Source: Georhizobium profundi (GTDB taxonomy: Bacteria > Pseudomonadota > Alphaproteobacteria > Rhizobiales > Rhizobiaceae). From it: a DNA stretch of 64,000 nt. The stretch is taken from the NCBI RefSeq assembly GCF_003952725.1, contig NZ_CP032509.1, forward strand, positions 248,001-312,000. Direction: 5' to 3'. Below are positions 1 through 64,000 of the stretch, in pieces. The number at the start of each line of letters is the position of its first letter. Position 1 is the first letter of the stretch. The translations under genes and the position numbers were made by a program. The notes beneath the pieces were generated by a model. It saw only the letters and a list, made by a program, of their open reading frames with translations, searched no databases and was not told the origin of the DNA.

Positions 1-2
1 CC

Positions 3-722
3 GGCGCGGAACTTGCCTTCACCTATCAGGGCGATGCATTCGGCAAACGCGTGAAGCCGCTTGCCGCCGAGCTCGGCTCCGACATTCTTCTGCCGTGCGA
101 CGTGGAGCAGATCGAAACGGTCGATGCCGTCTTCGATACGCTGAAGGAAAAATGGGGCACGCTTGACTTCGTCGTGCACGCCATCGGCTTTTCGGACCGG
201 AATGAACTGAAGGGACTCTATGCCGACACCACGCGGGACAATTTCTCCCGCACCATGGTGATCTCGTGCTTCTCCTTCACCGAAGTCGCCAAGCGCGCTG
301 CGGCCATGATGAACGAAGGCGGCTCGCTTCTGACGCTCACCTATGCCGGCTCCACCCGCGTCATGCCCAACTACAACGTCATGGGTGTCGCCAAGGCAGC
401 ACTCGAGGCAAGCGTCCGCTATCTCGCTGCGGATTACGGCCCGAAGCAGATCCGCGTGAACGCGATTTCAGCGGGTCCGGTGCGCACGCTGGCCGGCGCC
501 GGCATTGCCGATGCGCGGGTCATGTTCAGCTACCAGGCACGCAATTCACCCATGCGGCGCACCGTCACGATCGACGATGTGGGCTCGTCTTCGCTTTACC
601 TTCTTTCGGACATGTCGCGCGGCGTGACGGGCGAAGTTCATTTCGTTGACTCGGGTTACCACATCACGTCGATGCCCGTGCTGGACGAGCTCAAGCGGCA
701 GGACCCGGAAGAAAGCGAATAG
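3..722 (+). CDS. fabI: Enoyl-[acyl-carrier-protein] reductase (NADH), 5' end outside window
   Basis: FabI reduces trans-2-enoyl-ACP to acyl-ACP in the last step of each fatty acid elongation cycle, in the cytosol. The reading frame is open to the left window edge, so the N-terminal NAD-binding glycine motif is missing and about 239 residues are visible of the usual 270. The FabI-type Tyr-X6-Lys catalytic pair is present (Tyr codon 372-374, Lys codon 393-395, within NYNVMGVAK), as is the second active-site Tyr ten residues earlier (342-344). The segment VNAISAGPVRTLA, which precedes the mobile substrate loop, is also seen. An internal GTG at 51 is not the true start because FabI sequence continues upstream. 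The only real alternative is another FabI paralogue, since rhizobia often carry two. Confidence 0.95.
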   Translation, partial: GAELAFTYQGDAFGKRVKPLAAELGSDILLPCDVEQIETVDAVFDTLKEKWGTLDFVVHAIGFSDRNELKGLYADTTRDNFSRTMVISCFSFTEVAKRAAAMMNEGGSLLTLTYAGSTRVMPNYNVMGVAKAALEASVRYLAADYGPKQIRVNAISAGPVRTLAGAGIADARVMFSYQARNSPMRRTVTIDDVGSSSLYLLSDMSRGVTGEVHFVDSGYHITSMPVLDELKRQDPEESE

Positions 723-908
723 GGTTCATCTGGAAGAGCAGCCAAGTAACGCGTAGTAAGCCACAGGCGTTCACGCACACGTTACCAATTTGTAATCTTC
801 GTCATCCTTGAATCGCCATATTCCCAGAGCCAAATTGATGTCATCGGCAACACGAAATCTGCCGGTGTCCGGCTCTACTGGCTTGTCCCCCGCCACTGCC
901 GGACATAG

Positions 909-945
909 GGACAAAGGCCTCATCCCCCTCTCCGGGCCTTTGTCC
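909..945 (+). ncRNA. Strong stem-loop with C-rich loop, candidate part of a small RNA
   Basis: A perfect 11-bp inverted repeat (GGACAAAGGCC at 909-919, GGCCTTTGTCC at 935-945) encloses a 15-nt pyrimidine-rich loop containing CCCCCTCTCC. It lies 12 nt before a terminator-like hairpin whose loop is also C-rich. Exposed C-rich loops that mimic an anti-Shine-Dalgarno sequence are typical of several alphaproteobacterial small RNAs. No convincing promoter was identified. The alternative is that both hairpins are simply the 3' end of the fabI transcript. This stem-loop and the following terminator account for the middle of the 339-nt gap between fabI and the next gene; nothing else was recognised at 723-908. 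Confidence 0.4.
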
Positions 946-957
946 GATCTATAGGAA

Positions 958-998
958 GCCGTCGCGACACCGCCCCCCGTCGCGGCGGCTTTTCTTTT
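958..998 (+). terminator. Rho-independent terminator
   Basis: The arms GCCGTCGCGAC (958-968) and GTCGCGGCGGC (979-989) pair over 11 bp with one G-U pair. The loop is C-rich and a T-rich tract (TTTTCTTTT, 990-998) follows at once. It ends either fabI or a small RNA from the gap. Confidence 0.75.
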
Positions 999-1061
999 GG
1001 CCGGACGCGGCTATGGTCCCACGCAAATCAGTTGCTTTGAAATCCTGCGAGGATCCGTCCC

Positions 1062-2459
1062 ATGTCCCTGTCCGCACCTGCGCTCGAGCGCGCCGACGCC
1101 AACCTTCCGGCAAGCCTGGAGCGTCTGTTCGATCTCATCCGCATCCGCTCCATCTCCACCGATCCTGCCTACAAGGACGAGTGCCGCAAGGCGGCCGCCT
1201 GGCTGGTCGCGGAACTTTCGGCGATTGGTTTCGACGCATCGGTGCGCGACACGCCGGGCCATCCGATGGTGGTGGCGCACAACAACGAAGCGGGTGAAGC
1301 TGCCCCGCATGTTCTTTTCTATGGCCATTACGACGTTCAGCCGGTCGACCCGCTGAACCTTTGGGAAAACGACCCGTTCGAGCCGGCCGTGCGCGAGGCG
1401 AAGTCGGGCCGCAAAGTCATCACCGGTCGCGGCGCCGCAGACGACAAGGGTCAGCTGATGACCTTCGTCGAGGCCTGCCGTGCCGTGCGCGAGACGGCCG
1501 GCAAGCTGCCGGTCCGCGTCACGATCCTGTTCGAAGGCGAGGAAGAATCCGGCTCCCCGTCGCTCAAGCCCTTCCTCGAAGCCAATGCGGCTGAGTTGAG
1601 GGCCGATTTCGCGCTCGTTTGCGACACCAATATGTGGGACGCGGAAACGCCGGCGATTTCGGCAGGCCTGCGCGGGCTCGTCGGCGAAGAGATCACCATC
1701 ACTGCCGCAGACCGCGACCTGCATTCGGGCTATTTCGGCGGAGCGGCCGCCAATCCGATCCACATCCTCTCGTCGATTCTCGCCGAAATGCGCGATGCCG
1801 ATGGCCGGATCACGATCCCGGGATTCTACGACGGCGTCGAGGAGACGCCTGACGAGATCAAGGCGATCTGGGACAAGCTTGGGCGTTCTGCCGAAGACTT
1901 CCTCGGCGAAGTCGGTCTGAAGAAACTTGCCGGCGAAAAAGGCCGCTCGGTGCACGAACTTACCTGGGCCCGGCCCACGGCGGAAGTGAACGGCATCTGG
2001 GGCGGCTACACCGGCGAAGGCTTCAAGACAGTCATCGCGGCGCAGGCGTCTGCCAAAGTCTCGTTCCGCCTCGTCGGCGCACAGGATCCGGCGAAGGTGC
2101 GCGCTGCATTTCGCAAATTCGTCGAGGAGCGCATTCCAGAGGATTGCTCCGTCAGCTTCCACGAGCATGGCGGCTCGCCGGCGATCCAGCTGCCCTATGA
2201 TTCGCCGCTTCTGAACACGGCCAAGGATGCACTTTCGGGCGAGTGGCCGAAGCCTGCGGTGATGATCGGCATGGGCGGGTCGATCCCGATCGTCGGCGAT
2301 TTCCAGAAGCTGCTCGGCATGGATTCGCTGCTGGTCGGCTTCGGTCTCGCCGACGACCGCATCCATTCGCCGAACGAGAAATACGAGCTGACATCGTTCC
2401 ACAAGGGCATCCGGTCCTGGATCCGTATTATGGACGCGCTAGCAAACCAGCCGGCCTGA
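1062..2459 (+). CDS. M20/M25/M40 family metallopeptidase (dipeptidase-like)
   Basis: This is a cytosolic di-zinc peptidase of the M20 family, 465 residues, the usual length for the dipeptidase/carnosinase-like branch. Zinc-ligand and catalytic motifs are in order: GHYDVQP with His89 and Asp91, GRGAADDKG with Asp127/Asp128, and FEGEEESGS with Glu160-Glu161 (general base and ligand). A lid/dimerisation segment lies near residues 210-330 and a C-terminal IHSPNE motif supplies the last His. The substrate is probably a dipeptide or N-acyl amino acid. The start at 1062 follows AGGATCCGTCCC. It stands alone downstream of a terminator and converges with the next gene 13 nt away. It is distinct from the M20 enzyme at 27067-28392, whose motifs are of the acetylornithine deacetylase type. 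Confidence 0.88.
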   Translation: MSLSAPALERADANLPASLERLFDLIRIRSISTDPAYKDECRKAAAWLVAELSAIGFDASVRDTPGHPMVVAHNNEAGEAAPHVLFYGHYDVQPVDPLNLWENDPFEPAVREAKSGRKVITGRGAADDKGQLMTFVEACRAVRETAGKLPVRVTILFEGEEESGSPSLKPFLEANAAELRADFALVCDTNMWDAETPAISAGLRGLVGEEITITAADRDLHSGYFGGAAANPIHILSSILAEMRDADGRITIPGFYDGVEETPDEIKAIWDKLGRSAEDFLGEVGLKKLAGEKGRSVHELTWARPTAEVNGIWGGYTGEGFKTVIAAQASAKVSFRLVGAQDPAKVRAAFRKFVEERIPEDCSVSFHEHGGSPAIQLPYDSPLLNTAKDALSGEWPKPAVMIGMGGSIPIVGDFQKLLGMDSLLVGFGLADDRIHSPNEKYELTSFHKGIRSWIRIMDALANQPA

Positions 2460-2472
2460 GCCGACGTTCGCC

Positions 2473-3621
2473 CTACTCTCCGGGAACCATGCGGTCGGCT
2501 TTTTGCCGGCCGCCCTCGTTTGAAAGCCTCGCCCAGGCTGGCCGCTCGAACAGGAAGCGGCCGAAGCCCGTCCACTGGACGATCATGTAGAAGACGATCG
2601 GGCCGCTGACCGCTGCGATCCAGACGAGCAGCGATATCGTGCCGACGTCCGTGATGATCCCGAGACGGATCAGGATGACGCGGGCGATCGCCATCGGCAG
2701 GAAGAAGGCGAGATAGATCACGATCGAGTGGGCGCCGATCCAGCGCAGCCCGTTGGCCCATGAAACCCGGGCGAGTAGGCCGGAGATCGCGATCACGGCC
2801 AGCGTGCCGATGCTCCCTGCCAACAGCGAGATGCCGGGAAGGTCGGCCCATTTCGGCGCCTTGTCTTCCCAAGTGAACGCCTGGGCGTAGCCTGCGAGTG
2901 CTGCGGGTGCGATCCCGAAGGCCAGTACCCCGTTCACCAGAGCCCAGACACAAAGCGCGCCGGCGGTCAGAGCCGAGTTGCGCGCGGTCCAGCCTTCGAA
3001 GGCGAACACCCGCGCCGCAAGCGCGTAGCCAGCGAAGAAATAGACGTATCGCGCGGCGAATTCGTCGAAGATCACGCTTCCGGTCGCGATCGGCATGATT
3101 TCCATAACCGCCGCCCAAGCGAGCACGAGCCAGACCGGCAGGCCCTTCACCAACCGGGTGAACAGGAAGAAGACCGGCAGGATATAGATGAACCACAGCG
3201 TGCCGAAGGGCTGCAAGAACGCCGTGAGATAGGCGCCGAGCGCTGCACCCGCCCCCTCTTCCATGGCGATGCCCGGGCCCTTGAATGCGAACTGGATGGT
3301 CAGCCACAGCACGTAGAAGTAAGCGAAGTGCACGACCTTCCGGTCGATGTAACGGCCCCACGGCGCATCGATGGTGCGCGCGAGAAACAGTCCCGAGATC
3401 AGGAAGAAGGCCGGCATGCGGAACGGCCGGCAGAATTCGACGACCGGGTGCAGCCAGCCGGGAACGCCCATCGCCGCCTCGACGCCGAGCACCGAGTGCA
3501 TCATTACGACCAGCAGGATGGAAATACCCTTGGCATGGTCTACCCAGTCGACGCGGGTGGGCCAATCGACGCTGCCGGGCCCGTCGACGCGGGCAGGGTG
3601 CTGCGGTGCAGGGATCGTCAT
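2473..3621 (-). CDS. Acyltransferase family 3 membrane protein
   Basis: A 382-residue integral membrane protein of the acyltransferase 3 (OatA/NodX-like) superfamily. These enzymes transfer acyl groups to extracytoplasmic sugars or other surface molecules. The family's N-terminal signature DWVDHAKGISILLVVMMHS is present, followed by RPFRMPAFFLISGLFLAR and about ten hydrophobic segments. The ATG at 3621 is chosen because GGAG lies 9 nt upstream; an in-frame ATG at 3672 would add 17 unlikely residues. It may be co-transcribed with the lipoprotein gene upstream (95 nt gap). The acceptor molecule cannot be told from sequence. The closest named relatives are YcfT-type uncharacterised proteins. Confidence 0.85.
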   Translation of the reverse strand: MTIPAPQHPARVDGPGSVDWPTRVDWVDHAKGISILLVVMMHSVLGVEAAMGVPGWLHPVVEFCRPFRMPAFFLISGLFLARTIDAPWGRYIDRKVVHFAYFYVLWLTIQFAFKGPGIAMEEGAGAALGAYLTAFLQPFGTLWFIYILPVFFLFTRLVKGLPVWLVLAWAAVMEIMPIATGSVIFDEFAARYVYFFAGYALAARVFAFEGWTARNSALTAGALCVWALVNGVLAFGIAPAALAGYAQAFTWEDKAPKWADLPGISLLAGSIGTLAVIAISGLLARVSWANGLRWIGAHSIVIYLAFFLPMAIARVILIRLGIITDVGTISLLVWIAAVSGPIVFYMIVQWTGFGRFLFERPAWARLSNEGGRQKADRMVPGE

Positions 3622-3716
3622 CTCGGTCGTCTCCAATCTGTGGAGCGACACTAACCTCGCGCCTCTTGGCAATTGCTAAAGGCGGGCGCCATGCGGCCCA
3701 TCAACGATCTGTGTGG

Positions 3717-4556
3717 TTAAGGCACCGTTGCGGGGCTCGGGCGAATTGGAGCGGTCGTTTGAGGCCGCGGTGCTGCTGGGATCTCTGAAGCAGCCGGCGA
3801 AGCGGCCCGCGCTCGGGCAGCTGCACCCGAAGGCGGCATGGGAGGCCCGACGACTGGCGCGGGCTCGGATGTCCCAGTCGGGCGCGTCGTGGCAGGCGCG
3901 GGGTTGCGACGCACGCCTGCTGGCTGTTGCGGTGACGACGCTGCGGCAGCCGGCGTGGCCGGGGCCGCCGGGGCGATCCCAGGCGTGTTCGCGGCTGGAG
4001 AGGCCGGGGTGGCAGGCATCAGCGCAGCGGGGGTGGTCGGCGCCGTGGTGACTGGCGGGATCGTGGCTGGCCTGGTTCGGACCTGGCCCGGTGGGGGTGC
4101 GACCTCGCCGGGCGGCACCGGCGGCTCGTCTTCCTGGCCATCGAACCAAGCTCGCGCCCATTCCGGCACCGCGCATTCGTAGAGATAGGTGACCATCGAG
4201 GTTGCCTGTGCCTCGTTGTCGATTTCGGACACGAAGCGGCGCACGCCCCAGCGATAGCCGGCGCCGAGCGCATACTGGCCGACGCAGCGATAGACGCGCG
4301 TCTGAACCGAGAAGCTCTCGCGATACTCCCATAAGAAGCCAGCAAGGCGCACGGCGAGACCATAGCAGCCGGCAGTCGGGCCACAGGCGGTACTGAGCGA
4401 GGTTCCAAGCCGCTCCATGATGCCAGCCCGCTCGGCAGCCGGCAGGTTTTCCGGCTCGGTTTCGCCGGTCGACGCACAGGCGGACAAGGCGATACTGGTC
4501 GCCAGAAGCAAGGGAAGGGCAATCAGACGCACGGCGAGGCCTCGGGGCAAGAGCAT
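3717..4556 (-). CDS. Putative lipoprotein with Pro/Ala-rich C-terminal tail, function unknown
   Basis: The predicted product is 279 residues. It begins with a basic N-terminus and hydrophobic stretch ending in a lipobox (IALSAC), so it should be lipid-anchored in the envelope. A globular part of about 130 residues follows, with several Cys (TACGPTAGCYG, VYRCVGQYALG, YLYECAVPEW) that could form disulfides in the periplasm. The last ~125 residues are a low-complexity Pro/Ala/Thr-rich tail, which suggests a flexible linker spanning the periplasm or touching peptidoglycan. I do not recognise the globular domain. The start at 4556 puts the lipobox at a normal position; an upstream ATG at 4616 is possible but lengthens the signal peptide abnormally. 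It is divergent from the hydrolase gene at 4728. Confidence 0.75.
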   Translation of the reverse strand: MLLPRGLAVRLIALPLLLATSIALSACASTGETEPENLPAAERAGIMERLGTSLSTACGPTAGCYGLAVRLAGFLWEYRESFSVQTRVYRCVGQYALGAGYRWGVRRFVSEIDNEAQATSMVTYLYECAVPEWARAWFDGQEDEPPVPPGEVAPPPGQVRTRPATIPPVTTAPTTPAALMPATPASPAANTPGIAPAAPATPAAAASSPQQPAGVRRNPAPATTRPTGTSEPAPVVGPPMPPSGAAARARAASPAASEIPAAPRPQTTAPIRPSPATVP

Positions 4557-4727
4557 GGTTTGCGGCGCGAAGGCACTCCAACCATAGCGCCCTCCTTGCC
4601 TGCGAATGGTGGCCATCGCGTGATCGCGCAACACCGATCTTGCCAAGGGCGACAAAATCGGCACGCTGCAAGGCCGGCCGATGAGGGGCCCATGTACTTG
4701 CTCGCAACGCTGCTCTAGTCCCACCCC

Positions 4728-6392
4728 ATGCTCCAGATCCGTCGGACTTTCCTGCACGCTCCCTGCTCCACCGGCCTGATCGTCGGCACTCTGTTCTTCG
4801 CGGCCTCGCTGACGCCAAGCCTTTTGCCACGCGACTTTCTCATGCAGGGCATTCTCTCCGGGTGCTCCATGGCGGCCGGCTATGGAATCGGAAGCTTCGG
4901 GCGATGGCTCTGGTCCTATCTTGAATTGCCCGAGCTCGACGAGGACCGCACCCGCCGTGCGCTGCGCGTCGTCTCGGTGCTGTGCGGCATCGTGGCCTTC
5001 ACCTATCTCTGGCTCGCCTCCGATTGGCAGAACGCCATTCGCCGGCTGATGGAATTGCCGCCGGTCGACACGGTCCAGCCCTTTCGCGTGGGCCTCATCG
5101 CGCTCGCCATCTTCGCGCTGCTGCTGCTTATCGCGCGCATCTTCAAGACGGTGAACCACATCTTCGCGCAAAAGCTGAAGAGCTTCATCCCGCGGCGGGT
5201 GTCGAACGTGCTGGGGCTCATTCTGGCGGCAGCGGTGTTCTGGGCGCTGGTCGACGGCGTGCTCTTCCGGTTCGGACTGCGCGCCGCTGACGCCTCGTTT
5301 CAACAGATCGATGCCCTCGTCGACGATGCCCTTGCGCGCCCGCAACTTGCTCTAAAGACCGGCAGCACGGCATCGCTCGTCACATGGGAGGATCTTGGGA
5401 ACCGGGGCCGCGAGTTCGTCGCTACCGGGCCGAGCGCCGCGGAGATCGCGGAATTTACCGGCGACAGCGCCGTCGAAGAGCCCATCCGCGTCTTCGTCGG
5501 GCTGAATTCCGCCGAGACGATCGAGGAAAGGGCACGGCTTGCGTTTGACGAGCTGATCCGTGTCGATGCCTTCGAGCGCACCAACCTCGTCATCATCACA
5601 CCGACGGGCACCGGATGGGTGGACCCCGCCGCCATGGATTCGCTCGAATATCTTCTGCGCGGCGACGTCGCCAGCGTTGCGGTTCAATATTCCTACCTCA
5701 CGAGCTGGCTTTCGCTGCTCTTCGAGCCGGGTTACGGCGCAGACACGGCGAGCGCGCTTTTCGATCTGGTTTACGATTATTGGCGGCAACTGCCGGAAGA
5801 TGGACGGCCGAACCTTTATCTCTACGGCTTGAGCCTTGGTGCCCTGAATTCCGACCTATCCGTCGATCTCTATGATGTGATTGGCGATCCTTTCCAGGGC
5901 GCCCTCTGGAGTGGCCCGCCCTTCTCGACCGCCACCTGGCGCAACCTGACGGCCGACCGCAATCCCGGCAGCCCCGCATGGCTTCCCAGGTTCCGGGACG
6001 GCTCGGTCGTGCGCTTCACCAACCAGACGAACACGCTCGACGAGGCGGAGGCCCCGTGGGGCCCGCTCAGGATCGTGTATCTCCAATATGCGAGCGACCC
6101 GGTCACCTTCTTCGATCCGCCGAGCGTCTACCGCGAGCCGTCCTGGATGCAGGCGCCGCGCGGCCCGGACGTTGCAGACGAATTCCGCTGGTTCCCGGTC
6201 ATCACGTTCCTGCAACTGACCGTCGATCTCATGGCGGCGACCACCGCGCCAATGGGCTACGGCCACGTCTATGCGCATGAGCACTACATTGATGGTTGGA
6301 TGGAGGTGACAGAGCCGCAGGGCTGGACGCCGGCGGACATCGACCGCCTGAAGACGTTCTTCATCGAGCAGAGGCAGGAAGCCGGCGACTAA
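4728..6392 (+). CDS. Membrane-anchored alpha/beta-hydrolase (Abhydrolase_9 type)
   Basis: A 554-residue protein with two parts. The N-terminal ~200 residues hold several transmembrane segments (for example TGLIVGTLFFAASLTPSLLP and VGLIALAIFALLLLIARIF), matching the N-terminal membrane domain seen with this hydrolase family. The C-terminal part is an alpha/beta-hydrolase, with the conserved block NLVIITPTGTGWVDPAAMDS and a nucleophile elbow GLSLG inside NLYLYGLSLGALNSDLS. The C-terminal HEHYIDGW may provide the catalytic His. The substrate is unknown; a lipid or cell-envelope ester is a reasonable guess for a membrane-bound hydrolase. It is expressed divergently from the lipoprotein gene, with 171 nt between start codons, and is followed by a stem-loop. 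Confidence 0.85.
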   Translation: MLQIRRTFLHAPCSTGLIVGTLFFAASLTPSLLPRDFLMQGILSGCSMAAGYGIGSFGRWLWSYLELPELDEDRTRRALRVVSVLCGIVAFTYLWLASDWQNAIRRLMELPPVDTVQPFRVGLIALAIFALLLLIARIFKTVNHIFAQKLKSFIPRRVSNVLGLILAAAVFWALVDGVLFRFGLRAADASFQQIDALVDDALARPQLALKTGSTASLVTWEDLGNRGREFVATGPSAAEIAEFTGDSAVEEPIRVFVGLNSAETIEERARLAFDELIRVDAFERTNLVIITPTGTGWVDPAAMDSLEYLLRGDVASVAVQYSYLTSWLSLLFEPGYGADTASALFDLVYDYWRQLPEDGRPNLYLYGLSLGALNSDLSVDLYDVIGDPFQGALWSGPPFSTATWRNLTADRNPGSPAWLPRFRDGSVVRFTNQTNTLDEAEAPWGPLRIVYLQYASDPVTFFDPPSVYREPSWMQAPRGPDVADEFRWFPVITFLQLTVDLMAATTAPMGYGHVYAHEHYIDGWMEVTEPQGWTPADIDRLKTFFIEQRQEAGD

Positions 6393-6403
6393 AATTCGGG
6401 CAA

Positions 6404-6435
6404 GAAAAAAGCGGGGTCTGTCTAGAACCCCGCTT
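6404..6435 (-). terminator. Rho-independent terminator, oriented for the minus strand
   Basis: A 9-bp stem (AAGCGGGGT at 6409-6417 with ACCCCGCTT at 6427-6435) is flanked on the low-coordinate side by a run of A. On the minus strand this is a GC stem followed by six T. The plus strand has no T tract after the stem. It lies 17 nt past the stop of the plus-strand hydrolase gene and may also act on that transcript, but the U-tract orientation fits a minus-strand RNA. Confidence 0.6.
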
Positions 6436-6437
6436 CC

Positions 6438-6635
6438 TCAACGATCAGCCGAGACTGCCAGTACATCCGTGGTCAATCCGTGCGGATCGTCAGCCGCGCA
6501 CTCGACACCATCCAAAACCCGGCCCGAAGGCCGTACCCAGATCGTGGAGCGCGCGGCGTTGAGCCTGAAGTGGGGTGGGCTCTCTCGAATTACAAGAGGC
6601 GGCTCACGGGTTGGGTGACCCGGACCCTTAAGCAA
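6438..6635 (-). CDS. Possible small protein, 65 residues, doubtful
   Basis: A minus-strand frame of 65 codons begins with ATG at 6635 and stops 2 nt before the minus-strand terminator at 6404-6435. That position is the main argument for a transcript here. The product has no recognisable domain, is Arg- and Pro-rich in its N-terminal half and has no signal or membrane segment. Codon choice does not clearly mark it as coding. The alternative is a non-coding minus-strand RNA ending at the same terminator. Apart from this frame and the CtrA-type box at 6652, the 335-nt gap between the hydrolase and the penicillin-binding protein gene holds nothing I recognise. Confidence 0.2.
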   Translation of the reverse strand: MLKGPGHPTREPPLVIRESPPHFRLNAARSTIWVRPSGRVLDGVECAADDPHGLTTDVLAVSADR

Positions 6636-6651
6636 CGACGAAAGAGCATCC

Positions 6652-6666
6652 TTAACCCCACCTTAA
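6652..6666 (+). promoter_or_regulatory. CtrA-type binding box TTAA-N7-TTAA
   Basis: TTAACCCCACCTTAA is an exact match to the full CtrA recognition sequence of Alphaproteobacteria. It lies 62 nt before the start codon of the class A penicillin-binding protein gene. A further TTAA half-site is at 6628-6631. The position fits activation of, or overlap with, the promoter of that gene. Confidence 0.55.
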
Positions 6667-6727
6667 ATCGCCGCATTTTAGTTTCACAGGCACATTTCCC
6701 GCAGAAACATTTGAGTAGTTCGTTGCC

Positions 6728-9004
6728 ATGGCCCCAAGACGCAGCACCAGCAGGCGGATCGAGCCGTCGCTCGAGGGCGCGCGGGCTTCTAGCGGGGGCC
6801 AGGGCGATTTTCGGGTGGAGCGCAATGACCGCGTGAGCGGTGGCGGGCGAAGCACTGTATCGCCCAAGCGCAGCGCCGCGTCGTCCAGCCGCAAATCAGG
6901 TGGCGGGGGCGGCAATGGTGGCGGCGGGCGGCGCGGCCGCAAGCCGCGGCGCGGCGTGTTCGGGATGATGCGCACGCTTGTCTACTGGTGCTTCGTTCTC
7001 GGCATCTGGGGCGCGCTCGGCGTCGGCGGCATCGTCGCCTATTATGCTGCGCAGATGCCCAACGCCTCGACCTGGAGCATTCCCGACAGGCCGCCGAATG
7101 TCCGCATCGTATCGGTCGGCGGCGAGGTTCTCGGCAATCGGGGCGCCACGGGTGGCGAACAGCGCGGCTTGTCCGAGATCTCGCCCTATATCCCGCAGGC
7201 GGTGATGGCGATCGAGGATCGGCGCTTCCAGAGCCATTTCGGCATCGATCCGATTGGCCTGGCGCGCGCCATGGTCACGAACCTGGTTGCCGGCGACGTC
7301 GTGCAGGGTGGTTCGACCATCACGCAGCAGCTGGCCAAGAACCTCTTTCTGACGCCTGAGCGCACGGTTGAGCGCAAAGTGCAGGAAGTGCTTCTTGCGC
7401 TCTGGCTCGAGCATGAATTCACCAAGGATCAGATCATGGAAATGTATCTGAACCGGGTCTATTTCGGCTCCGGCGCCTACGGCGTGGAGGCTGCTGCGCG
7501 GCGTTATTTCGACAAGACGGCCGACGAGGTCACGCTGGCCGAGGCAGCCCTCCTCGCCGGGCTTTTGAAGGCACCGTCGCGGCTTTCGCCGGCGCGCGAT
7601 CCGCAGGCGGCGGAAGAGCGCGCCCAGGTGGTGCTGCAGGCCATGCGCGATTCGGGGTATGTCACTGACGCCGAAGTCACCACGGCCATGACGCAGTCGC
7701 CGACGCGCGCGCCGAGCTACTGGACGGGTGCTGAGCACTATGTCGCCGATGCCGTCATGGACCAGTTGACCGAGGTGATCGGCGCCGTCGAGACCGACCT
7801 GGTCGTGACCACCACGATCGATTCGCAGTTGCAGGATCTCGCAGAAGACGCCGTGGTCGACGCGATTTCCACGCGCGGCGGAGAGCTTGCCGTCACGCAG
7901 GGCGCGCTGATCTCGCTTGATGCGACAGGCGCGGTGCGCGCCATGGTCGGCGGTTACGACTACGCGAAGAGCCAGTTCAACCGTGTCACCGATGCGCGCC
8001 GCCAGCCTGGTTCGGCCTTCAAGCCCTTCGTCTATGCGAGCGCGCTGGAAATGGGGTTCGGCCCCTATTCGGTGCGCCAGGATGCTCCGATCCAGATTGG
8101 CAACTGGTCGCCGGAAAACTACGATCAGAAGTTCCACGGCCCGCTGACGCTCGCGCAGGCGCTGGCTCGCTCGACGAACACCATCGCCGCGCAGCTCGTC
8201 ATGGAGACGGGACCGGAGAATGTCGTGGCGCTCGCCAACCGCCTCGGCATCAAATCCACGCTGACGCCGAACGCTTCGATTTCGCTCGGTACGTCGGAAG
8301 TGACCCTGCAGGAACTGACCGCGGCTTATGCGCCGATGATGAATGGGGGCTACAAGGCAGAGCCCTACATGATCGCGCGCGTCGAGACGCTGGACGGCGA
8401 CCTCATCTATCAGCGCACAGCGACGCAGCCCGAGCGGGTGCTCGATGGCGATGTCGCAGCGATGATGAATGCGATGCTGGCCGAAGTGGTGCGTTCCGGC
8501 ACCGGGCGCAATGCGCAGATGAGCGGTTGGCTTCCGGCCGGCAAGACGGGCACGACCCAATCGTTCCGCGATGCGCTTTTCGTCGGTTACACGAGCAATC
8601 TCGTGACGGGCGTGTGGTTCGGCAATGACGATGGGAAATCCATGAACCGGGTCACCGGCGGCGGGCTGCCGGCCGAAACCTGGCAGGCTTTCATGAGCGG
8701 CGCGCATCGCGGCGTTCCGGCGGCGCTGCTGCCCGGCGTCCGTCCCGATGGCGTGATCGATCAGGGGCCGGGATACGGCCCCGTGCCGCCGGACGGCATC
8801 GGCGACATCATCGCCGGCCAGGATGACCCCTCCGGCTGGGGCATCGACATTCTCGGCGGATCGGCGCGCGTCACCTCGCCGCGAATCAACGAAGGCGCCC
8901 CCATGCCGCCGGCTTCCGTCGGTGAAGGCAACTGGGACGCACAGCCGACGGGCGCCACGCAACCGCGCGCGACGACCCTGCTCGACCTCATCCTCGGCAA
9001 CTGA
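6728..9004 (+). CDS. Class A penicillin-binding protein (PBP1A family: glycosyltransferase plus transpeptidase)
   Basis: This bifunctional peptidoglycan synthase polymerises lipid II and cross-links the peptides in the periplasm. In order it has a basic Gly/Ser/Arg-rich cytoplasmic tail (residues 1-80), one transmembrane anchor (~82-105), a GT51 glycosyltransferase domain with catalytic Glu163 in AIEDRRFQSHFG and the GGSTITQQLAKN motif, and a transpeptidase domain with Ser429-x-x-Lys (SAFK), SxN (STN in LARSTNTIAAQ) and KTGTT at Lys606. The 758-residue length is normal for PBP1A/1C-like rhizobial enzymes; which paralogue it is cannot be decided here. The ATG at 6728 is the first start after the CtrA-type box. 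The unusually Gly/Arg-rich tail may bind partners or nucleic acid. Confidence 0.95.
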   Translation: MAPRRSTSRRIEPSLEGARASSGGQGDFRVERNDRVSGGGRSTVSPKRSAASSSRKSGGGGGNGGGGRRGRKPRRGVFGMMRTLVYWCFVLGIWGALGVGGIVAYYAAQMPNASTWSIPDRPPNVRIVSVGGEVLGNRGATGGEQRGLSEISPYIPQAVMAIEDRRFQSHFGIDPIGLARAMVTNLVAGDVVQGGSTITQQLAKNLFLTPERTVERKVQEVLLALWLEHEFTKDQIMEMYLNRVYFGSGAYGVEAAARRYFDKTADEVTLAEAALLAGLLKAPSRLSPARDPQAAEERAQVVLQAMRDSGYVTDAEVTTAMTQSPTRAPSYWTGAEHYVADAVMDQLTEVIGAVETDLVVTTTIDSQLQDLAEDAVVDAISTRGGELAVTQGALISLDATGAVRAMVGGYDYAKSQFNRVTDARRQPGSAFKPFVYASALEMGFGPYSVRQDAPIQIGNWSPENYDQKFHGPLTLAQALARSTNTIAAQLVMETGPENVVALANRLGIKSTLTPNASISLGTSEVTLQELTAAYAPMMNGGYKAEPYMIARVETLDGDLIYQRTATQPERVLDGDVAAMMNAMLAEVVRSGTGRNAQMSGWLPAGKTGTTQSFRDALFVGYTSNLVTGVWFGNDDGKSMNRVTGGGLPAETWQAFMSGAHRGVPAALLPGVRPDGVIDQGPGYGPVPPDGIGDIIAGQDDPSGWGIDILGGSARVTSPRINEGAPMPPASVGEGNWDAQPTGATQPRATTLLDLILGN

Positions 9005-9079
9005 GGCCACCAGAAGCCTTCTCGACCGACGCCTCGGCGTCGGCTTGAAGTGCTTGCATGTTGTCGCTCATCCAGCGCC

Positions 9080-9108
9080 TTGCAGTCTAAAAAACCCGTT
9101 CTTATATA
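9080..9108 (+). promoter_or_regulatory. Putative dnaK promoter
   Basis: TTGCAG (9080-9085) and TATATA (9103-9108) are separated by 17 nt, a good vegetative promoter. The preceding C gives CTTGCAG, which also resembles an RpoH -35 element as expected for dnaK; the matching RpoH -10 is not clear. The leader to the dnaK ATG would be about 120 nt. Confidence 0.5.
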
Positions 9109-9236
9109 CGCCGAAACCTGCTTGGCTCTGCTGTTGACGCCAAGCTCGCCACAACCGAACACCAATCCCGCTAGGGGCCGTCGAACGGAACGCCACAGAG
9201 GGTCCGGACGGCTCGCTTCAAGGAGAGAGAAGAACA

Positions 9237-11162
<1,926 letters not shown>

Positions 11163-11174
11163 CTTCAACTGAGA

Positions 11175-11207
11175 GATCCCGGCAGCCCATGAGCGGCGGC
11201 CGGGATC
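11175..11207 (+). other. Stem-loop between dnaK and dnaJ
   Basis: A perfect 9-bp inverted repeat, GATCCCGGC (11175-11183) and GCCGGGATC (11199-11207), with a 15-nt loop and no T tract. It may attenuate read-through or stabilise the 3' end of dnaK mRNA, giving more DnaK than DnaJ. That role is inferred from position. Confidence 0.5.
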
Positions 11208-11232
11208 GTCAGACGTGTGGGGCTGGCATTCA

Positions 11233-12390
11233 ATGGCGAAAGCAGATTTCTACGAGACGCTCGGGGTCCAAAAAGGGGCCGACGAGAAAGAACTGAAAAG
11301 CGCCTATCGCAAACTTGCTATGAAGTACCACCCCGATCGCAATCCCGGCGATGCGGAGGCGGAGCGCAAGTTCAAGGAAGTCGGCGAAGCTTACGAGACG
11401 CTGAAGGATCCGCAGAAGCGGGCCGCCTATGACCGCTTCGGCCATGCCGCTTTCGAGCAGGGTGGTCCCGGTGGCTTCGGTGGTGGTGGCTTCGGCGGCG
11501 CAGGCGCCGGCGGCTTCTCCGATATCTTCGAAGACATCTTCGGCGAGATGATGGGTGGCGGCGGTCGCCAGCGTCGCTCTGGTGGCGGCGGAAGCGGTCG
11601 CGAGCGTGGTGCCGATCTGCGCTACAACATGGAAATCAGCCTCGAAGAGGCGTTCCATGGCAAGACCGCCCAGATCCGCGTCCCCTCGTCCATCCAGTGC
11701 GACAATTGTTCGGGCTCCGGCGCCAAGCCGGGCACGCATCCGACGACGTGCACCACCTGCTCGGGCAGCGGCCGCGTGCGGGCAGCGCAAGGGTTCTTCT
11801 CGATCGAGCGCACCTGCCCCACCTGCCAGGGTCGCGGGCAGACGATCAACGATCCCTGCCCGAAATGCTCCGGCCAGGGCCGCGTAACGGAAGACCGGTC
11901 GCTGTCGGTCAATATTCCGGCCGGCATCGAAGACGGCACCCGGATCCGGCTTGCGGGCGAAGGCGAAGCGGGGCTCCGCGGCGGGCCATCCGGCGACCTT
12001 TACATCTTCCTGTCGGTGAAGCCGCATGAGTTCTTCCAGCGCGACGGCGCCGACCTTTATTGCGCCGTGCCGATCTCGATGACGACCGCCGCACTTGGCG
12101 GCCAGTTCGACGTCGTGACGCTCGATGGGACCAAGACAAGGGTCAAGGTTCCGGAAGGCACGCAGTCCGGCAAGCAGTTCCGCCTGCGCTCCAAAGGCAT
12201 GCCGGTTCTGCGCTCGCAGCAGTCCGGTGACCTCTATATTCAGGTTGCCATCGAGACGCCGCAGAACCTGACGAAGCGCCAGCGCGAGTTGCTGACTGAG
12301 TTCGAGCAATTGTCGTCGAAGGAGAATAGCCCGGAATCCTCAGGCTTTTTCTCGCGCATGAAGGATTTCTTCGATACGCTCAGCAATTGA
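11233..12390 (+). CDS. dnaJ: Chaperone protein DnaJ (Hsp40)
   Basis: DnaJ delivers substrates to DnaK and stimulates its ATPase. The 385-residue product shows the J domain with His33-Pro34-Asp35 ([10 protein letters not shown]), a Gly/Phe-rich region ([16 protein letters not shown]), four zinc-finger CxxCxGxG repeats ([32 protein letters not shown]), and the C-terminal peptide-binding domain. ATG 11233 gives the standard N-terminus [12 protein letters not shown]; an in-frame start at 11215 would add six residues not seen in the family. It is probably co-transcribed with dnaK. Confidence 0.98.
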
Positions 12391-12452
12391 TTGCCGGCTG
12401 CTCCAGGCAGCCGGTCATCCATTGCGGGCCTGGCGGCTCGCTGTTACACCGG

Positions 12453-12481
12453 GCATGACCTTCCCTTAGGGAAGGTCATGC
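12453..12481 (+). repeat. Perfect 13-bp inverted repeat upstream of pmtA
   Basis: GCATGACCTTCCC (12453-12465) and GGGAAGGTCATGC (12469-12481) are separated by TTA. As RNA this is a very stable hairpin; as DNA it is a long dyad. No T tract follows. It begins 63 nt after dnaJ and ends 57 nt before the pmtA start. Confidence 0.7.
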
Positions 12482-12537
12482 AGTGTTCTGAGGAGAGGCG
12501 ATCCCTGGCTCTCCGCCAACGGGAAGAGGATATCGCC

Positions 12538-13134
12538 ATGGTCGGCACTTTGACACGGAAACTGTCCAAGCGCTTCGATGACGAAATCCGGTTTTTCAAG
12601 GGATGGATGGATGGCCCCAAGGCTGTGGGATCGATCGTCCCGACCTCGGCCGTTACCTCCAGGCGAATGGCGAGTGTCATCGACACGACCTCCGGCCTTC
12701 CCGTTCTCGAACTCGGCCCGGGCACGGGCGTCGTCACCAAAGCGATCCTCGAGCGCGGCGTCTCGCCAAACAAACTCGTCTGCGTCGAATATTCGGATGA
12801 TTTCGTCAGCCATGTCCGGCGGCTGTTTCCGGGCGTCAACGTCATCCAGGGCGACGCTTTCGATCTCGATTCCACGCTTGGACCGCTTGCCGATCAGACA
12901 TTCGATTGCGTCGTGTCCGGCATTCCGCTTCTCAATTTTCCGATGCCCGAGCGCATCGCGCTGATCGAGGACCTTCTCGGCCGCATTCCAGCCGGTCGAC
13001 CGGTCGTCCAGATCACCTACGGCCCCCGCTCACCCGTTGCGCCTGGGCGCGGCAACTACGTGGTCGAGAAGTTAGATTTCGTGGTGCGTAATATTCCGCC
13101 CGCCCATCTCTGGCTCTACCGCCGCCCGATCTGA
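12538..13134 (+). CDS. pmtA: Phospholipid N-methyltransferase, Rhizobium type
   Basis: PmtA methylates phosphatidylethanolamine, using three molecules of S-adenosylmethionine, to make phosphatidylcholine at the inner membrane face. The 198-residue product matches the small soluble PmtA of Agrobacterium and Sinorhizobium: N-terminal DEIRFFKGWMDGPKAVGSI, SAM motif I ELGPGTG at residues 58-64, then VVSGIPLLNFP and the C-terminal FVVRNIPPAHLWLYRR. ATG 12538 is chosen because GAAGAGGA precedes it and it matches the family length; an in-frame upstream start at 12391 would read through the palindrome. It sits after dnaJ behind the 13-bp inverted repeat. Confidence 0.93.
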   Translation: MVGTLTRKLSKRFDDEIRFFKGWMDGPKAVGSIVPTSAVTSRRMASVIDTTSGLPVLELGPGTGVVTKAILERGVSPNKLVCVEYSDDFVSHVRRLFPGVNVIQGDAFDLDSTLGPLADQTFDCVVSGIPLLNFPMPERIALIEDLLGRIPAGRPVVQITYGPRSPVAPGRGNYVVEKLDFVVRNIPPAHLWLYRRPI

Positions 13135-13155
13135 CCCCAGCACCTGCCTTCTGCG

Positions 13156-13737
13156 ATGACCCCCAAGATCCTCGTTTTCCCCGGCTCCAACCGAGAAGGC
13201 TCGTTCAACGCGAGCCTCGCCGCCGCCGCCGCCCACGCCCTGACGGTGAAAGGGGCCGACGTGACGCGCATTTCGCTGGCCGACTATCCCCTTCCGATCA
13301 TGGACGAAGACCTTCAGAAGCGTGACGGCGTGCCCGAGAACGCGTTGAAACTCGCTCGGCTCATCGCTTTACAAGACGGCCTCTTTCTCGCCTGCCCGGA
13401 ATACAATTCGTCGATCCCGCCTCTGTTGAAGAACACGATCGACTGGGTCAGCCGCGTGTCGACCGATGCCGGACGGCCGCTTCGCGCCTGGCGCGGCCGT
13501 GTCGTTGCACTCGGTTCGGCGTCGGATGGTCAATTTGCCGGCATTCGCGGGCTCTATCACGTGCGCTCGGTGTTGATGAATGTTGGCGCGCAGATCGTCA
13601 CCGAGCAGTGCTCGGTCTCGCGGGCGTCTACCGCCTTCACCGAGGACGGCCAGCTTGGCGACGAACGTAACGCGCGGATGCTGGACGCAGCCTGCCAGTC
13701 ACTCATCGATCATTGCCGGGCAGTCGCAAACCGCTAG
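13156..13737 (+). CDS. NADPH-dependent FMN reductase family flavoprotein
   Basis: A 193-residue cytosolic flavodoxin-fold enzyme that probably reduces quinones, azo compounds or metal oxyanions with NAD(P)H. The FMN phosphate-binding loop [10 protein letters not shown] is at the N-terminus, and the family motif [20 protein letters not shown], which packs on the isoalloxazine ring, is in the middle. Length and motifs match the ChrR/YieF branch of the family. It starts 21 nt after pmtA and may be co-transcribed with it. The physiological substrate is not evident. Confidence 0.88.
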
Positions 13738-13807
13738 AGCCTTGCAGGGCAAGGCGACGCATGCCAGTAGAAGCCCAGTAAATTGCAGCCGGAATGGGCA
13801 ACGCGCG

Positions 13808-14551
13808 ATGTCAGCACCCAGCAGAAACCTCTCGACCGGCCCGGCCATCGCCGATCCGCGTGACAGGTTGATCGTCGGGCTCGACGTCCCGACGCTGAAA
13901 GACGCTGAAGCCATGGTCGCGACGCTCGGCGACACGGTTTCCTTCTACAAGATCGGCTACCAGCTGGTCTTCGCCGGCGGGCTGTCCTTCGCGAGAGACC
14001 TTGCGGCATCGGGCAAGTCGATCTTCCTCGACATGAAACTTCACGACATCGACAACACCGTTGCCAAGGGCGTCGAGAACATCGCTCAGATGGGCATGAC
14101 GATGCTGACCGTGCATGCCTATCCTAAGGTGATGCGCGCTGCCGTCGACGCTGCCAGGGGCTCCGGCCTCTGCATTCTCGGGGTTACGGTGCTGACGTCC
14201 ATGGACGAGGCCGACACAAAGGAAGCCGGCTATGCATTGTCGCCGGCAGACCTCGTCAGCCGCCGCGCGCAGCAAGCGGTCGACGCGAACATGGGCGGCA
14301 TCGTCTGTTCACCGGCGGAGGCAAAGGCCGTGCGTGCCATTATCGGCCCGGACATGGCTTTGGTGACCCCCGGCATCCGGCCGGTTGGAGCCGAGGCCGG
14401 AGACCAGAAGCGGATCACGACACCAGCCGATGCCATTCGGGCCGGATCGAGCCATCTCGTGGTTGCCCGCCCCATCATCAAGGCAGACGATCCCAAGGCA
14501 ACGGCAAGCGCGATCATCGCGGAAATTGCCGCCGCCAACAGGCAGCACTGA
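13808..14551 (+). CDS. pyrF: Orotidine 5'-phosphate decarboxylase
   Basis: PyrF makes UMP from OMP, the last step of de novo pyrimidine synthesis. The 247-residue product has the catalytic array Asp75-x-Lys77-x-x-Asp80 in [13 protein letters not shown], the N-terminal RLIVGLDVP strand and the phosphate-binding TPGIRP loop. ATG 13808 leaves a short, normal N-terminal extension; a longer in-frame reading from 13580 overlaps the upstream gene and is not credible. It is followed by the small DUF1330 gene after 34 nt. Confidence 0.96.
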
Positions 14552-14585
14552 AAAACGATTAGCATTCAACGAGGAGGAAAAGACC

Positions 14586-14879
14586 ATGGCCAAGGCTTAC
14601 TGGATTGCACGCGTGGATGTGCGTGATGCGGAGCGCTACAAGGACTACGTTTCGACCGCCAAGCCGGCTTTCGAGCGCTATGGCGCCAAATTCCTGGTGC
14701 GCGGCGGCGATACCCATGTTCTGGAAGGCGGCGCACGCGCTCGCAACGTCATTATCGAGTTTCCTTCCGTGGCCGACGCCAAGGCGTGCTATGAAAGCCC
14801 GGAATATCAGGCAGCCGTAGCCATCCGTCAGGAAGTTGCCGATGCTGACATGATCGTCGTCGAAGGCTATGAAGGCTGA
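14586..14879 (+). CDS. DUF1330 domain-containing protein
   Basis: A 97-residue soluble protein of the DUF1330 family, a ferredoxin-fold (dimeric alpha/beta-barrel) group. Its ends are typical: AKAYWIARVDVRDAERYKDY at the N-terminus and RNVIIEFPSVADAKACYESPEYQ in the second half. The function of the family is unknown. A strong ribosome binding site (GAGGAGG) precedes the ATG. It lies between pyrF and the NDUFA9-like gene and is probably transcribed with pyrF. Confidence 0.9.
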   Translation: MAKAYWIARVDVRDAERYKDYVSTAKPAFERYGAKFLVRGGDTHVLEGGARARNVIIEFPSVADAKACYESPEYQAAVAIRQEVADADMIVVEGYEG

Positions 14880-14929
14880 TCGCCCGACCTAATTACACTT
14901 CATCATCGCATCCACGGGAACGCGCTCAC

Positions 14930-15928
14930 ATGACGACGATAATGCCCCATCCCAAGCTGGTTACCGTGTTTGGCGGCAACGGATTCGTCGGGCGTCACGT
15001 CGTTAGGGCGCTGGCCAAGCGTGGCTACCGGGTGCGCGTCGCCTGCCGTCGCCCGGATCTCGCCGGCCATTTGCAGCCACTCGGCGCGGTCGGCCAGATC
15101 ATGGCCATGCAGGCCAATCTGCGCAATCGCCCGTCGATCGACCGCGCCGTCGAAGGCGCCGATCACGTGATCAACCTGGTCGGCATTTTGCACGAGAGCG
15201 GCCGCAACATGTTCGACCCCGTGCAGGCGTTCGGCGCTCGCGCGGTTGCCGAAGCTGCCCGGGCTGCCGGTATTCCGCTCAGCCACATGTCGGCGATCGG
15301 CGCCGATTCCCAGTACTGGTCCGACTATGCCCGTACCAAGGGCAAGGCGGAGGAGGCCATTCGCGAAATCAAGCCGGATGCGCTCATCGTCCGTCCGTCG
15401 ATCATCTTCGGTCCTGAAGACAATTTCTTCAACAAGTTCGCCGACATGGCGCGTGTTGCGCCGTTCCTGCCGCTGATCGGCGGCGGCCATACGAAGTTCC
15501 AGCCAGTATACGTCGCGGATGTCGCAGAGGTCTTTGCACGTCACGTGGATGGATCAATCGAAGGCGGCCAGACGCTGGAATTGGGCGGTCCGGAAGTGCT
15601 GACCTTCCGCGAATGCCTCGAGACGATGCTCAAGGTGATCCAGCGCAAGCGCCGCTTCATCACCATTCCCTGGTATCCCGCAACGGTGCTGGGTGGCATC
15701 TTCAGCCATCTTCCGCTGATTACGCCGCCGATCACCGCAGATCAGGTCACCCTTTTGAAGCGTGACAATGTGGTCTCGGAAGCGGCGAAGCGCGAGGGGC
15801 GGACACTTGAGGGCGTCGGCATCAAGCCGACCCTGCTCGAGGTCATCCTGCCCACCTATCTTACGCGCTTCCGCGTCCAGGGCCAGTTCACCAAGCCCGA
15901 CGGGCCGACAGCGCAGAAAAGCAACTAA
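14930..15928 (+). CDS. Complex I NDUFA9-like NAD-binding protein (atypical SDR)
   Basis: A 332-residue Rossmann-fold protein of the atypical/extended SDR superfamily, closest to the NDUFA9 39-kDa accessory subunit of mitochondrial complex I. In Alphaproteobacteria these proteins occur as stand-alone genes and are annotated by homology; a structural role in complex I is unproven here. The dinucleotide-binding loop GGNGFVG is at residues 15-21. HMSAIGADSQYWSDYARTKGKAEE carries the Tyr-x3-Lys-like pair, and IVRPSIIFGPEDNFFNKFA follows. A strong stem-loop follows its stop codon. Confidence 0.85.
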   Translation: MTTIMPHPKLVTVFGGNGFVGRHVVRALAKRGYRVRVACRRPDLAGHLQPLGAVGQIMAMQANLRNRPSIDRAVEGADHVINLVGILHESGRNMFDPVQAFGARAVAEAARAAGIPLSHMSAIGADSQYWSDYARTKGKAEEAIREIKPDALIVRPSIIFGPEDNFFNKFADMARVAPFLPLIGGGHTKFQPVYVADVAEVFARHVDGSIEGGQTLELGGPEVLTFRECLETMLKVIQRKRRFITIPWYPATVLGGIFSHLPLITPPITADQVTLLKRDNVVSEAAKREGRTLEGVGIKPTLLEVILPTYLTRFRVQGQFTKPDGPTAQKSN

Positions 15929-15932
15929 TTCT

Positions 15933-15959
15933 TTGAGGAACCGTCTCGCGGTTCCTCAA
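15933..15959 (+). terminator. Stem-loop between convergent genes
   Basis: A perfect 11-bp inverted repeat, TTGAGGAACCG (15933-15943) and CGGTTCCTCAA (15949-15959), with a 5-nt loop. It sits exactly between the stops of the NDUFA9-like gene and uppP. There is no long T tract on either side, so it may protect 3' ends rather than act as a full intrinsic terminator. Confidence 0.55.
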
Positions 15960-15971
15960 GATCGTCGGGAC

Positions 15972-16778
15972 TTAAGCCGCCCACCAGAGGGCGGCGAGGC
16001 CTACCGTGCCGACAAGAATGCGCCAATAGGCGAATGGCGCGTAGCCATGGCGTGATACGAAGTCGAGCAGCGACCGTACGACCACGACAGCTGCAACGAA
16101 CGCCGCCACGAACCCGACGGCGATGATGGTGAAATCGTCTGCGCTCAGGATGTCGCGGTTCTTGATGAGGTCGAGCGTGAAGGCGCCGGCCATGGTCGGC
16201 ATCGCCAGGAAAAACGAGAATTCCGCAGCCGAGCGCTTGTCGGCACCATTCACCAGCGCGCCGACGATCGTCGCGCCCGAGCGCGACGTCCCCGGTACCA
16301 TGGCGAGGCACTGGAAAAAGCCGATCTTCAGCGCAAGCGATGCCGGAAACTCCGCGACATTCGTGTAGCGCGGGGAAAGCGCCATGCGGTCCACCCAAAG
16401 CAGGATGAAGCCGCCGACGATCAACGACACGCAGATCACCACGGGCGTTTCGAACAGTACGGTCTTGATGAAATCATGCGCTAGAAAGCCGATACCGGCG
16501 GCTGGCAGGAAGCCGAGCAGCACGATCAGGACAAATCGGCGTGATTCGGCGCTTGTTGGCAAGGAACGGGCAATCCACCACAGGCGGTGGGAGTAGACGG
16601 TGAGGATGGCGAGGATCGCCCCCACCTGGATGAGCACCTCGAAGCTGTTGCCGGTGGAACTGAAGCCGATGGCGCGGCCTGCAAGCAGCAGATGTCCGGT
16701 CGACGATACGGGAATGAATTCCGTCAAACCCTCTAACAGGCCGAGCAGAAGCGCTCCGACAATCGTTTGTTCACCCAT
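15972..16778 (-). CDS. uppP: Undecaprenyl-diphosphatase UppP (BacA)
   Basis: UppP dephosphorylates undecaprenyl pyrophosphate so that the lipid carrier for peptidoglycan and polysaccharide synthesis can be reused. The 268-residue multi-pass membrane protein has the two family motifs: the Glu-rich [19 protein letters not shown] near residues 12-31, and [10 protein letters not shown] in the middle. Length is typical. It is transcribed divergently from the GST gene. Extra copies often confer bacitracin tolerance. Confidence 0.96.
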
Positions 16779-16951
16779 GCAAATGTCCTGTAGTTTTTTG
16801 GCCGGAAGTGGCGCCAGAAGTGACGAAAGAGGCGCCGGCTTGTCTTCGGTGGAGCGAGCCCCTATAGCTGCTTCGTCGGAAGCGTAGCCAGAAAAACATT
16901 AAAATTCGGGCATACCGACCTTTTCATGAGCTTTTGAAAGCCGTTTGCGTA

Positions 16952-17644
16952 ATGCCGACACTCTACCACCATCCGATGTCGTCCGCTTCCCGGTTCATCC
17001 GTCTGGTGCTTGGCGAATACGGTTTCGAGTATGATCTGGTCGAAGAGCAGCCTTGGGAGGGCCGGCGCGAGTTTCTTGCGCTCAACCCCGCGGGCACGCT
17101 GCCGGTCTTTCTGGACGATTCCATGCGTTCGCTCTGCGGCGCGGTCGTCATTTCCGAGTATCTCGACGAGACGCATGGCGCACTGAAGCGCGACCGGCGG
17201 CTTCTGGCCGAAAACAGTTTCCAGCGCGCCGAGATCCGGCGGCTGGTGGAGTGGTTTCTGGTCAAGATGGAGCAGGACGTGACGCGCCACCTCGCCCGCG
17301 AGCGCGTCTTCAAGCTGCAGATGCCGACGGCGCAGGGCGGCGGGGCTCCGGATTCCAAGCTGATGCGCGCCGCGCGCGGCAATATCCGCCAGCACATGAA
17401 GTACCTCACCTGGCTCGCCGGCTCACGGCCTTGGCTTGCGGGCGACCGGCTGAGCTACGGTGACCTGGCGGCAGCGGCTTCGATTTCCGTCCTCGATTAC
17501 CTTGGCGAGATCGACTGGAGCGAATTCCCCCAGTCCAAGGACTGGTACCAGCGCATCAAGTCCCGGCCGTCCTTCCGGCCGTTGCTCGGCGATCGCATCC
17601 GCGGCGTAACCCCTGCTTCGCATTACGCCGACCTTGATTTCTGA
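16952..17644 (+). CDS. Glutathione S-transferase family protein
   Basis: A 230-residue cytosolic protein with an N-terminal thioredoxin-like domain (LYHHPMSSASRFIRLVLGEYG) containing a catalytic-type Ser region, the cis-Pro NPAGTLPVFLDD segment and an SEYLDE glutathione-binding motif. An all-helical C-terminal domain follows (GDRLSYGDLAAAASISVLDYL). Its substrate is unknown. ATG 16952 gives the natural start of the first beta strand. It lies just upstream of queG on the same strand, with 97 nt between them. Confidence 0.88.
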   Translation: MPTLYHHPMSSASRFIRLVLGEYGFEYDLVEEQPWEGRREFLALNPAGTLPVFLDDSMRSLCGAVVISEYLDETHGALKRDRRLLAENSFQRAEIRRLVEWFLVKMEQDVTRHLARERVFKLQMPTAQGGGAPDSKLMRAARGNIRQHMKYLTWLAGSRPWLAGDRLSYGDLAAAASISVLDYLGEIDWSEFPQSKDWYQRIKSRPSFRPLLGDRIRGVTPASHYADLDF

Positions 17645-17741
17645 CGCGGTCAAGCCTTGGATCGTCCGACCGTCTCACTAAATGAGCGTCAGGCACGCCG
17701 GCGGGGTGCGGTCGAGGCAACAAGCGAAGCGGCAGAACACG

Positions 17742-18938
17742 ATGGCATCGCGCCTGGCCAATCGGCCATCGTCCAGCAACACGAATAACCTTGAGGCGAC
17801 CGAGCTTGCTCGGCTTGTTCGTCAGGCCGCGCTTGAGGAAGGCTTCGACGCTGTGCGCATCGTTGCGCCGGACGCGATCGAGAGCGCAGCCGGACATCTT
17901 GCCAGCTTCATCGCCGAGGGTCGGCACGCGACCATGGACTGGATGGCGGAGACAGCCGAGCGGCGCGGCGATCCCCGTGTGCTCTGGCCAGATGTGCGCT
18001 CCGTCATCATGCTGGCGATGAACTACGGCCCGGAGCATGACCCTCTCGCCAATCTCGCATTTCCGGACCGGGCAGCGATCTCGGTCTATGCCCAGAACCG
18101 CGATTATCATGATGTCATCAAGGGCAAGCTGAAGACGGTCGCGCAGAAATTTGCCTCGCGGGCCGGCGCCGACGTCAAGGTCTTCGTCGATACCGCACCC
18201 GTCATGGAAAAGCCGCTTGCCGAAAAGGCTGGCCTCGGCTGGCAGGGCAAGCACACCAATCTCGTCAGTCGCAAATTCGGGTCTTGGCTGTTCCTCGGGT
18301 CGATCTTCACCACCGCCGAGCTCGTCGCCGACGAGGCCGAAAGCGACCATTGCGGCTCCTGCCGCGCCTGCCTCGACATCTGCCCGACCAACGCCTTTCC
18401 GGCGCCCTACCAGCTCGATGCGCGCCGGTGCATCTCCTACCTCACCATTGAGCACAAAGGGACGATCCCAGAGGAGTTTCGCCGGCCGATCGGCAACCGC
18501 ATCTATGGCTGCGACGACTGCCTGGCCGTCTGCCCGTGGAACAAGTTTGCTGAGACGGCGCGCGAAGCCAAGCTCAAGGCGCGGGACGACCTGAAGGCGC
18601 CTTCCATCGCCGATCTGCTTGCGCTCGACGACACCTCGTTTCGCCAGCACTTTGCCGGCTCACCGATCAAGCGCATCGGGCGGGACCGTTTTGTCCGCAA
18701 TGTGCTGATCGCTGCCGGAAACAGCGGCCTTGCCGAACTGTCGGCACATTGCGACCCACTTCTCGCCGATCCCTCGCCGCTGGTGAGGGCTATGGCTGTG
18801 TGGGCCACGGCCGAGCTCGCTGACGCGGGGACGCTGCGTCACAAGGCCGGACATCATCTCGAATCGGAAGCCGACCCCGTCGTGCGCGCCGAATGGACGC
18901 GCGCACTGGACCGGCAGACACTGCAGGAGACCATCTGA
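17742..18938 (+). CDS. queG: Epoxyqueuosine reductase QueG
   Basis: QueG is the cobalamin- and iron-sulfur-dependent enzyme that reduces epoxyqueuosine to queuosine in tRNA. The product is about 398 residues from ATG 17742 (an in-frame ATG at 17682 would add 20 residues). Two ferredoxin-type clusters are seen: [12 protein letters not shown] near residue 204 and [14 protein letters not shown] about 60 residues later. The cobalamin-binding half contains [18 protein letters not shown]. The C-terminus has HEAT-like repeats. It overlaps the next gene by 1 nt (TGATG), so the two are translationally coupled. Confidence 0.95.
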
Positions 18939-19834
18939 TGAAACCCCGCTTGCTCATTTTCGGCGCCGGCTATTCCGGCCAGGCCATCGCGAAAGCTTTC
19001 AACGGGCGGGCCGAATGGATCGGCGGCACCACCCGCAGTGGCGGCAAGTTCGAGGCGCTGCGCTCGTCCGGCGTGGAGCCCTTTCTGTTCGACGGCACGA
19101 CCCTTTCGGACGAGCTTGCGGCGGCGATGCAGACGACGACGCATCTCGTGCAGTCGATCGCGCCTGGCGAGATGGGTGATCCGCTGCTCGGCCTGATCGG
19201 CAACGATCTCAAGACTCACTTTCCCGCGTTGCGTTGGGTCGCCTATCTCTCGACCGTTGGGGTCTATGGAGACCATGAAGGGGCCTGGGTGGACGAGGCC
19301 TCCGACTGCCATCCGGTCTCCGATCGATCGATCATGCGTCTGACCGCCGAAACCGCATGGTCCGACGCGGGGGTAAGCGCCCATTTGCCCGTAGCGATCC
19401 TGCGCCTTTCCGGCATCTACGGGCCGGGTCGCAACGCCATTCTCAACCTGCAAAACGGCACCGCCAAGCGGCTGATCAAGCCTGGCCAGGTATTCAACCG
19501 CATCCATGTCGAAGACATTGCCGGGGCAACGCGCCATTTGATGGCGCACGAAGCGGCCGGGATCTTCAATGTGACCGATGATGAACCGGCGCCGCCGCAG
19601 GATGTCGTGTCGTTTGCTGCCGAATTGCTGGGCGTGCAACCGCCGCCGGAACAGGATTTCGGCACGGCGGAACTTTCTCCCATGGCACGTAGTTTCTATG
19701 GCGAGAACAAGCGCGTTTCGAACGTTCGATTGAAGGAAACTGGCTACGTTTTCCGCTTTCCCGATTACCGGACCGCGCTCCGCTCTTTAGCAAATACGGA
19801 AAGATTGGCCGGCAACCCTTTGCCGGCACAGTAA
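18938..19834 (+). CDS. NAD-dependent epimerase/dehydratase-like SDR protein
   Basis: A 298-residue Rossmann-fold protein of the atypical SDR type (WcaG/YeeZ-like). The dinucleotide loop is LIFGAGYSGQAIAKAF at the N-terminus; LSTVGVYGDHEGAWVDE and ILRLSGIYGPGRN are family motifs. The usual Tyr-x3-Lys is not obvious, so it may bind NAD(P) without classical dehydrogenase chemistry. Its start codon overlaps the queG stop by 1 nt. A GC-rich 8-bp stem-loop (19809-19828) spans its last codons. Confidence 0.85.
   Translation: MKPRLLIFGAGYSGQAIAKAFNGRAEWIGGTTRSGGKFEALRSSGVEPFLFDGTTLSDELAAAMQTTTHLVQSIAPGEMGDPLLGLIGNDLKTHFPALRWVAYLSTVGVYGDHEGAWVDEASDCHPVSDRSIMRLTAETAWSDAGVSAHLPVAILRLSGIYGPGRNAILNLQNGTAKRLIKPGQVFNRIHVEDIAGATRHLMAHEAAGIFNVTDDEPAPPQDVVSFAAELLGVQPPPEQDFGTAELSPMARSFYGENKRVSNVRLKETGYVFRFPDYRTALRSLANTERLAGNPLPAQ
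19809..19828 (+). other. Stem-loop at the 3' end of the SDR gene
   Basis: GCCGGCAA (19809-19816) and TTGCCGGC (19821-19828) form a perfect 8-bp stem with a CCCT loop just before the stop codon at 19832. No T tract follows. It may stabilise the mRNA end or slow read-through. Confidence 0.35.
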
Positions 19835-19881
19835 TATTCCGATTCAGAGCGTGACCGGGCGTGCCCGGTTCTCGCCCCATT

Positions 19882-19912
19882 TGCCCCGTTCCTCGCAAGG
19901 GTCAACGGGGTA
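19882..19912 (+). promoter_or_regulatory. Hairpin that pairs the RlpA gene ribosome binding site
   Basis: TGCCCCGTT (19882-19890) pairs with AACGGGGTA (19904-19912) over 9 bp with one G-U pair. The GGGG at 19907-19910, the only plausible ribosome binding site for the ATG at 19920 (9-nt spacing), lies in the right arm. Translation would require the hairpin to open. An additional hairpin (ACCGGG/CCCGGT, 19854-19869) lies just upstream. Confidence 0.45.
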
Positions 19913-19919
19913 ATTGTTT

Positions 19920-20294
19920 ATGAAATTTCTAAAGGTTTCGGCCGCAGCAGCCGCTATCGCTGCGTTCGCACCCATTCTGCCGCCATCTTCGGGGAATGTC
20001 GCACAGGCCCAGGAACAATGCGGGCGCGCTTCATGGTACGCGCTCACATCCATGACCGCTTCTGGCGAACAGATGGATCCGGGCAAGCTGACCGCCGCTC
20101 ACCGCAATCTGCGCTTCGGCACCAAGGTCCGCGTGATCAATCAGAACAATGGCCGTTCGGTCGTCGTGCGCATCAACGACCGCGGTCCTTTCATAAAGAA
20201 CCGGGTCATCGACGTCTCCCGCGCGGCTGCCAGCGAACTTGGCTTCGTCAGCGCAGGTGTCACGAGCATCTGCTACCAGATCATCAGCAGCTGA
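19920..20294 (+). CDS. RlpA-like septal ring lytic transglycosylase family protein (DPBB domain)
   Basis: A small 124-residue exported protein consisting of a Sec signal peptide (KFLKVSAAAAAIAAFAPILP, cleavage near AQAQEQ) and one double-psi beta-barrel domain. The RlpA hallmarks are CGRASWYA, ASGEQMDPGKLTAAH and NDRGPFIKNRVIDVSRAAA. Canonical RlpA cleaves peptidoglycan strands lacking stem peptides; this short form has no SPOR domain. Two Cys may form a disulfide. ATG 19920 is preferred over 19914. The leader folds into a hairpin covering the ribosome binding site. Confidence 0.88.
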   Translation: MKFLKVSAAAAAIAAFAPILPPSSGNVAQAQEQCGRASWYALTSMTASGEQMDPGKLTAAHRNLRFGTKVRVINQNNGRSVVVRINDRGPFIKNRVIDVSRAAASELGFVSAGVTSICYQIISS

Positions 20295-20309
20295 TACCGC
20301 CTCTGGTGA

Positions 20310-21812
20310 TCAGGCCGCGAAGGAGCGGGGTCGGCGGCTAGCTGCCACCTGCTCGCGGGCGGCTTCGATACGGAACTGGGCCATCTGCTCGGTGAGGCGC
20401 ACCGCCTCGCCTCTCAGCGCGTGGGTTTCGGCCGTTGTTTCTTCCACCATGGCTGCGTTGCGCTGCGTGATCTCGTCCATCTGATTGATGGCGCTGTTGA
20501 CCTCGGCCAGGCCGGTCGACTGTTCGCGCGCGGCGGAAGCGATTTCCGTCACCAGCGCATTGATGTCCGAAATGCGCTGAATGATTGAGTTCAGGGCCTC
20601 GCCTGTGGAATCCACGAGCGTCACGCCGGAGCGCACCTGCTCGGACGAAATGGTGATCAGGCCCTTGATTTCCTTGGCCGCGGCGGCGCAACGCTGAGCC
20701 AGCTCGCGCACTTCCTGTGCGACAACCGCGAAGCCACGACCCGCGTCACCGGCGCGTGCTGCCTCGACGCCTGCGTTCAATGCCAGGAGATTGGTCTGGA
20801 ACGCGATTTCGTCGATCACCACGATGATCTTGGCGATCTCATCCGACGAGGTCTCGATAGCCCCCATGGCACCGACCGCCTTGGCGACGACCTCGCCCGA
20901 GCGATCCGCTTCTTCCTTGGCCTTGTCCACGACGTGAGCAGCCTTTTGTGCGCTGGCCGCCGTCACCTTGACGCTTTCCGTCAACTGATGAAGCGCGGCG
21001 GAGCTTTCCTCCAGGCTCGCTGCCTGCTGTTCGGTGCGATGCGACAGATCGTCGGCCGCCTGGGAAATGCTGTCGGCGCCGATCGAGATCTGATCGGCTG
21101 CCCCGCGCGCATCCGATATCGTGCCTTTCAGGGACTGGACCGCGTTGTTGTAGTCGTTTGCCATCCCGCGGAAATTCTCCGGCAGATCACTGGGCATGTG
21201 GCTTTGCAGATCGCCTTCCGCCAGCGCCTGGAGCGCGCGGCCGAACGCGGCCATGGCGACTGACTGATCCTCTTCCGTCTTGAGCCGCGCCTCTTCGGCT
21301 GCCTTGCGCTCGTTTGCGAGCGTTTCGAGATAGACCGAGATGGCATAGTCCATGTCGAGGAGCGCGGCTTTCACCACGACGGCAATGTCGGCTGCAAGCG
21401 GCGCGCGGCCGGAGCGGCCAAAGCGCGACGGCCAGCGTTCCCGCACGATGCTGGCGATTAGATCCTCGATGACGAGCGCATAGCCGCCGATGTACCAGCG
21501 GGGCTCCAGTCCCAGTCTGGCATGGGCACGACCGACCTTGTTGACGCCATCCACATAGGACGCGTCATATTCGGCCTTCGCGATCACATCCCAATGGCTT
21601 TCCTGCCGCGCTTTCGCACCCTTCATCTGGCCTTCGTTCGAGAAGAACTGGCTGGTCTGCGGGGTGGCGCGAACCTTGTCGTAGAATTTCGCCATTGCGT
21701 CGCCGATCACTGCGGCGATGATCGGCTGCAGGCTCCGCATCCGATCGCGTGCGGCCTTGTCGATGCCAATGAAGTCCAAGCGCTCGTTGAGCGCGTCCGT
21801 GCCCTGTGCCAT
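20310..21812 (-). CDS. Globin-coupled methyl-accepting chemotaxis protein (soluble oxygen sensor)
   Basis: A 500-residue cytosolic chemoreceptor with no transmembrane segment. The N-terminal protoglobin domain (residues ~10-170) carries the globin-coupled-sensor motif VGRAHARLGLEPRWYIGGY with the likely heme-proximal His97. A HAMP-like region (~residues 210-265) and the MCP signalling coiled coil follow, with the hairpin tip DEIAFQTNLLALNAGVEAAR. Such HemAT-like receptors bind O2 at heme and signal to CheA. No C-terminal CheR-binding pentapeptide is seen. ATG 21812 is preferred because GGGG lies 7 nt upstream; an in-frame reading from 21905 adds a non-conserved stretch. It is not next to other che genes. 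Confidence 0.93.
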   Translation of the reverse strand: MAQGTDALNERLDFIGIDKAARDRMRSLQPIIAAVIGDAMAKFYDKVRATPQTSQFFSNEGQMKGAKARQESHWDVIAKAEYDASYVDGVNKVGRAHARLGLEPRWYIGGYALVIEDLIASIVRERWPSRFGRSGRAPLAADIAVVVKAALLDMDYAISVYLETLANERKAAEEARLKTEEDQSVAMAAFGRALQALAEGDLQSHMPSDLPENFRGMANDYNNAVQSLKGTISDARGAADQISIGADSISQAADDLSHRTEQQAASLEESSAALHQLTESVKVTAASAQKAAHVVDKAKEEADRSGEVVAKAVGAMGAIETSSDEIAKIIVVIDEIAFQTNLLALNAGVEAARAGDAGRGFAVVAQEVRELAQRCAAAAKEIKGLITISSEQVRSGVTLVDSTGEALNSIIQRISDINALVTEIASAAREQSTGLAEVNSAINQMDEITQRNAAMVEETTAETHALRGEAVRLTEQMAQFRIEAAREQVAASRRPRSFAA

Positions 21813-21997
21813 GCGGCATCCCCGAAACGACTGCGATGAGAAGACATATCGGACAGCCGATGGTGATTTCGTCGGCATCATGCACGCGGCGGGCCCCGAA
21901 CCCAACCGCTGAAATCCACCCGCATAGGATGTAGTTGAGGTATTGCCGAAAACTTAATGGACATCGGCAGGAATTAGCCGAAACGGCCGTTCTGCCC

Positions 21998-23653
21998 TCA
22001 TACCAAAGATGGTGGGGAAATTTGATCCAGATCAACACCTCGCGCTAAAAGTGCAGAACCGAGATCGGGCGCAGACGCCAGGAGCTCAGCCGTGTAAGGG
22101 TGTTTCGGCGACGCGAACACGTCGCCTGTCGGCCCTTCTTCCACGATCCGCCCGTCCCGCATCACCATCAGCCGGTCGGTGATCGTGCGCACCACGGAAA
22201 GATCGTGCGAGATGAACAGGTAGGACACCGATAGCCGGCTGGAGAGATCGGCAAGCAAATCGAGGATCTGGGCGCGGATCGAGACGTCGAGCGCGGAAAC
22301 CGCCTCGTCCAGAATGACCAGCTTCGGCTCGACGATCAGCGCGCGGGCGATCGCGATACGTTGGCGCTGCCCGCCTGAAAACTCGTGAATGAAGCGCTTG
22401 CCCGCATCGGCCGCCAGACCCACCGCCTCCAGCACGGCACCGACCTTGCGGCGTCTTTCGAGATCGGAAGGCTTCTCGTTCAGGAGGTGCAGCGGCTCGG
22501 CGACCAGCCGATCCACACGATGGCGTGGATTGAACGAGCCATAGGGGTCCTGGAACACCACCTGGATCAGCCGCCGCTGATCGGCTGCGGGCGGCTTTCC
22601 GGGGTGCGCGAAGGGTTTGCCACGAAGCGTGATCTGCCCACCTTGCAGCACCTCCAGACCGAGCAGCGCACGTGCCAGCGTCGACTTTCCGCAGCCCGAC
22701 TCGCCGACCAATCCGACATTCTCGCCCGGGAAGATGGCGAAGCTGACATCGTCGACGGCGCGCACGGTCCTGGCTTTGCCGGAGAACAGGCTATTCGGCC
22801 GGTAGTCGCGCACCAGATTGTCCACTTTCAGCAGCGGGATGTCTCCCTGTTGCGGCACATAGGCCCGCCTTTTCGGGACATGGCGCGAGGCAGCGAAAAG
22901 GCGTTGCGTATAGGGGTGCTGGGTGTGCTGAAAGAGGTCTGTCGTGTCCGCGCATTCGACGATCCGACCCGCCTCCATCACGCCGATTCGATCCGCCATG
23001 TCGGCAACGACCGCGAGATCATGGGTGATCAGCATGAGGCCGGCCCCGTCTTCGACCACAAGCGTCTTCAGGAGCTGAAGGATCTGCGCCTGGGTCGTCA
23101 CGTCGAGCGCGGTCGTCGGCTCGTCCGCGATCAGAAGCTTGGGCTTCAGCGCGATGGCAATGGCGATCCCGACACGTTGGCGCTGGCCGCCGGAAAGCTC
23201 ATGGGGGTAGCGGTCGAGCGGGAAACGGTCGCCCGGCAGCCCCACGCGCGCCAGCGTCTCTCGCGCGGTATCGAGCGCGTCCTTGCGGCTACGATCGGTA
23301 TGGATGCGGATCGTTTCTGCGACCTGCTGGCCGATCGTGTGCAGCGGATTGAGCGCCGTCATCGGCTCCTGAAAGATCATGCCGATCTCGTTGCCGCGCA
23401 AATGGCACATCGTGTCTTCGGGCAGTCCGATAAGCTCGCGCCCGGCAAGTTTGATGCTGCCCGAGAGGAGGGCGCCTGCCGGCAGGAGGCGCATGGCGCT
23501 CATGGCTGTCAGGGATTTGCCGGACCCGGACTCTCCGACAAGACCGAAGATCGATCCTTGCGGGATGTCGAAGCCGACATCTTCGAGGATCGGGGTGCCG
23601 CCGATTGCAAGGTGCAGATCGCGGACTGCGAGAAGGGGCGGGCTGCCACTCAT
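21998..23653 (-). CDS. Peptide/nickel-type ABC transporter, fused double ATPase (DppD-DppF type)
   Basis: A 551-residue cytosolic ATPase made of two ABC domains in tandem. The first has Walker A GESGSGKS and signature [10 protein letters not shown]; the second has GESGCGKS and [12 protein letters not shown]. Each has a Walker B ([24 protein letters not shown]). Each ends with the oligopeptide-type C-terminal extension ([19 protein letters not shown]). It powers the importer formed by the two permeases just upstream, and its start codon overlaps the permease stop by 1 nt (TGATG). Substrates are probably di/oligopeptides. Confidence 0.93.
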
Positions 23654-24507
23654 CAGCGCCTCACCGCTTCCATGCGCGGGTCGGTGAGATCGCGCAGGCC
23701 GTCGCCAAGCAGGTTGAGGCCGAGCACGGTCAGCACGATCGCCAGCCCCGGGATCAGGGCCAGCTGCGGCGCCAGCGCGATCATCGTCTGGGAGTCGGCA
23801 AGCATCCGGCCCCAGCTGGCGAGCGGCGGCTGCGCACCGAGGCCGACATAGGAAAGGCCTGCTTCGGCAAGAATGCCGAGCGAGAACTGGATCGTCGCCT
23901 GGACGATCAGCAGGTTCGCGATGTTGGGCAGAATGTGCTCGTAAGAGATGCGAACAGCGCCCTTGCCGGCGACCCGTGCCGCCATGATGAAGTCCCGCGT
24001 CCAGAGCGACAAGGCTCCCGCCCGCGACAGGCGCGCGAAGACCGGGATGTTGAAGATGCCGATCGCGACGATCGCGTTCACCGCGCCCGGGCCGAAGACG
24101 GCGGTGATCATGATGGCGAGCAGCAGCGCCGGAAAGGCGAAGACCAGATCGTTGAACCGCATGATGAGCTCGTCGATCCACCCGCCACGCCGTGCCGCCG
24201 CCCACAGACCGAGCGGCACCCCGATCACCATGCCGACGCCGACAGCGATCAACGCCACCGCGATCGATGTTCGGGCGCCCACCATGATCATCGACAACAG
24301 ATCGCGTCCGTAATGATCGGTGCCGAGCCAGTTTTGTGGCGACGGCGGCAAGAGGCGGGCCGAAACGTTGAGCCGCGCGATATCGGCGGGTGTCCAGACG
24401 AGCGAGACGAGCGCCAGGCCGACGAAAATCGCGGTCAGGGTGGCGCCAAGGAGGAATGACGGATTGCGCAGGTACCGCCGCGGCCGGTGAGAATACGCCT
24501 CGCTCAT
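23653..24507 (-). CDS. Peptide/nickel-type ABC transporter permease (DppC type)
   Basis: A 284-residue inner-membrane permease of the binding-protein-dependent family, with the typical DppC N-terminus (one transmembrane segment then LGTDHYGRDLLSMIMVGARTS) and the EAA loop (AARVAGKGAVRISYEHILPN). It overlaps the upstream DppB-type gene by 4 nt and the downstream ATPase gene by 1 nt, so all three are translationally coupled. Confidence 0.93.
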   Translation of the reverse strand: MSEAYSHRPRRYLRNPSFLLGATLTAIFVGLALVSLVWTPADIARLNVSARLLPPSPQNWLGTDHYGRDLLSMIMVGARTSIAVALIAVGVGMVIGVPLGLWAAARRGGWIDELIMRFNDLVFAFPALLLAIMITAVFGPGAVNAIVAIGIFNIPVFARLSRAGALSLWTRDFIMAARVAGKGAVRISYEHILPNIANLLIVQATIQFSLGILAEAGLSYVGLGAQPPLASWGRMLADSQTMIALAPQLALIPGLAIVLTVLGLNLLGDGLRDLTDPRMEAVRR

Positions 24508-25454
24508 AGCGTGCCCCGTCGCAGGCGCGGATCGATCAAGGCATAGGCGATGTCGACCAGGAAGGTGACGAGCGTGACGGCGAAGACCAGCAGAATCACC
24601 ACGCTCTGCACCACGATCAGGTCACGCTGGGTGATGCCCTGGAACACCAGCCGGCCGAGCCCCGGCAGGAAGAAGACGTTCTCGATGATAATGGCACCGG
24701 CGAGCAGAAACGAGAACTGCAGGCCGATGATCGTCAGCACCGGGATCAGTGCATTCCTGAAGGCGTGCCGTCTGAGTGCCTGGCCGCGCGAAAGCCCCTT
24801 CGCACGCGCCGTGCGGATATAATCTTCACCCAGCGTCTCCAGCAGCGCGGAGCGCAGAACCCTGGCAAGGATCGATGCCTGCGGCAGGGCCAGCGCGATG
24901 GCTGGCAATGTCAGCGCCTTCATGGCCGGCACGAAACCCGCCTCCCAGCTTGGGAAACCGCCGGCGGAAAACCAGCGCAGCGTGACGGAGAACAAGAGCA
25001 CCAGAAGCATCGCGAACCAGAAATTGGGCACCGCGATGCCGATCTGCGACAGCCCCATCACCGAGATGTCGCCTGCTCTGTTGTGCCGCTGCGCTGCGAA
25101 CAGCGCCGCAGGTATCGCAATCACGATCGACAGCAACAGCGCCAGGAAGGCGAGCGGGAGCGACAGCCCGATGCGGTCGAGGATCAATTGCGAGACCGGA
25201 ACGCGGTAGGTGTAGGACTGGCCGAAATCGCCGATCATCAGACCGCCGACCCATTCCAGGTAGCGCACGAGCAGCGGCCGATCGAGACCGAGTTCAGCCC
25301 GCAGCGCTGCGAGCGCCGCCGGGTCGGCATTCATGCCCATCATGAACTGGGCCGGATCGCCGGGCACGACGCTCATCAAAAGGAAGATGACGATGCTCGC
25401 GGCGACCATCGTCAGGGCAAGGACCAGAAGCCGGCGCGCGAGATATCTCAGCAT
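24504..25454 (-). CDS. Peptide/nickel-type ABC transporter permease (DppB type)
   Basis: A 316-residue permease with six predicted transmembrane segments. N-terminal YLARRLLVLALTMVAASIVI and VPGDPAQFMMG are typical of DppB; the EAA loop reads [20 protein letters not shown]. It pairs with the DppC-type permease to form the membrane channel. It lies 87 nt downstream of the binding protein gene. Confidence 0.93.
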   Translation of the reverse strand: MLRYLARRLLVLALTMVAASIVIFLLMSVVPGDPAQFMMGMNADPAALAALRAELGLDRPLLVRYLEWVGGLMIGDFGQSYTYRVPVSQLILDRIGLSLPLAFLALLLSIVIAIPAALFAAQRHNRAGDISVMGLSQIGIAVPNFWFAMLLVLLFSVTLRWFSAGGFPSWEAGFVPAMKALTLPAIALALPQASILARVLRSALLETLGEDYIRTARAKGLSRGQALRRHAFRNALIPVLTIIGLQFSFLLAGAIIIENVFFLPGLGRLVFQGITQRDLIVVQSVVILLVFAVTLVTFLVDIAYALIDPRLRRGTL

Positions 25455-25541
25455 GCGTGCCTGCCTCGAGGCCGCGCGACCCCGACCGCCAACCAGCCGT
25501 TAAAGGCGACGCCCGTCATCTTCGGCCCCCGGCGTCGTGCG

Positions 25542-27026
25542 CTACTCCTCCCAGTAAACGCCGGTCATGTCGTTTGCCTGGGTCGGGGCATTTTCCCACA
25601 GGCCCTTCAGCCGAGCGTCGGCGACGCCGGTCTTCGGCAACTGGAACAGGAAGGCATTCACGTAGTCGTCGGCGATCTGCTGCTGAGCCCGCTTAAGGAT
25701 ATCGTTTCTGGCCGCCTCGTCAGAGGTCTCATCCAGTTCCGCCATGATCGCTTTGAATTCATCGCTCTGGTAGCGGAAATAATAATCGTCGCGGGCATAG
25801 ATGTTGATGTCCAGCGGCTCGGTGTGGGAGACGATCGTCAGTTCGAAATCGGCATTGGTGAAGACCTGCTCCAGCCATTGCGCCCATTCCAGCGTGACGA
25901 TCTCCGCATTGATGCCAACCTCGCGCAGTTGGGAAGCGACGATCTCGCCGCCGCGGCGGGCGTAGGACGGTGGCGGCAACTTCAGCGTCACGTTGATGCC
26001 ATCGGACAGACCCGTCTCTTCCAGAAGCGCGCGCGCGCGCTCCGGGTCGTAGTTCGACTGTTCCGTCAGATCGATATAGGCGGGATGGTGCGGTGCGAAA
26101 TGGCTGCCGATCGGCGTGCCGTAGCCGAAGAGCGCGCCGTCGATCAGCGCCTGCCGGTCTATCGCATGGGCGATCGCCTTGCGCACGCGCACATCATCGA
26201 ACGGCGCCTTGGAATTGTTGATGCCGAGGACCGTCTCGCCTTCCGTCGAGCCAATGATCACGGCAAAGCGCGGATCGGCCTCGAACTGCACCAGGTTTTC
26301 AGGCGCCGGAAAATTCGGGAAGGCATCGATATCGCCGGCCATCATCGCTGCGAAGGCAGCGGTCGGATCGGCGATGAACTTGAAGGTCACCGTTTCGAGC
26401 GCCGGCGCCTCGCCCCAATAGGTGTCGAACCGGGCAAGCGTGACGCTGTCGCCCTGAACCCAGTTTTCGAAGCGGAACGGCCCGGTACCGACCGGGTTGG
26501 TCGCGTTCGAACCGGCACTTTCCTCTGCGACGATCACCGCATCGCCCCAGGCCAAGTTGAACAGAAACGAGCCATTCGGTTCGCCGAGCGTCACCTCGAC
26601 CGTCGCCGGATCGATCGCCTCGACGCTGGCGATGTCCTCGAACAGAACCTTTTGCGCATTGGTCGAATCCTCGGCCATGGCACGGGTCAGCGAAAAGACG
26701 ACATCATCGGCATCAAATGCCGAGCCATCATGAAAAGTGACATTCTCGGCGAGCGTGAAGGTGTAGGTGAGACCGTCGTCCGAAATAGACCATTCGCGCG
26801 CAAGCGCCGGAACGATCGTGCCATCGGCGGCGAAGCGCGTCAGACCCTCGAACACGTTCGCATAGACCACCTCATCGATCGCAGCCGCGGCGCCCGCGGT
26901 CGGATCGAGGTTCGGCGGCTCCAGTTGCATACCGATCGTCGCGCCGGTTTCCTGCGCGCCGGCCAAGGCGGTCGATCCGAGAAGAAGCGCCGCAGCCGCG
27001 GCACCGATGGCGAAACGCTTGCTCAT
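25542..27026 (-). CDS. ABC transporter substrate-binding protein, family 5 (peptide type)
   Basis: A 494-residue periplasmic binding protein with a Sec signal peptide (FAIGAAAAALLLGSTALAGAQE) and the SBP family 5 fold: ANVFEGLTRF near the N-terminus, LAREWSISDDGLTYTFTL, VTFHDGSAFDADDVVFSL, and NNSKAPFDDVRVRKAIAHAI in the middle. ATG 27026 follows GGAG at a normal distance. It delivers ligand to the two permeases encoded downstream. Ligand identity is unknown; the adjacent M20 deacylase suggests acylated amino acids or peptides. Confidence 0.93.
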   Translation of the reverse strand: MSKRFAIGAAAAALLLGSTALAGAQETGATIGMQLEPPNLDPTAGAAAAIDEVVYANVFEGLTRFAADGTIVPALAREWSISDDGLTYTFTLAENVTFHDGSAFDADDVVFSLTRAMAEDSTNAQKVLFEDIASVEAIDPATVEVTLGEPNGSFLFNLAWGDAVIVAEESAGSNATNPVGTGPFRFENWVQGDSVTLARFDTYWGEAPALETVTFKFIADPTAAFAAMMAGDIDAFPNFPAPENLVQFEADPRFAVIIGSTEGETVLGINNSKAPFDDVRVRKAIAHAIDRQALIDGALFGYGTPIGSHFAPHHPAYIDLTEQSNYDPERARALLEETGLSDGINVTLKLPPPSYARRGGEIVASQLREVGINAEIVTLEWAQWLEQVFTNADFELTIVSHTEPLDINIYARDDYYFRYQSDEFKAIMAELDETSDEAARNDILKRAQQQIADDYVNAFLFQLPKTGVADARLKGLWENAPTQANDMTGVYWEE

Positions 27027-27066
27027 GATCGTCACTCCGTTGATCCCGCCGGCCTTGGCACGGGCG

Positions 27067-28392
27067 TCATTTTCCAACCTTAGCCGAAGCGGCACCGCCG
27101 GCAAGCAGGTCGCCGAGCGCTACCGCCATGATGGTCGCGCTTTCCACCATGTCGTCGATGCCCACATACTCATCCGGCTGGTGTGCCAGGTCGAGGATGC
27201 CCGGTCCGTAGGCGATGCAGTTCTTGAGCTTGCCGATGCGGTCGATGTGCTTCTGGTCATAGGTGCCGGGCGACACGACATAGACCGGCGGACGCTTCAG
27301 CACCGTCTCGATGGCATCGGCGACGGCCACGACCACGGGCGCATCGCGCTCGGTCATGGTCGGGCTTACCTGCCAGAGTTCCTTCAAGGCGTAATCGAAG
27401 TCCTTGCGGCCGGCCTTCAGACCCTCGAGAAGATCGACGATCTCGCCGCGCACCTCTTCGGCATTCTCCTCGATCAGATAGCGCCGATCCACCACCATGC
27501 GGGCCGAATCCGGCACGCAGGCCGACGGGAAGCCGGTGTAATCCGCTTCAGGCTCCGCCTGGCCGCCATGGAGCGAATTGATGTTCATGGTGGAGTTGCG
27601 CGCACCGTCCGGCACGACGGGCATGGACGTCGATTTGGCCGCGAGCTTGGGGAAGAGATCGTCCTCCATGGCGCGCATCACCGCCCCCATGTGGCGCACC
27701 GCGCAGTCGCCGAGAAACGGCATCGAACCATGAGCGATCCTGCCCTTGGTCTCGATCTCAGCCCACCAGACCCCGCGGTGCCCGAGGCAGACGCGGTCCT
27801 TGTTCAGCGGTTCGGGAATGATGACATGCTGGACGCGTTCGGGCGAGAAATAGCCTTTTTCGGCAAGCCAGGCGACGCCGCCATAGCCACCGGTCTCTTC
27901 ATCGGCAGTGCCGGAAATCTCGATTGCCCCGGCAAAATCCGGGTTCTCGGCGATGAAGGCTTCCGCCGCGATGATCGATGCGGCAAGGCCGCCCTTCATG
28001 TCGCAGGCGCCGCGCCCGTAGACGCGCCCGTCCTTGACGACCCCGCCGAAGGGATCGACGGTCCAGCCCTTGCCCGTCTCGACCACGTCCGTATGGGAAT
28101 TGAAGTGAACGCATTGGCCGGGCATACGGCCTTCGCGGCGCGCGACGATGTTCCAGCGCGGGTAGCGCGTGCTGTCGCCCGGAGTTCCTTCAGCGCGCAG
28201 CAACTGCGTTGCAAAGCCCGAGGCGGTCAGTCGCCTGTCCAGATAGTCGCAGATGTCGCGATAGTTTTCGCCGGGCGGGTTCAGCGTCGGAATGCGGATG
28301 AGGTCCTGAGTCAACGCCACGAGATCGGCGCGCATCGTCTCGATCCGAGCCGCCAGCCGCTCGGCGTTCCCGTTCCTCATGCTCACCCGCAT
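27067..28392 (-). CDS. M20 family deacylase (acetylornithine deacetylase/succinyl-diaminopimelate desuccinylase type)
   Basis: A 441-residue cytosolic zinc hydrolase that removes acyl groups from amino acids or splits peptides. Zinc motifs are CVHFNSHTDVVETG, GRGACDMKGGLA and TADEETGGYGG, with the dimerisation domain after RIAHGSMPF. It is the first gene of an operon with a peptide ABC importer (40 nt to the binding protein gene). The product probably processes what the importer brings in. ATG 28392 has GGGAG only 4 nt upstream; ATG 28380 is an alternative. No signal peptide was seen. Confidence 0.9.
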   Translation of the reverse strand: MRVSMRNGNAERLAARIETMRADLVALTQDLIRIPTLNPPGENYRDICDYLDRRLTASGFATQLLRAEGTPGDSTRYPRWNIVARREGRMPGQCVHFNSHTDVVETGKGWTVDPFGGVVKDGRVYGRGACDMKGGLAASIIAAEAFIAENPDFAGAIEISGTADEETGGYGGVAWLAEKGYFSPERVQHVIIPEPLNKDRVCLGHRGVWWAEIETKGRIAHGSMPFLGDCAVRHMGAVMRAMEDDLFPKLAAKSTSMPVVPDGARNSTMNINSLHGGQAEPEADYTGFPSACVPDSARMVVDRRYLIEENAEEVRGEIVDLLEGLKAGRKDFDYALKELWQVSPTMTERDAPVVVAVADAIETVLKRPPVYVVSPGTYDQKHIDRIGKLKNCIAYGPGILDLAHQPDEYVGIDDMVESATIMAVALGDLLAGGAASAKVGK

Positions 28393-28449
28393 TCAACTCC
28401 CGCATCACGTAGCGGCAGTTGAACCGAGGCAGCCTGCGATTGCAAGAAC

Positions 28450-29688
28450 CTATCGGATGACCGAAACCAGATCGCGATCGGGAAAGCAGGTCGGCGCGCG
28501 CCCGGCGCGGGCCTGCCACTCACCGATCGATCGGCGCGTCTTGAAGCCGGGAAGGCCATCGGCGCCGCCCACATCATATCCAGCACCCTCGAGCGACCGC
28601 TGCATGGTGGCGATATCGGAGCGCAGCATCGTGCCGACATTGCCCCAGCTGCCGCGAAAACCGCCGGAGCCATAGGCAATGCGATCGCCGAGATTGCCGA
28701 CGAAGAGAGCGTAGTTGTCGGAGTTGTTGTATTCCTTGAAGACGTAGAAATTCGGCGTCACGATGAATTCTGGGCCGTGCCGGCCGGCCGGCACCAGCAT
28801 CATGCCCGCGCCGCGGCGCTCATGCTCGGGAAAGGCATTTCCGGAAATGCGGCTGATGCCTATCTGCTCCCATTCCGCAATCGTCCGCGCACGATCGGGG
28901 CCTTCCTGCGCGCAGGAGACGCCATCGGGTATCACCACCTCGAAGCCCCAGTCGCGGCCGCGTTGCCAGCCCTTCTGGGCAAGATAATTCGCGATCGATG
29001 CGAGCGCGTCGGGCACCGAGTTCCAGATGTCGCGGCGCCCGTCGCCATCGAAATCGACCGCATATTCCAGGTAGCTCGACGGCAGAAACTGCGGCTGGCC
29101 CATGGCGCCGGCCCAGGAGCTTTTCATCGCGGCCGGTGAAATATCGCCGCGTTCGAGGATTTGCAGAGCTGCGATCAGTTCACGGCGAAAGAGGTCCGGA
29201 CGCGTGGACATGAAGGCCTTGGTAGCCAGCACCCGAATGGCCGAGTGCGGAATTGCCGCCTGGCCGAAGCCGGATTCACGCCCCCAGATCGCGACCAGGA
29301 AATGACCGGGAACACCATAGCGCGCCTCGATCTGCTGCAAGACCGGCTGATATCGCTGCGCAAGCGAACGGCCACTGGACGCGAGGCCCTGCAGGCTCTG
29401 TTCGGAGAAGTAAGCGGCGGGCGAGCGAAATTCCGCCTGTGACTGGCGCCGCTCTGCCGGCGGTGCGCTGCCCGGCGCCACGAGGTCCGGCAGGTCCCAA
29501 TCAAGCGACACGCCACTGAATGCTGCTGCGAAGGTCTGGCCCGACACTCCTGCGCGCGCCGCCTCCGCGCGAATGTCGTTTTCCAGAAAGGTGCGGAACC
29601 GTGCTTCCGTGTCGCCGCGAGACTGGGCCGCAACTGAGGTCGCCAACGCCACCAAAGCGGCGAGTGCCGTCACAAATCTCAGGACCAT
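28450..29688 (-). CDS. Lytic murein transglycosylase, MltB family
   Basis: A 412-residue exported enzyme that cleaves peptidoglycan between MurNAc and GlcNAc with formation of 1,6-anhydroMurNAc. A Sec signal peptide (VLRFVTALAALVALATSVAAQ) is followed by the SLT_2 (MltB-like) domain, with the catalytic Glu in AIWGRESGFGQ and the conserved GAMGQPQFLPSSYLEYAVDFDG. A C-terminal peptidoglycan-binding domain contains MQRSLEGAGYDVGGADGLPG. The start at 29688 follows GAGGGGGA. It is divergent from the SH3 protein gene. Confidence 0.93.
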   Translation of the reverse strand: MVLRFVTALAALVALATSVAAQSRGDTEARFRTFLENDIRAEAARAGVSGQTFAAAFSGVSLDWDLPDLVAPGSAPPAERRQSQAEFRSPAAYFSEQSLQGLASSGRSLAQRYQPVLQQIEARYGVPGHFLVAIWGRESGFGQAAIPHSAIRVLATKAFMSTRPDLFRRELIAALQILERGDISPAAMKSSWAGAMGQPQFLPSSYLEYAVDFDGDGRRDIWNSVPDALASIANYLAQKGWQRGRDWGFEVVIPDGVSCAQEGPDRARTIAEWEQIGISRISGNAFPEHERRGAGMMLVPAGRHGPEFIVTPNFYVFKEYNNSDNYALFVGNLGDRIAYGSGGFRGSWGNVGTMLRSDIATMQRSLEGAGYDVGGADGLPGFKTRRSIGEWQARAGRAPTCFPDRDLVSVIR

Positions 29689-29764
29689 GTGCTTCCCCCT
29701 CGAGCAACCCGAATCATCTTGCACGACCGTAACGAAGCGTGAAGGCGGACTGAAGGCGACAGGG

Positions 29765-29787
29765 AACGAAGCCGGATTCGGTTCGTT
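29765..29787 (+). other. Stem-loop in the leader of the SH3/glycine-zipper gene
   Basis: AACGAA(G)CCG and CGGTTCGTT pair over 9 bp with one bulged G and a GATT loop. It lies about 75 nt before the start at 29862 and could be a transcript-leader structure or an operator dyad. No function can be assigned. Confidence 0.3.
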
Positions 29788-29861
29788 AAGGCGGCGTAGG
29801 GACACAAGAACAAAATCTCGTGAACAACAACAAGAACAACGCCACAAAGGAGTTCCTGATC

Positions 29862-30542
29862 ATGACCACCCGTTTTACGAAAATCGCGTCCTCGACAATC
29901 GTCGGTGCCGCGCTGTTGGCATCCAGCGCCGCATTCGCACAAACGACGGCTTCGGCCACCGCTGACCTCAACATCCGTTCGGGCCCTGGCCCTCAGTTCC
30001 CGGTCACGGGCGTCATCAACACCGGTGAGCAGGCCACGATCAATGGCTGTCTCGAAGGCTCCAAGTGGTGCCAGGTGTCGGGTGCCGGCGGCGAAGGCTG
30101 GGCTTATTCCGACTACCTCACCGCTGACCTGTCGGGCGAGACCGTCGTCGTCACGGAGCGCTACCAGGATGTCGGCGTGCCGGTCACGACCTATGACGAA
30201 GGCTCCGCAACCGATGGCGCCGTCATGGGTGGCGCAACCGGCGCAGTCGCTGGCGCCCTTATTGGCGGTCCGATCGGCGCAGTCGTCGGCGGCGTAGCCG
30301 GCGCTGCCGCAGCCGGCACCACCGCTGGAGTCATTGATCCGCCGGAAACCGTCACGACCTATGTCACCAGCAACGCTGCAGAGCCCGTCTATCTCGAAGG
30401 CGAAGTCGTCGTCGGCGCACAGGTTCCGGACACTGTCGAACTGCGTGAAGTGCCGGACTACGAATATCGCTACGTGAACGTGAACAGCCAGCCGGTCCTC
30501 GTCGATCCGGCCAGCCGCCAGATCGTTTACGTCTATCGCTAA
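29862..30542 (+). CDS. Exported SH3b and glycine-zipper protein (DUF1236-like C-terminus)
   Basis: A 226-residue exported protein. A Sec signal peptide (residues 1-~26, ending SSAAFAQ) is followed by a bacterial SH3 domain (ADLNIRSGPGPQFPVTGVI ... GWAYSDYL), a glycine-zipper membrane-like segment (MGGATGAVAGALIGGPIGAV), and a C-terminal repeat of the DUF1236 type (REVPDYEYRYVNVNSQPVLV). SH3b domains bind peptidoglycan stem peptides and glycine zippers pack in membranes, so it probably links the envelope layers. A strong ribosome binding site (AAGGAG) precedes ATG 29862; the gene ends at a strong terminator. Confidence 0.85.
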   Translation: MTTRFTKIASSTIVGAALLASSAAFAQTTASATADLNIRSGPGPQFPVTGVINTGEQATINGCLEGSKWCQVSGAGGEGWAYSDYLTADLSGETVVVTERYQDVGVPVTTYDEGSATDGAVMGGATGAVAGALIGGPIGAVVGGVAGAAAAGTTAGVIDPPETVTTYVTSNAAEPVYLEGEVVVGAQVPDTVELREVPDYEYRYVNVNSQPVLVDPASRQIVYVYR

Positions 30543-30568
30543 GCCGAACTAGCGGTTCTTGCGTCCAA

Positions 30569-30602
30569 ATGCCGCCGCGGGTTCTCCCGTGGCGGCATTT
30601 TT
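30569..30602 (+). terminator. Strong Rho-independent terminator
   Basis: ATGCCGCCGCGGG (30569-30581) and CCCGTGGCGGCAT (30586-30598) form a 13-bp stem with one G-U pair and a TTCT loop, followed by TTTTT. It ends the SH3 protein gene and lies 14 nt before the recR stop on the opposite strand, so it may also stop recR transcripts. Confidence 0.88.
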
Positions 30603-30615
30603 CATTCGGAGTTGG

Positions 30616-31221
30616 CTAGAAGTTGGTGCGCGCACGAAGTGCCGCAGACAGCGTGCCTTCGTCGAGATAGTCGAGCTCGCCTCCAACGGGCACTCCGTGC
30701 GCGAGTCGGGTAATCTTTACGTCCATTCCGGCAAGGCGATCGGTGATGTAATGCGCCGTCGTCTGTCCCTCGACGGTCGCGTTGACGGCCAGCACGATCT
30801 CGACGATCCCGCCGGCTGCAACCCGCTCGACGAGCCCGGCGATATTCAGATCATCGGGCCCGATCCCGTCGAGCGGCGACAGCGTTCCGCCCAGCACGTG
30901 GTAAGCGACGTTCATGGCGCCGGCGCGCTCCAGCGCCCAGAGATCAGCGACATCTTCCACGACAATGATGACCGACTGATCCCGCTGCGGGTCCGCGCAG
31001 ACCGCGCATGGGTCGGCGGTATCGACATTGCCGCAGCGCGAGCAGACGCCCACCTTGTCGCGCGCCACCGCCAAAGCATCGGCAAGCGGCGCGAGCAGCG
31101 GCTCCTTCTTCTTGATGAGATATAACGCCGCACGCCGCGCAGACCGTGGCCCAAGGCCCGGAATACGGGCCAGAAGCTGGATCAAACGTTCGATTTCGGG
31201 ACCGGTGACGCGTTTTGCCAT
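30616..31221 (-). CDS. recR: Recombination protein RecR
   Basis: RecR acts with RecF and RecO to load RecA at single-stranded gaps. The 201-residue product has the N-terminal helix-hairpin-helix ([19 protein letters not shown]), a Cys4 zinc finger ([16 protein letters not shown]), and a Toprim domain ([17 protein letters not shown]). It is the last gene of the dnaX-ybaB-recR unit, an arrangement widely conserved in bacteria. Confidence 0.97.
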
Positions 31222-31280
31222 GGGCAGTTGTCTAGCCGATCACCGATTTGATGAATAGGCGGTCGAAGAGTGTGTCCGGC

Positions 31281-31604
31281 CTAAAAAGGCAGCTTCATGC
31301 CGGGCGGGATCGGCAGCCCGGCGGTCAGTTCCTGGGTGCGCTTCTGCAGTTCGGCCTCGGCCTTGCCCTTGGCGTCGTTATGGGCGGCAATGATCAGGTC
31401 TTCCAGGACTTCGATCTCCTCTCCCTTGAAGAGGGACGGGTCGACCTTCATGCCGAGCATGTGGCCCTTGCCGTTGAGCTTGACGGTCACGAGACCACCG
31501 CCCGCGGTGCCTTCCACCTCGAGCGCTGCAATCTCTTCCTGCAGGCTGCCCATCTTGTCCTGCATTTCCTTCAGCTTGCCCATCATGCCCATGATGTCGC
31601 GCAT
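31281..31604 (-). CDS. YbaB/EbfC family nucleoid-associated protein
   Basis: A 107-residue DNA-binding protein of the YbaB/EbfC family, which forms a tweezer-like dimer and associates with the nucleoid. Typical features are the N-terminal coiled segment ([19 protein letters not shown]), [20 protein letters not shown] and [14 protein letters not shown]. It lies between dnaX (43 nt) and recR (59 nt), which supports the family assignment and suggests a role linked to replication or repair. Confidence 0.95.
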
Positions 31605-31647
31605 CGTATCGTCTCCATTCTTACACAGCCGTCACGGACGGCATCTT

Positions 31648-33579
31648 CTAGTCGTCGCCGGCCTCGTCGGCATCGGGGAGGATATCCCCTTCGGCGGATT
31701 GCGGCGCGATCTCCGCATCCGCTTCCCCTTCGGTCGATATGCGGACGTCGGTGATCCGCGCGCCCGGAAAGCGCGCAAGGATCGCGGCGACGTCCGGATC
31801 TTCCTTCGCATCCCGCACGAGAAGATTGCGCGCGCCGGTTTCCTGCTCGGCAAGCGTCGCCTCGCCCTCTTCGCGGCTCAGCATCACGATCCAGCGGCGG
31901 CCGGTCCATTTCTCCAGTGCCACGCTCAGATCGTTGAGGAAGGTCTTGGGAGCTTCGCCGCCGACCGCCGCCTCGATCCGGCCGGGCTCGATGCGAACCG
32001 GGCGTAACGCCGTCCGCAAAAGCACTTTCAGCCTTATGTCCCGGTTCTCGTCGGCAAGCGCCACGATTTCCGCAAGCGTGGTCGGCCCCGTCCAGTCGTC
32101 ATCGTCGGATTGCTCGGCAGGCGTCGGCTCTGCTGCGGCGTTGCTTATGGGCTCTGGAGCGGATGCTTGCGCAGGCGCCTCCTGCCGCTGTGGCTCAGGC
32201 GTCGAGGCCACGGCCCGCAGGATCGCACCGTTCTGGCGCGGCTGTTGCTGCGGCAGGGTGCGCATCTGCGGCTGCGCGACCTGCAATGCCGCCGACGACG
32301 ACGCGGATGCCCCGCCGCCGCTTGAGGGTCGGGAAGGCGCCGCGTCGGTTGTCCGGCCTTCCGCAGAAGGCTCGTCGGCGCGCTCCAATGCGCGACGCGC
32401 GGCATCTTCGGGAGATGGCAGGCTCGCCGCATGGGCAAGCCTGATCAGCACCATTTCCGCTGTCGCATAGGGCCGGTTGGACGCCTCTGTCTCGGTGATG
32501 CCTTTCAGCAGCATCTGCCACAGGCGCGACAGGACGGGCACGCCGAGACCAGCGGCAAAATCGGCGCCTCGTGTGCGCTCGGTTTCGGACAGGGAGGGAT
32601 CGTTGACCGCTTCCGGCACGAATTTCAGCCGCGTGACCAGATGCGTGAAATCGGCAAGGTCGGTCAGCACCACCGGCGGATTGGCGCCGGCTTCGTATTG
32701 GCCTGCGAATTCAGACAGTGCCGCAGCGACATCGCCACGCGCGACATGCTCGAACAGATCGACGATGCGGCCGCGATCGGCAAGGCCGAGCATGGATCGA
32801 ACGGCTTCCGCTTCGATCCGGCCGCCGCCATGGGCGATCGCCTGATCCATCAGCGACAGGCCATCGCGCGCCGATCCCTCGGCAGCACGGGCGATCATGG
32901 CGAGCGCCAGATCTTCGGCCGGCACGTCTTCGGCTTCGGCGACGCGTCGGAAATGATCGACGAGCAGGCCCACATCGATGCGCCGCAGATCGAAGCGCTG
33001 GCAACGGGACAGAACCGTGATCGGTACCTTGCGGATTTCGGTCGTCGCAAAAATGAACTTCACATGCGCCGGCGGTTCTTCCAGCGTCTTCAACAGGCCG
33101 TTGAAGGCCTGCGTCGACAGCATGTGCACTTCGTCGATAATGTAGACCTTGTAGCGCGCCGAAACGGGCCGATAACGCACCTGCTCGATGATTTCGCGTA
33201 TATCGTCGATACCGGTATGCGAGGCAGCGTCCATTTCGATCACGTCGACATGGCGGCCTTCGATGATCGCGCGGCAATGTTCGCCGAAGACGCGCAGGTC
33301 GATCGACGGCTCATGCACGGTCTCGGTTTCGTAGTTCAGTGCGCGCGCCAGGATGCGTGCCGTGGTGGTCTTTCCGACACCACGCACGCCGGTCAACATA
33401 TAGGCCTGGGCGATGCGGCCGGACTGGAAGGCGTTGGTGAGGGTCTGCACCATCGGCTGCTGGCCGATGAGATCGTCGAAATCGCGCGGCCGGTATTTGC
33501 GGGCGAGTACGCGGTACTCGCCGCCGTTCGCTTCGGCGGACGTGTCCTTGTCCCACATGCTGCGCTCGATGCCGCTCAT
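31648..33579 (-). CDS. dnaX: DNA polymerase III subunit gamma/tau
   Basis: DnaX is the clamp-loader ATPase of the replicative polymerase. The 643-residue product has Walker A GVRGVGKTTTAR, the Walker B region IIDEVHMLS, sensor/SRC motif LSRCQRFDLRRI, then a Pro/Ala/Gln-rich linker (residues ~400-500) and a C-terminal tau-like domain. The zinc-module Cys ligands found in the E. coli protein are mostly absent here (only EHCRAI remains). I see no A-rich slippery site for a programmed frameshift. ATG 33579 is preferred over 33558; a reading from 33690 adds a non-conserved tail. The SRP RNA gene is immediately upstream. Confidence 0.96.
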   Translation of the reverse strand: MSGIERSMWDKDTSAEANGGEYRVLARKYRPRDFDDLIGQQPMVQTLTNAFQSGRIAQAYMLTGVRGVGKTTTARILARALNYETETVHEPSIDLRVFGEHCRAIIEGRHVDVIEMDAASHTGIDDIREIIEQVRYRPVSARYKVYIIDEVHMLSTQAFNGLLKTLEEPPAHVKFIFATTEIRKVPITVLSRCQRFDLRRIDVGLLVDHFRRVAEAEDVPAEDLALAMIARAAEGSARDGLSLMDQAIAHGGGRIEAEAVRSMLGLADRGRIVDLFEHVARGDVAAALSEFAGQYEAGANPPVVLTDLADFTHLVTRLKFVPEAVNDPSLSETERTRGADFAAGLGVPVLSRLWQMLLKGITETEASNRPYATAEMVLIRLAHAASLPSPEDAARRALERADEPSAEGRTTDAAPSRPSSGGGASASSSAALQVAQPQMRTLPQQQPRQNGAILRAVASTPEPQRQEAPAQASAPEPISNAAAEPTPAEQSDDDDWTGPTTLAEIVALADENRDIRLKVLLRTALRPVRIEPGRIEAAVGGEAPKTFLNDLSVALEKWTGRRWIVMLSREEGEATLAEQETGARNLLVRDAKEDPDVAAILARFPGARITDVRISTEGEADAEIAPQSAEGDILPDADEAGDD

Positions 33580-33760
33580 CGGCCGCACTGCGTCCCGTCT
33601 GCACGGCGATCGATCGGTGCGGTCATGGCGTCTTCCGTCATCCTCGCTGGGGTGGCCGCCATCTTGGCCCTGCCGAGGCCCGCGCGTCAACGCGGGGGTG
33701 CGTTGCCTGGAGCCTCTTGAGCCACATGGTGCCGCAACTGCGCACCAGAGCGGTCAAGGT

Positions 33761-33857
33761 GGGAGGCTGGCACGATGACCCGTACCGTTCCTCGTTGGGG
33801 CTGCTTCCTTCCGGACCTGACCCGGTTGGCGAGTGGTTCGTCCACCACCAACCTCCC
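33761..33857 (-). ncRNA. ffs: Signal recognition particle RNA, small bacterial type (4.5S)
   Basis: Read on the minus strand, this 97-nt region begins GGGAGG and ends CCTCCC, closing the long SRP hairpin. It contains the universally conserved apical core GGTCAGGTCCGGAAGGAAGC followed by AGCC (minus-strand, around 33800-33825), with the GGAA tetraloop and the asymmetric internal loops bound by Ffh. It lies 181 nt upstream of the dnaX start on the same strand, a conserved location. End points are estimated from the closing helix. Confidence 0.95.
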
Positions 33858-33959
33858 GGCCCGGATATCGTTCAAAGGCTTGCCAATTGCAAGGCGGCGC
33901 GCGAAAAATGCGGCAAGGCCGTTCGCACATCCGCGCGCGCCGGGCACGGAGTAACGCGT

Positions 33960-34364
33960 ATGGCATCCTTCACGCTCGACGAGCGGCTCGAAAACGACAG
34001 CATCGCCATGGCAAGCCTTGGCCTGTGCCAGGTGCGGCTGATGAACGATGCGCGCTGGCCCTGGATCATCCTTGTGCCGCAACGCGACGGGATGAGCGAA
34101 CTGCACGACCTCTCACCGCTCGACCAGACGATGCTGACCTTCGAACTCGGCATGGCTGGCAAGGCGCTGAAGGACGCGACGGGCTGTCTCAAGCTGAACA
34201 TCGGCGCGCTTGGCAATCATGTGCGCCAGCTCCACATGCATGTGATCGCCAGGAACGAGGGCGACGAGGCTTGGCCGGGCCCGGTCTGGGGCGTCGGCAC
34301 CCGCACCCCTTATGACAAAGAAGACGCCCGCAGCCTCATCGCCTCCATTCTTGCAAAGCTTTGA
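33960..34364 (+). CDS. HIT domain-containing protein
   Basis: A 134-residue nucleotide-binding protein of the histidine triad superfamily, whose members hydrolyse or transfer nucleotides from nucleoside monophosphate esters. The active-site strand reads NHVRQLHMHVIAR: His92 and His94 are kept, but the first position of the H-x-H-x-H triad is Gln90. The N-terminal WPWIILVPQRD block is typical of the alphaproteobacterial HIT group. ATG 33960 is used because the longer frame from 33717 runs over the SRP RNA gene. It is 8 nt upstream of nudC. Confidence 0.88.
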   Translation: MASFTLDERLENDSIAMASLGLCQVRLMNDARWPWIILVPQRDGMSELHDLSPLDQTMLTFELGMAGKALKDATGCLKLNIGALGNHVRQLHMHVIARNEGDEAWPGPVWGVGTRTPYDKEDARSLIASILAKL

Positions 34365-34372
34365 CTGATCCC

Positions 34373-35326
34373 ATGACATCTCTCTTCACCGGAACCGGCG
34401 CCGAGCCCAGCGCCCGCGTGGCCTTTGCCGGCAACCGGCTGCAGCGGCTTTCGGAAAAGCGGCCGGCAGGATGCCTCGAGGATGCGCTGTCGGCTCCCGA
34501 AACGCGCATCTTCGGCTTCATCGGCGGCAAGCTTCTGCTCGACACCCGGCAGGGAGAGCCGCAAGCGGGCCGTTCGCTCAGCGCCTTCGATGCGCTGTCG
34601 CCGGATCGGCCAAACGCCATTCTGCTCGGATACGACAAGGGTGTCGCGCAGGTCGCGATGCCGCTCAAGGCCGATGTCGAGACGCTGCCCGAAGGGCTTG
34701 AAGCACTGGCGCCGCGTGGGCTCTACCTGAAACATCTACTGCCGGACGAAACCGTCGGCATCGTCGCGCAGGGTGCGGCGATGGTGAACTGGACGCTTTC
34801 GTCGCAATTTTGCGGCGTGTGCGGCGGCCGAACCGTCAGCGAGGCCGGCGGCTACCGCCGTCGCTGCCCCGAAACGGAAGGCGGCTGCGGCACGACGCTT
34901 TTTCCGCGCACCGACCCCGTCGTCATCATGCTGGCCATCGACGAGACCGGGGACCGCTGCCTGCTTGGGCGCAGCCCCCATTTCCCACCGGGCTTCTATT
35001 CCTGCCTCGCCGGCTTTCTGGAACCAGGCGAAACCATGGAAGACGCCGTCCGGCGCGAAACCCACGAGGAGTCCGGCATCTCGGTCGGGCAGGTGCGCTA
35101 TCACGCCAGCCAGCCCTGGCCGATGCCGCATACGATGATGGTCGGCTTCTATGCGCAGGCGCTGTCGATGGACATTGCCATGGACGGTGACGAGCTCGAG
35201 GACTGCCGCTGGTTCACGCGGCAGGAGGCCGTGCGCCTTTTAGAGCGAATCGAGGGCGAACTGACAACGGCGCCGGATGGCACCATCGCCAACCGGCTCT
35301 TGCGCGACTGGGTGGCGCGGAGCTAA
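34373..35326 (+). CDS. nudC: NADH pyrophosphatase NudC
   Basis: NudC hydrolyses NAD(H) to NMN(H) and AMP and removes NAD caps from RNA 5' ends. The 317-residue product has the N-terminal NUDIX-like domain, a zinc ribbon (CGVCGGRTVSEAGG and CPETEGGC), the Nudix box GFLEPGETMEDAVRRETHEE followed by SGI, and the NudC-specific SQPWPMPHTMM motif (SQPWPFPxS-like). ATG 34373 gives the normal length. It is probably co-transcribed with the HIT gene and converges with pheA, with 24 nt between stops. Confidence 0.95.
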   Translation: MTSLFTGTGAEPSARVAFAGNRLQRLSEKRPAGCLEDALSAPETRIFGFIGGKLLLDTRQGEPQAGRSLSAFDALSPDRPNAILLGYDKGVAQVAMPLKADVETLPEGLEALAPRGLYLKHLLPDETVGIVAQGAAMVNWTLSSQFCGVCGGRTVSEAGGYRRRCPETEGGCGTTLFPRTDPVVIMLAIDETGDRCLLGRSPHFPPGFYSCLAGFLEPGETMEDAVRRETHEESGISVGQVRYHASQPWPMPHTMMVGFYAQALSMDIAMDGDELEDCRWFTRQEAVRLLERIEGELTTAPDGTIANRLLRDWVARS

Positions 35327-35350
35327 GCCCGACCACTGCCGTTTGCGGCG

Positions 35351-36250
35351 CTATTTGGCCGTCGGGATCTGCACCTGCTCCAGTTCCTCTTCCGCCATCT
35401 GGGTGACGCGGAAAGGGTGTGCCGGGTAGACGCCGAGGATCTTGATCTCGCGCGAGAAGAAGGCGAGTTCCTCCAGCGCGCGGGCAAGATTGTCGTCGTC
35501 CGGGTGGCCCTGCACGTCGGCATAAAACTGGCTGGCGAAGAACTTGCCGCCGAGCTGATAGCTCTCGAGCTTCGTCATGTTCACGCCGTTGGTCGCGAAA
35601 CCGCCCATCGCTTTGTAGAGCGCGGCCGGCAGGTTGCGCACCCGGAAGATGAACGTCGTTACCATCAGGTCGTCGCTGGACCCGCGAGGCGCCCACTGGG
35701 CTTCGCGCGACAGGACGATGAACCGTGTCACGTTGGTTTCGGTATCCTCGACATTCTCCGCGATGATCTTCAGCCCGTAGAGATCGGCTGCGAGCCTCGG
35801 CGCGAAGGCCGCCATGGTGGGATCGCCGCGCTCGACAACAAGCTTTGCCGCACCGGCCGTATCGCCGGCCACGACAGGCTTCCACTTGTTTTCGCGCACG
35901 ATCCGGCGGCACTGGCCAAGCGCATGGATGTGGCTGTGCACCGTCTTGATGTCCGCCATGTCGGCGTCGGGCAGGACCATCAACTGAAAATGGATCGGCA
36001 TGAAATATTCGCCGACGATGTGCAGCGAGGATTCCGGCAGAAGATGATGGATATCGGCGACACGACCGGCAATCGTGTTTTCGATCGGGATCATGGCGAG
36101 ATCGGCCGCTCCGGCCTCTACAGCGGCAAATGCGTCCTCGAAGGTCGCGCAGGGCAGCGGTTCCATCTCCGGAAACATGTCGCGGCACGCCATGTCGGAA
36201 TTGGCGCCGTATTCGCCCTGGAAGGCGATTTTGCCGGTGATATCGGTCAT
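35351..36250 (-). CDS. pheA: Prephenate dehydratase
   Basis: This cytosolic enzyme converts prephenate to phenylpyruvate in phenylalanine synthesis. The 299-residue protein is the stand-alone PDT form: an N-terminal catalytic domain (IAFQGEYGANSDMAC, IPIENTIAGRV, catalytic Thr-Arg-Phe in NVTRFIVLS) and a C-terminal ACT domain (MTKLESYQLGGKFF) that binds phenylalanine for feedback inhibition. No chorismate mutase domain is fused. It follows kdsB by 12 nt, so the two genes form an operon. Confidence 0.97.
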   Translation of the reverse strand: MTDITGKIAFQGEYGANSDMACRDMFPEMEPLPCATFEDAFAAVEAGAADLAMIPIENTIAGRVADIHHLLPESSLHIVGEYFMPIHFQLMVLPDADMADIKTVHSHIHALGQCRRIVRENKWKPVVAGDTAGAAKLVVERGDPTMAAFAPRLAADLYGLKIIAENVEDTETNVTRFIVLSREAQWAPRGSSDDLMVTTFIFRVRNLPAALYKAMGGFATNGVNMTKLESYQLGGKFFASQFYADVQGHPDDDNLARALEELAFFSREIKILGVYPAHPFRVTQMAEEELEQVQIPTAK

Positions 36251-36262
36251 TGATTGTCCTTA

Positions 36263-37012
36263 TCAGTCCTTGGCGAGCAGACGCCGCGCCTTTGCAAGAT
36301 CCGCCGGGGTATCGACGCCGAGCGGAACCGTGTCGACGATCTCGACATCGATGCGCATGCCGGCTTCCAGCGCGCGCAACTGCTCGAGCTTCTCGCGCAG
36401 TTCCAGCGGCGAGGGTCCGAGCGCCACGAAACGGGTGAGCGCCTCGCGCCGGTAGGCGTAGAGGCCGACATGGTGATAGAGCGGACCATCACCATGGGGT
36501 GCCGTCGCGCGGGTGAAATAAAGTGCCCGAAGCCGGTTCGGCGCGATTTCGGTGCCAACGACCTTCACCACATTGGGATTGGTGCGTTCGTCGTCCTCGG
36601 TGATTTCGACGGCGAGCGTCGCGATGTCGACGGCTGGATCGTTGAGCGGCCGGAGCGCAGCGGCCACGCTCTCAGGATCGACGGTCGGCAGGTCGCCCTG
36701 CAGATTGACGATGCGTTTGATGCGACCTTCGGGATCCAGCGTCTGCAGCGCCTCGGCGATGCGATCGGACCCTGACTGATGCTGCGTGCCTGTCATGATG
36801 AAACGAAAGCCCGCAGCCTCCACCGCTTCGCGCACGTCATCGGTATCGGCGCAGACGGCGACAGGGCCGATTTTTGCTTCCATTGCCCGCATGGCAACCT
36901 GCACGATCATCGGCAGCCCTGCGATCGGCGCAAGCGGCTTTCCCGGCAGGCGGGTAGAGGCCATCCGCGCCGGAATGAGCACGATCGTTTCACCAGCTTC
37001 TTGTGTCGTCAT
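36263..37012 (-). CDS. kdsB: 3-deoxy-manno-octulosonate cytidylyltransferase
   Basis: KdsB activates KDO as CMP-KDO for the inner core of lipopolysaccharide. The 249-residue product has the CTP-binding N-terminus [20 protein letters not shown], the INLQGD-like [12 protein letters not shown] loop, and the C-terminal [12 protein letters not shown] and [12 protein letters not shown] blocks. ATG 37012 gives the family length; a longer reading to 37120 lacks conservation. It is upstream of pheA and divergent from the cytochrome c gene. Confidence 0.96.
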
Positions 37013-37163
37013 GATTTCCCAGGCCGGAAAGGGCGAAAAAGTGTCAAAAAGTCTCAGGCGGGCTGCGACAAACAGTGTTGCAAGCCCTGTGCAAAAGACA
37101 TAGGTTCCGCGCGAATTCAAGAAGGCCCCTGTCGCAAGGGCAGCGGCGCATCGGAGCTACGGA

Positions 37164-38810
37164 ATGAACTCCTCCTATCTGAACATGGCCGCCGGCGCAT
37201 TTCTCGGCACAGTCTTTGTCGTTATGTCGGTGTCGCTCGTGTCGGATGCGCTGTTTCACGCCGAAGCGCCCGAGCAGGAAGGCTTCGCGATCATCGTCGC
37301 CGAGGCCGAGACCGGCGATGGCGGCGGCGCTCCGCAGGCGACGCCGATCGCAAACCTGCTGCAAACAGCCGATGCCGCTGCCGGTGAGGCATCCTTCGCC
37401 AAATGCCAGGCTTGCCACACTGTTGACGAGGGTGGCGCAAACCGCGTCGGACCGAACCTCTGGGGCGTCGTCAACCGTCCGATCGCAAGCCACGAAGGCT
37501 TCAGCTACTCGGCCGCAATGACCGAATTCTCCGAAGGCGGCGAAGTGGTCTGGGACTACGAACACCTTGCCGGCTTCCTCGCCGCACCGCGCAGCTACAT
37601 CCAGGGCACGGCGATGAGCTTTGCCGGCCTGACACGCGAAGACGAACTGGCCAACGTCATTGCCTATCTGCGCGAGCTTTCCAACGAGCCGGCACCACTG
37701 CCTGAGCCCGTCGAAGTCGCTGAAGCACCTGCCGCCGAAGGCGGCGAAGGCGAAGCAGCCGCTGCCGAGGGCAGCCCGGCTCTCGCGATGCTTGCCGATG
37801 CCGACGCTGCAAACGGCGAATCGATCTTCCGCCGCTGCGCCGCATGCCATGGCGTCGAAGAGGGTGGCGCCAACCGCGTCGGCCCGAACCTGTGGGACAT
37901 TGTCGGCAACCCGGTCGCCAACAATGAAGGCTTCTCTTATTCCGCCGGCATGGTTGAATACAGCGAAGGTGGCGCGAAGACTTGGGAATTCGCCAATCTC
38001 GACGCGTTCATCCTTGCTCCGCGTGAAGAAGTTCCCGGCACGTCGATGAGCTTCGCCGGTCTCGCCAACGACAGCGACCGCGCCGACCTGCTCGCCTATC
38101 TGGCAACCCTGTCCAGCGAACCCGTCGCGCTGCCCGCAGCCGGTGGTGAAGCGGCGCCGGCCGAAGGCGAAGAAGCTCCTGCGGAAGAGGCCGCGCCTGC
38201 TGAAGGCGAAGAAGCAGCCGCTCCTGCGGAAGAGGCTGCTCCTGCGGACGACGCCGCTCCCGCACAGGATGCCGCGCCAGCGGAAGGCGAAGCCGCTCCG
38301 GCCGAAGAAGGCACCGCACCGACTGCAGAGCCCGCTGAAGAAGCTGCTCCGGCTGAAGATGCGGCTCCTGCAGAGGACGCGACTGAAGCCGCTCCCGCGG
38401 AGGACGCAGCCGCACCTGCTGACGAGGAAGCTTCGGCTGCCGGTGGCGCCGTCGCGCTCATCGCCTCCGCCGATGTGGCCCTCGGCGAAGAAGTCTTTCA
38501 GGAATGCGCAGCCTGCCATTCGGTCGATGAGGGCGGTGAAGCGATCGTCGGTCCCAATCTCTGGGGCATCGTCAACCGTGACGTCGCCGGCGTCGAAGGC
38601 TTCGAGTATTCCGAGAACTTCGTGAACTATGGCGGCGAAGGCGCTGTCTGGGACTACGCCCTGCTCGACCAGTTCCTCGCTGCACCGATGGAAGAAGTCG
38701 AAGGCACCTACATGGCCTATCCTGGCGTCGTGGAAGACGATCGCCGTGCTGCTGTGATTGCCTATCTGCGCACACTGGCCGACACGCCGGCCGAGCTGCC
38801 CGCCGAATAA
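37164..38810 (+). CDS. Membrane-anchored cytochrome c with three heme c domains
   Basis: A 548-residue electron-transfer protein. An N-terminal uncleaved anchor ([20 protein letters not shown]) resembles rhizobial CycM (cytochrome c-552 type). Three class I cytochrome c domains follow, each with a CxxCH heme site: Cys81-Gln-Ala-Cys-His85, Cys225-Ala-Ala-Cys-His229 and Cys448-Ala-Ala-Cys-His452. Each has a distal Met candidate ([24 protein letters not shown]). Domains 1 and 2 are joined by a short acidic linker, domains 2 and 3 by about 110 residues of Ala/Pro/Glu repeats (nt ~38130-38450). It probably carries electrons between the bc1 complex and a terminal oxidase in the periplasm. It ends at a terminator and is divergent from kdsB. 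Confidence 0.93.
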
Positions 38811-38837
38811 GCGGACGCACATTTTACACGCTTCTAG

Positions 38838-38863
38838 AGCCGGGGCCATCGCTCCGGCTTTTT
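38838..38863 (+). terminator. Rho-independent terminator after the cytochrome c gene
   Basis: AGCCGGG (38838-38844) and TCCGGCT (38853-38859) form a 7-bp stem with one G-U pair, followed by five T. It separates the cytochrome c gene from the yej operon. Confidence 0.7.
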
Positions 38864-38991
38864 GATTCCAGCCCCCTGACAAAAATGGTCCTACGACAAG
38901 GCTTTGCTTCACGAGCGCGTGACAGTGCACAGCCTGTTCTTTGTCACAATTTTGCTTATTGTCGGGTTGGGCAACGCATGAGGAGACCTGC

Positions 38992-40872
38992 ATGATTGCA
39001 GCCTGTGGCAAGACTTCAAGACAGCGCATCGCCTTCGTGGCTCTCGGAGCCGTTATGATGATGGCGAGTGCTGTTTCCCCCGTCGTCGCACAGGAGGATC
39101 AGGCACGGGAGTGGCGCCATGGCGCAGCCCTGATCGGTGAGCCGAAATACCCGGCCGATTTCCCGCATTTCGATTACGTTAACCCGGAAGCGCCGAAGGG
39201 CGGGACATTGCGGCTTTCGCAATCTGGCTCCTTCGACACGTTCAACCCGCTGCTTGCGCGCGGTGAACTGGCAACGGGCCTGAACCTTGTCTACGAAACG
39301 CTGATGGAGCGTTCGCAGGACGAAGCTTCGGCCGAATACGGGCTTCTCGCGGAAGCGCTGAGTTATCCCGAAGACTATTCCTCCGTCACATTCAGGCTGC
39401 GCGAAGGTGCGCGTTGGCATGATGGCGAACCGGTGACGACAGATGACGTCGTCTGGAGCTTCGAAAAGGCGGTCGAACTCGATCCGCAGATGCAGTTCTA
39501 TTACCAGCATGTCACCGGCGCGGAAGCGGCCGGCGAGCGGGAGGTGACGTTCACCTTCGATGAGGCCAACAACCGAGAATTGCCGCAAATCGTGGGCCAG
39601 TTGCTCATCCTGCCGAAGCACTGGTGGGAAGGTGAAGGGCCCAACGGCCAGCCGCGCGATATCGGCTCTACCACTCTGGAGCCGCCGCTCGGCTCCGGGC
39701 CTTACCGGATCTCCTCCTTCAACCCGGGCGCCGACGTCACCTATGAGCGGGTGGAGGACTATTGGGGTGCGGACATACCGACGCGTGTCGGCACCAACAA
39801 TTTCGATCGGATCAGCCACATCTATTTTGCCGACCGCAATGTCGAGTTCGAGGCGTTCAAGGCCGGAAATTTCGACTATTGGGTGGAGAATGCTGCCATT
39901 CGCTGGGAAACGGGCTACGATTTTCCGGCCGCCAATGACGGCCGCATCGTGCGCGAGGAGCTTGAAAACCCCTACCGCGCATCAGGCCAGTTGGTCGGCT
40001 TCATTCCCAATCTGCGCCGCGAAAAGTTTCAGGACGAGCGGGTGCGCCGGGCGCTGAACTATGCGTTCGACTTCGAAGAGCTCAATCGCACGATCTTCTT
40101 CGGCGCCTACGAGCGCGTGAACAGCTATTTCTTCGGCACGGAGCTCGCATCCTCCGGTCTCCCGCAGGGTGAAGAGCTGGAGATCCTGGAAACTGTCCGT
40201 GACCAGATCCCGGCGGAAGTTTTCGACACCGAATACACCAATCCGACGGGCGGCAATCCTCAGGCGCAGCGCGAAAACCTGCGCGAGGCTGTGCGCCTGT
40301 TTTCGGAAGCCGGCTATGAGATCCAGAACAACCGGATGGTGAACACCGAGACCGGTGAGCCCTTCTCGTTCGAAATCATCCTCAACGGACCGACGATCGA
40401 GCGCGTCGCCCTGCCCTGGAGCGAAAACCTGCGTCGCATCGGCGTTGCCGTCAGTGTCCGCACGGTGGAGCCATCGCAGTACATCAACCGGATCCGCTCG
40501 CGCGATTTCGATGTGATCTATGCCGGCTGGGGCCAGTCGCTTTCGCCCGGCAACGAGCAGTGGGAGTATTGGGGCGGACGCTCGGCAGAGCGCGAAGGTT
40601 CACAGAATTTCGGCGGCATCGCCGATCCTGGCATCGACGCCCTGATCCGCAAAATCGTCTTCGCCGACGACCGCGAAACGCTCATTGCTGCCACACGGGC
40701 GCTCGACCGCGTGCTTCTCGCGCATGACTACGTCATTCCGACCTACACGGCGCGGGCGGCACGCATTGCGTACTGGGACAAGTTCGCACGCCCCGAGCTT
40801 CTGCCGGAATATTCGATCGGCTTTCCCGATGTGTGGTGGTCGAAAGACGCCGAAGGCGGCAATGGGGGCTGA
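38992..40872 (+). CDS. Extracellular solute-binding protein, YejA type (first copy, Sec exported)
   Basis: A 626-residue periplasmic binding protein of SBP family 5, YejA branch, which binds oligopeptides (for example microcin C or antimicrobial peptides) for YejBEF. A Sec-type signal (ALGAVMMMASAVSPVVAQE) is followed by YejA-typical motifs: FPHFDYVNPEAPKGGTLRLS, SFDTFNPLLARGE, and WYEAGWGQSL-like IYAGWGQSLSPGNEQ. ATG 38992 follows AGGAGA. It is the first gene of a long operon, with 4 nt to the second binding protein. Confidence 0.92.
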   Translation: MIAACGKTSRQRIAFVALGAVMMMASAVSPVVAQEDQAREWRHGAALIGEPKYPADFPHFDYVNPEAPKGGTLRLSQSGSFDTFNPLLARGELATGLNLVYETLMERSQDEASAEYGLLAEALSYPEDYSSVTFRLREGARWHDGEPVTTDDVVWSFEKAVELDPQMQFYYQHVTGAEAAGEREVTFTFDEANNRELPQIVGQLLILPKHWWEGEGPNGQPRDIGSTTLEPPLGSGPYRISSFNPGADVTYERVEDYWGADIPTRVGTNNFDRISHIYFADRNVEFEAFKAGNFDYWVENAAIRWETGYDFPAANDGRIVREELENPYRASGQLVGFIPNLRREKFQDERVRRALNYAFDFEELNRTIFFGAYERVNSYFFGTELASSGLPQGEELEILETVRDQIPAEVFDTEYTNPTGGNPQAQRENLREAVRLFSEAGYEIQNNRMVNTETGEPFSFEIILNGPTIERVALPWSENLRRIGVAVSVRTVEPSQYINRIRSRDFDVIYAGWGQSLSPGNEQWEYWGGRSAEREGSQNFGGIADPGIDALIRKIVFADDRETLIAATRALDRVLLAHDYVIPTYTARAARIAYWDKFARPELLPEYSIGFPDVWWSKDAEGGNGG

Positions 40873-40876
40873 GCCG

Positions 40877-42769
40877 ATGGCGTCCCGTGTCGATCGGCAC
40901 ACGCTGAACCGACGCCAGTTCCTCACGGGCGCCGCAGCCACTGCGGCGGTGATGTCGCTGCCGATCTCGATCAGCGGCGCCTTTGCCGCCAACCCGACGG
41001 GCCAGCGACTGCACGGTCTCTCCGCCTTCGGAAAACTGAAATACGCTCCGAACTTCACGCATTTCGGCTATGTGAACCCGCAGGCCCGCAAGGGCGGCCG
41101 GTTTCACACGGCAGTGGCGAACTGGCTCTACAATCAGAACCCGCAAACCTTCAACACCCTTAACACATTCGTTTTGGCTGGCGATGCGCCGCCGCGCATG
41201 AACATATGCTTCGACACGTTGATGGTTTCGGCGCTCGATGAGCCGGATGCTCTTTATTGCCACGCGGCCGAATGGGTCGAGATTGCCGAAGACCGCAACT
41301 CGGTTCGTTTCGGCTTGCGGGACGGTATCCTGTTCCATGACGCGACGCCGCTGAGGGCGGGGGACGTCGCCTTCTCGCTGCAATTGATCAAGGAGAGCGG
41401 GCACCCCGATCTTGCCTCTGCGCTCACCTCCATGGTCGGGGCAGAGGCGATCGACGAGCGTACCGTCGAGGTCGTCTATGACGGGCTGCAATCCGGACGG
41501 GCTATTCTGGCTCTCGCGTCAATCCCGATCCTGTCGCAGATCTATTACTCGGCTAACGAGTTTACTGCATCGTCGTTGCACGTGCCCGTCTCCTCCGGCC
41601 CCTACCGGCCGAGCCGGGTCGAGTCGGGGCGCTTCATCGAGTATGAGCGTGTGCCTGACTACTGGGCGGCGGACCTGCCGACAGGACGCGGCCTCGCCAA
41701 TTTCGATGTGATCCGGATCGAGTTCTATGCGGAGCGAACGGCAGAGTTCGAAGCCTTCAAGAAGGGCGACATTCATTTTCGCCAGGAGTCCGTCGCACAG
41801 GTCTGGTCGACTGGCTATGATTTTCCTGCCTTCGCGGATGGCCGCGTGCTGAAACAGGAATTTCCACGCGAGTTGCGACCGACGATGCAGGCGTGGGCGC
41901 TGAACCAGCGACGGGAGCCGTTCGACGATATCCGAGTGCGCGAGGCGATCGGGCTCTGTTTCGATTTCGAGTGGACCAACGACAAGCTGTTCTACGGGGT
42001 CTACGCGCGCTCCCAATCCCCCTTCGAGAATTCCGAGTTCAAGGCCGAAGGCCTGCCGACAGGCGCGGAGCTGGAATTGCTGAATGGCTTGAAGAGCCCT
42101 CTGCCGGAGGGTGTTCTGGGCGAGCCGCGCGTGGCGCCGCTCTCGGATGGCTCAGGACGCGATCGAAAGCTTCTGCAGCGCGCCGTCGAGCTTTTGCGTG
42201 AAGCAGGCTTTGCGCAGCAAGGCGGCCGGCTCTTGCGCGACGGTCGGCCGATCACGCTCGAAATCCTGATTCAGGCAACGGTCTTCGAACGGCTCCATGC
42301 TGGTTTCATTCAGAACCTGCGCCGGATCGGTATCGATGCATCCCTTCGGCTGGTCGATTCTGCGCAGTACACAGCGCGGACGAACGACTACGATTTCGAC
42401 ATGGTTATGATGGCGGTCCAGTTTTCAGCCACGCCGACGGCTGAATCTTTCGAGACCTTCGTGTCGACCCGCTCGGCCGACATGAAAGGCATGCGCAATC
42501 TTCCGGGCGCCAAGGACGCGATTTACGACGAACTTCTCGACCACATGGAACGCGTGGAAAGCCGCGAAGAGCTGGTCACAGTGATGCGCGTGCTCGATCG
42601 GGTCTTGCGGGCGCGGCTCGACTGGATTCCAAACTGGTATTCGGCGAATCACCTCGTGGCCCATTGGGACATGTTCGGCTTCGTCGATCCGAAACCGGAT
42701 TATGGTTGGCCGGTGGAACAGCTCTGGTGGTACGACCAGGAAAAGGCTCAGGCAATTGGCAGGACATAG
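40877..42769 (+). CDS. Extracellular solute-binding protein, YejA type (second copy, Tat exported)
   Basis: A 630-residue second YejA-type binding protein directly after the first (4-nt gap). Unlike its neighbour it has a twin-arginine signal, NRRQFLTGAAATAAVMSLP, so it is likely folded before export. Family motifs are kept (FTHFGYVNPQARKGGRFH, NPQTFNTLNTF, VPDYWAADLPTGRGLANFD) but it is clearly diverged from the first copy, suggesting an old duplication with a different ligand preference. ATG 40877 is chosen; an in-frame ATG at 40862 would overlap the first gene. Confidence 0.92.
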   Translation: MASRVDRHTLNRRQFLTGAAATAAVMSLPISISGAFAANPTGQRLHGLSAFGKLKYAPNFTHFGYVNPQARKGGRFHTAVANWLYNQNPQTFNTLNTFVLAGDAPPRMNICFDTLMVSALDEPDALYCHAAEWVEIAEDRNSVRFGLRDGILFHDATPLRAGDVAFSLQLIKESGHPDLASALTSMVGAEAIDERTVEVVYDGLQSGRAILALASIPILSQIYYSANEFTASSLHVPVSSGPYRPSRVESGRFIEYERVPDYWAADLPTGRGLANFDVIRIEFYAERTAEFEAFKKGDIHFRQESVAQVWSTGYDFPAFADGRVLKQEFPRELRPTMQAWALNQRREPFDDIRVREAIGLCFDFEWTNDKLFYGVYARSQSPFENSEFKAEGLPTGAELELLNGLKSPLPEGVLGEPRVAPLSDGSGRDRKLLQRAVELLREAGFAQQGGRLLRDGRPITLEILIQATVFERLHAGFIQNLRRIGIDASLRLVDSAQYTARTNDYDFDMVMMAVQFSATPTAESFETFVSTRSADMKGMRNLPGAKDAIYDELLDHMERVESREELVTVMRVLDRVLRARLDWIPNWYSANHLVAHWDMFGFVDPKPDYGWPVEQLWWYDQEKAQAIGRT

Positions 42770-42811
42770 CTCTGCGCGCCCTCACGGGCATTTCAGAGGG
42801 AACCGCATCTG

Positions 42812-43915
42812 ATGGGCGCTTACATCGCGCGTCGCCTGCTTTTGATGATCCCGACGATCTTCGGCATCATGGCGATCTCATTTGCCGTCATTCAGTTTGC
42901 CCCAGGCGGGCCGGTCGAGCAGGTCATCGCCGACCTGACCGGCCAGGGCGATGGTCTGTCCGATCGCATCGGCGGCGGCAGCGGTGACCTCGGCGCGGGT
43001 CAGCAATTTTCCGGCAATGACGGAAGCTCGTCGCGCTATCGCGGCGCGCAGGGGCTCGATCCGCAGTTCATCGCGCAGCTCGAAGCGCAATTCGGCTTCG
43101 ACAAGCCGCCGCTCGAGCGCTTCGCCACGATGATCTGGAACTATCTGCGCTTCGATTTCGGCAACAGCTATTTCCGCGACGTCTCGGTAATCGATCTCAT
43201 CATCGAGAAATTGCCCGTTTCCATCTCGCTCGGCGTCTGGATCCTGCTTTTATCCTACATCATCTCCATACCACTCGGCATCAAGAAGGCCATGGAGGAT
43301 GGTTCGCGCTTCGATGTGTGGACGTCCGGCATCATTATCGTCGCCTATGCGGTTCCGGGCTTCCTGTTCGGCATTCTTCTGATCGTGCTCTTTGCCGGCG
43401 GTTCGTTCTTCGACTGGTTCCCACTGCGTGGTCTCGTTTCGGATAATTTCGCCCAGCTCTCCTGGTGGGAGAAGATCATCGACTATTTCTGGCACCTGAC
43501 GCTGCCGCTTCTGTCGCTCGCGCTCGCGGCCTTTGCCACGACGACGCTTCTGACCAAGAACTCGTTCATCGACGAGATCCGCAAGCAATATGTGACGACC
43601 GCGCGGGCGAAGGGCCTTTCGGAGCGCTCGGTGCTCTACAAGCACGTTTTCCGCAACGCGATGCTGATCATCATCGCCGGCTTTCCGGCGGCCTTCATCT
43701 CGGCCTTCTTCACCGGATCGCTGCTCATCGAAACCATCTTCTCGCTCGACGGCCTCGGTCGCCTCGGCTTCGAATCCGTCGTGCGGCGCGATTACCCGGT
43801 CGTGTTCGCGACGCTCTACATCTTCTCGCTCATGGGGCTCCTGATCGGGCTTCTGTCCGACCTCGTCTACACGTGGGTCGATCCGCGGATCGATTTCGAG
43901 CGGAGGGATGTCTGA
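42812..43915 (+). CDS. yejB: Microcin C/peptide ABC transporter permease YejB
   Basis: A 367-residue inner-membrane permease. The N-terminus [20 protein letters not shown] and [14 protein letters not shown] are typical of YejB, and there is a characteristic long periplasmic insert between the first two membrane segments (Gly/Ser-rich, ~residues 45-85). The EAA loop reads [20 protein letters not shown]. It forms the channel with YejE, whose start overlaps its last 8 nt. Confidence 0.94.
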
Positions 43916-45113
43916 CATGAGCGTCACCCAGCCTATTCCGCCCGCCGAGCGCTCGGCGCCCGTAGAGACGCCGGGACCGGGCACCGATACGCCCGTCGCG
44001 CCTCCGCGTCCGCAGCGCGCATTTTTGTCGCCGATGAACCGGCGCCGCTGGCAAAACTTCAAGGCCAATAGACGCGGCTACTGGTCGATGTGGATCTTCC
44101 TCGTCGTGTTCGTGCTGGCCATGCTGGCCGAATTCATAGCCAACGATCGCCCGATCATCGCGTCCTACAATGGCGAGATCCTCTTTCCTGTCGTCGTCGA
44201 CTATCCGGAAGAGAAATTCGGCGGCTTCCTCGCGCAGACAGACTATCGCGACCCCTTCATCCAGGAGGAGATCGAGGCAAATGGCTGGATGATCTGGCCG
44301 CCGATCCGCTATTCCTACCAGACGGCGAATTCCAACATCCCGCGCTCGGCACCGACCCCGCCATTCTGGATGATGAGCGAGAGCGAGCGTTGTTCGGCCT
44401 ATCCGTTGGGACCGGACGATCCCAATTGCACGCTCGGCAACATGAACTGGCTCGGCACGGACGACCAGGCGCGCGACGTGAGCGCCCGCCTGATCTACGG
44501 GTTCCGCATCTCCGTGCTCTTCGGGCTCATCCTCACGGCGGCATCGGCCGTCGTCGGCGTCGCTTCCGGTGCCGTGCAGGGTTATTTCGGCGGCTGGACC
44601 GACCTTATCCTGCAGCGCTTCATTGAGATCTGGTCCTCGATGCCCGTGCTCTACATTCTCCTGATCATCGCCGCGATCCTGCCGCCGGGCTTCTGGATAT
44701 TGCTCGGCATCATGCTGCTCTTTTCCTGGGTCGCCTTCGTCGGCATCGTGCGCGCGGAATTCCTGCGGGCGCGCAATTTCGAATATGTGAATGCGGCCCG
44801 TGCGCTCGGCGTGTCGAACACCACGATCATGTTCCGCCACCTGCTGCCCAACGCCATGGTCGCCACGCTCACCTTCCTGCCCTTCATCCTGTCGGGCTCG
44901 ATCACGACGCTGACCTCGCTGGATTTCTTGGGCTTTGGCCTGCCCCCCGGCTCGCCATCGCTCGGCGAGATGATCGCGCAGGGACAGCGCAATTTGCAGG
45001 CCCCCTGGCTCGGCATCACCGCTTTCCTCGTCATATCTCTGATGCTCTCGCTTTTGATCTTCATCGGCGAAGCGACCCGCGACGCCTTCGATCCACGCAA
45101 GACTTTCCGGTAA
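43908..45113 (+). CDS. yejE: Microcin C/peptide ABC transporter permease YejE
   Basis: A 401-residue permease with a long N-terminal Pro-rich cytoplasmic tail, then a first membrane segment ([20 protein letters not shown]) and the YejE-type periplasmic loop ending [19 protein letters not shown]. The EAA loop is [20 protein letters not shown]. It overlaps yejB by 8 nt (a second in-frame ATG is at 43917). Its stop codon is embedded in a strong AGGAGG sequence that now precedes only a 16-codon frame and vapB rather than yejF. Confidence 0.94.
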
Positions 45114-45122
45114 GGAGGCTGA

Positions 45123-45151
45123 ATGGTAGATTATAGGAACATTTCTACCAT
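45123..45151 (+). promoter_or_regulatory. Probable VapBC operator (inverted repeat)
   Basis: ATGGTAGA (45123-45130) and TCTACCAT (45144-45151) are a perfect 8-bp dyad separated by 13 nt, centred 27 nt before the vapB start. VapB-VapC complexes normally repress their own promoter through such a repeat. An AT-rich stretch (TTATAG) in the spacer could serve as a -10 element. The left half coincides with the orphan ATG that follows yejE. Confidence 0.6.
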
Positions 45152-45173
45152 GGAGCCGGAACGATGGGCTTGA
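45123..45173 (+). CDS. 16-codon leader frame, possible relic of the original yejF start
   Basis: Directly after the yejE stop, AGGAGG (45113-45118) is followed by ATG at 45123 and 15 further codons to TGA at 45171-45173, overlapping the vapB start. Such a strong ribosome binding site in front of a meaningless peptide is best explained as the former start of yejF, displaced when vapBC entered. It could also be a leader that couples translation of vapB to yejE. It is not likely to encode a functional peptide. Confidence 0.35.
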   Translation: MVDYRNISTMEPERWA

Positions 45174-45412
45174 ACATCAAGAACGAGAAAGTGGAGCGCC
45201 TTGCACGCCAGCTTTCGGTGCAGACGGGTGAAACCCTGACGGGCGCGATCGAAAAAGCTCTTGAAGAACGTCTGGCGCGGCTCAAGGAGAAGACAGAGGT
45301 TCAAGTGCGACTGCAACGGATTCGCGAGGTCACACGCAATCTTCCGCCACCACCGCCCGGCTTTACCAGCGACCATTCCGATCTCTACGACGAAGATGGT
45401 CTTCCGGTATGA
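45164..45412 (+). CDS. vapB: Type II antitoxin, VapB family
   Basis: An 82-residue antitoxin. The N-terminal ~40 residues (LNIKNEKVERLARQLSVQTG, then ETLTGAIEKALEERLARL) match the ribbon-helix-helix-like PSK/Rv0623-type VapB DNA-binding domain; the C-terminal tail is Pro-rich and acidic (LPPPPPGFTSDHSDLYDEDG), as expected for the toxin-neutralising segment. GGAG lies 8 nt before the ATG. Its stop overlaps the vapC start by 4 nt. It is inserted between yejE and yejF. Confidence 0.9.
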   Translation: MGLNIKNEKVERLARQLSVQTGETLTGAIEKALEERLARLKEKTEVQVRLQRIREVTRNLPPPPPGFTSDHSDLYDEDGLPV

Positions 45413-45801
45413 TTGTGGATGCATCGGCTCTTCTGGCCATCATTCTGGGCGAAGACGAAAAGGCTGAGTTCGAAGAAGTGCTCGCCGTGATGGACGGCGA
45501 CCTTTCCATCTCTCCAGTCAATTACGTCGAAGCCTTCGTGCGGCTATCTCGTCTCGATCGACAAGACTGCATCATCGCATTGGACCATTTGATCGAGGCG
45601 GCCGGTATTCGAATTGAACCCGTGACCGAAGCCCATGCGCACCTCGCACGGCAGGCACACGTGACCTACGGCAAGGGCAATCATCCTGCGCGTCTCAATC
45701 TCGGCGATTGTTTCGCCTATGCACTGTCCAAGGCGGAACGCCTTCCGCTTCTCTTCAAAGGCGATGATTTTCGCCAAACCGACATAAAGGCAGCGCTTTG
45801 A
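45409..45801 (+). CDS. vapC: Type II toxin, VapC family PIN-domain ribonuclease
   Basis: A 130-residue PIN-domain endoribonuclease; VapC toxins cleave tRNA or rRNA when released from VapB. The acidic metal-binding residues are all present: Asp4 (IVDASALLA), Glu41 (VNYVEAF), Asp100 (LNLGDCFAYA) and Asp119 (KGDDF). The toxin therefore looks intact. It overlaps vapB by 4 nt and yejF by 4 nt (TTGA), so the toxin-antitoxin pair is translationally linked into the transporter operon. Confidence 0.92.
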   Translation: MIVDASALLAIILGEDEKAEFEEVLAVMDGDLSISPVNYVEAFVRLSRLDRQDCIIALDHLIEAAGIRIEPVTEAHAHLARQAHVTYGKGNHPARLNLGDCFAYALSKAERLPLLFKGDDFRQTDIKAAL

Positions 45802-47438
45802 CAGCCGCGACCACCACCCCTCTCCTTTCCGTCCAGGATCTCTCCGTCGCTTTCCATCAGGAGGGCATCACCGTTCCGGCGGTCGATCACGTGTCGTTCG
45901 ACATCCATGCTGGCGAAACGGTGGCGCTGGTCGGGGAGTCCGGGTCGGGCAAGTCGGTCTCCGCGCTTTCGGTTCTCAAACTTCTGCCCTATCCGGCCGC
46001 GAGCCATCCATCGGGACGGATCCTGTTCGATGGGCAGGACCTGCTGTCGGCGGATGCGAAGGCGCTGCGGCGCGTGCGCGGCAACGACATCACAATGATC
46101 TTTCAGGAGCCGATGACGTCGCTCAATCCGCTCCATTCCATCGAAAAGCAGATTGCCGAAATCCTGATGCTGCATCAGGGCATCCGCGAAAACGAAGCGC
46201 GGCCGCAGGTGATCGACCTCATGCATCAGGTCGGTATCCGAGAGCCGGAGAAGCGGCTTGAAGCGTTTCCGCATCAGCTGTCGGGTGGCCAGCGCCAGCG
46301 CGTCATGATCGCCATGGCGCTCGCCAACCGGCCGAAGCTGCTGATTGCCGACGAGCCGACGACTGCGCTGGACGTGACAGTTCAGGCACAGATCCTTGAG
46401 CTTTTGAAGTCGCTGAAGGACAAGCACGGCATGGCCATGCTGTTCATCACCCACGATCTCGGCATCGTGCGCAAGATCGCCGATCGCGTCTGCGTCATGA
46501 CCAAGGGCAAGATCGTCGAGACGGGACCGACGGCGGAGATCTTTGCCAATCCGCAACACGACTATACGCGCCATCTGCTGGCGGCCGAGCCAAAGGGCCG
46601 CGCGCCGGCCTTGAACGAAAACGCCCCCGTCGTGCTTTCCGGCACCGGCGTGAAGGTCTGGTTCCCGATCAAGAAGGGCTTCCTGCGCAAGACCGTCGAC
46701 CATGTGAAGGCGGTCGATGGCATCGATCTGGAACTGCGCGCCGGCCAGACGCTCGGCGTCGTCGGCGAATCCGGTTCCGGCAAGACCACGCTTGGCCTGG
46801 CATTGACGCGCCTGATCGCGTCGGAAGGACGCATCGGCTTCGTCGGCAAGGACATCAACGCCTTTTCCTTCGCCGAGATGAAGCCGCTGCGCAACCGCAT
46901 GCAGGTGGTGTTCCAGGATCCCTACGGCTCACTGTCTCCGCGCATGTCCGTGGCGGAAATCGTGGCCGAGGGGCTTGCGATCCATGAGCCCAAGCTGTCC
47001 GCCAGCGAGCGTGACGCCAAAGTCGTCGAAGCGCTGCAGGAAGTGGGCCTCAACCCGGAAACCCGCTTCCGCTATCCGCATGAATTTTCCGGTGGCCAGA
47101 GGCAGCGCATCGCGATCGCCCGCGCCATGGTGCTGAAACCGCGTTTCGTCATGCTGGACGAGCCGACCTCGGCGCTCGACATGAGCGTGCAGGCGCAGGT
47201 GGTCGATCTGTTACGCGACCTGCAGAAGAAGCACGATCTGGCCTATCTCTTCATCAGCCACGATCTGAAGGTCGTGCGTGCGCTCGCCAACGAGGTGATG
47301 GTGATGCGCAACGGCAGGGTGGTCGAACGCGGCTCATCCGACCAGATCTTCGACAACCCGCAGACGGACTACACCAAGGCGTTGATGGCGGCAGCTTTCG
47401 GCATGGAGACCGTGGCCAGGGAAGCGGTGAACCAGTGA
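45798..47438 (+). CDS. yejF: Microcin C/peptide ABC transporter ATP-binding protein YejF (double ATPase)
   Basis: A 546-residue ATPase with two ABC domains that energises YejABE. Walker A motifs are GESGSGKS (first) and GESGSGKT (second), signatures [12 protein letters not shown] and [12 protein letters not shown], Walker [13 protein letters not shown] and [12 protein letters not shown]. The only usable start is TTG 45798, overlapping the vapC stop, with a weak AAGG 7 nt upstream. A TTG start here contrasts with the strong AGGAGG-ATG left behind after yejE, consistent with insertion of vapBC in front of yejF. Its stop overlaps the next gene (GTGA). Confidence 0.94.
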
Positions 47439-48079
47439 CCGACACCGCGATCGACCTCAAGGACGGCGAAAGCCGCATCCGCATCGACGCGCGCGAGACG
47501 GTGTTTTCCAGCTTTCGCACCTATGATCTCGTCACCTTCGCGGAAGCCAACGAGGCGGCCGGTCCGGTGGAGCCGGATGACGGCGCACCGGTGCTGACGC
47601 GCGAGCTTCTCGTGACCCATCGCACCGCTGCCGTGCTGCCCTATGATCAGCGCAGCGGCGACATCATCCTGCTCCGGCAGTTCCGGCTCGCGGCGCATCT
47701 GCGCACCGGGCGCGGCATGATGATCGAGATCGTCGCCGGCGCCGTCGATGCCGGCGAAGACATCGAGGCTGCCGCCCTGCGCGAACTGACCGAAGAAACG
47801 GGTCTCGTCGCTGAAAGGCTGCACTGGGCGGCCGACTTTCTGCCGTCGCCGGGCATGTCGGACGAGTACGCCACGCTCTTCGTTGCGCCGGTCGATGCGA
47901 CAGCGCTTCATGCGCAAGCCGGCACGGATGAGGACGAGACGATCTTCCCGTTTCGCGTCTCGCTCAAAGATGCCATTGCGGCTGCGGATGCCGGCCACAT
48001 CACGAACGGTTTCACGCTCATCGCGCTTAACTGGTTTGCCCGCCACCACACCCGCTTCGTCGATCTTCGGGACGCATGA
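47435..48079 (+). CDS. Nudix hydrolase (ADP-ribose pyrophosphatase-like)
   Basis: A 214-residue hydrolase with the Nudix box GAVDAGEDIEAAALRELTEE followed by TGL, and upstream ILLRQFRLAAHLRTGRGMMIE, typical of the ADP-sugar pyrophosphatase branch. It probably cleaves ADP-ribose or another nucleoside diphosphate derivative. The GTG start overlaps the yejF stop by 4 nt and its own stop overlaps the next gene, so all three are co-translated. The functional link with peptide uptake is not obvious. Confidence 0.9.
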   Translation: MTDTAIDLKDGESRIRIDARETVFSSFRTYDLVTFAEANEAAGPVEPDDGAPVLTRELLVTHRTAAVLPYDQRSGDIILLRQFRLAAHLRTGRGMMIEIVAGAVDAGEDIEAAALRELTEETGLVAERLHWAADFLPSPGMSDEYATLFVAPVDATALHAQAGTDEDETIFPFRVSLKDAIAAADAGHITNGFTLIALNWFARHHTRFVDLRDA

Positions 48080-49047
48080 TGGACACGTTACGCAAGGGTC
48101 GCATTCTCCTGTCGCTCACCGGCTGGTCGCCGGATGTCTGGCTCGAGACGCTACGCCATGAAGCACCCGATCGCGACATCGTGCTGGCTCCCGATCACGC
48201 GGCCGACCCCAACATCCACTATGCGGTCGTCTGGAAGCAGCCGCATGGTATCCTCAAGGACCTGCCGAACCTGAAGGCGATCTTTTCGATCGGCGCAGGC
48301 GTCGATCATCTCTTTCAGGATCCGCATGTGCCGGACGTGCCGATCGTCAGGGTCGTCTCGCCCGATCTTACGCTGCGCATGAGCGAATACGTCGTCTGGC
48401 AGGTGCTCGACCATCACCGGAAGGGCCAGGCTTATCGCGACCAGCAACGGCGTTGCGTCTGGCGTGAAGATCTCACCCAAAAGTCTGCGGACGAGGTCAC
48501 TGTTGGCATCATGGGCCTCGGACATCTCGGGCTCGACGCGGCGACCAAGTTGCAGGCGCTGGGCTTTCGGGTAACGGGCTGGTCCCGCCGGCCGAAGGAC
48601 GTGGCACCATACATCACCCTGTTTACCGGTGAAGCCCAACTCGGTGCCTTCCTCGGCTCCGCCGACATGATCGTCTGCCTGCTGCCGCTGACGCCCGAGA
48701 CAGCCGGCATTCTCGCGGCACCGCTTTTCGCGCAGATGAAGAAAGCCGGACCGGACTTTGCCGGTCCGATCCTGATCAATGCCGGCCGCGGCGGATTGCA
48801 GAACGAGGCCGACATCCTGGCCGCTCTCGACTACGGTGCGCTGGCCGCTGCAAGCCTCGACGTCTTCGAGAGCGAACCGCTGCCTGCCTCAAGCCCGCTC
48901 TGGCATCATCCGCGCGTCACGATCACACCGCATGCCGCCGCTGCCTCGTCTCCCGCGAAGATCATCCCGCCGATGGTCGCGCAAATGAACCGCCACGATG
49001 CGGGTGGACCGCTCACCGACCTAGTCGACCGCACCGCCGGCTATTGA
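48076..49047 (+). CDS. ghrA: Glyoxylate/hydroxypyruvate reductase A-like D-2-hydroxyacid dehydrogenase
   Basis: A 323-residue cytosolic NAD(P)H-dependent dehydrogenase of the D-isomer 2-hydroxyacid family, GhrA branch. The dinucleotide loop is MGLGHLGLDAA, the catalytic region has INAGRGGLQNE and VTITPHAAAASSP (catalytic His), and the substrate-side IGAGVDHLF is typical of GhrA. It reduces glyoxylate and hydroxypyruvate. It starts inside the stop of the Nudix gene (ATGA) and ends the long yej operon. Confidence 0.88.
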   Translation: MMDTLRKGRILLSLTGWSPDVWLETLRHEAPDRDIVLAPDHAADPNIHYAVVWKQPHGILKDLPNLKAIFSIGAGVDHLFQDPHVPDVPIVRVVSPDLTLRMSEYVVWQVLDHHRKGQAYRDQQRRCVWREDLTQKSADEVTVGIMGLGHLGLDAATKLQALGFRVTGWSRRPKDVAPYITLFTGEAQLGAFLGSADMIVCLLPLTPETAGILAAPLFAQMKKAGPDFAGPILINAGRGGLQNEADILAALDYGALAAASLDVFESEPLPASSPLWHHPRVTITPHAAAASSPAKIIPPMVAQMNRHDAGGPLTDLVDRTAGY

Positions 49048-49102
49048 TCCGCCGCGCGAGGACGATAAGCTGCCGCCAAGGGCCTCGACTGGATGCGCGA
49101 CA

Positions 49103-49543
49103 ATGGCAGACACCTCGCAAAAGTCGCCAAAAGCCGATGATCAACCCCGGCTTCTCTCAGGCGGCAATCCGCAAATCGCCAAGGGCTATGGTGAAGCCCC
49201 GGTGCAGGCCTATATCGCGGCGATGCCCGGCTGGAAGAGCGATCTCGGTCGGCGCCTCGATGCGCTGATCACTGAAACAGTCCCGGACGTGCGCAAGGCA
49301 GTCAAATGGAATTCGCCCTTTTACGGCGCGGATGATGATGGGTGGTTTTTAAGTTTCCACTGCTTCGCAAAGTACGTGAAAGTTGCATTCTTCCACGGCG
49401 CCTCGCTCGACCCCGTGCCGCCCGGCAAGTCCAAGCAGGCCAATGTACGCTATCTCGACATTCGCGAAGACGACACGCTCGACGAAGCCCAGTGTCGCGC
49501 CTGGGTAAAACAAGCCAGTGCGCTGCCGAGCGAGAGGATTTAG
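49103..49543 (+). CDS. DUF1801 domain-containing protein
   Basis: A 146-residue soluble protein with a DUF1801 (YdhG-like) fold. The block YIAAMPGWKSDLGRRLDALI, then VPDVRKAVKWNSPFYGADDDGW and FHGASLDPVPPGKSK, are characteristic. The family is structurally related to frataxin-like and iron-binding proteins but its function is not established. It stands 55 nt after ghrA and converges with the NlpC/P60 gene, 12 nt between stops. Confidence 0.9.
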   Translation: MADTSQKSPKADDQPRLLSGGNPQIAKGYGEAPVQAYIAAMPGWKSDLGRRLDALITETVPDVRKAVKWNSPFYGADDDGWFLSFHCFAKYVKVAFFHGASLDPVPPGKSKQANVRYLDIREDDTLDEAQCRAWVKQASALPSERI

Positions 49544-49555
49544 GTCCAGCTGTGT

Positions 49556-50404
49556 TCAGAGCACACGCCGCAGGTTCGTCGGCTGGCCGTAGACAGGACC
49601 GATCCGCGTGATCGCATCCGCCAGCGTCTCGCGGGCAACGGTCATCGTGTGCCCATTGGCGTGTATCACCGTTTCGGCGTCCTCAAGGATCGCGACATGG
49701 CCTTTCCAGAAGACAAGGTCGCCGCGTTGGCGCTGATCAAGGCTTATTTCGATGCCCAGACCGTCGGCCTGCATGTCGCTGTCCCTCGGCGCGGGCTTGC
49801 CTGCCATCATAAGTGTCATCTGCACCAGGCCGGAGCAGTCGATGCCGAAACCGGAGCGTCCACCCCAAAGATAGGGCGTTTCCAGGAAGCGTGCGGCCCA
49901 GGCCACGTGGTCCAGGGACGCAGTGCCGATCGGCGCTAGATGCGCGGCGATCACGGCCTGCCCGTCGTCCGTCAGCGCATACTGCGTGCCGCGCACCTCA
50001 GTTTCATCGGAAACCCTTAGCCGGCTTCCGATCGAAAGCTGGTCGACGATCGGTCGCTTCATGTCCGGTTCAACGTATCGATAGGTGCGCAGCGCCATCA
50101 CCCAATGAGTCGGCGCTTCATCACTGCTGTTCTCGATCGCGCTTTCCGATATGTAGCCCACATAGCCGTCAAGCTCGGCGCGCACCCACGCGAAGCCATT
50201 CGCGCGGTCGAAGATTTGCACCCGCTCTCCCAGGAGCAACTGGCTATCGATCCCGACTTTGCCGTCGGGATGCGGCCTGAGATCGGCGAGCGGCACCGAA
50301 ACATGCCCGGCGGTGCCTTTCGTGAAGGTCTCGGCCTCGACCAAGCCTTTCAGCCGCTCTTCGGCCAGGTCGGCGCGAAAGGCGTTCAGCCTTCGATCAA
50401 GCAT
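49556..50404 (-). CDS. NlpC/P60 family cysteine peptidase with SH3 domains
   Basis: A 282-residue C40 peptidase that cuts peptidoglycan peptides or recycled fragments. Two SH3-like domains occupy residues ~35-150 and the NlpC/P60 domain is at the C-terminus, with catalytic Cys in GFGIDCSGLVQ, His in GDLVFWKGHVAIL and a third residue near VIHANGH. There is no clear signal peptide, so it may act on imported muropeptides in the cytosol, as do related alphaproteobacterial proteins next to leucyl aminopeptidases. It is the last gene of the minus-strand unit after the aminopeptidase and MarR genes. Confidence 0.92.
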   Translation of the reverse strand: MLDRRLNAFRADLAEERLKGLVEAETFTKGTAGHVSVPLADLRPHPDGKVGIDSQLLLGERVQIFDRANGFAWVRAELDGYVGYISESAIENSSDEAPTHWVMALRTYRYVEPDMKRPIVDQLSIGSRLRVSDETEVRGTQYALTDDGQAVIAAHLAPIGTASLDHVAWAARFLETPYLWGGRSGFGIDCSGLVQMTLMMAGKPAPRDSDMQADGLGIEISLDQRQRGDLVFWKGHVAILEDAETVIHANGHTMTVARETLADAITRIGPVYGQPTNLRRVL

Positions 50405-50413
50405 GGCTTCGTC

Positions 50414-50761
50414 TCACCCTTCCAACTCGCGCCCGGATGCGACGATTAGGTCGCCCAGACACTCCAGATACAGCGCGCCCTTCACGGTGCGCTTGATTAT
50501 CACGTTGCGCTTGTCGTCGTTGTCGCGGACGCGGTCGACCAGACCCATCTGTCCCATGCGATCAAGCGCACGAGTGATCACCGGCTTCGTCACATTGAGC
50601 GTTGCTGCCAGTCCGCGCACCGTATGCGGCGGCGCGACGAGGTAGATCTGGCTAAGGATCGCAAGCTGTCGCAGCGTCAGGTCCGGACCCGCCTCGCGCA
50701 CCAGATCGACGCTGACGCGATGCCAGAGCCCGAGCGCTTCCGAAGCCCGCAACTGCAGCAT
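50414..50761 (-). CDS. MarR family transcriptional regulator
   Basis: A 115-residue winged helix protein, short for the family. The recognition helix region is HTVRGLAATLNVTKPVITRA and the wing is GLVDRVRDNDDKRNVIIKRT. It lies between the aminopeptidase and NlpC/P60 genes in the same transcription direction, so it may control this peptide-cleaving unit. The ligand is unknown. MarR proteins usually need N- and C-terminal dimerisation helices, which are short here. Confidence 0.85.
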   Translation of the reverse strand: MLQLRASEALGLWHRVSVDLVREAGPDLTLRQLAILSQIYLVAPPHTVRGLAATLNVTKPVITRALDRMGQMGLVDRVRDNDDKRNVIIKRTVKGALYLECLGDLIVASGRELEG

Positions 50762-50846
50762 CGTCCACCTCGCCCTTCTTCACGCCAGCGAGCCGGCTCG
50801 CTGCGATTTCCGTTCACAGTGCCCTGGCGACCCCGCCAACGGCCCG

Positions 50847-52229
50847 TCAGCCATAGCGTTTTTCGAGCAGCTGATACAGTGCGCGGATCGCCTGCGCTTC
50901 GCCGCCCATGGGCGACTGCGGCCGATCCTTGGGATTCCAGCCATAAATGTCGAAATGGACCCAGGAGCCTGGCCCCGCGACAAAGCGCTTGAGGAAGAGC
51001 GCCGCGGTGATCGAACCGGCAAAGCCGCCGGACGGCGCATTGTTGAGGTCGGCGACCTTGCTCGCGAGATCGCCATCATATCCCATGTGCAGCGGCAGGC
51101 GCCACAATGGGTCGGCCACCGTGCGCTGCGCCGCGTCGATGTCGGCAGCGAGGGTTTCGTCATCGGTGTAATAGGGTGGCAGGTCGGGTCCGAGCGCGAC
51201 GCGGGCAGCGCCCGTCAGCGTCGCCAGGTCGATCAGAAGCTCCGGCTCGCGTTCGGAGGCCAGCGCCAGCGCGTCGGCGAGCACGAGGCGGCCTTCCGCA
51301 TCGGTGTTGCCGATCTCCACCGTCAATCCCTTGCGGCTCGTCAGGATGTCGCCGGGGCGGAAGGCGTTGCCGGAAATGGCATTCTCCACCGCCGGCACGA
51401 GCACCGCCAGATCGATGTCGAGGCCCGCATCCATCAGCATGAAAGCGAGGCCCATGACATTGGCCGCGCCGCCCATGTCCTTCTTCATCAAGAGCATTCC
51501 GGAAGCCGGCTTGATATCGAGCCCGCCGGTGTCGAAACAGACACCCTTGCCGACCAGGGTCACCTTGGGTGCGCCCTCGCGGCCGTGGCGCAGCTCAAGA
51601 AGCCGCGGCGCATCCACGCTTGCCCGACCCACCGCGTGGATCATCGGGAAATTCTGCTCCAGAAGCGCGTCGCCCTTGATGACCGTGATCGCAGCACCGA
51701 ACCGCTCGCCAAGGGAACGGAAAGCATCTTCAAGCTGCTGCGGTCCCATGTCGTTGGTCGGCGTGTTGATCAGGTCACGGGCCAGAAACGAGCCGGCAAT
51801 CAGGCGCTCGATGCGCGGACCATCGACAGCGTCGGGAAGCGCCATCGAAGGCTGGTCGGCACCGTTGCCATTCGCACGGTATCTGTCGAAGCGATAGGAT
51901 CCCAGCCCATAGCCGAGCGCGAAATCCTCGGCGCCATCTGCGGGGCCCGCGTAACGCCAATCGCCCTTCGGCAACAGACGGGCAATCTTGCCGGCTGCGA
52001 GCGGCAGCGGCTTGGCGCCCATGCCGACGAGGATGCCCGATAACGCGCCGTCCGGCCCCGGAACAGGCAACAGTGTTCCGGCATCCGCCTTGAAGCCCGC
52101 CCGGTCTGCCCAGTCGCTCGCATGCTGGGGCACATGGGAAGCGTCTGCGCCCTTGGCCAAAGGCCAAGCGGGCAACGCGTTCTCGGCAGGTGCGGAGAAA
52201 ACGGGCTTGCGGTCGAAGGAAAACGTCAC
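50847..52229 (-). CDS. M17 leucyl aminopeptidase family protein
   Basis: A 460-residue cytosolic di-metal aminopeptidase. The catalytic block has GKGVCFDTGGLDIKPASGML, then KKDMGGAANVMG and the family signature NTDAEGRLVLADAL. These contain the Lys, Asp and Glu metal ligands and the catalytic Lys/Arg pair of M17 peptidases. It removes N-terminal residues from peptides. It is the first gene of a unit with a MarR regulator and an NlpC/P60 peptidase, pointing to a joint role in peptide or muropeptide breakdown. Confidence 0.93.
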   Translation of the reverse strand: MTFSFDRKPVFSAPAENALPAWPLAKGADASHVPQHASDWADRAGFKADAGTLLPVPGPDGALSGILVGMGAKPLPLAAGKIARLLPKGDWRYAGPADGAEDFALGYGLGSYRFDRYRANGNGADQPSMALPDAVDGPRIERLIAGSFLARDLINTPTNDMGPQQLEDAFRSLGERFGAAITVIKGDALLEQNFPMIHAVGRASVDAPRLLELRHGREGAPKVTLVGKGVCFDTGGLDIKPASGMLLMKKDMGGAANVMGLAFMLMDAGLDIDLAVLVPAVENAISGNAFRPGDILTSRKGLTVEIGNTDAEGRLVLADALALASEREPELLIDLATLTGAARVALGPDLPPYYTDDETLAADIDAAQRTVADPLWRLPLHMGYDGDLASKVADLNNAPSGGFAGSITAALFLKRFVAGPGSWVHFDIYGWNPKDRPQSPMGGEAQAIRALYQLLEKRYG

Positions 52230-52396
52230 GTCTGAGCCTCGTGTGGAATGCCGCCAAGCGCTTGAGGGCGGCCTGAAGGGAATCGGCGTTAAGGAACGGT
52301 TAGGGTTAACAGATTATCTCTTTCAGTCGAGCAGCGCTGCAAATCGACCCCCTCGAATGTCAAGCGCTCCGCCATTCTGACGACGGGCGAACGACC

Positions 52397-53221
52397 ATGA
52401 AAAACGCGACGACACGAGCTATTTCCGTTTCTCGAACCGCGCGGATTGGCGCCATTCTGGCGCTGGGCATCGCGCTTTCCGCTTGCGCGTCTGGCCGCGA
52501 CCAGATGTCGACCGGCTCCATTCCCGGCGGCGATTCGCGCAAGCCCGTCGCTGCGATGAACACCGTCGAGATCGACGCCGCGACCCGGCGCGTCGGTACC
52601 GCCTACGAGCGGAACCCGCAGGACAAGTCGATCGGCATGAGCTATGCCAGCATCCTCAACATGAACGGGCGATCCGATCAGGCGCTGGCGGTCATGCAGC
52701 AGGTGGCCATCTCGCATCCTTCCGACAACGAAGTGCTTGCCGCCTTCGGCAAGGCTCAGGCTGCAGCCGGCGAATTGCAGCCGGCGCTGGATACGATCCG
52801 CCGCGCCCAGACGCCCGACCGGCCCGATTGGAAGCTGCTTTCGGCGGAGGGCGCGATCCTCGACCAGCTCGATCGGCCGCAAGAAGCACGCGCGCTTTAT
52901 CGCAAGGCGCTCGACATCCAGCCGAACGAACCATCGGTCCTTTCGAACCTTGGCATGTCCTACCTGCTGAAGGGCGATCTGCCGGCGGCCGAAACCTACC
53001 TCAAGACGGCTGTTGCCCAGCCGGAAGCCGACAGCCGCGTGCGCCAGAACCTCGCGCTCGTCGCCGGTCTTCAGGGCCGCTTCGGCGAAGCGGAACAGAT
53101 CGCTGCCGGTGAATTGGAACCGGCCCAGGCTGCCGCGAACGTCGCTTATCTGCGCAACATTCTCGCCCAGCAGAATGCCTGGGCCGATCTGGCCGACAGG
53201 GATGCCAGCGCGACGAACTGA
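52397..53221 (+). CDS. TPR-repeat lipoprotein (TadD-like)
   Basis: A 274-residue lipoprotein: hydrophobic signal ending in a lipobox (GIALSACAS), then about five tetratricopeptide repeats (for example PSDNEVLAAFGKAQAAAGEL and NEPSVLSNLGMSYLLKGDLP). It resembles TadD, the outer-membrane-associated TPR protein of Flp/Tad pilus systems, but no other tad gene is nearby, so it may be a general TPR lipoprotein. It lies 63 nt upstream of lepA on the same strand. Its upstream region holds an imperfect CtrA-like site at 52289-52303. Confidence 0.82.
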   Translation: MKNATTRAISVSRTARIGAILALGIALSACASGRDQMSTGSIPGGDSRKPVAAMNTVEIDAATRRVGTAYERNPQDKSIGMSYASILNMNGRSDQALAVMQQVAISHPSDNEVLAAFGKAQAAAGELQPALDTIRRAQTPDRPDWKLLSAEGAILDQLDRPQEARALYRKALDIQPNEPSVLSNLGMSYLLKGDLPAAETYLKTAVAQPEADSRVRQNLALVAGLQGRFGEAEQIAAGELEPAQAAANVAYLRNILAQQNAWADLADRDASATN

Positions 53222-53284
53222 CGCCCTCGACTAGCCGCTACCAGCCGCGAGAATCCCGTTTCAATCGGACCTTTCCCGCGCTAT

Positions 53285-55117
<1,833 letters not shown>

Positions 55118-55197
55118 CAGGCTCTGCCTGCACATTGGCGTCGATTTACAGAAGCTACAGCCAGCGGTAGTGTTTGCCCGGTATCGGGGAGACACTC

Positions 55198-55869
55198 ATG
55201 GGCGATCGCAATCAGCTTCTGTTCGTCGAGCAGAATGCGTCGCTTTTCGACGGCCCGTTCCTCGAAATCGGGTCTCGCGACTACGGCGACACCCAGAATC
55301 TCAGGGCCTTGTTCTCTCCCAAAGGGCATTATATCGGCATCGATGCGCTCGAAGGCGCGGGGGTCGATCGCGTCGTCGACCTGACGCAGTCGATGGAGAC
55401 GATCTCAGCTGCGCTTGATGGCAAGCGCTTCGGCACGATCTTCTGCATGAGCGTGATGGAGCATTGCCGGCAGCCCTTCGCCATGGCCGATGCGATCACA
55501 CACTTGCTCAAGCCCGGCGGGGTGCTCTGTCTCTCGGTGCCGTTCGCCTGGCAATTTCACGGCTATCCGTCGGATTACTGGCGGTTCACCCATGAAGGCG
55601 TGAAGCAGCTTTTCCCGACACTGGTCTTCGACGAAAGCCTGGGACATGCGGCTTTGCGGGATGGCGAATTCAATCCGCTCGACACCGAGATCGGGAAAGT
55701 GGCGCTCAGCACCTCGCTGCAGCGCAAGGCAGGAAAAGCTGGTCGCGCCATGGGTGCTGGTTTCTTGAAGATGATCGGCCGAACTCCGGCTTTCGGCTGG
55801 GCTCTCGGGCATCCCTATCTGCTCGCGCCGACCATGATCAACATGATCGGGCGGAACCCGGCCGCCTGA
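55198..55869 (+). CDS. Class I SAM-dependent methyltransferase
   Basis: A 223-residue protein with a methyltransferase-11-like core: a motif I variant LEIGSRDYGDTQN, YIGIDALEGAGVDRVVDL, MSVMEHCRQPFAMADAITHL and LKPGGVLCLSVPFAWQFHGY (motif III-like). The WRFTHEGVKQLFP segment is seen in methyltransferases linked to polysaccharide or lipid modification. The substrate is unknown. ATG 55198 is preferred because GGGGAGA lies just upstream; a TTG at 55174 would extend it by 8 residues. Confidence 0.8.
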   Translation: MGDRNQLLFVEQNASLFDGPFLEIGSRDYGDTQNLRALFSPKGHYIGIDALEGAGVDRVVDLTQSMETISAALDGKRFGTIFCMSVMEHCRQPFAMADAITHLLKPGGVLCLSVPFAWQFHGYPSDYWRFTHEGVKQLFPTLVFDESLGHAALRDGEFNPLDTEIGKVALSTSLQRKAGKAGRAMGAGFLKMIGRTPAFGWALGHPYLLAPTMINMIGRNPAA

Positions 55870-56044
55870 GGCAGGGCTCGGACATCGATGATGTCAAAAT
55901 ATCGCAGGCCGCTTGTTTCGTTGCACCTCAGCCTGCAACGTCGTAAGAGCATTGGGTGTGGCGCGTCGCTTCGACGCGACTGGTCCGGTTAGCCCACATG
56001 CACTTCCTGCATGGGTTCAACTCCCGGCCGCGGTTGGAGTTTTC

Positions 56045-57073
56045 GTGAACATACGTCCTAACCATGAAGCGACTGCCGAGGCGCAGGCGCGCGCGTGGGC
56101 CAAAGTCCTCGCCCCCTATCGCAAACCTAATCCCGTGCGCAGCACCTATGAACTGGCCATCACGGCCATTCCGTTCGTGGCGCTGTGGGCGCTGACCGCG
56201 CTGGCCGTCACGCACGGCTATTGGTGGGGTCTCCTGCTCACCATACCGGCTGCAGGATTTCTGGTGCGACTGTTCATCGTCCAGCATGATTGCGGGCATG
56301 GCACGCTTTACCAGCGACGCAGCCTCAACGACTGGATCGGCCGCGTCCTCGGCGTCTTTACGCTGACCCCTTACGATTATTGGCGCAGGACCCATGCGGT
56401 TCACCATGCCACCGCCGGCAATCTCGACAAGCGCGGCATCGGGGACATCACGACGCTCACCGTTGCGGAATACCGTGCTCTGCCGTGGCTCGGGCGCCTG
56501 CGCTACCGGCTCTACCGCCATCCGGCCGTCATGTTCGGTCTCGGACCGGCCTGGCTCTTCATCTGCCAGTACCGCCTGCCCTTCGGGCTGATGCGGGCCG
56601 GCGTTCAACCCTGGACATCGACGCTCGCCACCAATGTCGCGATCGCCATTCCAGTTGCGCTGCTGATGTGGCTGATGGGCCCGATCGAGTTCCTGCTCGT
56701 GCAGATCCCGATCACCCTGATGGCGGCCACCGCCGGCGTGTGGCTGTTCTACGTGCAGCACCAGTTCGAAGAAACCCACTGGTCGGATGCCGAAGTGTGG
56801 AACTTCCAGAACGCGGCGCTGCATGGAAGCTCGCATTACGATCTTCCGGCCCCCCTGCGCTGGATGAGCGGCAATATCGGCATCCATCACGTGCACCATC
56901 TCTCGGCAACGGTACCGTTCTACCGGCTGCCTGAGGTGCTTCGTGACCACCCCCAATTGCACGACATCGGCCGCATTACATTTCTGGAAAGCCTCGCCTG
57001 CGTGAAACTCGTCCTTTGGGACGAAAACGCTCGGCGGCTCGTTTCCTTCCGGCAAGCGCGGGCTATCGCCTAA
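56045..57073 (+). CDS. Fatty acid desaturase family protein (DesA3/delta-12-like)
   Basis: A 342-residue membrane-bound di-iron oxygenase. All three histidine boxes are present: HDCGH, HAVHH (in HAVHHATAGNLDKRG) and HHVHH. Hydrophobic segments flank them, as in acyl-lipid desaturases. It introduces a double bond into membrane fatty acids, probably in phospholipids, with an unseen ferredoxin as donor. The start is GTG 56045, because TTGGAG lies 5 nt upstream; longer in-frame readings cover a non-conserved region. Confidence 0.9.
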   Translation: MNIRPNHEATAEAQARAWAKVLAPYRKPNPVRSTYELAITAIPFVALWALTALAVTHGYWWGLLLTIPAAGFLVRLFIVQHDCGHGTLYQRRSLNDWIGRVLGVFTLTPYDYWRRTHAVHHATAGNLDKRGIGDITTLTVAEYRALPWLGRLRYRLYRHPAVMFGLGPAWLFICQYRLPFGLMRAGVQPWTSTLATNVAIAIPVALLMWLMGPIEFLLVQIPITLMAATAGVWLFYVQHQFEETHWSDAEVWNFQNAALHGSSHYDLPAPLRWMSGNIGIHHVHHLSATVPFYRLPEVLRDHPQLHDIGRITFLESLACVKLVLWDENARRLVSFRQARAIA

Positions 57074-57200
57074 GGGCAAAACCCCCGCGTTCTCCGCCTT
57101 TCATCAGCATTTTCGGAACTGATTGTCCTTGAGCGCATTCTGAACCATGCGCGGCCACCTTTTGGCCGCAATCTCAGAACGTTCAAAGGGCAATTTTTCA

Positions 57201-58832
57201 ATGGCTTCAGAGGTCAAAACTGGCCGGCTCGGTCCGTTTCCACATGTCAGCATTCCGGTCTTCTCGATCTCTGCAGGGCTGATCGTCGCGTTCATCCTGT
57301 TCGGGGCGCTCTTTCCCGAAACCTCGGGCGCGATCTTCCTCGGAGCACAGGCAGCCGTTGCCGATTATTTCGGCTGGTTCCTGATCCTCGTCACCAATCT
57401 CGCCGTTGCCGCAAGCCTTTATCTCGCCATCGGCCCTTACGGCTCGATCCGGCTGGGCGCGCAGACGGAAACCCCGCAATACGGGCTGTTTTCGTGGATC
57501 GCGATGATGTTTTCCGCGGGCATCGGTATCGGGCTGCTCTATTGGGGCGTCGCCGAGCCGCTGACGCACTTCTACGCGCCGCCGCTCCAGGAGGCTGAAA
57601 GTGTTGCCGCGGCCGAGCAGGCTATGGTCCTCTCCTTCCTTCACTGGGGCTTTCACGGCTGGGGCGTCTACTGCATCGTCGGATGCGCGCTTGCCTACTT
57701 TCACTACCGCAAGGGTCTGCCGCTCTCGATCCGCTCCGCGCTCTATCCAATCATTGGCGAGCGCATCTACGGGCCTTGGGGTCACGCGGTCGATATCTTG
57801 GCCGTGTTCGGCACGATGTTCGGCGTCGTGACCTCGCTCGGCCTCGGCGTCATGCAGATCAATGCCGGTCTCGATACGCTCTTCGGCATCGGCAACAACA
57901 TCGTGGTCCAGTTGCTGTTGATCGCGTTCATCACCGGGCTTGCCACTCTCTCGGTTCTTGCCGGCCTCGATGGCGGCATCAAGCGTCTCTCGAACTTCAA
58001 CATCCAGATGTCGTTCGTGCTGCTCGCCTTCATGGTGATCGCCGGACCGACGCTCTACATTTTCGACAGCTTCGTCGAAAACATGGGCAACTACATCAAC
58101 GAGTTTATCTATTTCTCGTTCTGGTCAGAGGCTTACTCGGGCACCAACTGGCAGGTCGACTGGACGATCTTCTACTGGGCTTGGTGGATTTCCTGGTCGC
58201 CCTTCGTCGGCATCTTCATTGCGCGCATCTCGCGCGGCCGCACCATCCGCGAGTTCACGCTCGGCGTCCTCTTCGTGCCGGCAACGATCATGTTCTTCTG
58301 GTTCACGGCCTTTGGCGGCGTGGCCATTCAGATGGAGCTTGCAGGTGATCCGGGTTTGATCGCCGTGACGCAGGAAGCCTATGGCAATGCCATCTTCCGG
58401 CTGATGGAATTCTACCCGCTCACCGACATCATCACCGGCCTGCTCGTGATCATGATCGTGATGTGGTTCGTCACCTCGTCCGACTCCGCCTCTTTCGTCA
58501 TCGACATGCTGACCGCCGGCGGCGAAGCCGATCCGCCGAAGGTCCAGCGGCTGTTCTGGGCAATTGCCGAAGGCGCGATCGCAGCGGTGCTGCTGGTCGC
58601 GGGTGGGCTCAGCGCGTTGCAGGCGGCGGCCGTCGTGGCCGGCTTCCCCTTCGCCTTCGTCATTCTTGTGATGATGTACGGCCTGATGCGCGGCCTCTCC
58701 CGCGACCACCTCGTGCTCTATCGCTACGAGCAGTGGTACGAGACGGAAAAGGAAGTGGAAGCCAATCTGCCCAAGGCCTACAAGGGCGAGGAAGCCCTTG
58801 GCGGCCCGCCGGAGCTGGCGAAGGGCACGTAA
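57201..58832 (+). CDS. BCCT family transporter (betaine/carnitine/choline)
   Basis: A 543-residue secondary transporter with twelve predicted membrane segments. The glycine-rich GIGIGLLYWGVAEPLTHFY and the conserved DWTIFYWAWWISWSPFVGIF followed by ISRGRTIREF carry the trimethylammonium-binding Trp box. It takes up glycine betaine, choline or carnitine with Na+ or H+. Osmotic regulation is common but the short C-terminal tail here lacks an obvious osmosensory extension. ATG 57201 is chosen (AAAGGG 10 nt upstream); a longer frame starts at 57147. It converges with the class V aminotransferase gene, 10 nt between stops. Confidence 0.94.
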   Translation: MASEVKTGRLGPFPHVSIPVFSISAGLIVAFILFGALFPETSGAIFLGAQAAVADYFGWFLILVTNLAVAASLYLAIGPYGSIRLGAQTETPQYGLFSWIAMMFSAGIGIGLLYWGVAEPLTHFYAPPLQEAESVAAAEQAMVLSFLHWGFHGWGVYCIVGCALAYFHYRKGLPLSIRSALYPIIGERIYGPWGHAVDILAVFGTMFGVVTSLGLGVMQINAGLDTLFGIGNNIVVQLLLIAFITGLATLSVLAGLDGGIKRLSNFNIQMSFVLLAFMVIAGPTLYIFDSFVENMGNYINEFIYFSFWSEAYSGTNWQVDWTIFYWAWWISWSPFVGIFIARISRGRTIREFTLGVLFVPATIMFFWFTAFGGVAIQMELAGDPGLIAVTQEAYGNAIFRLMEFYPLTDIITGLLVIMIVMWFVTSSDSASFVIDMLTAGGEADPPKVQRLFWAIAEGAIAAVLLVAGGLSALQAAAVVAGFPFAFVILVMMYGLMRGLSRDHLVLYRYEQWYETEKEVEANLPKAYKGEEALGGPPELAKGT

Positions 58833-58842
58833 AGCCTATCGA

Positions 58843-59988
58843 TCAGGAAAGATGGGTTCGCATGGCATCCACCAGCACTGCGACCCCGTCCATCGTCGTC
58901 ACAGGACCAGGCGAGAAGCGCAGCAGCGCGTCCCGCCTGTCTGCGTATATGCCGCGATCGCGCAAGGTCGATAGCAGGCCCTCGGCGGTTTGGCTGTCCT
59001 CCAGACGGATCATCACGCTGCCGCCGCGCGCGTTGTCGTCGCGCGGGCTGACGAGGCTGAACGGCAGGCCCTCGATGCCGGCGAAGATGGCGTCTGACAG
59101 CGCCCGGTTGTGCGCAAGCAGCGCCTGCTGGTCCTGGGCCGCATGCCAGCGCATCGCAGGCAGGCTTGCAAGAGCAGAGACCACCGAGGGGGTGCCATTG
59201 TCGAAGCGGCGGATGTCGGATGCATAGTGGAACTTGTCCAGGTCCCAGGAAAACGGGTTTTCCTGGCTGAACCAGCCGCGAAACTCAGGCTCGCAGGCGG
59301 CGATCAACTCGCTCGCCACGTGAAGTATCCCCGCGCCCGGCGTGCCGCACATCCATTTGAGGCTGGTGGAGATGGTGAAATCCACAGCCGGTTCGTTGAC
59401 GGAGAACGGCAGTAGCCCGGCGGCCTGCGTGATATCGACGCCAACAAGGCTACCCATCTTGCGGCCATGGGCGGTCAGCGCGGCAATGTCTGCGCGATGC
59501 GACGAGGTGGACGACACCCAGGTCAGGAGCGCCAGCCCGACGGTCTCGTCCCATTGGGCGATCACGTCCTCGTCTTCCACATAGGACGCGCCTTGGCGCA
59601 GCGGCACGGTCTCCAGCGAAAAGCCGAAGCGGGGTGCAAGCGCCGTCAGGAGGAAGTGCAGCGACGGGAAGCAGTCGCCTGCCACCAGGAGTTTGCGTCC
59701 TTTGAGATGCTTGCCCGGGAGTGCGCCGATCAACGCATAGAGCGCGGCGGTCACGTTTTCCGATGTCGTCACGGTGCCCTCGGGCGCGCCGATCAGGCGG
59801 CGCCAATGCTCGATGAACTCAGCGCGCCGACCCAGGATCGCGCTCCACTGGCCATCGTCCGGCGCACCCCAGACACCGGCAAACTCGGTCATCGCCGCGG
59901 CAATGTCCTCAGCCTTGCCGGGATACTGGCCGATCGAGTGATAGAGGAAATAGCCGGAGCCATCCTTTTCGAGGCGCTGAGCGGTCAT
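58843..59988 (-). CDS. Class V aminotransferase-fold PLP enzyme (kynureninase-like)
   Basis: A 381-residue fold-type I PLP enzyme of the class V family. The PLP Lys is Lys211 (TISTSLKWMCGTPGAG) and Asp185 (VGVDITQAAG) would bind the pyridine nitrogen; LLTWVSSTSSHRADI and RFDNGTPSVVSALASL resemble kynureninase and cysteine desulfurase-like proteins. The reaction is uncertain: beta-gamma cleavage of kynurenine-like compounds, transamination or lyase chemistry are possible. It is the last gene of an operon with a GntR regulator, a binding protein and a permease, so it probably degrades an imported amino-acid-like compound. Confidence 0.85.
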   Translation of the reverse strand: MTAQRLEKDGSGYFLYHSIGQYPGKAEDIAAAMTEFAGVWGAPDDGQWSAILGRRAEFIEHWRRLIGAPEGTVTTSENVTAALYALIGALPGKHLKGRKLLVAGDCFPSLHFLLTALAPRFGFSLETVPLRQGASYVEDEDVIAQWDETVGLALLTWVSSTSSHRADIAALTAHGRKMGSLVGVDITQAAGLLPFSVNEPAVDFTISTSLKWMCGTPGAGILHVASELIAACEPEFRGWFSQENPFSWDLDKFHYASDIRRFDNGTPSVVSALASLPAMRWHAAQDQQALLAHNRALSDAIFAGIEGLPFSLVSPRDDNARGGSVMIRLEDSQTAEGLLSTLRDRGIYADRRDALLRFSPGPVTTMDGVAVLVDAMRTHLS

Positions 59989-60023
59989 GTGATGTCTTCA
60001 AGTCCCTGGGTGCTGGGTGGCGA

Positions 60024-60689
60024 TCAATTCGTGCGGAAGCGGTTTTCGAGATAGGAAACGAGACGCACCGCCGGCAAAAGAACGATCAGATAGATGAGCG
60101 CGGCGGCGATCAGCGGCGATGGATTGGCGGTCAGCGCCTGCGCATCGGTCGCCTGCTTGAGCAGGTCCGGCATTGCCACCACGGAAGCGAGCGACGTGTC
60201 CTTTGCGATCGCAACCGAGTTCGATGTGTGCGGCGGAATGGCGATGCGAAACGCCTGCGGCAGGATCACCTTGATGATGATGATGCGAAACGGCAGCCCG
60301 AGCGATTCAGCGGCTTCCGTCTGACCCTTCGGAATCGCCTGGATGCCGGCGCGAAACACTTCCGCCGTAAAGGCGGAAAAGACGAGGCTGAGCGCCAGCA
60401 CGGCCGAGACGAAGGGCGAGAAGCGCAGGCCCATGAAGGGCAGCGCGTAATAGATGAGGACGAGAAGCACGAGGATCGGGATCGCCCGGAACACGTCGAT
60501 ATAGGCGACGGCCAGCAGCCGGAACGGCTTGGCGGCATAAAGCCGGATCAGGCACATCAGGACCCCGGCGATCGCGCCGACCGTCAAGGTCGCGCCCGCC
60601 AGCGCCAACGTGTTCCAGATGCCGCGCCACAGCATCGGCAGCACGCGCATGATGACATCGATGTTGAGGAATGTGTCGACGAAACTCAT
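60024..60689 (-). CDS. Polar amino acid-type ABC transporter permease
   Basis: A 221-residue inner-membrane permease of the HisM/GlnP family with about five membrane segments. The EAA loop reads FRAGIQAIPKGQTEAAESLG; the N-terminal WRGIWNTLALAGATLTVGAI block is typical. It works with the binding protein encoded upstream. No second permease or ATP-binding gene is found in this operon, so it may form a homodimer with an ATPase from elsewhere. Confidence 0.9.
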   Translation of the reverse strand: MSFVDTFLNIDVIMRVLPMLWRGIWNTLALAGATLTVGAIAGVLMCLIRLYAAKPFRLLAVAYIDVFRAIPILVLLVLIYYALPFMGLRFSPFVSAVLALSLVFSAFTAEVFRAGIQAIPKGQTEAAESLGLPFRIIIIKVILPQAFRIAIPPHTSNSVAIAKDTSLASVVAMPDLLKQATDAQALTANPSPLIAAALIYLIVLLPAVRLVSYLENRFRTN

Positions 60690-60768
60690 GGCGGACCTTC
60701 GCGCTTGTCAGAGATCAAAAAGAAGCGGCCCGTCTGTTGCAACGGGCCGCCATGTCGCGAAATGCCGC

Positions 60769-61554
60769 TTACTCGGCGGTGGGAATTTCAAGCACCGTCA
60801 CGGTCGAACTGTCGGCCGCAGGTGCTTCGCCAAGCCATTTCTCGTAGATTTCGGCGAGCGTGCCGTCTTCCTTGATCTCGCTGATGGCCGCGTTGATCGG
60901 CTCCAGCAGTTCGGAGCCCTTCGGCAGCATCAGGCCGTACTGGTCCCCAGTCGGGATCACTTCGGCGATGTTGAGATCAGGCATTTCCTTGGCTGCGAAG
61001 ATGAAGCCCGTCACGTCGCCGATGGCGCCGGCAATGCGGCCTGCACGCACGTCGAGCAGCAGACCCTGCTGGTCCGGGTAGGTGCGCAGCTCGCCGAAAC
61101 CGTATTCGGCCGTGTTGGCCTGGATCCAGGCATCGCCGGTCGAGGAGGCAATGGCGCCGACGGGCTCGCCAGCGAGATCTGCAAGGCTCGACGCGCCGTC
61201 AGCGAGGGACACGAGCGCGAGGTCCGCGTCGTAGTAGCCCTGCGTGAAGGACTGGCTCTGCAGGCGCTCCTGCGTGATCGTGATCGTGGAGATCGCAACG
61301 TCGATGCGGCCGGAAGCGGTGGCGGCGAACAGTGCCTGGAAGCCGAGGTCGGAGATCTCGAGGTCCATCTCGAGCCGTTCGGCGACTTCCGTGATCAGGT
61401 CGACTTCGAAGCCTTCGAACTCGCTCTGCTCGTTCTTGAATTCCCATGGCGGGTTCGACGGATAAGCGCCGACGGTGAGCGTCTCGGCGAATGCCGCTGC
61501 ACCGGCTGTCAGGCCGAGTGCAAGGGTCGTTGTGGCAAGCAGCAGTTTCTTCAT
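60769..61554 (-). CDS. Polar amino acid-type ABC transporter substrate-binding protein
   Basis: A 261-residue periplasmic binding protein of SBP family 3. A Sec signal peptide (LLLATTTLALGLTAGAAAFAE) is followed by motifs PSNPPWEFKNEQSEFEGFEV, VDLITEVAERLEMDLEI, and SGRIDVAISTITITQERLQS. The ligand is an amino acid or related compound. Its start overlaps the last codons of the GntR gene, and the permease gene is 79 nt downstream. Confidence 0.92.
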   Translation of the reverse strand: MKKLLLATTTLALGLTAGAAAFAETLTVGAYPSNPPWEFKNEQSEFEGFEVDLITEVAERLEMDLEISDLGFQALFAATASGRIDVAISTITITQERLQSQSFTQGYYDADLALVSLADGASSLADLAGEPVGAIASSTGDAWIQANTAEYGFGELRTYPDQQGLLLDVRAGRIAGAIGDVTGFIFAAKEMPDLNIAEVIPTGDQYGLMLPKGSELLEPINAAISEIKEDGTLAEIYEKWLGEAPAADSSTVTVLEIPTAE

Positions 61555-62306
61555 GTGACTTGTTCCTCTCGTTTGGCCTTTTTTTCCTTCACGCTCGCGC
61601 CGGCGATCGATCGAAAGACCTCCAGCGTGATCTCGACATGCAGGCGCAGCTTCTCACGCGCCACCGGGGCGTCGCGATCGAGAACGACCTGCATCAATTC
61701 CGTGTGGGCGGATACCGAATGTGCGCGGGACAAAAGCGCTTCGGTTTCCGGCGTGTGCTTCTCCGGGCCATGCGGGTTAATGGCGCGCGGATGGAAGAGA
61801 AGTGCCTGGTGGTGCAGCCGCAGTTGCTCTGCCGTCCGCACGAAAAAACGCTTCAGCCAGGACGAACGTCCGGCGGCGTGCAGTGCGATGTGAAACGCAT
61901 CATGCGTCTCGTCCCACAGCTGGCGGGCGGCGACATCGACATTGCCCGCAGGTGGCGCAACCTGGGTGAGGCGATGATGGGCAGCAACAATGCCGCTTTC
62001 CCAATCGAGATCGCCATGGGCGATCGCATCTTCCAGAAGCGAAGTCTCCACGGTCAGGCGGGCGATTTCAAGATCTTCCAGCTCGGGCAGTGAGACAGGA
62101 GCGACGCGCCATCCACGGTTGGCGCTGCCGACGACCAATTGCTTCTCTTCAAGACGGGAAAGAGCCTCGCGCAACGGGGTGGCACTCACGCCATAGAGGC
62201 CCGAAAGCGCTGCGATGCGCAGCGGCTGACCGGGCGCGTGACTGCCGTTCAGAATGTCACGGTGCAGCATCTCGAAAGCCGCATCTGTCTTGGCCGAATA
62301 CCCCAT
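61551..62306 (-). CDS. GntR family transcriptional regulator (FadR/FCD subfamily)
   Basis: A 251-residue repressor or activator with an N-terminal winged helix (LRIAALSGLYGVSATPLREA, LSRLEEKQLVV) and a C-terminal all-helical FCD effector domain (LWDETHDAFHIALHAAGRSS). FCD regulators respond to small organic acids. It heads the transporter/PLP enzyme operon and is divergent from the SDR gene, so it probably controls both directions from the 71-nt intergenic region. No ribosome binding site is obvious before its ATG. Confidence 0.9.
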   Translation of the reverse strand: MGYSAKTDAAFEMLHRDILNGSHAPGQPLRIAALSGLYGVSATPLREALSRLEEKQLVVGSANRGWRVAPVSLPELEDLEIARLTVETSLLEDAIAHGDLDWESGIVAAHHRLTQVAPPAGNVDVAARQLWDETHDAFHIALHAAGRSSWLKRFFVRTAEQLRLHHQALLFHPRAINPHGPEKHTPETEALLSRAHSVSAHTELMQVVLDRDAPVAREKLRLHVEITLEVFRSIAGASVKEKKAKREEQVT

Positions 62307-62343
62307 GACAAAAATCTTATTATATACAATCCGGCAAATCCAC

Positions 62344-62349
62344 TATAAT
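62344..62349 (+). promoter_or_regulatory. Perfect -10 element upstream of the SDR gene
   Basis: TATAAT at 62344-62349 lies 28 nt before the SDR start codon, in the gap between the divergent GntR and SDR genes. No good -35 element precedes it, so an activator or extended contact may be needed. A second TATAAT on the minus strand (62319-62324) is close to the GntR ATG. The A/T-rich sequence between them is the likely operator region. Confidence 0.35.
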
Positions 62350-62377
62350 TATTGCCTGCAGCAAGGGAGATGTGTGG

Positions 62378-63115
62378 ATGGCTGAAACGAGGATCGCGGT
62401 GGTTACCGGCGCCGCCGGAGGCATGGGGCGAGCGATCGTGGAAACCCTGCTGCAATCGGGCATGACCGTCGTCGGCCTCGACATCGACGGGAAGGCCGTG
62501 AAGGCGATGGAAGCGGCTTCAGAAGGCAATTTTGAAGGCCATCAGGTCGATCTGACGAAGGCCGATGCGATCGCGGAAGTGTTCGAGGCAATCGCCCAAA
62601 AGCACGGCGGCATCGACGCACTCGTCAACAATGCCGGCACGTGCCTCATGTCCGCCTTTCCGGACATTCCCGCCGACGAACTCGATCGTCAGATGTCGAT
62701 CAACTTCTCGTCCGCGTTTCACTGCTCGCAGCAGGCCGTGAAGCTCATGGCCGGCCGGCCCGGCGTGCGCAAGATCGTCATGATCTCTTCGAACGGCGCC
62801 TACAATTTCGATGTGTTCGACCCGCCGCATTACCGCGCGAGCAAGGCGGCGATGGACACGCTGACGAAGGATCTCGCGCGCCGCTATGCCCGCGACAAGA
62901 TCGCCGTCAATTCCATCGCGCCAGCCATGACCGAGACGCCGCTCTTCGGCGTCGTCAGCGAAGAGGTCCTCGAGAAGGCACTCGCAGCCATGCCGCATGG
63001 CCGCGCCATGCAGCCGAGCGAAATCGCCGCTTGGGTCGCCTTCCTGCTTTCACCGGCAGGCGACGTTTCAAGCGGCAATGTCATCATCCTCAATCAGGGT
63101 CGCGATGTTCGCTAA
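62378..63115 (+). CDS. SDR family oxidoreductase
   Basis: A 245-residue classical short-chain dehydrogenase. The NAD(P) loop is VVTGAAGGMGRAIVET, DLTKADAI and VNNAGTCLMS follow, and the catalytic Ser-Tyr-Lys set is in MISSNGAYNFDVFDPPHYRA then SKAA (Ser, Tyr, Lys). It oxidises or reduces a hydroxyl/keto group of a small metabolite, with NAD likely because of the acidic residue after strand 2 (VGLDIDGK). AAGGGAGA precedes ATG 62378. It is divergent from the GntR gene and overlaps the tail of the lactonase-like gene by 4 nt. Confidence 0.9.
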   Translation: MAETRIAVVTGAAGGMGRAIVETLLQSGMTVVGLDIDGKAVKAMEAASEGNFEGHQVDLTKADAIAEVFEAIAQKHGGIDALVNNAGTCLMSAFPDIPADELDRQMSINFSSAFHCSQQAVKLMAGRPGVRKIVMISSNGAYNFDVFDPPHYRASKAAMDTLTKDLARRYARDKIAVNSIAPAMTETPLFGVVSEEVLEKALAAMPHGRAMQPSEIAAWVAFLLSPAGDVSSGNVIILNQGRDVR

Positions 63116-63870
63116 GCGTAGAATTCCGGCGATTTCTTCAGCTGCGGCCACTGCTCGGGCGAGTGGCCGTAAATGATCATCGCACCCTTCTCAGCCGCCA
63201 GACGCATCAACCGGTCGGCGCTTTCGATCGCAGCTGTCGGATCGTCGGCTGTATCGAAGCGCTCGTCGATTTCCGCCGGCCGCGAGATGGCATCGCCCGT
63301 CAGAAGCACCGGACCGGTCTCGGGCAGCTCGACGAGCAGGGCCAGCTGGCCGATCGTGTGGCCGGGGGCTGCCAGAACCTTGAGACCGGGGCCGAGATCG
63401 ACGTCGCCATCGACCAGCATGTATTCGCGATCCGGCCAGTCGAGCGGCTTCAGCCCGCTCCAGTATATCGGCTTTTCAAGCGCGCGTTCTGCGGCCGACA
63501 TGAGGATCGGGCGGCCGGGGAAATCGGCGATCCCGCCGACATGGTCGATATGGGTGTGCGTCATGACGAGGAGATCGACATCGTCCATCGCGACGCCGGC
63601 CTTGGCCAGTTGCGCCTTTGGCAGGTTCTCCTCGGTGAGCGAAAGCACGACGCCAAAGCTGCCAAGCTTGTCTTCGGCGCTGGAGGCCTCGATGTCATAG
63701 GCATACTTAGCCGGGAAACCGGTATCGACGAGAATGGTCTCGTCGCGGTCGGTGCGGATCAGAAAGCCGACGATCCCGATCACCCGGCCATTGGCATGGA
63801 CCTTGAACAAACCGTAGTCGAGAACGGTCAGCGATACCGGCTTACCTTTGATATAAATTTCTGAATTCAT
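63112..63870 (-). CDS. Metallo-beta-lactamase fold hydrolase, N-acyl-homoserine-lactonase-like
   Basis: A 252-residue metallo-beta-lactamase fold enzyme. The zinc motif is THTHIDHVGG, followed by SAAERA, APGHTIGQLALLV (third His) and a ligand Asp in LLTGDAISR. Such proteins hydrolyse lactones, including acyl-homoserine lactones (AttM/BlcC-like) or sugar lactones. GAGGAG precedes the ATG. It lies next to, but convergent with, the SDR gene and divergent from a partial gene at 63911, so it may belong to a different unit. The true substrate is not known. Confidence 0.87.
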   Translation of the reverse strand: MNSEIYIKGKPVSLTVLDYGLFKVHANGRVIGIVGFLIRTDRDETILVDTGFPAKYAYDIEASSAEDKLGSFGVVLSLTEENLPKAQLAKAGVAMDDVDLLVMTHTHIDHVGGIADFPGRPILMSAAERALEKPIYWSGLKPLDWPDREYMLVDGDVDLGPGLKVLAAPGHTIGQLALLVELPETGPVLLTGDAISRPAEIDERFDTADDPTAAIESADRLMRLAAEKGAMIIYGHSPEQWPQLKKSPEFYA

Positions 63871-63910
63871 TTAGTAATCTCCTCTTTCCGCCTAGTAGGT
63901 GCCGATCCGG

Positions 63911-64000
63911 ATGAAAGTCAAGATTCACACGCTCTTTCAGTATCTGCTCGATACGACCGAGGCGGACCCGGAAGCGATCGTCGGCTTTTCGCTGGCGCGC
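63911..64000 (+). CDS. Possible 5' end of a gene cut by the window edge
   Basis: A plus-strand frame opens with ATG at 63911 and runs without a stop to the end of the window (30 codons, starting MKVKIHTLFQYLLD). A weak AGGTG is 10 nt upstream. The composition looks coding (mixed hydrophobic and acidic) compared with the Arg-rich minus-strand readings. It is divergent from the lactonase-like gene. The segment is too short to name. Confidence 0.4.
   Translation, partial: MKVKIHTLFQYLLDTTEADPEAIVGFSLAR

Follow-up and report, generated by a model that had tools for sequence, protein, structure and literature searches.

Predicted toxin–antitoxin pairs recur between yejE and yejF, a slot in a peptide importer operon, across an order of bacteria

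How did a vapBC toxin–antitoxin (TA) pair come to lie inside the yej peptide importer operon of Georhizobium profundi, and does it serve the importer? The window, i.e., the whole 64,000-nt stretch of DNA analysed here, encodes yejB, yejE, vapB, vapC and yejF on one strand (Table 1). The original prediction, that vapBC lies between yejE and yejF and that 4-nt overlaps link vapB to vapC and vapC to yejF, was confirmed together with its coordinates: the first overlap is ATGA, and the TTG start of yejF sits within the vapC stop (TTGA). The yejE stop is a TAA (45111–45113), and the site between yejE and yejF is hereafter called the slot. The best NCBIfam match of YejF was the microcin C transporter YejF model, though with a score below its cut-off.

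Table 1 Features of the yej locus and the slot in the window.
Feature	Position	Strand	Basis or remark
yejB permease	42812..43915	+	NCBIfam PRK15133, 542 bits, above cut-off
yejE permease, left flank of slot	43908..45113	+	NCBIfam PRK15021, 456 bits, above cut-off
Inverted repeat, putative VapBC operator at vapB promoter	45117..45157	+	arms 45117-45130 and 45144-45157
16-codon open frame, ATG 45123	45123..45173	+	sequence; ATG within left arm of putative operator
vapB antitoxin, 82 aa	45164..45412	+	PF07704, Pfam 80.8 bits (cut-off 28.3)
vapC toxin, PIN domain, 130 aa	45409..45801	+	Pfam 62.1 bits (cut-off 23.6)
yejF ATPase, right flank of slot	45798..47438	+	NCBIfam PRK15134, 788.6 bits, below cut-off 834

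In Pfam, VapB matched PF07704 (E = 1.5e-22) and VapC the PIN domain PF01850 (E = 9.7e-17). PF07704 antitoxins partner VapC30, and VapC30 (4xgq) was the sole solved relative of VapC at E ≤ 0.001 (E = 7.6e-20). Residues D4, E41, D100 and D125 of VapC, which we take to be catalytic, are invariant across nine aligned slot VapCs. Neither VapB nor VapC matched an NCBIfam model, and PADLOC gave no match for the four proteins submitted. The locus combines a PIN toxin that has conserved acidic residues with an upstream, overlapping PF07704 antitoxin, and the pair is probably an intact, self-regulated VapBC. It shares with VapB30/VapC30-like systems the gene order, the 4-nt overlap, the PF07704 antitoxin, the acidic PIN toxin and a palindromic operator-like site; it differs from them in being embedded in the yej operon, where it overlaps the next gene, and in that slot alleles of sister species differ strongly from one another.

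Directly after the yejE stop, an AGGAGG (45113–45118) and an ATG that opens a 16-codon frame are present as first described, and had been read as the old yejF start. That reading of the ATG is rejected. The ATG falls within an inverted repeat, in the left of its two arms, which are 14 nt each and 86% complementary, and 34 of 48 intact vapBC loci have a corresponding motif (TGGTA-N15/16-TCTACC) ahead of vapB (spacer 15 in 31, 16 in 3), compared with none of 204 empty junctions, among which some genomes count twice. As the motif recurs before vapB and never in empty junctions, we assign the ATG to the presumed control region of vap, and the palindrome is probably the vap operator. Within this site, 18 of the 48 intact loci have TGGTATAAT, which presumably resembles an extended -10 promoter element. 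Where relatives without vapBC were compared, yejF does not begin at an ATG of this type. The AGGAGG, for its part, may be a yejF ribosome site that predates the insert, since a purine-rich run directly follows the yejE stop in the nearest empty relatives as well (TGAGGGGA and TGAGGGAG; TAAGGAGG in the window).

The comparison within the genus covers two genus mates (G001 and G002), and in both yejE adjoins yejF, ending 11 nt before the yejF TTG, which upholds the view that vapBC interrupts the operon in the window. This TTG may be a vapBC fossil, but a GTG at −4 lies in the same frame. Among the 80 named loci listed as best by yejE similarity, none had vapBC at the junction; 62 had a gap without a gene, 17 a different pair, and one a membrane protein. 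In Pararhizobium haloflavum (L005), the end of a gap of ~65 nt has a 14-nt match to the vapC tail, of which 5 nt also belong to the yejF start, and is a possible vapBC scar. Gaps of 99 and 73 nt in two other loci (L217 and L218) include a TTGA resembling that of the vapC tail, in front of the yejF core or close to it; these are perhaps vapBC relics. For the genus of the window, a gain here and a loss in its sisters are indistinguishable.

To profile the slot more widely, vapC was searched in 297 genomes of the family, and the 29 best matches after the window's own were all located between yejE and yejF. A yejE search (E ≤ 1e-110) had a match in 145 of 151 family genomes; 144 of these loci and the window's own gave 143 usable junctions, the count being without L281 (whose yejE lacks a stop) and L171 (whose contig ends before yejF). 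A total of 98 junctions were empty and 45 occupied, with scarred junctions that had no scored gene (L217, L218, L190 and others) counted as empty. The occupied junctions held vapBC (n = 21; 20 intact and L277 broken), a second PIN-type TA pair that we label AT2-PIN2 (n = 18, whether whole, broken or combined, with L252 included on a weak fragment only), or a CDF-like gene alone (n = 6). L171 also has AT2 and PIN2. Outside the family, 50 genomes of our own choice, weighted to one family (f28, 8 genomes), gave 31 empty and 19 occupied junctions: 10 with the second pair (toxin split in L422 and truncated in L404), 4 with a PIN toxin but no AT2 match, 2 with tandem pairs, 2 with vapBC relics, and 1 with a CDF-like gene. 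The second pair and tandem arrays thus recur in other families. Lower vapC matches supplied 16 extra loci, kept outside all counts, with 9 at yej, 6 elsewhere and one (L293) unplaced. Mostly one genome per species was sampled, and the named (80), family (143), order and allele loci partly overlap (e.g., L004 is L143).

Models of VapB, VapC, AT2, PIN2 and CDF had no match on either strand of 233 yejB–yejE junctions, which served as the control site and in which some genomes again count twice as the locus sets overlap; only 3 of the 233 exceeded 120 nt. The same models had no match on the minus strand of the yejE–yejF junctions, where the biggest gap without explained content was 304 nt (L402); this gap holds a small ORF with, by eye, a signal-peptide-like start. 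In 45 of the 48 intact vapBC loci, the vapC stop contains an NTG that is in frame with yejF (39 TTGA and 6 GTGA), and the three without the overlap are tandem loci. The arrangement is more than chance: the genus mates are nearly gapless, and the overlaps recur in dozens of further loci. As the comparison shows, the yejE–yejF junction repeatedly holds predicted TA pairs across the order, on the operon strand.

This breadth bears on the history first proposed, a single recent insertion at this lineage's old yejF start. That the two genus mates have no vapBC at the junction agrees with it, but the same arrangement, overlap and operator motif occur in many other genera, the slot elsewhere houses other pairs, the supposed start lies in an arm of the putative operator, and L005 may carry a vapC-tail scar. 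We regard such a one-off event as very unlikely; of the original history, the interruption of adjacent yejE and yejF stands, and the relic ATG and the singular insertion do not.

The contents of the slot are diverse. AT2-PIN2 consists of an antitoxin unrelated to VapB followed by a PIN toxin of a subgroup other than that of VapC, and in 37 of 42 loci the stop codon of the toxin gene overlaps the reading frame of yejF (31 ATGA, 5 CTGA and 1 GTGA); the AT2 antitoxin tested had no significant match in Pfam or PADLOC. Three of the four lone slot PIN toxins come from one family (f43; L388/L420, L395 and L401), where the toxin accompanies an open frame and no recognised antitoxin. The fourth (L438, 10–840 after the yejE stop) has a longer upstream ORF with, by eye, an HTH-like start and an AT2-like tail, a possible swap of the DNA-binding part. 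A gene for a CDF-type cation transporter, identified by eye, occupies the slot alone or after the second TA pair (AT2-PIN2) in L203, L215, L222, L223, L225, L237, L231, L244, L262 and L434, and L006 (10–577 after the yejE stop) encodes a membrane protein of 189 aa that has no clear Pfam family. The site hosts vapBC, AT2-PIN2, the CDF-like gene and the membrane protein of L006, and the last two show that the slot is not TA-specific.

Where elements are combined, their order was the same in all seven composites: vapBC precedes AT2-PIN2 (L288, L406, L411 and, with a vapB relic, L245), and AT2-PIN2 precedes the CDF-like gene (L231, L244 and L262). This constancy is what would be expected from an ancestral array of yejE, vapBC, the second TA pair and yejF (plus the CDF gene in one branch) that underwent differential loss and fast divergence in place, and the relics in L407, L409 and L277 and the vapC-tail-like scar in L005 agree with it. 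We nonetheless judge such an array unlikely, in part because of L411 (genome G523), whose order is yejE, vapBC, a copy of the yejF start, a copy of the yejE end, AT2-PIN2 and yejF. The copies comprise 32 nt of its own yejF start and 45 nt of its own yejE end, both at 100% identity, and two yej junctions with different cassettes that were joined and then lost the middle would leave this pattern. L411 is the sole fossil joint among 144 junctions scanned, and an assembly error is possible. The tandem loci L406 and L288 had no copies of the yejF start or yejE end, and the remaining end-fragment matches outside L411 (12–35 nt) were taken as chance.

Decay in the slot is uneven. In seven loci the antitoxin is whole and the toxin broken or missing (L277, L192, L404, L288, L244, L422 and L177), which active toxins would lead one to expect. 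Against toxin-first decay, both vapBC partners are damaged or gone in L245, L407 and L409, and three genomes of family f43 have a PIN toxin without an antitoxin. On balance, the decay would fit toxins that are harmful when alone.

On a tree of yejE and yejF (FastTree, 165 rows, with 14 of the 80 named loci included), the vapBC label required 17 changes, at least 13 of them on starred branches; the corresponding figures for the second pair were 14 and 13. Among 30 clusters with YejE and YejF at least 95% identical, 12 had mixed contents and 14 were all empty. Judged from these genomes, slot contents differ between species with nearly identical YejE and YejF, and so do alleles: in some species pairs YejE and YejF are ~97–100% identical and the toxins 43–69%. 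L248 and L303 share 100% of YejE, 97.9% of YejF and 62.9% of VapC, and L034 and L043 share 99.4%, 96.9% and, for PIN2, 43.3%; VapC identity is 64.9% for L121 and L140 and 65.2% for L254 and L255. Other pairs of similar flank identity have toxins that are ~96% identical. This bimodal spread, with 43% toxins beside a 99.4% YejE, is hard to obtain by rate from an ancestral array.

At the DNA level, yejE and yejF were 90–100% identical in L248/L115, L254/L255 and L121/L140, the cassette fell to 30–80%, and the vapC end returned to 82–96%. L254/L255 retain 94–96% identity over the operator and the first half of vapB. We infer that the end of vapB and the start of vapC are swapped as a unit, which would concern binding specificity. 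L181/L124 has a similar cassette drop with flanks less alike, and in five further profiled pairs the cassette roughly tracks the flanks. A control from non-slot VapCs, covering genus g30 only, gave 91.7–100% identity (two loci, 6 pairs) compared with 62.9–86.4% for its slot VapCs (10 pairs); what varies in g30 is therefore the location rather than the protein family, which also counts against divergence of an ancestral array.

Phylogenetic conflict was assessed for seven groups using AU tests, and four were rejected as clades: L254 with L255 (p = 0.008), L121 with L140 (p = 0.0007), a nine-member PIN2 cluster (p = 2e-53), and L034 with L043 (p = 4e-76), though these p-values are weakened because the groups were picked after the identities had been seen. 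The rejections are a further point against an ancestral array. One clade was not rejected for five g30 VapCs (p = 0.66) or for the L038 group (p = 0.10), and the group of L229, L135 and L127 already came out as a clade, in agreement with vertical descent. VapC distances correlate with YejE distances (Mantel r = 0.53, against at most 0.27 in 2000 permutations). Vertical inheritance only was rejected as an explanation: the vertical signal exists, but VapC and YejE nearest neighbours agree in just 5 of 44 cases and close pairs conflict. Against a reading by exchange, VapC is a short protein with a mostly weak tree.

Overall, in several pairs cassette divergence far exceeds flank divergence and is accompanied by phylogenetic conflict. 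We think it probable that the yej slot is fixed and that recombination through the yej genes on either side swaps its TA cassettes. Homologous recombination would carry a cassette from the yej locus of one strain into that of another, with the conserved yejE and yejF serving as arms; some exchange events would yield two cassettes in tandem, and deletions would give rise to relics or empty junctions. VapB–VapC would bind the palindrome and repress its own promoter. The start–stop overlaps would maintain yejF translation, so the insert would be tolerated.

The closest matches of the window's own allele were at 99%, then at 94% and 76% on short contigs, and then at 65%; no donor was identified among the sequence matches. 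Positions 46250–47750, comprising the latter portion of yejF and the beginning of the gene after it (NUDIX-like, as judged by eye), are 98–100% identical to Rhizobium albus (L004), and identity upstream of the slot is 75–95%, a jump that is a sign of recent recombination beside the slot. A plasmid or phage TA module as the source was rejected, as there are no near copies: the 43 plasmid records found at E ≤ 1e-20 were all below 60% identity, and the two phage records at E ≤ 1e-5 were at 43% and 34%.

Whether the pair serves the importer is a separate matter. The original prediction made yejF dependent on toxin translation and raised joint control of peptide uptake and growth. The coupling of yejF to vapC translation is plausible, since the yejF TTG lies inside the vapC stop as in most intact loci, and the pair could then have been kept because YejF synthesis or peptide import is tied to TA state and growth; an operator-like site of its own within the operon is in line with this, as is the import of the antibiotic phazolicin by YejABEF in Sinorhizobium meliloti, described in a passage of PMC10128002. 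We consider it quite unlikely as the reason for retention. Most family genomes are without an insert (98 of 143), sister species lack the pair, unrelated pairs and a CDF-like gene occur at the same place, and part of a 2020 review rejects function by location for mazEF and yafNO (PMC7167474). Joint control would thus not be required by the comparison, and the most likely role of the pair is self-maintenance (addiction), perhaps reinforced by allele competition, and not a dedicated control of peptide import.

That competition might extend further, with the junction an order-wide locus of TA allele exchange whose diversity is kept by selection between alleles, e.g., because antitoxins of one allele fail to neutralise toxins of another, or because of an arms race against phages or competing bacteria. 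The carrier would be a peptide importer that also admits antibiotics; if so, pair and importer would stabilise each other, as the toxin would punish a deletion spanning both. We hold this extension to be doubtful.

TA sites of this general kind are known from Escherichia coli. Passages in two articles place relA-mazEF-mazG and dinB-yafNO-yafP in operons and folA-ccd-apaH in an intergenic site (PMC7167474; PMC7232551), and the first, a review, treats relA-mazEF-mazG and dinB-yafNO in part of its text as intra-operon pairs without a functional link, at plastic insertion sites, whose mode of movement is unknown (PMC7167474). As described in those passages, the E. coli sites share with the yej slot a fixed place, an undisturbed gene pair, frequent absence and alternative contents (PMC7167474; PMC7232551). 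At yej, as at relA-mazG, pairs are present or absent with the operon intact either way, and different elements occur at the site. Unlike the E. coli sites, the yej slot is in use in several families, holds two unrelated TA types in alternation or in tandem, has cassettes that mismatch their flanks, and in one locus retains duplicated junction ends. Literature searches that paired TA or vapBC with yej genes yielded no account of the slot, some matches being judged by title or the start of the abstract, and the term 'antitoxin' is absent from the main texts on Yej in Agrobacterium (PMC9790009) and Sinorhizobium (PMC10128002).

The locus is ordinary in its parts and unusual as a slot. It offers a natural experiment in which a single place can be compared across many species, with two unrelated TA types, unoccupied sites, relics, tandems and a fossil joint, and it makes exchange via flanking genes testable in harmless soil bacteria. 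It also cautions against reading joint function from operon position.
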